From the NCBI GenBank assembly GCA_030377915.1, contig JAUCFZ010000009.1:1-36120 (forward strand): a stretch of 36,120 bases of DNA, written 5' to 3'. The DNA comes from Clostridiaceae bacterium HSG29 (GTDB taxonomy: Bacteria; Bacillota; Clostridia; Peptostreptococcales; Acidaminobacteraceae). A model generated the notes under the pieces. It saw only the letters and a list, made by a program, of their open reading frames with translations. It was not told where the DNA came from and made no database searches. Below, piece by piece: positions 1 to 36,120 of the stretch. Position 1 is the stretch's first letter. Every line of letters begins with the position of its first letter. The translations under genes and the position numbers were made by a program.

Positions 1-519
1 GGTTCGGATTCAATTTTAACTAGGATGAATAGAAAATATTTAACAAAAGATTATTTAAAAGTGGTACAATTATTAAGAGAGTATTTTGATGAACCAGCAA
101 TAACAACTGATATTATTGTTGCTTTTCCAGGTGAAACTGAAGAGGAATTTAATGAAACTTGTGAATTTGTAAAAACTATTAAATTTAGTCAAGTTCATGT
201 ATTTAAATATTCAATTAGAGAAGGAACAAAAGCTGCAACTATGAAAAATCAGATTCACGGGAAATTAGGATCAGAAAGAAGTAAAATATTAACAAAACTT
301 GTTAATGATTTTGAAAATATTTACAAGTCATCTCAAATCAATAAATCTCACTTTGTATTATTTGAAGCATATAATGATGATTTAAAAATAGCTAGTGGAC
401 TTACTGAAAATTATTTAAAGGTAAATGTGAGTTCAGATGTTGATTTAACAAATGAATTTATAAAAGTAGATTTGAAGACTATTGTAAATGGAGAAGTATT
501 TGGTAATATAAGTAATTAA
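1..519 (+). CDS. mtaB: tRNA threonylcarbamoyladenosine methylthiotransferase MtaB, C-terminal part
   Basis: The reading frame is open from the first base, so the gene starts outside the window and only the last 172 residues are seen. The protein would add a methylthio group to t6A37 of tRNAs, using radical SAM chemistry. The visible part begins in the GSDSILTRMNRKY segment, typical of MiaB/MtaB/RimO enzymes. It continues through the end of the radical SAM barrel (ITTDIIVAFPGETEEEF, then HVFKYSIREGTKAA) and closes with a TRAM-like RNA-binding domain in about the last 60 residues. The catalytic CxxxCxxC cluster lies upstream and cannot be checked. HVFKYSxREGT and the HIT/yqeY neighbours favour MtaB (YqeV) over MiaB. 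The first ATG at 25 is internal, not the start. Confidence 0.88.
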   Translation, partial: GSDSILTRMNRKYLTKDYLKVVQLLREYFDEPAITTDIIVAFPGETEEEFNETCEFVKTIKFSQVHVFKYSIREGTKAATMKNQIHGKLGSERSKILTKLVNDFENIYKSSQINKSHFVLFEAYNDDLKIASGLTENYLKVNVSSDVDLTNEFIKVDLKTIVNGEVFGNISN

Positions 520-533
520 AAGGAGTGAAAGAA

Positions 534-878
534 ATGAGTGATTGTATATTTTGTAAAATTGCAAATGGTGATATTCCATCAACTAAAGTTTATGAAAATG
601 AATATGTATATGCATTTAGAGATCTTGAACCTGTAGCTCCAACACATGTACTTATTATTCCTAAAGAGCATATTCAGTCTTTGAATTATATGGATGAAAG
701 CAATGTTGAGCTTCTAGGTAAATTAATGCTAGCGGCAAAAGAAATTGCAAGACTTGAAGGACTCGCTGAGGATGGATATAGAGTGATAAATAATAACGGG
801 TTAATGGGTGGACAAACTGTAAATCATTTCCATTTACATTTAGTAGGTGGAAGAAGTATGCAGTGGCCTCCGGGTTAA
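534..878 (+). CDS. HIT (histidine triad) family nucleotide-binding protein
   Basis: This is a 114-residue histidine triad protein of the HinT/PKCI branch, which hydrolyses AMP-lysine-type nucleoside phosphoramidates. The N-terminal CIFCKIANGDIP is characteristic of the branch, and the C-terminal triad HFHLHLVGG supplies the HxHxH nucleotide-phosphate site. ATG 534 is preferred over an in-frame GTG at 525 because the ribosome site AGGAG (520-524) touches the GTG but lies nine bases before the ATG. It begins 14 bases after mtaB and is probably co-transcribed. In many Firmicutes rpsU separates this gene from yqeY; here yqeY follows directly. Confidence 0.93.
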   Translation: MSDCIFCKIANGDIPSTKVYENEYVYAFRDLEPVAPTHVLIIPKEHIQSLNYMDESNVELLGKLMLAAKEIARLEGLAEDGYRVINNNGLMGGQTVNHFHLHLVGGRSMQWPPG

Positions 879-895
879 TATTAAGGAGAATAAAT

Positions 896-1333
896 ATGAA
901 AAAAAGATTAATGGATGATTTAAAAGTAGCTATGAAAGAAAAACAAAAACTTAGAAAAGCGGTTATAACAATGCTTCGTTCTGCAATAAAACAAATTGAA
1001 GTTGATGAAAGAGTAGAAGTTCCTGAAGAAAGAGTAATGGATATTATTGCTTCTCAAATAAAGACTAAAAGAAAAGCAATTGAAGATTTTAAAAAAGCTG
1101 AAAGACAAGATTTAGTTGATGAAGCATTAGAAGAAATTAGAATTTTACAAGAGTATTTACCAAAGCAACTATCAGTTACAGAAATTGAAAAGATTGTTGA
1201 AGAAGCAATTGAAGCTGTTGGAGCTTCTTCAATGAAAGATATGGGTAAAGTTATGGGTATAGTAAATGCTAAAGTTAAAGGGATTGCAGAAGGTAGTGTT
1301 GTAGCAAAAATTGTAAAAGAAAAATTAATGTAA
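896..1333 (+). CDS. yqeY: YqeY/GatB-like domain protein
   Basis: This 145-residue protein matches the YqeY family. It has an N-terminal helical domain (KKRLMDDLKVAMKEK, then LRSAIKQIEVDER) and a C-terminal domain resembling the tail of the amidotransferase subunit GatB (LPKQLSVTEIEKIVEEAI, MGKVMGIVNAKVKG). The precise role is unknown; a tRNA-linked function is inferred from the GatB similarity. ATG 896 follows AAGGAG (883-888) at good spacing. A longer frame from 863 would overlap the HIT gene and adds no family residues. The gene ends the mtaB-HIT-yqeY unit, with a terminator just after it. Confidence 0.92.
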   Translation: MKKRLMDDLKVAMKEKQKLRKAVITMLRSAIKQIEVDERVEVPEERVMDIIASQIKTKRKAIEDFKKAERQDLVDEALEEIRILQEYLPKQLSVTEIEKIVEEAIEAVGASSMKDMGKVMGIVNAKVKGIAEGSVVAKIVKEKLM

Positions 1334-1337
1334 TTTT

Positions 1338-1370
1338 AAAGCCTGTAAATATTATATTGCAGGCTTTTGT
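1338..1370 (+). terminator. Rho-independent terminator after yqeY
   Basis: AAAGCCTG (1338-1345) and CAGGCTTT (1360-1367) form an 8-bp stem followed by a short T-rich tail. It separates the yqeY unit from the phoH promoter. Confidence 0.8.
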
Positions 1371-1392
1371 GTCTAGTAAAAGGCAAGTAATT

Positions 1393-1422
1393 TTGTTAAA
1401 ATAATTGTTTTTGTGATACAAT
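1393..1422 (+). promoter_or_regulatory. Sigma-A-type promoter for the phoH operon
   Basis: TTGTTA (1393-1398), an 18-base spacer and TACAAT (1417-1422) with an extended TGA just before it (1414-1416). It lies between the yqeY terminator and phoH. Confidence 0.65.
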
Positions 1423-1452
1423 AAAACTAGTAAATGTTAGGGGGAAATATTA

Positions 1453-2409
1453 TTGGAAAACATTAAAATGGTTATTGAAAACACAGAAACACTTCATAAA
1501 ATTCTTGGAAGTATGGATAAAAATTTAGGGCTAATAGAAGAAGAGTTTAATGTGAAAATATCAATAAGAGAAAATTTTATTATTTTAATTGGTAGAGATA
1601 AAGAAGTTGTAGAAGTTTTAATAAAGAAATTAATTGATTTTGTAAATCATGATGGTGTCATTGATGATCAAAAAATCAATTATTATATAAGTAAGATTAA
1701 ATTAGGTGAAATTAGTGAGCTTGATAATATTAAAGATACAATTGTTTGTATGGATGCTCATGGACAAAGCATTAAACCAAAAACTTTTGGACAGAAGAAA
1801 TATATTGATGCTATTAATAGTAATGTTGTAACTTTTGGAGTAGGACCTGCTGGCACTGGGAAAACTTTTTTAGCGGTAGCAGTAGCTGTAAAAGAATTTA
1901 GAAATAAAAATGTTAGCCGGATAATTATTACTAGACCTGCTGTCGAAGCAGGAGAGAATCTTGGTTTTTTACCAGGAGATTTAGAAATGAAAATTGATCC
2001 ATATTTAAGACCGCTTTATGATGCACTTTATAATATTTTAGGTGCCAAAACTTTTATGAAATATAGAGAAAGTGGACTAATTGAGGTTGCACCGCTTGCG
2101 TATATGAGAGGCCGTACATTGGATGATGCATTTATTATTCTTGATGAAGCGCAAAATTCAACTATTGAACAAATGAAAATGTTTTTAACACGTTTTGGAT
2201 TTGGGTCAAAAGTTGTTGTAAATGGAGATATTACACAGATTGATTTAAAAAGGAATCAAACTTCTGGACTTGTACATGCAATAGGAATTCTTGATAATGT
2301 AAAAGATATTAATATTACAAGATTTGATTCAAATGATATTGTACGACATAAGTTGGTTAGAAGTATTATTGATAGATATGATAAAGCAGAGAAAAGGAGA
2401 GAAAAATAA
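1453..2409 (+). CDS. phoH: PhoH family ATPase
   Basis: A 318-residue PhoH-like P-loop ATPase, the PhoL type commonly encoded beside ybeY and linked to RNA metabolism. Walker A is GPAGTGKT at residues 131-138 and Walker B is FIILDEAQ at about 227-234. The N-terminal 100 residues resemble the KH-like domain of this family. The start is TTG 1453, placed eight bases after AGGGGG (1439-1444); an ATG at 1468 would be too far from that site. The stop overlaps the ybeY ATG by one base (TAATG), implying translational coupling. Known biology pairs PhoH and YbeY in ribosome and RNA quality control; the exact substrate is not established here. Confidence 0.94.
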   Translation: MENIKMVIENTETLHKILGSMDKNLGLIEEEFNVKISIRENFIILIGRDKEVVEVLIKKLIDFVNHDGVIDDQKINYYISKIKLGEISELDNIKDTIVCMDAHGQSIKPKTFGQKKYIDAINSNVVTFGVGPAGTGKTFLAVAVAVKEFRNKNVSRIIITRPAVEAGENLGFLPGDLEMKIDPYLRPLYDALYNILGAKTFMKYRESGLIEVAPLAYMRGRTLDDAFIILDEAQNSTIEQMKMFLTRFGFGSKVVVNGDITQIDLKRNQTSGLVHAIGILDNVKDINITRFDSNDIVRHKLVRSIIDRYDKAEKRREK

Positions 2410-2867
2410 TGAATATATTGTTAAACAATCATCAAAATAAAGTACCTGTGAGCAATGAATTGATGGATCTTGTGAAAAAAAGTATTACTGCGGCGTTAAA
2501 TTATGAAAATATATTTGAGAAAGTTGAAGTAAGTTTATTATTTATTGATAATGATGAAATTCGAGAGTTAAACAAAGAACATAGAGGTGTTAATTTACCT
2601 ACGGATGTTCTTTCGTTTCCAATGTACGATGATATTTCAAAAGCGCTTGATGAAGAGTATTTATATTTAGGTGATATAGTTATTTCTTGTGAAAAAGCTA
2701 TTGAACAAGCTAAAGATTTTGGGCATTCAGTAGAGAGGGAAATTGGATATTTAACAGTTCATAGTGTTTTACATTTATTAGGTTATGACCATATGAATGA
2801 AAAAGATAAAGCTGTTATGAGAGAAAAGGAAGAGGAAATTCTTAAGAAAGTAGATTTGGAAAGATAA
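2409..2867 (+). CDS. ybeY: Endoribonuclease YbeY (rRNA maturation factor)
   Basis: A 152-residue YbeY (UPF0054) metalloprotein, a single-strand endoribonuclease acting in 16S rRNA 3'-end maturation and ribosome quality control. The zinc-binding signature HSVLHLLGYDH (HxxxHxxGYDH) is intact near residues 117-127. LPTDVLSFP, also conserved, lies near residue 65. The ATG overlaps the phoH stop by one base. Length is normal for the family. Confidence 0.95.
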   Translation: MNILLNNHQNKVPVSNELMDLVKKSITAALNYENIFEKVEVSLLFIDNDEIRELNKEHRGVNLPTDVLSFPMYDDISKALDEEYLYLGDIVISCEKAIEQAKDFGHSVEREIGYLTVHSVLHLLGYDHMNEKDKAVMREKEEEILKKVDLER

Positions 2868-2869
2868 GT

Positions 2870-3973
2870 ATGAAAAAATTAATGTTGTTAATTAGTATTT
2901 TTTTATTTATTTTAATTGTAGGTTGCAGTAGTTCATCTGTGGTTTCTGACGAGCCTGAAAAAATTGAAGAATCTGTTGAAGTTAATATAATTGAAGTTAA
3001 AGAAAAAGTAGAGCCAGAAATTAATGAAGTGATTGAAGTACCTGAAATCGAGATTGTAGAAGAAAAATTTTATTCGAAATTATCAGGTGAAGAAATTGAC
3101 GAGGAAAATATTAATAATAGAGCATTTGCTGTTATGCTTGATAATTTTTATACTGCAAGACCTCAAGCTGGATTATCTCAAGCTGATATTGTTTTTGAAA
3201 TTTTAGCGGAAGGTCCAATAACAAGATATATGGCTATTTTTCAATCGGAATATCCAAATAGTATTGGTCCGGTTAGAAGTGCTAGGCCTTATTTTGTTAA
3301 AAAAAGCTTGGAATTTAATGCTTTTTATACTCATGTGGGTGGTTCGCCACAAGGATTAACTGATATTAAAAGATTGAATTCATATGATATTGATGCAATG
3401 AGTTGTGCTGCAAATATTTTTTGGAGAGTAGATCATAAAAAAATTCCACACAATATGTATACAAGTTCAGATGCAATTTTAAAGGAAGCTAATAGAAAAA
3501 AATATAATACAGATGGTGAAATAGAATTTTTAGATTTTTATAAAGAAGATACAAAGGTTAATGGTGAAAATGGTAGTATAATTAAAATACGTTATAAAGA
3601 TCCCGTAGGAAAAGACTTAGTAGGTTATACTTCTGAATATCGATATGATATTGAAAGTGGTTTATATTATAGATATACAAATTCTAAAAGATATATTGAT
3701 GAAAACAATGATGAAGAAATAACTGTAAAAAATATTTTAGTTCAGTTTGCAAAAACAAGAGTTATTGACGATAAGCTTAGAAGAGATATTGATATAGTCG
3801 GAACAGGCAGTGGACTTTATTTTACTAATGGTGAATATATTGAAGTAACTTGGGAGAAAAAAACAGAAAGTTCAAGAACAATTTTTTACTCTAATGGAGA
3901 AGAAATTAAATTGAATGTAGGGAAAACATGGATACAGGTTGTTCCTTATAGTTTGGAAGTAAAGATTGATTAA
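2870..3973 (+). CDS. DUF3048 (YerB-like) lipoprotein
   Basis: A 367-residue predicted lipoprotein. It has a basic start, a hydrophobic stretch and the lipobox IVGC, with the lipidated cysteine at residue 19. An acidic, Glu/Val/Pro-rich linker (about 25-75) precedes the body. The body carries the DUF3048 hallmark IGPVRSARPYFV, plus RPQAGLSQADIVFE and ITRYMAIF, and a C-terminal beta-rich half. B. subtilis YerB belongs to this family; its biochemical role is not known. The protein should sit on the outer face of the membrane. It starts three bases after ybeY and is followed closely by cdd, so it is embedded in the phoH-era operon, an unusual place for a cell-surface protein. Confidence 0.88.
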   Translation: MKKLMLLISIFLFILIVGCSSSSVVSDEPEKIEESVEVNIIEVKEKVEPEINEVIEVPEIEIVEEKFYSKLSGEEIDEENINNRAFAVMLDNFYTARPQAGLSQADIVFEILAEGPITRYMAIFQSEYPNSIGPVRSARPYFVKKSLEFNAFYTHVGGSPQGLTDIKRLNSYDIDAMSCAANIFWRVDHKKIPHNMYTSSDAILKEANRKKYNTDGEIEFLDFYKEDTKVNGENGSIIKIRYKDPVGKDLVGYTSEYRYDIESGLYYRYTNSKRYIDENNDEEITVKNILVQFAKTRVIDDKLRRDIDIVGTGSGLYFTNGEYIEVTWEKKTESSRTIFYSNGEEIKLNVGKTWIQVVPYSLEVKID

Positions 3974-3983
3974 GGGGAAAGAA

Positions 3984-4379
3984 ATGAAATACGAAGAATT
4001 AATGGAAATTGCAAGAGAAGCTCAAAAAAAGGCTTATGTGCCATATTCAAATTTTAAAGTTGGTGCTGCGCTTTTAACAAAAAATGGGAAAGTATTTACT
4101 GGTTGTAATGTAGAAATTGCATCACTTGGAGCTACTAATTGTGCGGAAAGAACTGCAATTTTTAAAGCTGTTAGTGAAGGTGAAACTGAGTATAAAGCAA
4201 TAGCTATCACAGGTGATAGTGATTTAACTTATCCATGTGGAATTTGTAGACAAGTTATTGTTGAATTTGGTGATGATATTGATATTATAGTTGATGGGAA
4301 AAATGGTTTAGTAATTACAAATATTAATGAACTTTTACCTCATTCTTTTACTGGTAAAGATTTGAAGGAGTTGAAATAA
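3984..4379 (+). CDS. cdd: Cytidine deaminase
   Basis: A 131-residue homotetrameric-type cytidine deaminase, converting cytidine and deoxycytidine to uridine and deoxyuridine for pyrimidine salvage. The catalytic zinc site is visible as C53-A-E55 (TNCAERTAIF) and P84-C85-G-I-C88 (PCGICRQV), and YVPYSNFKVGAALL at 18-31 is the substrate-pocket signature. ATG 3984 is chosen because AAGGGG (3972-3977) sits six bases upstream; a TTG at 3966 would overlap the lipoprotein gene. The stop overlaps the era start by one base (TAATG). Confidence 0.95.
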   Translation: MKYEELMEIAREAQKKAYVPYSNFKVGAALLTKNGKVFTGCNVEIASLGATNCAERTAIFKAVSEGETEYKAIAITGDSDLTYPCGICRQVIVEFGDDIDIIVDGKNGLVITNINELLPHSFTGKDLKELK

Positions 4380-5260
4380 TGAGTTTCAAATCAGGATTCG
4401 TAACTATTATTGGAAGAACTAATGTTGGAAAATCAACGCTGATTAATAAAATTATTCAGGAGAAACTTTTAATTGTTTCTGATAAACCGCAAACTACAAG
4501 AAATAAGATTTCTGCAATATATAACGGGAAAAAATCTCAGATAGTATTTTTAGATACACCTGGAATGCATAAACCAAAGAATAAATACAGTGAACAACTT
4601 GTTAGAACTACAAAAAGCACCTTGGGTGAAGTTGATGTAGTAATGTTTATGATCGATAGTTCAACTATTGTTGGACCAGGAGATAAATATATTATTGAAA
4701 TATTGAAAACTGTAAGTGTACCTGTGATATTGGTAATAAATAAAACTGATCTTGTATCTAAAAGTGAATTGGTTACGTTAATGAAAATATATGAGGGTTA
4801 TAGTTTTATTAAAGATATTGTTTGTATTTCAGCACTTAATGATACGAATATCAGAGGTTTAATTAAGGTATTAGAATCTTATATGCCTGAAGGTCCTGAA
4901 TATTATCCAAGGGATATGATTATTGATCAAACTGAAAGAAAAATAGCTTCTGAACTTATTAGAGAAAAATTATTAATGTATTTACAAGATGAAATTCCAC
5001 ATGGTGTTTTTGTAAAAATTGATAAAATGAAAGAACGAACTGATAAAAAAATAATTGATATTGATGCAACAATTATATGTGAAAAAAAATCACATAAAGG
5101 TATTATTATCGGTAAAAATGGAAGAAAATTAAAAGGTATTGGTAAAAGTGCTAGAGAAGATATAGAAAGAATGCTTGATATGAAAGTGTTTTTAACTCTT
5201 TGGGTTAAAGTTAAAAAAGATTGGAGAAATAGTGAATTCTATTTAAGAAATCTAGAATAA
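4379..5260 (+). CDS. era: GTPase Era
   Basis: A 293-residue Era GTPase, which binds the 3' end of 16S rRNA during 30S assembly. G motifs are G1 GRTNVGKST (12-20), G3 DTPG (59-62) and G4 NKTD (121-124). The effector loop carries KPQTTRNKI (36-44), typical of Era. The C-terminal KH domain shows GIIIGKNGRKLKGIG near residue 240. It is coupled to cdd by a one-base overlap, a conserved arrangement. Confidence 0.96.
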   Translation: MSFKSGFVTIIGRTNVGKSTLINKIIQEKLLIVSDKPQTTRNKISAIYNGKKSQIVFLDTPGMHKPKNKYSEQLVRTTKSTLGEVDVVMFMIDSSTIVGPGDKYIIEILKTVSVPVILVINKTDLVSKSELVTLMKIYEGYSFIKDIVCISALNDTNIRGLIKVLESYMPEGPEYYPRDMIIDQTERKIASELIREKLLMYLQDEIPHGVFVKIDKMKERTDKKIIDIDATIICEKKSHKGIIIGKNGRKLKGIGKSAREDIERMLDMKVFLTLWVKVKKDWRNSEFYLRNLE

Positions 5261-5272
5261 ATAGGTGATAAT

Positions 5273-6649
5273 ATGATGGAACAAAACAATAGAGAAATAG
5301 AAATTTTAGAAGAAATTAAATCACTGATTGCATTTAAAGAATTTGATGCATTGTTAGAGTATTTAGAATCTCTTCATTATATTGATATAGCAGATATAAT
5401 GGATGAATTTGATAAAGAAGAGAAAAATACACTTTTTGAATTGATTCCTGTTGAATTTGCATCAGGAATTTTGGAGGAATTAGAACCTAAAGCGTTTTCG
5501 AATTTACTTAAGGATTTAGATGATAGAAAAAAACATTTAATTTTAGATGAAATGTCACAAGATGATATAGTTGATAAACTTGAAGATTTATCAGATGAAC
5601 GTATTATTGAAATATTTAAACATATGGATATCGAAGATTCAAGAATGATTAAAAAACTACTTGCGTATGAATCTGATGTTGCCGGTGGTCTTATGACTGG
5701 TGAATTTATTTCGATGGTGGAAGATATTACTAAAAGCGAAGCTTTGGAGTATCTGAAATCAAACGCACCTGATGCAGAGACGATTTATTATACATTTGTT
5801 GTTGATAATCAAAGAAAACTTGTTGGAGTGCTATCACTTAGAGATTTAATACTTGCTGAAAATGACACTAAAATTGTAGAAATAATGCATAGAAATGTTA
5901 TTTCAGTTAATGTATATGATGATCAGGAAGAAGTTGCGCAAGTTGTTTCAAAATACGATTTATTGGCTGTCCCTGTAGTAAATAATTTTGATAAAATTGT
6001 TGGAATTATTACGGTTGATGATATTATTGATGTTATTGAAGAAGAAGCAACAGAAGATATTATGAAATTTGCTGGTACTACTGAAAATGATACAAGTGAA
6101 GAAAATACTGTTTTTGAAAACATTATTTCTTCAACAAAATCTAGGCTACCATGGCTCATAATTACTGTTTTTGGTGGATTATTATCCGCTTCAATTGTAA
6201 GAGAATTTCAAGGTGTCCTTAATGCAAACACTGTATTAGCATTGTTTATGCCTCTGTTAGCTGGAATGGGTGGTAATGTTGGAACACAATCTTCAACTAT
6301 TACAGTTAGGAATATTGCAGTTGGAAGTATTGAAACAAAAGATATACCAATTACTCTTTTTCATGAAATAACTGTTGGAATTATAGTTGGAATTATATGT
6401 GCGATATTAGTTGCAATAGCATCATTTATTTTAAATGGCGAATTAATAATAAGTATGATAGTAGGTATTTCAATGACAGCCAATATTATTACTGCAGCAA
6501 CAATTGGTACAGTTGTACCATTAGTGTTTAAGAAAATAAATATTGATCCAGCTGTTGCGTCAGCACCATTTATTACAACAACAGTGGATATTACTGGTCT
6601 TACAATTTATTTTTCGATGGCAACTTTCTTAATATCAAAGTTTGGGTAA
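5273..6649 (+). CDS. mgtE: Magnesium transporter MgtE
   Basis: A 458-residue MgtE Mg2+ channel. Domains in order: a cytosolic helical MgtE-N domain rich in DE pairs (about 30-130), two CBS domains (about 135-255; VAGGLMTGEFI at the start of the first) acting as the Mg2+-sensing gate, then a C-terminal membrane domain of about five helices (290-458), including MPLLAGMGGNVGTQSSTITVRN, the conserved pore-helix region. Full length for the family. Two adjacent ATGs (5273 and 5276) both fit AGGTGAT (5263-5269). It sits between era and recO, where relatives often have no transporter. No Mg2+ riboswitch is seen, as only 12 bases separate it from era. Confidence 0.94.
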   Translation: MMEQNNREIEILEEIKSLIAFKEFDALLEYLESLHYIDIADIMDEFDKEEKNTLFELIPVEFASGILEELEPKAFSNLLKDLDDRKKHLILDEMSQDDIVDKLEDLSDERIIEIFKHMDIEDSRMIKKLLAYESDVAGGLMTGEFISMVEDITKSEALEYLKSNAPDAETIYYTFVVDNQRKLVGVLSLRDLILAENDTKIVEIMHRNVISVNVYDDQEEVAQVVSKYDLLAVPVVNNFDKIVGIITVDDIIDVIEEEATEDIMKFAGTTENDTSEENTVFENIISSTKSRLPWLIITVFGGLLSASIVREFQGVLNANTVLALFMPLLAGMGGNVGTQSSTITVRNIAVGSIETKDIPITLFHEITVGIIVGIICAILVAIASFILNGELIISMIVGISMTANIITAATIGTVVPLVFKKINIDPAVASAPFITTTVDITGLTIYFSMATFLISKFG

Positions 6650-6653
6650 TGGT

Positions 6654-7391
6654 ATGTATAAAAAAACAAAAGCAATAATAATAAAAATTAGAGATTTTTC
6701 AGAAAATGATGTTATAGTTGATCTTTTCACATTTTCATTTGGAAAAATTACTGCAATTGCCAAAGGTGCAAAAAGCTCGAAATCAAAAGTTTCTAGTGCA
6801 TCTAATTTATTTCTTTATGGAGAATTTGAATTGTATCTTGGGAAGAAATGGAATAGAATTAATTCAATGGAAGTAATTAATAGTTTTTATTATATCCGTG
6901 AGGATATTGAAAAATTATCATATGGGTCATATTTTTTGGAACTTGTGGAATCATCAATAGTTGAAAAGAAGAGTGAAAAAGAGTTGTTTGTTTTATTATT
7001 AAAAACTTTAGATAGTTTGAAAAATAAGAATTATCTTTTTTTAAAAGTTTTATTTGAATTTAAATTGTTAACAAATTTAGGATATAAGCCAAGATTATAT
7101 AACTGTTCAAAATGCGGTAATGAAATAAATAAGAATATTGGTTTCAATGTTTACCATGGTGGAATTGTATGTGATGCATGCAATGATGATGAAAGTTTAA
7201 ATATAAGTTTAAAATTACTTAAAATATTTCAATATTTTGAACAAAATGAGTTTTCACAAATTATTAATATTGAAATAAATAGTTTATTTATAAAGAAAAT
7301 GGATATAATACTATATAAGTACTTAACGTATTATTTGGATAAAAGTGATTTTAAAAGTTTGAAATTTTTAAATATTTTTAAGGAGGAATAA
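6654..7391 (+). CDS. recO: DNA repair protein RecO
   Basis: A 245-residue RecO, which anneals ssDNA and helps load RecA with RecF and RecR in gap repair. The N-terminal OB fold begins MYKKTKAIIIKIRDFSENDVIV. The C-terminal half carries a four-cysteine zinc motif (CSKCG and CDAC), as in most Firmicute RecO proteins. ATG 6654 is chosen because it gives the usual RecO N-terminus; a TTG at 6642 would overlap mgtE. The ribosome site is weak, and the gene begins four bases after the mgtE stop, so translation may depend on ribosomes coming from mgtE. Confidence 0.9.
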   Translation: MYKKTKAIIIKIRDFSENDVIVDLFTFSFGKITAIAKGAKSSKSKVSSASNLFLYGEFELYLGKKWNRINSMEVINSFYYIREDIEKLSYGSYFLELVESSIVEKKSEKELFVLLLKTLDSLKNKNYLFLKVLFEFKLLTNLGYKPRLYNCSKCGNEINKNIGFNVYHGGIVCDACNDDESLNISLKLLKIFQYFEQNEFSQIINIEINSLFIKKMDIILYKYLTYYLDKSDFKSLKFLNIFKEE

Positions 7392-7392
7392 A

Positions 7393-7911
7393 ATGGAATT
7401 AACTTTGGAAATGGTTGATCAAGTAATAGATCGAACTGGAGCAAATTATAGTGATGCGAAAGAAGCACTTTTAAAATGTGATGGAGATGTTCTTGAAGCA
7501 ATTGTACTTTTAGAAAATGGTGAAGAAGAAAGTGAAGAAAATGTAATAATAAAAAAAATAAAGGAATTAGTAGAAAAAGGTAAAATTTCAAGAATAATTG
7601 TTGAAAAAGAAGAAAAAAATATTATTAATATTCCTGTGGTAGCAGGTGTTATTGGAGGTATTATATTTTCAACTGCGGCAATAGTTGGAATTACTGCTGC
7701 AATTGTATCTGGTTGTGAAATCTATGTAGTAAATGAGGAAGATGAAAAAATAAATATTAAAGAGTATACTAAAGAAAAATATAACCAAGTAATTAATAGA
7801 AAAACAGAAAAAGCTGATATATATGAAACTGAAACGAAAGATGATGATATTGATGATGGTGGATTTTATGAAGCTGAAATGGATGATGAAAACCCAGACA
7901 AAGTTGAATAA
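7393..7911 (+). CDS. DUF4342 protein with N-terminal UBA/TS-N-like domain
   Basis: A 172-residue protein starting one base after recO, with a strong AGGAGG (7381-7386). Residues 1-42 resemble the UBA/TS-N fold of elongation factor Ts (VIDRTGANYSDAKEALLKCDGDVLEAIVLL). A lysine-rich segment follows (about 50-75), then a single hydrophobic, Gly/Ala-rich helix (VVAGVIGGIIFSTAAIVGITAAIVSG near 80-108), then an acidic tail. This is the DUF4342 architecture. No function is known for the family. A membrane-anchored protein with a UBA-like head is inferred. Confidence 0.8.
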   Translation: MELTLEMVDQVIDRTGANYSDAKEALLKCDGDVLEAIVLLENGEEESEENVIIKKIKELVEKGKISRIIVEKEEKNIINIPVVAGVIGGIIFSTAAIVGITAAIVSGCEIYVVNEEDEKINIKEYTKEKYNQVINRKTEKADIYETETKDDDIDDGGFYEAEMDDENPDKVE

Positions 7912-7989
7912 AACAGTTTACATTTGATTAGTATTTTGTTAAACTTAAATTATATATACGATGATAAAGATGAGTAATATGTTTTATAG

Positions 7990-8145
7990 TAAAGAGAGTC
8001 AATGATGGTGGAATATTGATCTATAACTCATATGAAGGAACTTTTGAGTAATAATTTTAAAGTGGATGCTATGCATCAACTAGGGTGGAACCGCGGAAAT
8101 AGTCTTTCGTCCCTTACTTAACTGTAGGGATGGGAGATTTTTTGG
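7990..8145 (+). promoter_or_regulatory. Glycyl T-box riboswitch leader with antiterminator/terminator
   Basis: This is a T-box leader that lets uncharged tRNA-Gly switch on the downstream glycyl-tRNA synthetase gene. The T-box core AGGGTGGAACCGCGG lies at 8082-8096. The competing terminator is CGTCCCT (8108-8114) pairing with AGGGATG (8126-8132), followed by a T run at 8138-8143. The AGAGAGTC start of Stem I is near 7993. The likely specifier is GGA (8037-8039) inside TATGAAGGAACT, read as glycine; the specifier is assigned by eye and fits the downstream gene. It occupies most of the 261-base gap after the DUF4342 gene; no confident promoter was identified upstream. Confidence 0.93.
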
Positions 8146-8172
8146 TTTAAAAATTAGTACAAGGAGAAAAAA

Positions 8173-9573
8173 ATGACTGAAAAAATTACTATGAAAGAAG
8201 TTGTATCAATATGTGCACAAAGAGGTTTTATATTTCAAGGTTCAGAAATATATGGAGGATTGGCAAATACATGGGATTACGGTCCTTTGGGCGTTGAATT
8301 AAAAAATAATATTAAAAAATTATGGTGGAAAAAATTTATTGAAGAGCCAAAATTTAATGTTGGACTTGATTCAGCAATTTTGATGAATCCTCAAGTATGG
8401 GAAGCTTCAGGTCATATTGGTGGATTTAATGATCCGCAGGTAGACTGTAAAGTTTGTAATGCGAGATTTAGAGCTGATGATATTATTGAGAAATATTACA
8501 AAAAAAATGGTGAGGAAGTAGTTGTAGATGGATGGTCAAATGAAAAAATGACTGATTTTATAAATGAACATGATATAAAATGTAGTGAATGTGGAAATAA
8601 AGATTTCACTGACGTTAGAGAATTTAACTTAATGTTTAAAACAAAGCAGGGAGTAACTGACGATTCAAGTTCTGATATTTATTTAAGACCCGAAACTGCT
8701 CAAGGAATTTTTGTAAATTTCACTAAAATTCAGAGAACATCAAGACAGAAATTACCATTTGGAATTGGACAAATAGGAAAATCATTTAGAAATGAAATTA
8801 CACCAGGAAACTTTATATTTAGAACTAGAGAATTTGAACAAATGGAATTAGAATTTTTCTGTAAACCAGGTGAAGATTTAAAATGGTTTGAATATTGGAA
8901 ACATAACTGTATGAACTGGCTTTTAGATGCAGGGATTAAAGAGTCTAGTTTAAGATTTAGAGATCATGGAGCAGATGAATTATCATTTTATTCAAATGCA
9001 ACTTCAGATATTGAATTCTTGTTCCCATTTGGTTGGGGAGAATTATGGGGTATTGCAGACAGAACAGATTATGATTTAAGTCAGCATGCTAAATTTTCTG
9101 GAAAAAATATGACATATAATGATCCATATACAAATGAAAAGTATGTGCCATACTGTATAGAACCTTCAGTTGGTGTTGATAGAGTTTTACTTGCAATACT
9201 TATTGATTCGATTGAGGAAGAAAAATTAGAAGATGATAGCACTAGAACTTTAATGAAGCTTGATCCTAAACTAGCTCCTTTTAAAGCTGCAATATTTCCT
9301 TTAACAAAAAAACTTACTGAAGAAGCTGAGAATGTTTATGTGAAATTAGCACAAAAATTTAATGTTTCTTTTGATGAAAGTGGTAGTATTGGTAAGAGAT
9401 ATAGAAGACATGATGAAATTGGTACGCCTTGTTGTGTAACTTTTGATTATGATTCTTTAGAAGACAAAATGGTTACTGTTAGAGATAGAGATACAATGGA
9501 GCAAGTAAGAGTAAAAATTGATGATATTGTGGAATATATTGAAAATAAAATAAATAATTCAACTTCTCTTTAA
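8173..9573 (+). CDS. glyS: Glycine--tRNA ligase, single-chain (alpha2) type
   Basis: A 466-residue class II GlyRS of the archaeal/eukaryotic-like dimeric type (also named glyQS in Firmicutes), not the alpha2beta2 bacterial type. It charges tRNA-Gly. Visible motifs: [14 protein letters not shown] near residue 36, a zinc-ribbon pair (CKVCNARF and CSECGNKDF), motif 2 with [17 protein letters not shown], and motif 3 [14 protein letters not shown]. The anticodon-binding domain fills the last 100 residues. Length matches clostridial homologues. AAGGAG (8161-8166) precedes the ATG by six bases. Expression should follow tRNA-Gly charging through the T-box upstream. Confidence 0.96.
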
Positions 9574-9678
9574 GAGAGGTTGGATATTTCAAGAAAACAG
9601 AAAATTCTGAAAATAATTTGGATAATACGTGAATATAGATGAGATATTTGGGTATCAATTTAGATGGAGGTGATAAAA

Positions 9679-10482
9679 ATGGAAAAATTTAATATATATG
9701 TTGTATCTGATTCTCTAGGAGAAACGGCTGAAAAAGTAGCGCTTGCTGCAATTGAGCAATTTGGAGATGTAAATTACAAAATTATTAAGATTCCATATGT
9801 GACTCAATCAGATCAAATATTAGATGTAGTAGCAGAAGCAAAGAAAAATAAATCAATTATTTTATTTACGCTTGTAGTGAAAGACTTGAGAAAGTTATTA
9901 ATTAATGAATGTGAAAAAAATAGAATTATTTATAATGATATTATGAGGTCTGTATTAATGGATTTAGAAGTTCTTTTTAATAAGGATCCAATTTTGAAAC
10001 CAGGTTTGATATATAAACTTGATGATAATTATTTTAAAAGAGTAGAAGCTGTTGAATTTGCCGTAAAATATGATGATGGAAAAGATGTGCGTGGAATTAA
10101 AAAAGCTGATATTGTAATATTGGGGATTTCAAGAACATCAAAAACACCCCTTAGCATGTATATGGCTCATAAAAATTTAAAAATTACTAATATTCCTTTA
10201 GTTCCAGAGGTTCCCGTTCCAAAAGAGATATATGAAGTAGAACCTGAAAGAGTATTCGGGCTAATTAATACTCCTGAAAAGCTAAACGAAATTAGGACTG
10301 AGAGATTAAAAGCTCTTGGTTTAAAAAGTAACGCAAATTATGCAAATATGGATAGAATTATGGATGAACTTAGATATGCTCACAAAATATATAATAAAAT
10401 TGGATGTAAGATAATTGATGTTTCTAATAAAGCTGTTGAAGAAACTGCAAATATTATTATTGAATCATATAATAAAAATTAA
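9679..10482 (+). CDS. Pyruvate, phosphate dikinase regulatory protein (bifunctional kinase/pyrophosphorylase, DUF299)
   Basis: A 267-residue DUF299 protein (YqfL/PpsR/PDRP family). Such enzymes inactivate PPDK by ADP-dependent phosphorylation of the threonine near the catalytic histidine, and reactivate it by phosphate-dependent dephosphorylation. The N-terminus reads YVVSDSLGETAEKVA, and the nucleotide-binding loop is GISRTSKTPLSMYMA. ATG 9679 is chosen because GGAGGTGAT lies at 9666-9674; ATG 9664 would place that site inside the gene. ppdK follows within 85 bases, which points to PPDK rather than PEP synthase as target. Confidence 0.92.
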   Translation: MEKFNIYVVSDSLGETAEKVALAAIEQFGDVNYKIIKIPYVTQSDQILDVVAEAKKNKSIILFTLVVKDLRKLLINECEKNRIIYNDIMRSVLMDLEVLFNKDPILKPGLIYKLDDNYFKRVEAVEFAVKYDDGKDVRGIKKADIVILGISRTSKTPLSMYMAHKNLKITNIPLVPEVPVPKEIYEVEPERVFGLINTPEKLNEIRTERLKALGLKSNANYANMDRIMDELRYAHKIYNKIGCKIIDVSNKAVEETANIIIESYNKN

Positions 10483-10566
10483 TATGTCAAAATGATTTTT
10501 TAATCATTTATATAGAGAATCAGAATAAAATTCTGAGTAGATAAAGAAAAATAAAGGGGGAAAGAA

Positions 10567-13188
10567 ATGAGTAATTATGTTTTTAATTTTGAAGAAGGCG
10601 GTATCGAACAAAAATTGCTTTTAGGTGGTAAAGGAGCATCATTGGCTGAAATGAGTAAAATTGGTCTTCCAGTTCCTGAGGGATTTACTATTACAACTAA
10701 AGGCTGCTTAAATTATTATGAAGTTGGCAAAAAAATTAGCGACGAGATAGAAAAAGAAATTTTTGATCATTTAAGAATACTTGAAGGAAAAACTGGAAAA
10801 AAACTTGGCGATATTAATGATCCTTTACTAGTTTCTGTTAGATCTGGTGCAGCAATATCAATGCCAGGAATGATGGATACTGTATTGAACCTTGGCTTAA
10901 ATGATGAATCGGTTAAAGGTTTAGCAAAATTAACAGATAATACTTGTTTTGCCTTAGATTGCTATAGAAGATTTATTCAGATGTTTGGGGATGTAGTGCT
11001 TGGAATTCATAAATATAAATTTGATGAGATTATGAGAGAAGCTGTAGGTAAGAGTGCTGATAAATCTACTGAATTATCTGAAGAGGAATATGCTAAAATT
11101 ATTGAAGCATTTAAAGCAAAATTTAAAAACGAAGTGGGTTTTGATTTCCCTCAAGAACCTGAAAAACAATTGATGATGTCTATTGAAGCTGTATTTGATT
11201 CTTGGAATAATGATAGAGCAAAAATTTATAGAAGAGCAAATGAAATTTCTGATGATTTAGGAACTGCTGTAAATGTACAATCAATGGTATTTGGGAATAT
11301 GGGAGATACTTCTGGAACTGGTGTTGCATTTACTAGAAATCCTGCGAATGGTGAAAATAAAGTTTTCGGCGAATTTTTAATGAATGCTCAAGGTGAAGAC
11401 GTTGTGGCTGGAATTAGAACTCCAAAAGAGATTGATGAGCTTAAACAAGTAATGCCAAAAGCATATGATGAATTTATTAAAGCAACTAAAATTTTAGAAA
11501 ATCATTATAGAGATGTTCAAGATATAGAATTTACAATTGAAAGAGAAAAATTATATTTCTTACAAACTAGAACAGCTAAAAGAACAGCGGATGCTGCAAT
11601 TAATATTGCTGTTGAAATGGTTGAGGAAGGATTTATTACTACTGATGAAGCGATAATGAGAATTCAACCTGAGCAAATTAATCAACTATTACATCCGGAG
11701 TTTATTGAAACTGAATTAGAAAATGCGAAAATTATGGCAAAAGGTTTACCAGCATCTCCTGGTGCTGCAACTGGAAAAGTATATTTTAATTCTGAAGATG
11801 TAGTTAAAGCGAAAGATGCTGGAATTAGCTCAATTTTACTTCGTACTGAAACTTCACCAGAAGATATTACTGGCATGATTCAAGCGGAAGGTATTTTAAC
11901 TGCAAGAGGTGGAATGACTTCTCATGCTGCTGTAGTTGCTCGTGGAATGGGTAAATGTTGTATTGCAGGTTGTGGAGAAATAACAGTTAATGAATCAGAA
12001 AAATATTTCATTATTGATGGTGAAAAATATTATGAAGGACATAGTATTTCATTAAATGGAAATACTGGATTTGTTTATGATGGGAAAATAAAAACAAAAG
12101 AACATGAATTGACTGGAAATTTTGGAAAATTAATGAGTTGGGTTGATGAAAGAAGAAAGATGAAAGTTAGAACAAATGCTGATAATGCAAGAGATTCAGC
12201 AGTTGCAAATAAATTTGGTGCAGAAGGTATTGGACTTTGTAGAACTGAGCATATGTTCTTTGAAGCAGAAAGAATTATTTCTGTTAGAAAGATGATTGTT
12301 GCGGATAATAAAGAAGAAAGAGTTAAAGCATTAGCTGAATTATTGCCTTATCAAGTTGAAGACTTTAAAGGTATTTATGAGGAAATGAAAGAAAAACCAG
12401 TAACTATTAGATTATTAGATCCACCATTACATGAGTTCTTACCTAAAGAAGAGGAAGGCGTTGAAGTTTTAGCTGAAAGACTTAATGTTAAAGTAGCAGA
12501 TTTAAAAGATAAAATTGCATTATTAAGTGAATTTAATCCAATGTTAGGACATAGAGGTTGTAGATTAGCAATTACTTATCCTGAAATTTATGAAATGCAA
12601 GTTGAAGCAATAATGATTGCTGCAATTGAAGTTTCAAAAGCAAATGATTTTGATATTGAACCTGAAATCATGGTTCCGTTAGTTGGTCATGTTGGTGAAA
12701 TGACAATTGTAAAAAAATTAATTGAAGATATTGCAGAAGAAGTTATTGCAAAATTTGATTATAAACTTATATACCACATTGGTACAATGATTGAAATACC
12801 TAGAGCAGCATTGATTGCTGATGAAATTGCTGAACACGCAGAGTTCTTCTCATTTGGAACAAATGATTTAACTCAAATGGCATTAGGTTTTTCAAGAGAT
12901 GATGCAGGTAAGTTTATTGAAGAGTATAGAGATCAAAAAGTGTTGCCTTATGACCCGTTTGAAAGAATCGATTTTAAAGGTGTTGGAAAATTAATGAAAA
13001 TAGCTGTTGAAGGTGGAAAATCAACTAAAAAAGATTTAAAAATGGGTATATGCGGTGAGCATGGTGGAGAGTCTGAATCTGTAAAATATTGTCATGAATT
13101 AGGTTTAAATTATGTTTCATGTTCTCCTTATAGAGTACCAATTGCAAAAATTGCTGCAGCTCAAGCTGTTATTGAAGACGAGAAATAA
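10567..13188 (+). CDS. ppdK: Pyruvate, phosphate dikinase
   Basis: An 873-residue PPDK, interconverting ATP + Pi + pyruvate with AMP + PPi + PEP; in anaerobes it often runs in the glycolytic direction. Domains: ATP-grasp-type nucleotide domain (1-340), swivelling phosphohistidine domain with GGMTSHAAVVARG and catalytic His453, and C-terminal PEP/pyruvate barrel (about 530-873) with GLCRTEHMFF, FSFGTNDLTQM and catalytic Cys829 in GICGEHGGES. Thr451, two residues before the histidine, is the expected target of the regulator encoded upstream. Length is close to that of the clostridial enzyme. Ribosome site AAGGGGG is just before the ATG. A strong terminator follows. Confidence 0.97.
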   Translation: MSNYVFNFEEGGIEQKLLLGGKGASLAEMSKIGLPVPEGFTITTKGCLNYYEVGKKISDEIEKEIFDHLRILEGKTGKKLGDINDPLLVSVRSGAAISMPGMMDTVLNLGLNDESVKGLAKLTDNTCFALDCYRRFIQMFGDVVLGIHKYKFDEIMREAVGKSADKSTELSEEEYAKIIEAFKAKFKNEVGFDFPQEPEKQLMMSIEAVFDSWNNDRAKIYRRANEISDDLGTAVNVQSMVFGNMGDTSGTGVAFTRNPANGENKVFGEFLMNAQGEDVVAGIRTPKEIDELKQVMPKAYDEFIKATKILENHYRDVQDIEFTIEREKLYFLQTRTAKRTADAAINIAVEMVEEGFITTDEAIMRIQPEQINQLLHPEFIETELENAKIMAKGLPASPGAATGKVYFNSEDVVKAKDAGISSILLRTETSPEDITGMIQAEGILTARGGMTSHAAVVARGMGKCCIAGCGEITVNESEKYFIIDGEKYYEGHSISLNGNTGFVYDGKIKTKEHELTGNFGKLMSWVDERRKMKVRTNADNARDSAVANKFGAEGIGLCRTEHMFFEAERIISVRKMIVADNKEERVKALAELLPYQVEDFKGIYEEMKEKPVTIRLLDPPLHEFLPKEEEGVEVLAERLNVKVADLKDKIALLSEFNPMLGHRGCRLAITYPEIYEMQVEAIMIAAIEVSKANDFDIEPEIMVPLVGHVGEMTIVKKLIEDIAEEVIAKFDYKLIYHIGTMIEIPRAALIADEIAEHAEFFSFGTNDLTQMALGFSRDDAGKFIEEYRDQKVLPYDPFERIDFKGVGKLMKIAVEGGKSTKKDLKMGICGEHGGESESVKYCHELGLNYVSCSPYRVPIAKIAAAQAVIEDEK

Positions 13189-13192
13189 ACAG

Positions 13193-13220
13193 AAGGGTGC
13201 TTATGCACCCTTTATTTTTT
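13193..13220 (+). terminator. Rho-independent terminator after ppdK
   Basis: AAGGGTGC (13193-13200), a TTAT tetraloop and GCACCCTT (13205-13212), followed by a T-rich run to 13220. One of the strongest terminators in the window. Confidence 0.92.
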
Positions 13221-13243
13221 CCAACTTAAAACGAGGTGAATTA

Positions 13244-14251
13244 ATGATAAGAAATAAAACAATTGAAATAGAGAATATAATCTTATCAAAGTATGCTACT
13301 AAATCAACTGATTCAAAAGGAAGAAGATTTAATGAAGAGCAGTGTGTAATCAGAACGGATTTTCAAAGAGATAGAGATAGAATTATACACTCAAAAGCAT
13401 TTAGAAGATTAAAACATAAAACACAGGTTTTTTTAGCACCTGAAGGAGATCATTATAGAACTAGATTGACACATACTTTGGAAGTTTCGCAAATTTCAAG
13501 AACAATTGCAAGAGCTTTAAGAGCAAATGAGGATTTAGTTGAAGCAATTGCTCTCGGACATGATATTGGGCATACTCCTTTTGGTCATTGTGGCGAGGAG
13601 GTTTTAAATCGAATATATGATGGTGGATTTTCTCATAATGAGCAGAGTTTAAGAGTTGTTGATTACTTAGAAAGAAGAAAAATAAATAATGATTATGGAC
13701 TTAACTTGACTTATGAAGTAAGAGATGGTATATTAAACCATCGAGGGGAAAAATTACCTAAAACACTTGAAGGAAAGATTGTTAGACTAAGTGATAGAAT
13801 TGCATATATTAATCATGATATTGATGATGCATTAAGAGCAGGTGTTTTAACAATGGATTCTTTTCCCAAAGAATATTTAGATATATTAGGTTGGACACAT
13901 GGTGATAGAATAAATAAACTTATTATTGATGTAATTGAATCAAGTAAAGATTCTTATGATATTAAAATGAGCAAAAATATTGATAAATATTTTAATTTGT
14001 TAAGGCAATTTATGTTTGAAAAAGTATATTTAAATGAAGTTGCTAAAAAAGAAGAAAAAAAGGTTAGAAAAGTTATAGAAGAATTGTTTGCATATTTTGC
14101 AGAACATCCATCAAAATTACCTCCTGAACGATATGAGGATTTTTTAAAAGAAAATAATAATGAGGCTATTAAGGATTATATTGCTGGAATGACTGATAGA
14201 TATGCTATTTTACAGTTTAAAAAAATATTTGTTCCAGAAGTTTGGATTTAA
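13244..14251 (+). CDS. dgt: dGTPase-like HD-domain triphosphohydrolase
   Basis: A 335-residue HD-superfamily protein of the deoxyguanosinetriphosphate triphosphohydrolase-like family, which cleaves dNTPs to deoxynucleoside and triphosphate. The N-terminal part has FQRDRDRIIHSKAFRRLKHKTQVF; the metal site is formed by TRLTHTLEVSQ and the HD motif in ALGHDIGHTPFGHCGE. ATG 13244 has GAGGTGA (13233-13239) upstream; the longer frame would begin inside ppdK and cross the terminator. Clostridial relatives also place it before dnaG. Substrate preference cannot be read from sequence. Confidence 0.93.
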   Translation: MIRNKTIEIENIILSKYATKSTDSKGRRFNEEQCVIRTDFQRDRDRIIHSKAFRRLKHKTQVFLAPEGDHYRTRLTHTLEVSQISRTIARALRANEDLVEAIALGHDIGHTPFGHCGEEVLNRIYDGGFSHNEQSLRVVDYLERRKINNDYGLNLTYEVRDGILNHRGEKLPKTLEGKIVRLSDRIAYINHDIDDALRAGVLTMDSFPKEYLDILGWTHGDRINKLIIDVIESSKDSYDIKMSKNIDKYFNLLRQFMFEKVYLNEVAKKEEKKVRKVIEELFAYFAEHPSKLPPERYEDFLKENNNEAIKDYIAGMTDRYAILQFKKIFVPEVWI

Positions 14252-14298
14252 AAAAAGGATTTTTTGATTTTATGTAGAATATAATAATGGGTGATAAA

Positions 14299-16104
14299 AT
14301 GTCTAAAAGATATATTCAAGGAATTGATAAAATTATAATGGATAATGTAGATATTGTAGATTTTTTATCTCGTTATATGATTCTTAAAAAGTCTGGTAAA
14401 AATTATAAAGGATTGTGTCCTTTCCATAATGAGAAGACACCTTCTTTTTTTGTTTCAACTGATGAACAATTATATAATTGTTTTGGATGTGAAGCAGGCG
14501 GAAGTGTTATTACATTCGTATCTGAAATGGAAAATCTTGAATTTATTGATACAATTGAGTTTATTGCTGAAGCCGTAAATTTAGATTTATCTAGTTATAT
14601 TGAAAATAGTGAAGATTATTCTACTGAATACAAGGAAAAAGATGAAATAATTAAATTAAATAGAGATGCAGCAATTTATTACTATAAGAATCTTAGAGCT
14701 AGTGAAGACGCATTAACATATCTAAGCAAAAGAAAAATTGATAAAAATATTATTAAAATATTTGGTTTAGGGTATGTATCTAATGAGTGGAATGGAGTTA
14801 TGGATTATCTTTTGCAAAAAGGATATGAAATTAAACTTATATATAAAGCTGGATTAGTTTCTAGAAGTGAAGCAAGTAATAAATATTATGATAAATTTCG
14901 TGGTAGAGTTATGTTCCCTATTTTTAATGTAAAAGGGAAAATTATTGCATTTGGTGGTAGAATTATTGAGAAAAAGGATAATGCGCCAAAATATTTGAAT
15001 TCACCTGAAACATTAGTGTTTAACAAATCTGAAACATTGTATGGGTTAAATATCGCAAGAAAAAATATTAGAAATAATGAAAAACTTATTTTAGTTGAAG
15101 GTTATATGGATGTTATTATGCTTCATAAGTATGGTATAAAAAATGCTGTTGCTGCTTTAGGGACTTCCTTTACAAATCAGCATGCAAAAATAATTAAGAG
15201 ATATGTAAATGAATTAATAATATGTTTTGATTCGGATACTGCAGGACTTAAAGCGACATATAGAGCAATAAAAAATATCGGTAGTGAAATTGATAAAGTA
15301 AAAGTAATTGAATTAGAAAAAGGATATGACCCTGATGATTTTATTAAGAAAAATGGTGCAGATGCTTTCAACGAAAAAATTAAAAATGCAAAAGCAAGCC
15401 ATTTGTTTTTAATAGATAAATTACAGGAACCACTTGATTTAACAAAAGAATATGATTTGCATGAATTTATTGTTAAATCAAAGGAAATATTAAAAGATAT
15501 TAAAGATTATTCAATTCAAAATTATTATACAAATATCATTGCAAAAAGAATAGAAATGTCACCGCATGATATTATGAGTGAATTGTTTGATCCTCAAAAA
15601 AAATCTGTAAGAAAACATGTAAAACAAGTAGAAAATAATAAAATTAATAATGATATTGAAAATAAAGATAGTGATTTACAATTATTTGAAAAAAAGCTTT
15701 TACAATTTGTTTTAATTGACAAGAAGTTTTATTTGTTTTTAATTAGTCAATTTGATTTTGAAAAATTTAATACAGAAAGTATTTTAAATATTTTTAGATT
15801 TTTAGAAAATTATTATCACTCTAATAATGAATTTGTTTTAGAAAAAGCTTATGATTATTTGGAAATTTATGAAAGCAAGCTTTGCAGTAAATTGATTAAT
15901 AATAAAATTATTAGTTCAGATCCTGAAAGAGATATGAAATTATATATTGAAAAATTACGAATTGAATTATTAAAAAAAGAATTAAATGAGTTAAAAATAT
16001 ATAGAAAAAATTTAAAGAATAGTAAAGAGATTGAAAATATAATTTTAAGAGAAGAAAGTATTAAAAGAGAGATTAGAAATATGAAAGCGCTATTAGAAAG
16101 CTAG
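14299..16104 (+). CDS. dnaG: DNA primase
   Basis: A 601-residue DnaG, making RNA primers for replication. Domains: N-terminal CHC2 zinc finger ([13 protein letters not shown], then CFGC, near residues 38-62), catalytic core, and Toprim domain with [17 protein letters not shown] and the acidic ICFDSDTAG. The lysine-rich, low-complexity C-terminal third is the expected DnaB-helicase-binding region. ATG 14299 follows GGGTGAT (14289-14295); an ATG at 14287 would sit before that site. It forms the macromolecular-synthesis unit with rpoD downstream. Confidence 0.95.
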
Positions 16105-16118
16105 AAAGGAAGTGGCTT

Positions 16119-17249
16119 ATGGAAAAGAAGAAAAAAGAAGTAATTAATGAAATTATTAAAACAGGTGTTGAAAAAGGCGAATTATCGTATGAGGAAATTG
16201 ATGCAAAACTTAATAAGCTAGAATTAAAAAATGCTGAGAAGCAAAAAATTTATAAGGTTGTTGAAGCTGAAGGGATTGAACTTTTAACTGAAAAAGATGT
16301 TATAGAAAGCCAATTAACAGATGACGAAAGATTTGAACTTGATAGAATTAGAAATTTGGAGAATGATGAAGAAGAAGTAGAAGAGGAAATTGAAGAAGAA
16401 ATAACACTTCCTAAAAGTGTTAACGTTGATGATCCGGTTAGAATGTATTTAAAGGAAATTGGAAAAGTTCCATTACTAACAAAAGAACAAGAAATCGATT
16501 TAGCTAAGCGTATTGAAGCTGGCGATGAGGAAGCTAGAAAAAAGTTAACTGAAGCCAATTTAAGATTAGTTGTTTCAATTGCTAAAAGATATGTAGGAAG
16601 AGGAATGCTTTTTCTTGATTTAATACAAGAGGGGAATTTAGGGCTTTTAAAAGCAGTTAAGAAATTTGATTGGCGTAAAGGTTATAAATTTTCTACATAT
16701 GCAACATGGTGGATAAGACAAGCGATTACAAGATCAATTGCCGATCAAGCTAGAACTATTAGAGTACCTGTTCATATGGTTGAAACTATTAATAAACTTA
16801 TTAGAATTCAGCGTCAGTTATTACAGGATTTAGGCCATGAGCCAAAACCAGAAGAAATTGCTAAGGAAATGGGAATTTCGGTTGATAAAGTAATGAAAAT
16901 TTTAAAAATTGCACAAGAACCTGTTTCATTAGAAACTCCAATTGGTGAAGAGGAAGATAGTCACTTAGGTGATTTTATACCAGATAATGATTCGCCAGCA
17001 CCAGCGGAATCTGCTGCTTTTGCAATATTAAAAGATCAATTAGATGAAGTGTTAGATTCATTGACTTTAAGAGAACAAAAGGTTTTGAAATTAAGATTTG
17101 GAATAGATGATGGTAGAGCAAGAACTTTAGAAGAAGTTGGTAAACAGTTTGATGTAACTAGAGAAAGAATTAGACAAATCGAAGCTAAAGCATTAAGAAA
17201 GCTAAAGCATCCGAGTAGATCAAAGAAATTAAGAGATTTTTTAGATTAA
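16119..17249 (+). CDS. rpoD: RNA polymerase primary sigma factor RpoD (SigA)
   Basis: A 376-residue housekeeping sigma-70. It has an N-terminal region 1.1 with an acidic block (about 83-98). Region 1.2 is [21 protein letters not shown], and region 2 is [17 protein letters not shown], then [18 protein letters not shown]. Region 3 follows, and region 4 contains the helix-turn-helix [20 protein letters not shown]. The -10-like and -35-like boxes noted elsewhere in the window fit such a factor. It begins 14 bases after dnaG with AAAGGAAGTG upstream and is followed by a terminator. Confidence 0.97.
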
Positions 17250-17260
17250 ATATTTTACTA

Positions 17261-17288
17261 TGGATTCGTTTTTGAATCCATTTTTTTT
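17261..17288 (+). terminator. Rho-independent terminator after rpoD
   Basis: TGGATTC (17261-17267), a six-base loop and GAATCCA (17274-17280), followed directly by eight T residues. Confidence 0.92.
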
Positions 17289-17306
17289 AAGAAAAAGGGG
17301 GAATAT

Positions 17307-17993
17307 ATGATTTCTGAAAGATTGAAAATCTTGGCAAATTATGTTAATAAAAATGATATTGTTGGGGATATAGGTACTGATCATGGATTTATTCCTATAT
17401 ATCTTATAGAAAATAACAAAATTAATAAAATGATAGCTTCTGATTTAAATGAAGGACCTCTTGATAATGCAAAAAAAGAACTTTCCTTAAAAGGATTTTT
17501 AAATAAAGTTGATTTAAGAATTGGAAGTGGTTTAGTTCCTTATACACCTGGAGAAATTAATACCGCAATTATTGCTGGAATGGGTGGAAATTTAATTAGA
17601 ACTATTTTAATTGATGGAAAAGAACATATTAAATATCTCAATAAATTAATACTTCAACCTATGCATGGTGTGGAAGAATTAAGGAGATGGATTTTAAATA
17701 ATGGATTTAGAATAATAGATGAAGATTTATTATTTGAGAATAATATCTTTTATGAAATAATAGTTGCTGAAAAAGGTGAAACGCAAAAATATGATGAATT
17801 AAACTTGGAGTTTGGTTTCAATATGCTTAATAAAAATCCGGAAATTTCAAAAAGTTTTTTAGATATGAAGATCCAAAAAATTGAAAGAATAGTTGAAGAT
17901 ATTGAAAGTCATGGTAGTAGCATGTCACAATTAAGGAAAGAACAATTTAAAGATAGAATAAAACAATATTATGAGGTAAGAAAATGTTTGTAA
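17307..17993 (+). CDS. trmK: tRNA (adenine(22)-N1)-methyltransferase TrmK
   Basis: A 228-residue SAM-dependent methyltransferase of the TrmK (YqfN) family, which makes m1A22 in tRNA. SAM motif I is VGDIGTDHGFIPIYLI (about 19-34), and NTAIIAGMGGNLIRTIL near residue 90 is diagnostic. A C-terminal helical segment follows the Rossmann domain. AAGGGGG precedes the ATG. The last 10 bases overlap nif3, a conserved rpoD-trmK-nif3 arrangement in Firmicutes. Confidence 0.93.
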   Translation: MISERLKILANYVNKNDIVGDIGTDHGFIPIYLIENNKINKMIASDLNEGPLDNAKKELSLKGFLNKVDLRIGSGLVPYTPGEINTAIIAGMGGNLIRTILIDGKEHIKYLNKLILQPMHGVEELRRWILNNGFRIIDEDLLFENNIFYEIIVAEKGETQKYDELNLEFGFNMLNKNPEISKSFLDMKIQKIERIVEDIESHGSSMSQLRKEQFKDRIKQYYEVRKCL

Positions 17994-19102
17994 ATTCAAA
18001 GAAAATTGCGAAGATTATTGAAGAAATTGCACCTTTGGTTACTGCAGAAAACTGGGATAACGTTGGTTTTCAAATAGGAAATAGGAATATTGAAATTAAT
18101 AGAATAATGGTTGCACTTGAAATTACAGAAGAAGTTTTAGATGAAGCAATAAAGGAAAATGTTGATTTAATAGTTACACATCATCCGCTTATATTTGGAA
18201 ATATTAATAAAGTTACAACTGATGATAAAATACAAGAATTTATTATTAAAATGATTAAAAGCAATATTAATCTATATGTTGCACATACCAATATTGATGC
18301 TTCGGAAAATGGTACAAATATGTATTTAGCAAAACTACTAGAGCTTAATAGAGTTAGTGGAATTGATAATAATATATTAAATAATTTATATAAAATAAGT
18401 GTATTTGTACCTATTGATGATTCTGAAAAGGTTAGAGATGTGCTTTTTAAAAATCATGCAGGTAAATTTGAGAATTATGATAATGCTTCATTTTCATCTA
18501 ATGGTATGGGTACATTTAGACCGCTTGAAGGTTCAAATCCTTATATTGGAAATGAAAATGTATTATCAAATGTTGAAGAAGTAAAAATTGAAGTAATAAT
18601 TGATAAAGAACATTTAGATACTGCTATTAAAAATATGATAAAAGTTCATCCTTACGAAGTAGTAGCATATGATGTAATTAGGTTAGAAAATTATGATAAA
18701 AAATATTCGATTGGGATTACAGGATATTTAGACAAGAATGTTTCATTAGATGAAACTGTTGAATTAGTAAAAAATAAATTTAAAATTAGTAATTTAAAAC
18801 TTATTCGCTCTAATGATAGGAAAATTAATAAAATTGCAATTTGTTCAGGTGCTGGAAGTGAATATATAAAAAAAGCAAGCAACCTAGGTTGCAATTGCTT
18901 AGTAACAGGTGATATTAAATATCATGAAGCACAATATGCAAAACAATTAGGTTTAAATGTTATTGATGCTGGGCATTTTGAAACTGAAAATATTTATGCG
19001 GATTATTTAGAGAATTTTTTAAGAGTGAGATGTGTTGAAAAAGGATATGATATTTCTATTATAAAATCAGAAAATATAGTAAATCCATTCGAATTTAAAT
19101 AG
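17984..19102 (+). CDS. Nif3-like dinuclear metal centre hexameric protein (YqfO type)
   Basis: A 372-residue Nif3/YqfO protein. Metal ligands come from THHPLIFG near residue 67 and AHTNIDASENGTN near 105, and from the C-terminal GHFETEN segment. The middle (about 130-235) is the extra PII/CutA-like domain that makes the Firmicute type longer than E. coli YbgI. Function is not settled; a metal-dependent hydrolase or metallochaperone role has been suggested for the family. The ATG lies inside the end of trmK, so the two are probably translationally coupled. Confidence 0.92.
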   Translation: MFVNSKKIAKIIEEIAPLVTAENWDNVGFQIGNRNIEINRIMVALEITEEVLDEAIKENVDLIVTHHPLIFGNINKVTTDDKIQEFIIKMIKSNINLYVAHTNIDASENGTNMYLAKLLELNRVSGIDNNILNNLYKISVFVPIDDSEKVRDVLFKNHAGKFENYDNASFSSNGMGTFRPLEGSNPYIGNENVLSNVEEVKIEVIIDKEHLDTAIKNMIKVHPYEVVAYDVIRLENYDKKYSIGITGYLDKNVSLDETVELVKNKFKISNLKLIRSNDRKINKIAICSGAGSEYIKKASNLGCNCLVTGDIKYHEAQYAKQLGLNVIDAGHFETENIYADYLENFLRVRCVEKGYDISIIKSENIVNPFEFK

Positions 19103-19124
19103 ACCACTATTTGTGGTCTATTTT
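19100..19124. terminator. Bidirectional terminator between nif3 and the DUF1097 gene
   Basis: TAGACCAC (19100-19107) and GTGGTCTA (19113-19120) form a perfect 8-bp stem with a five-base loop, followed by TTTT. It overlaps the nif3 stop and lies 12 bases from the end of the convergent minus-strand gene, so it may serve both. Confidence 0.82.
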
Positions 19125-19136
19125 CAGTAATGGATA

Positions 19137-19607
19137 TTATTTTTTTGATTTTAGATAATCTAAATGTAAGATATTACCAAGTTTTTCAGAAATTACACCT
19201 AAAAACGCCCCGGCTATCATTGCAATGACTGTTGGCATAAACCTTGAGCCAGTAGCAAAAAATGCTGATAATCCTATAAAGGCACCTGGGATATAGTCAA
19301 GAAATGATATTTTAGATTGAAAAATAACCATTGCTGACCCTATTGCTGTTGCAATACCAACTGCTGGGATATCTCCGATATATGGAGTTAAAGAAGTTGT
19401 CAATAATACAACTACAGCTCCCCAACAAATACCGCTTAAATTGTTTAAAATTGCTATTTTAAAACCTTTTTTGCCTCCGCCTGCCGCAAAGTATGTAGAC
19501 CATGCTAAAAAGCCGGCAAATGTACTCATTTGCAAATTTATACTGCTTGTTGCCCAAAGTGCGGCAATTATGCCACTACTTAAAGCAATTGGAAATAGTT
19601 TTTTCAT
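19137..19607 (-). CDS. DUF1097 family integral membrane protein
   Basis: A 156-residue hydrophobic protein with four to five predicted membrane helices and Gly/Ala-rich turns (STYFAAGGGKKGFK, LNNLSGICWG). The pattern matches the DUF1097 family, which includes E. coli YcdZ; function unknown, with a small transporter or membrane accessory role only a guess. On the minus strand AAGGAG precedes the ATG closely. It is the only minus-strand gene in the window, convergent with nif3 and separated from rnpB by an AT-rich gap. It looks like an accessory insertion in an otherwise collinear region. Confidence 0.72.
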   Translation of the reverse strand: MKKLFPIALSSGIIAALWATSSINLQMSTFAGFLAWSTYFAAGGGKKGFKIAILNNLSGICWGAVVVLLTTSLTPYIGDIPAVGIATAIGSAMVIFQSKISFLDYIPGAFIGLSAFFATGSRFMPTVIAMIAGAFLGVISEKLGNILHLDYLKSKK

Positions 19608-19779
19608 AATTAACTCCTTATTTTACTAATATATCTTAAAATAATTTTAATTATAAAGCTATTATTTAATCGATTCTTTATATAGATATTCTAAAATATA
19701 AGATAAAATTTCTATTATTGTCTAAATATTGCTATATCTATTGTAATAATATTACAATTCTTTTTTTATAAAAAATTGC

Positions 19780-19808
19780 TTGATAAAATATATGAATTGA
19801 TGTAATAT
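19780..19808 (+). promoter_or_regulatory. Promoter for rnpB
   Basis: TTGATA (19780-19785), a 17-base spacer and TAATAT (19803-19808), placing transcription start close to the 5' end of the RNase P RNA. Confidence 0.6.
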
Positions 19809-19824
19809 TAATAATGTTGATTTA

Positions 19825-20150
19825 GTATGTCAGATGATTGCATTCATTTGAATGAGGAAAGTCCGGGCTCCATAGAGCAGGAATCTGGTTAACGGCCAGT
19901 GGGGGTAACCTTAAGGCAAGTGCAAAAGAAAGTATACCGCCAATTTTTATTGGTAAGGGTGGAACGGCGAGGTAAGAGCTCACCAGCTCATAGGTGACTA
20001 TGAGGCTATGTAAACCCATTCCGGAGCAAGACCAAAACGGATCAAAAGAAAATTGCTCGTTTTCTCCTAATGGTAGGTCGCTTGAGGGTATTGGTAACAA
20101 TACTCCTAGATAGATAATCGTCTAATACAGAACTCGGCTTATAGACATGC
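19825..20150 (+). ncRNA. rnpB: RNase P RNA (catalytic subunit)
   Basis: This is the RNA that matures tRNA 5' ends. Diagnostic conserved pieces are GAGGAAAGTCCGGGCTC near 19853, GAAAGTATACCGCC near 19930, GGTAAGAGCTCACC near 19972 and AATACAGAACTCGGCTTATAG near 20125. The two ends pair as P1 (GTATGTC at 19825-19831 with GACATGC at 20144-20150), which sets the boundaries and a length of about 326 bases. The GGTAAGAGCTCACC pattern suggests the ancestral A type, not the Bacillus B type (inference). Base composition is visibly richer in G and C than the surroundings, as usual for structured RNA. Its own promoter and terminator flank it. Confidence 0.97.
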
Positions 20151-20161
20151 TAAATCACATT

Positions 20162-20189
20162 TCTTATCATATGATAAGATTTTTTTTTT
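20162..20189 (+). terminator. Rho-independent terminator after rnpB
   Basis: Palindromic TCTTATCATATGATAAGA (20162-20179), then a run of about ten T residues. Confidence 0.88.
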
Positions 20190-20195
20190 GAAAAA

Positions 20196-20204
20196 TGTTA
20201 TAAT
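20196..20204 (+). promoter_or_regulatory. Possible extended -10 promoter for the ykvA-like gene
   Basis: TGTTATAAT at 20196-20204 is an extended -10 element just past the rnpB terminator. No good -35 box is visible, and the leader would be only about 14 bases, so read-through from rnpB is also possible. Confidence 0.35.
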
Positions 20205-20224
20205 ATATATAAGGATGTGATAAT

Positions 20225-20548
20225 ATGTTTAAGTTCCTAGGATTAAAAAGTTTAGCAAATATTAGATATTTACCAAAGTTTTTTTTTGATACCAAAATTT
20301 CATTTTATGAAAAATTAGAAAGTTTAATATATATTGTTTTGATAGTGTCGCCTATTGATATTATTCCTGAATATATTTTAGGTGTTGGAGTTATTGATGA
20401 TGCGATAATTCTTGTTATTTTTATGAATAGGATATTAACTAATCTTGATAAATATAAGAATGAGACCATGAAAAATGAAGATAATGAAATAGAAGTAAAA
20501 TATACGATAAAAAATGATGAAAATGATGAAAATGATGAAAATGATTAA
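20225..20548 (+). CDS. YkvA/DUF1232 family small membrane-associated protein
   Basis: A 107-residue protein with the DUF1232 (YkvA) core: RYLPKFFFDTKISFYEKL, then IVLIVSPIDIIPEYILGVGVIDDAIILVIF, where SPIDxIPE and the DD pair are the family signature. One or two hydrophobic helices suggest membrane association. The last third is acidic and ends in a repeated Asn-Asp-Glu tract encoded by a 9-bp DNA repeat. Function is unknown. AAGGATGTGAT precedes the ATG. It stands alone between rnpB and the chemotaxis cluster, with a terminator after it. Confidence 0.82.
   Translation: MFKFLGLKSLANIRYLPKFFFDTKISFYEKLESLIYIVLIVSPIDIIPEYILGVGVIDDAIILVIFMNRILTNLDKYKNETMKNEDNEIEVKYTIKNDENDENDEND
20513..20545 (+). 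repeat. Short tandem repeat, 9-bp unit
   Basis: The unit AATGATGAA occurs at 20513-20521, 20522-20530 and 20531-20539, with a partial copy at 20540-20545. It encodes the Asn-Asp-Glu tail of the YkvA-like protein and stays in frame. Confidence 0.9.
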
Positions 20549-20555
20549 AATTATA

Positions 20556-20595
20556 TAAAAAATAATGTGATTTATGAAATTACATTATTTTTTTT
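20556..20595 (+). terminator. Terminator after the ykvA-like gene
   Basis: AATAATGT (20561-20568) pairs with ACATTATT (20582-20589), with inner ATT/AAT pairing, followed by a T run to 20595. The stem is AT-rich. Confidence 0.75.
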
Positions 20596-20909
20596 GTTTA
20601 GGAAAGTGCGTTCTGAATTACAACTAGTGACAATTAATTCAGCTAATTTAAGGTGCCATGACGTATCTAAATATCTCCAGATTTTTTAATATTAGATATC
20701 TTAATACTATATTAATGTATAAATAATGATTAATTAAAGGATTGTATTTAATGAATAAAAATGAGATAATTAAAAAATATCCTAAAAACATTAATTGTTA
20801 AAAAAATAACAGAAAAATGATGTTTTAATAATGTTTAAGAATACAAAAATTTGGTATATTTAAGAAAGCAAAGTTATATTAGTAATTGATTTATAAAGGT
20901 AGGGATAAA
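20596..20909. other. Intergenic region upstream of the chemotaxis cluster
   Basis: About 310 bases without a convincing gene. It holds a 7-bp stem (CTGAATT at 20613-20619 with AATTCAG at 20636-20642) and an imperfect 14-base inverted repeat (20663-20676 with 20694-20707; GTAT and ATATCT arms pair around a 4-base internal loop). A 16-codon frame starts at ATG 20751 after a poor ribosome site and is not called as a gene. The cheB promoter lies at the 3' end. Confidence 0.5.
20851..20880 (+). promoter_or_regulatory. Probable sigma-A promoter for cheB-cheY
   Basis: TTGGTA (20851-20856), an 18-base spacer and TATATT (20875-20880; TTATAT one base earlier is equivalent). It lies 30 bases before the cheB ATG. 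No clear sigma-28 (flagellar-type) element was seen. Confidence 0.5.
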
Positions 20910-21947
20910 ATGAGTCCACGAAAAATTAAAGTAATAGTTGTTGATGATTCGAAATTGTTTTCAAAATTCTTAAGTGAAAAACTAAATGAGGATAATTATA
21001 TTGAAGTTGTTGGTATTGCAAAAGATCCTTATGAAGCTCGAGATAAAATTTTATCATTAAAACCCGATGTATTAACATTAGATGTTGAAATGCCTAAAAT
21101 GGATGGTATTGAATTTTTAAAGAAATTATTACCACAATATCCAATTCCAGTAATTATGGTGAGTTCGGTTAATGAAAAAGTATTTGAGGCATTAGAAGCA
21201 GGAGCTGTAGATTTTGTGGATAAGCCGAGTGGTAAAACGCCTGAGGATTTAAGAAAATTTGTTAAAAAATTAATAGAAAGTATAAAAATTGGAGTTGTTT
21301 CTAAACAAAGAAGGATTCCGATAAGAAACAATGAAAGTATGAGTCGAGAAAATAAGAATGTAGATCGTGAAATTATAAAATCAAGAATGATAGTAATTGG
21401 TGCATCAACTGGAGGAACGAATGCTTTGAAGGAAATTATTACATCTCTTCCAAAAGATTTTCCTCCAATAGTAATTGTGCAACATATGCCACCTGTGTTT
21501 ACAAATTTATATGCAAAAAGATTAAATAAGGATAGCAAATTAAATGTTGTTGAAGCTGAAAATGGTCAGATAATTGAACCAAATAATGTGTATATTGCCC
21601 CTGGTGGATTTCAAATGGAAATAAAAAAATCTAGAAAAGGTTACTATTTATCTATTAATGATGGTGAGAACGTAAATGGGCATAAACCTTCGGTTGATGT
21701 TATGTTTAATTCAGTTTGTGAAAATGTAAAAGAAGATGTAATTGGCGTGATTTTGACAGGAATGGGAAAAGATGGAGCGTATGGATTATTGAATCTAAGA
21801 AATAATGGAGCTAAAACTATCGGTCAGGATAAAAAAACTAGTATAGTATATGGAATGCCAAAAGTAGCATATGAAATTGGTGCAGTAGAAATTCAAAAGC
21901 CCTTATCAGAAATTCCGAATACATTGTTTAAGTTGTTAAAGGAGTGA
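20910..21947 (+). CDS. cheB: Chemotaxis response regulator protein-glutamate methylesterase CheB
   Basis: A 345-residue CheB, removing methyl groups from chemoreceptor glutamates (and deamidating glutamines) to reset sensitivity. The N-terminal receiver has Asp12-Asp13, phospho-acceptor Asp58 (VLTLDVEMPKMDG) and KPS near 106. A basic linker (120-158) joins it to the esterase domain with triad Ser166 (IGASTGGTNA), His192 (VQHMPP) and Asp288 (TGMGKDGAYG). ATG 20910 is preferred over TTG 20886, because AAAGGTAGGGAT lies between them. It opens the che cluster, working against CheR encoded near the end. Confidence 0.96.
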   Translation: MSPRKIKVIVVDDSKLFSKFLSEKLNEDNYIEVVGIAKDPYEARDKILSLKPDVLTLDVEMPKMDGIEFLKKLLPQYPIPVIMVSSVNEKVFEALEAGAVDFVDKPSGKTPEDLRKFVKKLIESIKIGVVSKQRRIPIRNNESMSRENKNVDREIIKSRMIVIGASTGGTNALKEIITSLPKDFPPIVIVQHMPPVFTNLYAKRLNKDSKLNVVEAENGQIIEPNNVYIAPGGFQMEIKKSRKGYYLSINDGENVNGHKPSVDVMFNSVCENVKEDVIGVILTGMGKDGAYGLLNLRNNGAKTIGQDKKTSIVYGMPKVAYEIGAVEIQKPLSEIPNTLFKLLKE

Positions 21948-21951
21948 TAAT

Positions 21952-22305
21952 GTGAAGACTGTGTTAATAGTAGATGATGCAATGTTTATGAGAAGTTCAT
22001 TAAAGCAGATGTTAAATGGGAGTGATTATGAAGTTATTGGCGAAGCAAGTAATGGGGAAGAAGCTATTGAAGCATATATAAAATTGTCTCCTGATATTGT
22101 AACAATGGACATAACAATGCCTGTAATGGACGGAGTTACAGCAGTAAAGGAAATTATAAAATTAGATGAGAATGCAAACGTTATAATGATTTCAGCTATG
22201 GGACAACAAGTCATGGTTTTAGAAACAATAAATGCTGGAGCAAAGAATTTTATTATTAAACCATTTGCAAAAGAAAAAGTAATGCAGGTTTTTGATACAA
22301 TTTAG
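21952..22305 (+). CDS. cheY: Chemotaxis response regulator CheY
   Basis: A 117-residue single receiver domain that, when phosphorylated by CheA, would bind the flagellar switch. The acidic pair is Asp8-Asp9, the phospho-acceptor Asp53 (DIVTMDITMPVMDG), Ser81 (MISAMGQQ) is the switch residue and Lys103 (FIIKPF) is conserved. The start is GTG 21952 with AAAGGAG just upstream; an ATG two bases earlier is followed at once by a stop. It begins four bases after cheB. AMGQQVMVLETINAGAKNFI resembles the Firmicute CheY type. Confidence 0.93.
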   Translation: MKTVLIVDDAMFMRSSLKQMLNGSDYEVIGEASNGEEAIEAYIKLSPDIVTMDITMPVMDGVTAVKEIIKLDENANVIMISAMGQQVMVLETINAGAKNFIIKPFAKEKVMQVFDTI

Positions 22306-22332
22306 TAACAAATATTTTGCCTGAATATTCTA

Positions 22333-22352
22333 AAAATATTTATAAATATTTT
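22333..22352 (+). terminator. Weak AT-only hairpin after cheY
   Basis: AAAATATTT and AAATATTTT arms flank a two-base centre, with a poor T tail. It may attenuate transcription between cheY and cheA. Confidence 0.3.
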
Positions 22353-22366
22353 GTATCTTCTTTATG

Positions 22367-22396
22367 TTGAGAAGAAATAAGAATATATTATATAAA
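22367..22396 (+). promoter_or_regulatory. Possible promoter for cheA
   Basis: TTGAGA (22367-22372), an 18-base spacer and TATAAA (22391-22396) in the 236-base gap between cheY and cheA. Confidence 0.42.
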
Positions 22397-22458
22397 ATAT
22401 TAGTATTATGATAATTATATATTAGAGAATATTGTTAATAGTAGTAAAGGAGGATAGT

Positions 22459-22561
22459 TTGTTTACAGGCGGTATTGCATCTTTTATATAAAAATAATTA
22501 AAGAGAGGGGGAAGTTGATTTGATATTTAGTCAACGAAAAAATGAGTGGAAAAGTAAATGA
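22459..22561 (+). other. cheA leader with two possible TTG-started micro-ORFs
   Basis: Two very short frames follow good ribosome sites in the cheA leader. The first starts at TTG 22459 after AAAGGAGG (22446-22453) and encodes ten residues (MFTGGIASFI), ending at 22491. The second starts at TTG 22520 after AGAGGGGG (22504-22511), encodes 13 residues (MIFSQRKNEWKSK) and ends at 22561, overlapping the cheA start at 22542. The cheA ATG itself has only CAACGAAAAA before it. Whether these frames are translated is unknown; the arrangement suggests translational coupling. Confidence 0.35.
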
Positions 22562-24599
22562 TTCAATGGTTGAGTTATATTTATCTGAAGCATATGAAAT
22601 AATTAATAGTTTAGAGCTTCTTATAATAGAAAGCGAAGAAACAAAATCCTTAGAAAATAATATTGATATTATATTTAGAAATATGCATACAATTAAAGGG
22701 AATTCAATGATGATGATGTATGATTCGATTGCGGGAATTGCACATAAGATTGAAGATTTATTTGATTTTATTAGAGCTAATAAAGATGTAGAAACCGATT
22801 ACTCAATATTAGCAGATATTGTATTAAGTGCAATAGATTTTATTAAGGAAGAATTAAATAAAATTGAAAATGGAATCCCAGATGATGGAGATCCAGAAGC
22901 TATTATTGATAGTGCAATGCAATATTTAGAATCATTAAAATTTATGAATCCAGATTCAAATGAAATTTCAGAAGAAAAAACTAAAAAAGAAGTTAAGTAT
23001 TATATTGCTTCTACAAACAAGAAGGAAAAAAGTGATTATACCAATTATTTTGTACATTTACAATATTATGATGATATTGAAATGGCAAATATAAGGGGGT
23101 TAACTGCTTTAAAGAAAATTGAAAGTTTTGGAAATGATATTTATTCAAATCCTAAGGAAATTTTAAAATCAGAATCATCTGAATTTATTAAAGAAAAAGG
23201 TATTTCATTTATTTTTAAAACTGAGAAAAAGCATGAATATGTAAATTTAACAGTAGAGAAAATTGCATTTTTGAAAAATTTTGAACTTAAAAAAATTAAT
23301 GAGAAAAAATACAATGATTATCGAATTGATTTTGATAATGAAAAAGATGTTTTAGAAAAGGAAGAAGATTTTAATGAAGATGTGATTGAAGATGTGAAAG
23401 TAAAGAATATTAAAAAAGCAGTAAAAGAAAATAGAAAAGTTGCATCTCATATGAGTACAAATATAAAAGTTGATTTAGAAAAAATTGATTATCTTATGGA
23501 TTTAGTTGGAGAATTAGTAGTATCAGGATCAATGGTAAATGAAGAAAGAAATGATGAAAATACAGATGTTGAAATGACAATGGCAGAAAGACAATTAAAT
23601 CGAGTAATTAATGAATTACAAGATGCAGTAATGTCAATAAGAATGGTTCCATTAAAACTTACATTTCAAAAGATGAAAAGAATAGTAAGAGATACAAGTA
23701 AAAAAGTAAAAAAGGAAATTGATCTGAAAATAATTGGTGAAGAAACAGAAGTGGATAAGAATGTAATTGAAAAATTAGGCGATCCATTAATGCATATAAT
23801 TAGAAATTCAGTTGATCATGGAATTGAAGATGCTGAAGTAAGATTAAACTATAATAAGACTAAAATCGGAAATATTACATTAGCAGCAAAACAAACAGCA
23901 GGGAATGTAATAATAACAATAAAAGATGATGGTGGTGGATTAGATAAAGAGAGAATATTAGATAAAGCCAGTAATAAAAAAATGTTAATAAAACCACGCA
24001 CTGATTATACAGATGAAGAGATATATATGTTATTATTTGAGCCAGGTTTTTCAACAAATGAATCTGTTACAGAATTATCAGGTAGAGGAGTAGGATTAGA
24101 TGTAGTTAAACAAAATATTAAAGCATTAAATGGCACAGTTGAAGTAAGAAGCCAGCTATATAAAGGCACAGAATTTATTATAAAAATTCCTTTAACATTA
24201 GCAATTATTAACGGTGTTTTAATAGAAGTTTCAGATTCGATATTTATTATTCCAACTGTATCAATTATAGAATCATATGCAATGATTGATCAAAAAGTAT
24301 TTGTTAATGGTGATGGGAATGAGATGATAATGATACGTGATGAAGTATATCCATTACTGAGATTAAATACAAGATTTGCGATTAATGAGGAAAAATGTAA
24401 TGATAGTGGAATAATTACTATGGTTGAAAATGAAAACAGGAAAATATTAATTCACAGTGATAGAATAATTGGAAAACAGCAAGTAGTTGTAAAACATTTA
24501 TCAGGTTTTACAAGGAAAGTAAATGGAATTTCTGGTTATGCATTGCTAGGGGATGGGAGGATTAGTTTTATACTAAATCCATCTGATTTATCAACATAG
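22542..24599 (+). CDS. cheA: Chemotaxis histidine kinase CheA
   Basis: A 685-residue CheA, which phosphorylates CheY and CheB in response to receptor state. P1 phosphotransfer domain has His49 in FRNMHTIKGNSMMM. A diverged P2-like region spans about 145-265, followed by an acidic/lysine linker. P3 dimerisation domain begins near 305 (VDLEKIDYLMDLVGELVV). P4 ATPase shows the N box (LMHIIRNSVDHGIED), G1 (IKDDGGGLD) and G2 (LSGRGVGLDVV). P5 CheW-like domain fills the last 130 residues. No ribosome site lies just before ATG 22542, and no in-frame start exists upstream before a stop. cheW follows after 12 bases. Confidence 0.96.
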   Translation: MSGKVNDSMVELYLSEAYEIINSLELLIIESEETKSLENNIDIIFRNMHTIKGNSMMMMYDSIAGIAHKIEDLFDFIRANKDVETDYSILADIVLSAIDFIKEELNKIENGIPDDGDPEAIIDSAMQYLESLKFMNPDSNEISEEKTKKEVKYYIASTNKKEKSDYTNYFVHLQYYDDIEMANIRGLTALKKIESFGNDIYSNPKEILKSESSEFIKEKGISFIFKTEKKHEYVNLTVEKIAFLKNFELKKINEKKYNDYRIDFDNEKDVLEKEEDFNEDVIEDVKVKNIKKAVKENRKVASHMSTNIKVDLEKIDYLMDLVGELVVSGSMVNEERNDENTDVEMTMAERQLNRVINELQDAVMSIRMVPLKLTFQKMKRIVRDTSKKVKKEIDLKIIGEETEVDKNVIEKLGDPLMHIIRNSVDHGIEDAEVRLNYNKTKIGNITLAAKQTAGNVIITIKDDGGGLDKERILDKASNKKMLIKPRTDYTDEEIYMLLFEPGFSTNESVTELSGRGVGLDVVKQNIKALNGTVEVRSQLYKGTEFIIKIPLTLAIINGVLIEVSDSIFIIPTVSIIESYAMIDQKVFVNGDGNEMIMIRDEVYPLLRLNTRFAINEEKCNDSGIITMVENENRKILIHSDRIIGKQQVVVKHLSGFTRKVNGISGYALLGDGRISFILNPSDLST

Positions 24600-24611
24600 G
24601 AGAGTGAAGAA

Positions 24612-25166
24612 ATGACAAATGATTTTGATAGTATGGATGAGATATATGAAGCTGAAGAGGAAAGTAGTATAATAAAATATTTAACATTTTTGCTTGAAGA
24701 AGAAGAATATGGACTTGATATAAAGTATGTAAATGACATTATTCAATTTCAAAAAATCACAAAAATGCCAGACCAGCCTGAATATATAATGGGAGTAATA
24801 AACCTAAGAGGGAATATTATACCTACTATGGACATTAGAAAAAGATTTAATAAAAAACAGATAGAATATAATGATAGAACATGCATAATAGTTGTAGAAA
24901 TGCATGAAGAACAAGTAGGGTTAATAGTAGATACTGTATCAGAAGTATTAGCAATAGAAAATAATAATATTTCAGATGCACCTAGATTTAATAATGATTT
25001 TCATAATAAATATATTTCAGGAATAACAAAGAATAAAGAAAAAGATGATCAAATAGTAATTTTATTAGATTGTCAAAAATTATTAAAAGAAGAGCAAATT
25101 AATGAAATTAAAGAAAATGAAAATTTAGTTCTTGAGGGAGGAAAAACAAATGATGAAGGAAAATAG
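24612..25166 (+). CDS. cheW: Chemotaxis coupling protein CheW
   Basis: A 184-residue CheW that bridges CheA and receptors. The SH3-like double barrel is visible from residue 18: [20 protein letters not shown], then [28 protein letters not shown], the core receptor/kinase-binding segment. It is a little longer than usual, with about 15 extra acidic N-terminal residues and a Glu/Lys-rich C-terminal tail. AGGAGAGTG precedes the ATG. Its final 17 bases overlap the receptor gene. Confidence 0.94.
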
Positions 25167-27927
25167 TATTATTAAGAAAATATTTAATGGAGTTTTTACA
25201 TTATTATTAGTATTTGCTTTAGAAATGATATACGTTTATTTTCAAATTAGAGAGTTAAGTGGAGCAGGTGGTGTGGTTTTAATAATTTTTGCTGGTTTAG
25301 CAATTGCATTAATTATTGCATGGGTAATTTATAAGAATATTAGTAAATCAGTAGAGAATAATGAGAAAGAAGTTTTAAATATTACTAAAGAAATTGCATT
25401 AGGAAATTTTAATACTGCTATTAATACAAATTCAAATAATATGTTTAATGAATTGTTAAAAAATTTAAAAGAAATTACTAGTAATTCTAAATCACAAGAA
25501 ACAGCTATTAATAAAATAATTAATGGGGATTTAGATTTAAATATTGCTCCAAAATCTGATAAAGATAATATGACAATACAAATATTAGAACTGAGAGAGA
25601 TGTTAAGTAATATTCTAGATGAGACTGAAAAAAATAGTATTGAAATAATGCATGGCGATCTTGGCTCTAGAATAGATGATACTAAATATAGCAATGGCTG
25701 GGAAATTTTAATGAATAATATTAATAATATCTCGGTTAGCTTTGAAAAATTAATAAAAAGTGTGCCAGTTACACTAGCTATATTTGATAAAGAAGATAAT
25801 GTGAAATATGTTAATGATTTTGGTCTTAATTACATTGGGAAATCGTTAGAAAATGCTAAAACTAGCAAATGTTATGAATTATTTAATACAGGAGATTGTA
25901 ATACCGATAGATGTGGTTGTAAAATAGCAAGAGAGCAAAATAGAGTTGCAAATTCAGAAACTCAAGCAACTATTAATGGCAAAGTATTTGATGTTAATTA
26001 TAGTTCTACAGCATTGAAAGATACTGACGGAAAAATAATTGGTGCGTTTGAAATAATTAGTGATCAGACTGAAATATTAAATAATCAAAGAGTAAATAAA
26101 AAACGAGCAAAATATCAAGATAATGAAGTGAAAAAATTAACAGCAGGATTAGAGCAACTTGTTAAGGGAGATCTTATATTTGAAGCTGAATTAGCAGAAT
26201 TCGATGACGATACAAAAGATATTGCTGAAAATTTCGAAGTATTAAAAGATAAAGTGTTAGTTTTGAGAGATACATTATCTGATATTTTATCAGCAACTGA
26301 AAAAACAAGTAATGAAATAATGCATGGAAATTTAATTGATAGAATAGATGAAAGTAAATATATAAATGGTTGGAAAGTTTTAATGAATAATATTAACACT
26401 ATTTCTGTTAGTTTTGAAAAATTAATAAAAAGTGTGCCAGTTACACTAGCAATATTTGATGAAGAAGATAATGTGAAATATGTTAATGATTTTGGTTTGA
26501 ATTTGACAGGAAAATCACTTGGAAATGCAAAAATGCATAAATGTTATGAATTATTTAATACAGGAGATTGTAATACCGATAGATGTGGTTGTAAAATAGC
26601 AAGAGAGCAAGATAGAGTTGCTAATTCATCAACGCAGGCAAATATCAATGGTGAAATTTATGATGTTAATTATGATTCGGGTCCATTAAAAAATAATGAT
26701 GGAAAAATAATTGGTGCATTTGAAATAATTAGTGATCAGACAGTTATTGAGAATAATAGAAGATTATTAGAAAAAAGAGGAAAATATCAGGATAATGAAG
26801 TTTCAAAATTAGTAGTAAATTTAAATGAATTATTAAAAGGTAATTTAAGATTAGAAACTGGAATAGAAGAATTTGATGAAGATACTAGTGAAATTGCTAA
26901 AAACTTTAAAGAAATTAATGATAGTTTAGGAGAAAGTACTACAATCATTGCAGGATATGTTAATGAAATTTCAAATGTTTTACAAGAAATTGGAAATGGC
27001 AATTTAAATCAGGAGGTATCGAATGATTATAGAGGAGATTTTGCAGAAATTAAAGTTTCATTAAATCAAATTCTAGATAATTTAAATGAAGCTATGTCTG
27101 AGATAACTATTGCTGCTGATGAAGTTGCTACAGGTTCTAATGAAGTAGCAAAATCGGCTGAAGATTTATCTCAAGGATCAACAGAACAAGCAAGTGCAAT
27201 TGAACAAATTAATAGTTCAATTATAAATGTGGCTGATCAAACTAATAAAAATGCAGAAAATGCTAAAGATGTTAATAAAAAGAGTAATAATGTAATAAAA
27301 AGTGCTGAAGAAGGAACAGAGAAAATGAATGAAATGATTGATGCAATGGATCTAATTAATAAATCATCAAAGAATATTGGGAAAATCATTTCAGTAATTG
27401 ATAATATAGCATTCCAAACAAATATACTTGCTTTAAATGCAGCTGTAGAAGCAGAACGAGCAGGTAAATATGGTAAAGGATTTGCAGTTGTAGCTGAAGA
27501 AGTTAGAAATTTAGCGGGAAGAAGTGCAAATGCAGCAAAAGATACTACTGAGTTAATAGAGGATTCAATTGATAAAATTGAAGCCGGTACGAAAACTGCT
27601 GAGCAAACTGGAGTAGCATTAAAAGAAATTGTTACAGGAATAAAAGAAGTGTCGACAATAATTGAACAAATTGCAATTGCTTCAGATGAACAGGCAGTAG
27701 CAGTAGGAGAAATAAATGAAGGATTACAACAAGTGACTGATGTTACACAATCAAATACTGCAACAGCAGAAGAAAGTTCTGCAGCAAGTGAGGAAATGAG
27801 TTCTCAAGCAGAGATATTAAACGAAAGAGTATCTACATTTGAATTAAGAAATACTAAAAAAAGAACTAAAACTACAAATAATAAAAAAGCTAAAATTGAT
27901 TTAGGCGATGATTTCGGTAAATATTAA
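25150..27927 (+). CDS. Methyl-accepting chemotaxis protein with duplicated HAMP/PAS-like units
   Basis: A 925-residue chemoreceptor. Two hydrophobic helices near the N-terminus (about 8-26 and 36-56) are joined by only about ten residues, so there is no extracellular sensor domain. The cytosolic part has HAMP-like segments and two PAS-like units, each with a Cys cluster C-x8-C-x4-C-x-C (Cys241/250/255/257 and Cys465/474/479/481). The C-terminal signalling coiled coil contains the conserved tip [37 protein letters not shown]. The units repeat with a 672-bp (224-codon) period. ATG 25150 is chosen because AGGGAGG (25135-25141) lies eight bases upstream; it overlaps cheW. Cytosolic redox, metal or ligand sensing is inferred. 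Confidence 0.93.
25600..26775 (+). repeat. In-frame tandem duplication, 672-bp period, inside the chemoreceptor gene
   Basis: Two copies of a HAMP-like plus PAS unit lie in direct order, the first at about 25600-26100 and the second at about 26272-26775. Anchors keep the same offset: TTTGAAAAATTAATAAAAAG at 25741 and 26413, and a 72-base stretch identical at 25867-25938 and 26539-26610. Outer limits are approximate. The linker KRxKYQDNEV recurs after each copy. Confidence 0.88.
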
Positions 27928-27938
27928 GGTTGTGGAAT

Positions 27939-28745
27939 ATGATTGAAATAACAAATGAAGAATTTAATGTACTAAAGAAATTTGTTTATAATGAAATTGG
28001 AATTAGTTTAAAAGATTGTAAAAAAAGCATGATTGATTCGAGATTTCAATCTATTCTTTTAAGAGAAAACATTTCAAATTATACTGAATATTTCAATCAA
28101 AAATTACAAAATAAGAAATCAAAGGATTATGAAGAATTTATTCATAAAATAACTACACATCATACATTTTTTTATAGAGAAGATAAACATTATGAATATA
28201 TGGTTAATTCAATTTTACCTTGGATTAAAACTACCGTGAAGGATTATGATGTAAGAATTTGGTCAGCTGGATGTTCAACAGGAGAGGAACCATATACTTT
28301 AGCTTTTTATCTAAATGGATATTTTGAAAAAAAAATATGGGACAAGAAAATTTTAGCAACAGATATTTCTTTAGAAGCTTTGGATAAAGCTTCTAAAGGA
28401 GTTTATTTTAAAAAAAGTTTAGAGAGGTTGCCAAATGAATATTTAGAGAAATATTTTAATAAAGAAATCAATGAATATAAAGTAGATAGAAAAATAAAAA
28501 ATGAAATTATATTTAGAAAATTTAATTTAATGGATGATTTTAAATTTAAAAAGAAATTTCACGTTATATTTTGTAGGAATGTAATGATATATTTTAATCA
28601 AAAAACTAGAGAAAAATTAGTAAAGAAATTTGAAAATTATTTAGTAGATGGCGGATATTTAATTATTGGAGTTACAGAATCGATAACAAATTTAGATGGT
28701 CATAATATGAAATTAATAAAGCCATCGATTTATCGGAAAATATAG
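27939..28745 (+). CDS. cheR: Chemotaxis protein methyltransferase CheR
   Basis: A 268-residue CheR, methylating receptor glutamates with SAM and opposing CheB. The N-terminal helical CheR_N domain covers about 1-70 and ends near THHTFFYREDKHYEYM. The SAM-binding loop is IWSAGCSTGEEPYTLAFYL, and FHVIFCRNVMIYFNQKTRE is the conserved later motif. ATG 27939 is chosen over TTG 27930; AAGG (27926-27929) lies at a suitable distance from the ATG. It begins 11 bases after the receptor gene, its likely substrate. Confidence 0.95.
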   Translation: MIEITNEEFNVLKKFVYNEIGISLKDCKKSMIDSRFQSILLRENISNYTEYFNQKLQNKKSKDYEEFIHKITTHHTFFYREDKHYEYMVNSILPWIKTTVKDYDVRIWSAGCSTGEEPYTLAFYLNGYFEKKIWDKKILATDISLEALDKASKGVYFKKSLERLPNEYLEKYFNKEINEYKVDRKIKNEIIFRKFNLMDDFKFKKKFHVIFCRNVMIYFNQKTREKLVKKFENYLVDGGYLIIGVTESITNLDGHNMKLIKPSIYRKI

Positions 28746-28753
28746 GTGATATT

Positions 28754-31645
28754 ATGCAATTAATTGATGTGAAAAAATGTAATGTTATGAATTCCTTTAA
28801 TGAAAATTTAATTATTATTGATAATGAATTTAAAATAAAATATATTAATGAAAATGCAATTAAAACCATTGAAGTAAATAGTAAAGTCTATAATGAATCA
28901 ATTAATAATGTGCTTAAAATTTACGATTTACTTACCAAAGAAAGAGTTGAAATTAATTACAATAAAATTATTGAGAAAAAATTAAAACGTGGATTGCCTC
29001 AAAATTCAATTATTTATACCAATAAGGGATTTAAATATATCTCTGCTTCATTCACGCCTATTAAGGAAGGTTTAGGTGTTTTAATAGTATTTAGAGATAT
29101 TACAAAAATAATGAGTCGAGAACAAGTTTTTCGTGAATATACTGAAGCTGTAAATAACACACCAATTGGTATTGTAATTACAAATGATAAATTTGGAATA
29201 GAGCATTATAATCCTATGGCAAAAGAACTTGGAAATTATTCTGAAGATATTTATGGGAAAAACATTTTTAATTATCATATGAATGATAATAATAAAATAA
29301 ATTTTCAGCAAATGCTTGATAAATTAAAATTAGATAAATCAGTAAGTGAACGGATTTTAATTGATAAGCAGAATAATGATGAAATTTGGTTTAATATTGA
29401 AATTGTAAAAATGGAATTTTTAAATCAAAAAAAATATATTATGCTTTTTAATGACATTTCTGAGAAAGTAAAAAACGAGAAAAAAATAATTGAAGAAAAA
29501 ATGTTATTAGACAAAATGTTTTCTGAAGTAAATATTGGAATTATTTTATTAGACAAAAATTTTGAAATAAAAAAGATAAACGAATATATTGAAAAACATT
29601 TTAATATAGTGTTTGAAGAAAGAAAAAAAATTGGGGAAATAGTTAAAAGCAATGAAGAATCAATTAATAATTTAATTGAAGATATTTTAAATGTAAAAAG
29701 TTATAAAGAAAGAGAAAGAAAAGAATATATATTAGATATTAATAATAATAAATTTTTTACAGAAATTGGTATTATTAAATTTTTTAGAAATGGTAAAGAG
29801 AATTATTTACTTTCGATATTTGATTATACTAGAAAGAAATTAATTGAGGAGAAACTTAATAAAAGTGAAATAAGTTTAAATTTATTAGCAGAGAATATGT
29901 TAGATGCAATTACACAAGTAAACTTAAATGGTGAAATAATTTATGCTTCTCCATCTAATTATTTGCTATTTGGGTATAAAGCGGATGAATTAATTGGAAA
30001 AGAGTTTGATTTTTTCTTATATGAAAAAAACACATTAAATTTAAAGGAAAAATATAATGAATTAATTCAAAACAATGATGTAGTAGATGAATATTTTGTA
30101 ATTAAAAAAAATGGCGAAGGAATTTGGATTGAAATAAAGTTTTCATTAGTTAACGAAAATGGGAATGAAAGTATTGTCTTGGTTAGTAGGGATGCTACAA
30201 TAAGAATAAATGCAAGAAAGAAATTAATTAAAGCAAAGCAATTAGCAGAAAAAAATGATAAAATGAAAGGCGAATTTTTAGCTAATACAAGTCATGAAAT
30301 TAGAACTCCATTAAACGGTATAATTGGAATGTCTTCAATAAGTTTAATGGATGATCTACCTGATAATGTGAGAGAGAATGTTAAATTAATTAAATCTTCT
30401 GCTGAATCATTAATGAATATTATTAATGGAATTTTAGATTTTTCAAAAATTGAAGCCGGTAAAATGGATATGGTTGAGAATGAAATGAATTTAAAAGAAG
30501 AAGTAGAAAATGTATATAAAAATTTTCTATATAGAACAAAAGATAAAAATATCGATTTAATATTGGAGTATCAGTTGATAAATGATATGTATTTAGGTGA
30601 TGTAGGTAGAATTAAGCAAATATTAATAAATATTATTGGAAATGCAGTAAAGTTTACTTCTAAAGGATCTGTAAAAATTGTTGTATCAAAAGTTAATGAA
30701 AACATTGAATCGGATGATATTCGTTTTGAAATCATTGATACTGGGATAGGAATATCAAAAAAAAATAGAGAAAGTATTTTTGAAAGTTATTCTCAAGGTG
30801 ATGGTACATATACTAGAAAATTTGGAGGAACTGGTTTAGGTTTAAGTATATGTAAAATGTTGGTTGAGAAGATGAGAGGAACTATTAATCTTAAAAGTAA
30901 AGTTGGAGAGGGTAGTAATTTTAAAATTGTTTTACCTTTAAAAAGAGTTGAACTTATTGAAGAAATTTCTGAGGAAATAGAAAAGATAGTTGAAACAGAA
31001 TCGATTAAAATTTTATTAGTTGAAGATGATATTATTAATAGAAAATTTTTAAGAAGACTTCTAGAAAAATTAGGGCATACTGTAGATATAGCTGAAAATG
31101 GTATTGTTGCAATAAATAAAGTAATGGAGAAGGAATTTGATTTAATTTTAATGGATATTCAATTACCTGAAATGGATGGTATTGAAGTAACTAAAGTGAT
31201 TAAAAATGAATTAGGAATTACAGATATTCCAATCATTGCGATTACTGCACATGCAAGGGAAGAAGATGAAAAAATAATTTTAGAAGGTGGTCTCGATGAT
31301 TATATTTCAAAACCTATTTCAATAATGAATTTAAGTATGATTATTAATAGAAATATAAAGAGTAAAGTTGATAATACTAAAAGTATTATAGAAAATGCTT
31401 TTACTAAAACAATTTCTAATAATGAATATAAGAAGTTTGATATTAAAAAAATTGAATTACTAATTCAGAATAAAAATAGAGAGTATTTAGAAAAAGAATT
31501 AGAAAATTTAAAACAATTTTTTAATAATGAAGATGATAAGGAATTTAGAAATATTATTTTCAAATCAATAATGTCTTTACGGAGAAAAGATTATAATAGT
31601 ATTAAGAAAAACATGGGAATAATAGCTAAATTTTTTAATGAGTAA
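28754..31645 (+). CDS. Soluble multi-PAS hybrid sensor histidine kinase
   Basis: A 963-residue hybrid kinase without membrane helices or signal peptide. Four PAS-like domains cover roughly 10-115, 125-235, 250-360 and 375-485 (YASPSNYLLFGYKADELIG in the last). HisKA follows with His514 ([15 protein letters not shown]), then the ATPase domain with ILINIIGNAVKF, DTGIGIS and FGGTGLGLSICKML. A receiver starts near 750 with Glu-Asp-Asp and phospho-acceptor Asp801 (LILMDIQLPEMDG). The last 70 residues form a helical tail shared with the kinase at 33351. AGGTGAT precedes the ATG eight bases after cheR, so it belongs to the chemotaxis operon. Signal unknown. Confidence 0.93.
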   Translation: MQLIDVKKCNVMNSFNENLIIIDNEFKIKYINENAIKTIEVNSKVYNESINNVLKIYDLLTKERVEINYNKIIEKKLKRGLPQNSIIYTNKGFKYISASFTPIKEGLGVLIVFRDITKIMSREQVFREYTEAVNNTPIGIVITNDKFGIEHYNPMAKELGNYSEDIYGKNIFNYHMNDNNKINFQQMLDKLKLDKSVSERILIDKQNNDEIWFNIEIVKMEFLNQKKYIMLFNDISEKVKNEKKIIEEKMLLDKMFSEVNIGIILLDKNFEIKKINEYIEKHFNIVFEERKKIGEIVKSNEESINNLIEDILNVKSYKERERKEYILDINNNKFFTEIGIIKFFRNGKENYLLSIFDYTRKKLIEEKLNKSEISLNLLAENMLDAITQVNLNGEIIYASPSNYLLFGYKADELIGKEFDFFLYEKNTLNLKEKYNELIQNNDVVDEYFVIKKNGEGIWIEIKFSLVNENGNESIVLVSRDATIRINARKKLIKAKQLAEKNDKMKGEFLANTSHEIRTPLNGIIGMSSISLMDDLPDNVRENVKLIKSSAESLMNIINGILDFSKIEAGKMDMVENEMNLKEEVENVYKNFLYRTKDKNIDLILEYQLINDMYLGDVGRIKQILINIIGNAVKFTSKGSVKIVVSKVNENIESDDIRFEIIDTGIGISKKNRESIFESYSQGDGTYTRKFGGTGLGLSICKMLVEKMRGTINLKSKVGEGSNFKIVLPLKRVELIEEISEEIEKIVETESIKILLVEDDIINRKFLRRLLEKLGHTVDIAENGIVAINKVMEKEFDLILMDIQLPEMDGIEVTKVIKNELGITDIPIIAITAHAREEDEKIILEGGLDDYISKPISIMNLSMIINRNIKSKVDNTKSIIENAFTKTISNNEYKKFDIKKIELLIQNKNREYLEKELENLKQFFNNEDDKEFRNIIFKSIMSLRRKDYNSIKKNMGIIAKFFNE

Positions 31646-31659
31646 TTGGAGGTGTTTAA

Positions 31660-32052
31660 GTGAAAATTTTAATAGCAGAAGATGATTATGTAAGCAGAGA
31701 ATTTCTATTGAGATTTCTTTCTAAATATGGAGTTTGTGATGTGACAATTGATGGTAAAGAAGCGGTTGAAGCATATATTATTTCCCTAGAAATGGAAGAA
31801 TATTATGATCTTATTTGTTTAGATATTATGATGCCGGAATTAGATGGAAAAGAAGTTTTAAAAGTGATAAAAGAAATGGAAAAAGTAAATGAATTAGAAG
31901 AAAAGAATAAATCAAAAATAATTATGATGACAGCATTAAATGACACCGAAACTGTAAAAGGAACTTATAAAGATGGTTCACATGCTTATGCTGTTAAACC
32001 ATTAGACACTGATAAAATTGTAAGGGTATTAGAAAAATTGGAATTGATTTGA
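31660..32052 (+). CDS. Single-domain response regulator (receiver only)
   Basis: A 130-residue stand-alone receiver without output domain. It has Glu7-Asp8-Asp9, phospho-acceptor Asp55 (YDLICLDIMMPELDG), Thr in MMTALN and the conserved Lys in YAVKPLD. A loop before the phospho-site (ISLEMEEYY) is longer than in CheY. It starts at GTG 31660 after TTGGAGGTG, 14 bases downstream of the hybrid kinase, and is its likely partner. It is paralogous to the receiver at 35594 and only distantly similar to the cheY product. Stop is TGA. Confidence 0.92.
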   Translation: MKILIAEDDYVSREFLLRFLSKYGVCDVTIDGKEAVEAYIISLEMEEYYDLICLDIMMPELDGKEVLKVIKEMEKVNELEEKNKSKIIMMTALNDTETVKGTYKDGSHAYAVKPLDTDKIVRVLEKLELI

Positions 32053-32113
32053 AACTGTAACACGATTACATGGATGAAAGGAAAATTATTTAAAACAATT
32101 GTGAGTGATTATT

Positions 32114-32140
32114 TTTTGATGTTTTAATCAAAATTTTTTT
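32114..32140 (+). terminator. Terminator at the end of the chemotaxis/kinase operon
   Basis: TTTTGAT (32114-32120), a six-base loop and ATCAAAA (32127-32133), followed by seven T residues. Confidence 0.65.
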
Positions 32141-32258
32141 ATTTATAATATTTTTAAATTTACTAGTGATGCAAAAAAAGATTATAAATTATTTTGTTGA
32201 GTTGTAATTTAAGACTTCTTAATGCATAAGATTAATTGCATAATAAATAGTAATAGTA

Positions 32259-32318
32259 AATAGAAAAAAATATATCAATTTGAAAGTGAAATTTCAAATT
32301 GATATATTTTTTTCTATT
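32259..32318. repeat. 27-bp perfect inverted repeat (probable bidirectional terminator)
   Basis: Left arm 32259-32285 and right arm 32292-32318 are exact reverse complements around a six-base loop (GTGAAA). Each arm includes a run of seven A or T residues, so the hairpin could end transcripts from either strand. Confidence 0.9.
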
Positions 32319-32589
32319 ATATAGCATTTATTTAAATTTCAAAAAATAAAATAGAGAGTTTGAGCCAATGACATTTAGTAAGAAATTTGTTAATAATAAA
32401 AATTATGATTGAAAATACATCTTAAATGATATAAATGACTTAGAATATCTTTTATAATTGCTTAAAAATGTATCCAAACTGGTATAAAATAAAAATCCAC
32501 AATAACAACTACAAATGTAACTAGAATAGAAGAGAAAATATGTAATTTTACGGAACTAATAAAAATTGTTTTTTGAATAAATGCTAATA

Positions 32590-32598
32590 TGATACAAT
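32590..32598 (+). promoter_or_regulatory. Possible extended -10 promoter for the tetR gene
   Basis: TGATACAAT at 32590-32598, the same extended -10 sequence as in the phoH promoter. No -35 box is at ideal spacing. The leader to the tetR ATG would be about 125 bases. Confidence 0.4.
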
Positions 32599-32730
32599 TA
32601 AATATATATTTTCATGAAGATGATGATATGAATATAGAAATATTTAAATACTTGGCAGTAGTAATATTAATAAATAAATAAAATAATGAAAAAGTTAAAA
32701 AGTCTAACTAACGATATGAGAGAGGTTAAA

Positions 32731-33315
32731 ATGAAATCTATAATTAAAAGGAAAGAAAGTATAATTATTACTACTATTGATTTAATGAATGAAATAGGTA
32801 TGTATGCTGTAACTACTAAAAAAATTGCAGAAAGAGAGAATGTTTCTGAGGCAGCAATATTTAAATATTTTAAATCTAAAAGCGAATTACAAATTGCAGT
32901 ATTAGATTTTTATGCAAAATATGATGCCGATATTGTTAATTCTATCATTATTAATAAAATGAAAACAAGAGAGGCAATTTTATATTATTTTAAAATGCAT
33001 TTTACATATTATAACAATTACAAAAATATTACAGTTATTAGTGAGGCACTTTATCAACTCAGATATGATAAAAAATTAGTAGATAAAGCAGATGAAATAA
33101 TAAATAATAGATTCAATTTTATTAATTCATTAATTACAACGGCACAAGAAAATTCTAAGATATCTGCTAATTATGATGCTACTATTTTAGTAAATTTGTT
33201 ATTAGGAACAACTAATAATATTTGTTTAAGATGGAGGATGGAAAATTATAAATTTTCATTAAGTGAAAAAATTGAAGAAGCAGTTAAATTAATACTTAAT
33301 AGTATTTTGTTATAA
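32731..33315 (+). CDS. TetR/AcrR family transcriptional regulator
   Basis: A 194-residue TetR-type regulator. The N-terminal DNA-binding domain is clear: [25 protein letters not shown], then [18 protein letters not shown], the helix-turn-helix with the typical FKYFKSK turn (about 30-52). The C-terminal ligand domain (60-194) is diverged and its inducer cannot be predicted. ATG 32731 follows AGAGAGG; an ATG at 32686 would add 15 residues without family features. The kinase and receiver genes follow after 35 bases, so it may control them and itself. It is the only DNA-binding regulator near the two kinase modules. Confidence 0.88.
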
Positions 33316-33350
33316 ATGAAATAATCTATAAATTTATGGAGGAAACAAAT

Positions 33351-35597
33351 ATGAAATCTAATAAAATAGTTAAAGATACACTAATACTTGAAAGTATGGA
33401 TGATGGTTGCATAGTTATTAATATATTAGGAGAAATAGATTTTATAAATAATGCTGCCAAGAAAATATTTAAAGTGAATGATGTAATTTCTAAGAATATT
33501 AGTGAAGTTATTTTTTTAAGAAATAAAATTACAGGTGAAAATATTGATTTATCAATAATTTATAGAAATGAGAAATATAAAAGTTTTGGTTTGGAAAAAG
33601 ATACAATTGTTATTGATAGTATAAAAAATGAAAAGTATATTTCTGCAACTATTTCATCAATTTTAAATGATATGAATAGTATTATTGGATATGTAATAAT
33701 TTTTGGGGATGTAGATAGATTTGTTAAAACAGATAATAAAATAAAGAAGGAAAAAGACTTTCTTTTAGGAATATTAGATAATATTCCAACAATGTTATGG
33801 AAGAAAGATATTAATCATTATTTTGAATATTTTAATGAAAAAACAAAAGAAGAATTTAAAATAAATGAACCACCGGAAAAATTAAAAAAATTTTCTAAAA
33901 AAGTTTTTGTTAATCAAAAAGAGCTTTATAATAAATATTTATTAAACTATGAAAAAAGAAAAACATTTGATTTTGAATTAAATAGTATAATTAATGATGG
34001 AATTAAAAAATTTTATTATGGAAAAGCAGCACCATATTATAATTCAGAAAATATTTTTGATGGTTATATTGGAAGATTAGATGATTTAACTGAAAGAAAA
34101 ATTATTGAAAAAAAATTAATTTGTAATAATGAAAAATATTATAAATTATTAATGAATTTAGGGAAAGGTTTTTATTATGGAAAAGTAATTTATAATAAAA
34201 ATCATGAAATAATAAATATGTATATAGATGAAGTAAATGATATGGTTTCTGAGATTTTTGGCGATAAAAACGAATTATTTAAAGGGAAGCTATTATTTAA
34301 TGATATAAATAATAAAAATATTTCAGATGAAGAATTCATAAATATTATGGAAGAAATAATAAATAGCGAAAAAACTGTAAGAAAAGAATATTATATTGAA
34401 AGAATAGATAAATGGTTATCATTTTTCTTTTATAGTCCAATTATAGATCATATTGGAGCTATTATTACAGATATAGATTTTGAAAAAAAAGCTAGAATTA
34501 AATTACAAATTGCTAAAACTAAAGCTGAATCAGCAAATAAAGCAAAAGGTGAATTTTTAGCAAATATGAGTCATGAAATTAGAACGCCGTTAAATGGAAT
34601 TTCAGGGATGATTGATTTAACGTTAAGAACTAGTTTAAATGAAGAGCAAACTAATAATTTAAAAGTTGCTAAAACATGTGTTAATTCGCTTTTAAATATT
34701 ATAGGTGATATTTTAGATTTTTCTAAATTAGAAGTTGGCAAAATTTCTTTTAACTATGAAAAATTTAATATTAGAGATTTTATTAATGATATGGAGAAAA
34801 GATATAGGTTTCAAATTGAAGCAAAAAAAATTACTTTTTTATTGAATATTGATACCTTATTACCAAAGTATTTTTATGGAGATAAAAATAGAATTAGACA
34901 AGTACTTTCTAATTTATTAGAAAATGCTATAAAATTTACTAAAAAAGGAAAGATTCTTTTAATTGTAAGAAGAAGTAAAAATTTTGAAAATAATCATATA
35001 ATCATATTTAATGTTATTGATAGTGGAATTGGAATTTCTGAGAGTAATCAAAATAAAATATTTGAAGTTTTCTATCAATTAGATGGCGCACTTGCAAGAA
35101 CGCATGATGGAAATGGATTAGGGCTTGCAATATCAAAACAATTAATTGAAATGATGGGTGGAAGAATAAGTGTTAGAAGTGAGATAAATAAAGGAAGTAA
35201 TTTTGAAATAGTTTTACCATTTGCTAGAGAAATTTTAAAAGATAAATTAATAGTTGATAAAATTGATTATTTAAAATATACAAATAATATAATTGAATCA
35301 GATATTGAAGTATTAGAAGAAAAATATTCAGTTAATTTTATAGAAAAAGAATTAAAATATTTAAAAGAATCAATTGAGTTAGAGAATTATGAATTAATTG
35401 AAATATTAACTTTTGAATTGAAAAATTACTTTTTAAAATATGATATGGATGAATTGAAAAAACTTATATTTAAAATTCAATTAGCAGCTAGAAGGTTAGA
35501 TATAATTGAAATGAAAAAAAATTATATTATTTTAGAAAAAAAATTTGAAGTATATGAAAAAAATAATTTTATTATTTCAGAGGAGGAAAAAAGTTGA
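33351..35597 (+). CDS. Soluble PAS-containing sensor histidine kinase
   Basis: A 748-residue kinase without membrane segments. Three PAS-like regions span roughly 10-115, 140-250 and 265-380 (the second contains [19 protein letters not shown]). HisKA has His408 ([19 protein letters not shown]). The ATPase domain has [18 protein letters not shown] and [13 protein letters not shown]. No receiver follows; instead there is a helical, histidine-free tail of about 90 residues, homologous to the tail of the hybrid kinase at 28754. ATG 33351 is chosen because GGAGG lies at 33338-33342. The stop overlaps the next gene's TTG start by four bases, so kinase and receiver are translationally coupled. Confidence 0.92.
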
Positions 35598-35989
35598 AAA
35601 TATTAATAGTTGAAGATGATAAAGTAAGTCAACGAATTTTATTTAAAATTTTGAGTGACTATGGCAAGTGCGATTTAGTAAATGATGGAGTAGAAGCGAT
35701 TGATGCATATTTAATGGCATTTGATGATAATGAACTATATGATTTAATTTCTTTAGATATAATGATGCCTAAAATAGATGGAGTAGAAATATTAAGTAAA
35801 ATACGTGACTTTGAGAAGAAAAATAAAATTAAAGAAAATAAGAAAGCAAAAATTATTATGGTAAGTGCACTTGCTGAAACTAATTTTGTTAAATTGGCAT
35901 TTGAAAACGGATGTGATTCTTATATTTCAAAACCAATCGATATCGATAAACTAATTGAAAATTTAAAACAACTGGAGGTAATTAAATAG
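35594..35989 (+). CDS. Single-domain response regulator (receiver only)
   Basis: A 131-residue stand-alone receiver, paralogous to the one at 31660. It has Glu7-Asp8-Asp9, phospho-acceptor Asp55 ([15 protein letters not shown]), Ser in MVSALA and the conserved Lys in YISKPID. It starts at TTG 35594 within TTGA, overlapping the kinase stop, with AGGAGG (35581-35586) seven bases upstream. No DNA-binding or enzymatic output domain is attached, so it probably acts through protein contact or phosphate transfer. Confidence 0.92.
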
Positions 35990-36003
35990 ATTCGGAAGAT
36001 TTA

Positions 36004-36012
36004 TGTTATAAT
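36004..36012 (+). promoter_or_regulatory. Extended -10 promoter at the right edge
   Basis: TGTTATAAT at 36004-36012, identical to the element before the ykvA-like gene. The -35 region is poor. Confidence 0.45.
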
Positions 36013-36019
36013 AAATTGA

Positions 36020-36120
36020 ATGTGGAAGTATAAAATATAGTAACAACAAAGAATCAGAAAGTCAGGGATTTAAATCCTTTGAATAAATCGAGAACGGAAG
36101 AGTAATAATTGTTGATATAA
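36020..36120 (+). other. Unidentified structured leader, possibly the start of a T-box
   Basis: About 100 bases with no ORF after a promoter-like element. GGATTTAAATCC near 36065-36076 can fold back on itself, and AACGGAAGAGTAATAATTGTTG at the end resembles the 5' part of clostridial T-box leaders before Stem I. The diagnostic T-box core would lie outside the window, so the identity is open. Confidence 0.25.

What the first reader, a model, noticed from the sequence alone, without database searches (positions are those of the whole stretch)
25600..26775. Recent in-frame tandem duplication of a sensor unit inside a chemoreceptor
Two HAMP-like plus PAS-like units repeat with an exact 672-bp (224-codon) period. 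One 72-base stretch around the cysteine cluster is identical between copies, while flanking parts have drifted. Receptors often carry several PAS domains, but a near-identical adjacent pair with identity concentrated on the cysteine cluster suggests recent duplication or gene conversion with selection on that cluster. The repeat could also permit copy-number change.
Basis: seen in the sequence. Interest (0 to 1): 0.6.

Follow-up and report, generated by a model that had tools for sequence, protein, structure and literature searches.

The report
Doubled cysteine-PAS sensor in a chemoreceptor
A bacterial chemotaxis receptor carries two tandem copies of the same cysteine-rich internal sensor; the doubling is real but not recent, one patch was probably copied from one half to the other later, and unrelated bacteria have doubled the same module in the same way.

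Summary
Inside one 925-931-aa chemoreceptor gene (25132/25150-27927), a 672-bp, 224-codon unit occurs twice head to tail (25588-26259, 26260-26931). Each unit is HAMP-like helix + PAS + HAMP-like helix. Copies are 72% identical in protein, with one exact 72-bp stretch over a four-cysteine cluster (C-x8-C-x4-C-x-C). All eight cysteines of the protein lie in the two clusters.

"Recent" is not supported. Synonymous sites in the unit flanks are saturated (18 differences, 18.5 expected), while congeneric orthologues stand at 0.46 of saturation. The 72-bp patch has no synonymous difference where 7.8 are expected at saturation (permutation P about 0.001), so a later conversion tract there is likely but not proven.

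Sensor-module relatives in the same family carry one unit, so the doubling probably arose in this lineage. Deltaproteobacteria, including Geobacteraceae, carry the same doubled module (224-226 aa period, 14 further pairs). One (L098) shows a clear conversion tract: 90 identical codons between diverged flanks, with discordant trees. No three-unit protein was found.

Most likely: an Aer2-like poly-HAMP/PAS receptor of an accessory che cluster, sensing intracellular redox or a metal through two stacked Cys4-PAS modules. The ligand is inferred, not shown.

The parts
25150..27927 (+). Methyl-accepting chemotaxis receptor gene; ATG at 25150 behind a GGGAGG-like ribosome site, overlapping the end of cheW (mechanical ORF starts at TTG 25132)
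25180..25341 (+). Two adjacent transmembrane helices with almost no periplasmic loop (hydropathy)
25588..26259 (+). Repeat unit 1: HAMP-like helix + Cys4-PAS + HAMP-like helix, 224 codons
26260..26931 (+). Repeat unit 2, same make-up, 672 bp downstream
25756..26076 (+). PAS domain 1 (aa 209-315 of the ORF from 25132)
26428..26748 (+). PAS domain 2 (aa 433-539)
   Evidence: model of unit 2 with pLDDT 93.6
25867..25938 (+). 72-bp stretch identical to 26539-26610; encodes [24 protein letters not shown], cysteines 247, 256, 261, 263
26539..26610 (+). Second identical 72-bp stretch; cysteines 471, 480, 485, 487
26947..27087 (+). Last HAMP domain before the signalling hairpin (Pfam HAMP_2)
27283..27747 (+). 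MCP signalling domain
20886..21947 (+). cheB
21952..22305 (+). cheY-like response regulator (by sequence)
22542..24599 (+). cheA of an accessory chemosensory cluster (a second, congener-shared cheA lies on contig C266)
24612..25166 (+). cheW
27930..28745 (+). cheR

Best explanation
The gene encodes a membrane-anchored, cytoplasm-sensing chemoreceptor of an accessory che operon (cheB-cheY-cheA-cheW-mcp-cheR). A single HAMP-PAS(Cys4)-HAMP module, present once in related receptors of the same bacterial family, was duplicated in tandem and in frame in this lineage. The copies then diverged until the flanking HAMP-like helices were synonymously saturated. Later, a short gene-conversion tract, or several, re-homogenised part of the PAS core including the 72 bp over the cysteine cluster. 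Mechanistically, each PAS most likely holds a redox cofactor or metal (or forms a redox disulfide) through its four cysteines. Its state is passed through the alternating HAMP helices of the dimer to the signalling hairpin, so the two modules act in series on one output to CheA. Shown: repeat, domain order, all Cys confined to the clusters, operon, single-unit relatives, synonymous pattern. Inferred: conversion in this gene, the nature of the signal, serial action.
For: Repeat and domain order. The copies are each other's nearest relatives in PAS core (99*) and flank trees (100/100), 83% identical in the core versus at most about 42% to the relatives compared. Cys4-PAS receptors of the same family carry one unit (G003, G004, G016, G028, G061); none of the other 296 genomes sampled from the order showed a double. 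Age: synonymous differences relative to saturation are about 0.97 in flanks, 0.51 in core, 0 in the 72 bp, against 0.46 for congeneric orthologues. Longest identical codon run 24, permutation P 0.001. Conversion in this receptor type is demonstrable in L098: 90 identical codons over the PAS, flank of copy 1 groups with other copy-1 flanks (95/95), core pairs within the protein (100/99). Cys motif: three Cys invariant in 48 units from many phyla. PAS fold modelled at pLDDT 93.6, closest solved folds include FAD-PAS of Aer and NifL. Serial HAMP-PAS-HAMP signalling: Aer2 (PMC3570549).
Against: The core deficit as a whole is only P 0.026. At the congener-level synonymous rate the chance of zero changes in the patch is 0.017, so an unusually constrained patch is not excluded. 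No cofactor or signal was tested; the fourth Cys is Ala in two relatives (L012, L013).
Confidence: 0.6

Rival explanations
1. Old duplication plus strong purifying selection only, with no gene conversion: the cysteine patch stayed identical because the protein is constrained and by luck at synonymous sites.
For: Core conserved/flank diverged is also seen at protein level in unconverted deltaproteobacterial doubles. AT-rich codon bias makes identical codons common (per-codon identity of many residues 0.7-0.9).
Against: Purifying selection on protein does not protect synonymous sites: 0 seen versus 7.8 expected at saturation or 5.1 at the repeat's mean rate; permutation P 0.001.
Confidence: 0.27
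2. A truly recent tandem duplication with fast, relaxed divergence of the flanks.
For: Core 87% identical in DNA, no close double relatives.
Against: Flank synonymous sites are saturated (18 versus 18.5 expected) and the mean is above the congener distance; relaxed selection on protein does not speed synonymous change.
Confidence: 0.08
3. Assembly artefact of a metagenome bin (false expansion or strain mixing).
For: The window is a contig of a fragmented genome (266 contigs, 86% complete); the unit is longer than short reads.
Against: The copies differ at about 28% of residues in frame without stops, and homologous doubles with the same period occur in other assemblies, including a named strain (L063, Geomonas oryzae S43).
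Confidence: 0.03
4. A copy-number-variable (contingency) repeat that tunes sensing.
For: An in-frame 672-bp direct repeat with a 72-bp exact core could recombine (inference).
Against: 15 tandem pairs and 81 distinct singles, no triples; 72% protein identity shows long stable coexistence.
Confidence: 0.02

Closest known systems
Aer2-type PAS/poly-HAMP chemoreceptors (Pseudomonas aeruginosa Aer2: HAMP1-3, heme PAS, two more HAMPs, signalling domain; PMC3570549)
   Same: Cytoplasmic PAS inserted in a chain of HAMP helices, followed by HAMPs and an MCP hairpin.
   Different: Two PAS units instead of one, four cysteines per PAS and no histidine or tryptophan in PAS 1, and a membrane anchor (Aer2 of P. 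aeruginosa is soluble).
Double HAMP-PAS(Cys4) chemoreceptors of Geobacteraceae and other Deltaproteobacteria (e.g. L055, L059, L063, L098)
   Same: Same Cys4-PAS family, same doubled module, period 224-226 aa, same order into an MCP hairpin.
   Different: Separate duplication by tree; those read in full have a large periplasmic sensor region; copies there mostly group by position.
Single-unit Cys4-PAS chemoreceptors of the same bacterial family (G003, G004, G016, G028, G061)
   Same: Same module and flanking HAMP helices, about 34-42% identical.
   Different: One unit, and encoded on other contigs than the accessory che cluster.
Fe-S cluster sensing PAS such as NreB (from general knowledge)
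   Same: PAS with four cysteines.
   Different: Different cysteine spacing; cofactor here untested; chemoreceptor, not kinase.

Membership tests
Methyl-accepting chemotaxis protein | MCP signalling hairpin (PF00015) | tested here: met
   E 4e-48, aa 718-872
Methyl-accepting chemotaxis protein | Linked che genes | tested here: met
   cheB, cheY-like, cheA, cheW, cheR adjacent
Aer2-type heme PAS/poly-HAMP receptor | HAMP chain - PAS - HAMP-HAMP - MCP order | tested here: met
   Domain order from alignment and Pfam, with the HAMP-PAS part doubled
Aer2-type heme PAS/poly-HAMP receptor | Heme-ligating histidine in the PAS | tested here: not met
   PAS 1 contains no His at all; PAS 2 has one, next to the first Cys (sequence)
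Aer2-type heme PAS/poly-HAMP receptor | NCBIfam Aer2 (Vibrio) model cut-off | tested here: not met
   260 bits against a cut-off of 1200; only the signalling end matches
Fe-S (NreB-like) PAS | Four cysteines conserved in the PAS | tested here: met
   C-x8-C-x4-C-x-C; three invariant in 48 units
Fe-S (NreB-like) PAS | Bound iron-sulfur cluster | not testable with these tools
   needs purified protein
PAS fold | PAS fold | tested here: met
   pLDDT 93.6 model; VIA Z 13.2 at 3.2 A over 106 residues to Aer PAS 8dik, Z 12.6 at 2.5 A over 115 to NifL PAS 2gj3
Intragenic gene conversion | Bounded tract with depressed synonymous divergence and tree discordance | tested here: inconclusive
   Window: synonymous run P 0.001 but no outgroup for discordance. 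L098: both met

The most novel reading that the evidence does not exclude
A widespread Cys4-PAS/poly-HAMP receptor family repeatedly and independently doubles its HAMP-PAS module with a nearly fixed period (224-226 aa) and keeps the PAS cores alike by intragenic gene conversion while the HAMP linkers diverge, implying selection for exactly two matched sensors in series, for example for cooperative or two-electron redox sensing.
Probability: 0.2. Interest if true: 0.6.

Novelty: new variant of a known kind. Interest (0 to 1): 0.35.

Why it matters
It gives a clean natural example of how multi-sensor receptors arise (module duplication in a HAMP-PAS chain, apparently more than once) and of conversion between sensor domains inside one gene (clear in L098, likely here). 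It also flags a four-cysteine PAS family, spread over many anaerobic bacteria and methanogens, for which no characterised ligand was found in the library searched.

Tried and rejected
1. Heptad-register argument (224 = 32 x 7): rejected, because other doubles have 225 or 226 residues. 2. Shared ancestral double with Deltaproteobacteria: disfavoured, the window copies are sisters on long stems in both trees. 3. A donor copy elsewhere in the genome: none found. 4. Shared rare codon ACC in the patch as independent proof of conversion: rejected, it also fits plain inheritance from the duplication. 5. Protein-level contrast of core and flank as evidence of conversion: rejected, it also occurs in unconverted doubles. 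6. Does the che-cluster receptor slot in relatives hold an ancestral form? Relatives have poly-HAMP or other receptors without Cys4-PAS there. 7. Single-sequence structure of both units: failed, pLDDT 34. 8. PDB sequence relatives of the PAS: none at E 1. 9. First genome-contig scan with the whole receptor found nothing; the alignment scan worked. 10. Literature on a Cys4-PAS chemoreceptor or on conversion between PAS domains: nothing specific found in the library.

Full report
OBSERVATION. The receptor ORF runs 25132-27927 (931 aa); the likely start is ATG 25150 behind GGGAGG, overlapping the end of cheW. Offset 672 is the sole strong self-diagonal (88% in the best 300 nt; next best offset 48%). 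The aligned units are 25588-26259 and 26260-26931. The exact 72-bp run is 25867-25938 = 26539-26610. It is the strongest direct repeat in the window and no third copy exists in the held genome. The genome is 86% complete, 2.09 Mb in 266 contigs, so absence elsewhere is not absolute.

ANATOMY. Two adjacent transmembrane helices with almost no external loop (hydropathy) lead into HAMP-like helices, then [HAMP-like + PAS + HAMP-like] twice, a last HAMP and the MCP hairpin. The only eight cysteines of the protein are the two clusters, C-x8-C-x4-C-x-C. The cysteines sit in the helical and loop segment between the first two and the last three strands of the PAS, where PAS domains usually hold cofactors (general knowledge; secondary structure). 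PAS 1 has neither His nor Trp, which argues against the usual heme and FAD types. AlphaFold with 48 sequences gives a confident PAS (pLDDT 93.6); closest solved folds include the FAD-PAS of Aer and NifL, a shared fold only.

GENOMIC SETTING. cheB, cheY-like, cheA, cheW, receptor, cheR, then a hybrid histidine kinase and a response regulator. The genome has a second cheA on C266, shared with the only held congener G001, in which neither this cheA type nor this receptor was found. Relatives in the family with this cheA type have other receptors between cheW and cheR (poly-HAMP or short, without Cys4-PAS), or none; where the signalling part was compared it is about 51-56% identical.

RELATIVES. 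Cys4-PAS units occur in Clostridia, Deltaproteobacteria, Bacteroidota, Nitrospirota, Methanosarcinaceae and others. In the same bacterial family and order those read are single. In Geobacteraceae and other Deltaproteobacteria, doubled units with a period of 224-226 aa recur: 14 pairs besides the window, against 81 distinct single units in the same set, and no triple. A different arrangement, four or five PAS with a period of about 122 aa and no HAMP-sized spacer, occurs in Desulfobulbus-like proteins.

AGE. Against codon usage of this window, the repeat shows 38 synonymous differences where 57.6 are expected at saturation (0.66). By part: flanks 18 of 18.5, PAS core 20 of 39.1, 72-bp patch 0 of 7.8. 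Orthologues shared with the congener stand at 0.46 with 92% protein identity. The duplication is therefore probably older than the split of the two held species of the genus, not recent. The comparison is rough, since genes differ in rate and there is only one congener.

CONVERSION. Permuting synonymous differences within degeneracy classes gives P 0.001 for an identical run of 24 codons, and P 0.026 for the core deficit as a whole. At congener-level divergence the chance of a clean patch is 0.017. A conversion tract is likely (I put it near two in three) but cannot be confirmed without a related double. The process does occur in this receptor type. In L098, 90 codons over the PAS are identical while both flanks are strongly diverged; its copy-1 flank groups with other copy-1 flanks (95/95) while its two PAS cores pair together (100/99). 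Most other deltaproteobacterial doubles group by position, so conversion is occasional, not constant.

ORIGIN. The window copies are sisters in the core tree (99*) and in the flank tree (100/100), far from the deltaproteobacterial doubles. With single-unit relatives in the same family this favours an independent duplication. Ancient shared doubling followed by complete homogenisation is possible but needs more steps, since the flanks too would have had to be homogenised.

MECHANISM. By analogy with Aer2, where a PAS lies in a HAMP chain and adjacent HAMPs take different conformations that give opposite outputs (PMC3570549), each PAS would shift its neighbouring helices and two units in series would sum or gate each other. 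The four-cysteine site suggests metal, Fe-S or thiol redox sensing; this is inference. Filing as Aer2 is not warranted: order met, heme ligand and NCBIfam cut-off not met.

VERDICT. Real feature; lineage-specific, fairly old in-frame duplication of a known kind of module, probably with later partial conversion; moderate interest, mainly because the same doubling recurs in unrelated bacteria.

Noticed in passing
L098:636-1931: Deltaproteobacterial double HAMP-PAS receptor with 90 identical codons across the PAS and diverged flanks: a clear intragenic conversion tract.
   Followed up: yes
L113, L114, L116, L119, L124, L125, L127, L128, L129: Proteins of mostly about 1030 aa with four or five tandem Cys4-PAS domains at a period of about 122 aa, without HAMP-sized spacers and without the MCP motif searched for.
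   Followed up: no
window 20886-32052: Accessory chemosensory cluster (cheB, cheY-like, cheA, cheW, mcp, cheR, hybrid kinase, response regulator) whose cheA type was not found in the only held congener.
   Followed up: partly
L170, L171, L172, L173: In relatives the same operon slot holds receptors with long poly-HAMP chains and no PAS, so the receptor in this slot is swapped between lineages.
   Followed up: partly
window 28754-31645 and 33336-35597: Two histidine kinase genes, the first a hybrid with a receiver domain and several PAS domains, with response regulators at 31660 and 35594 next to the che cluster.
   Followed up: no
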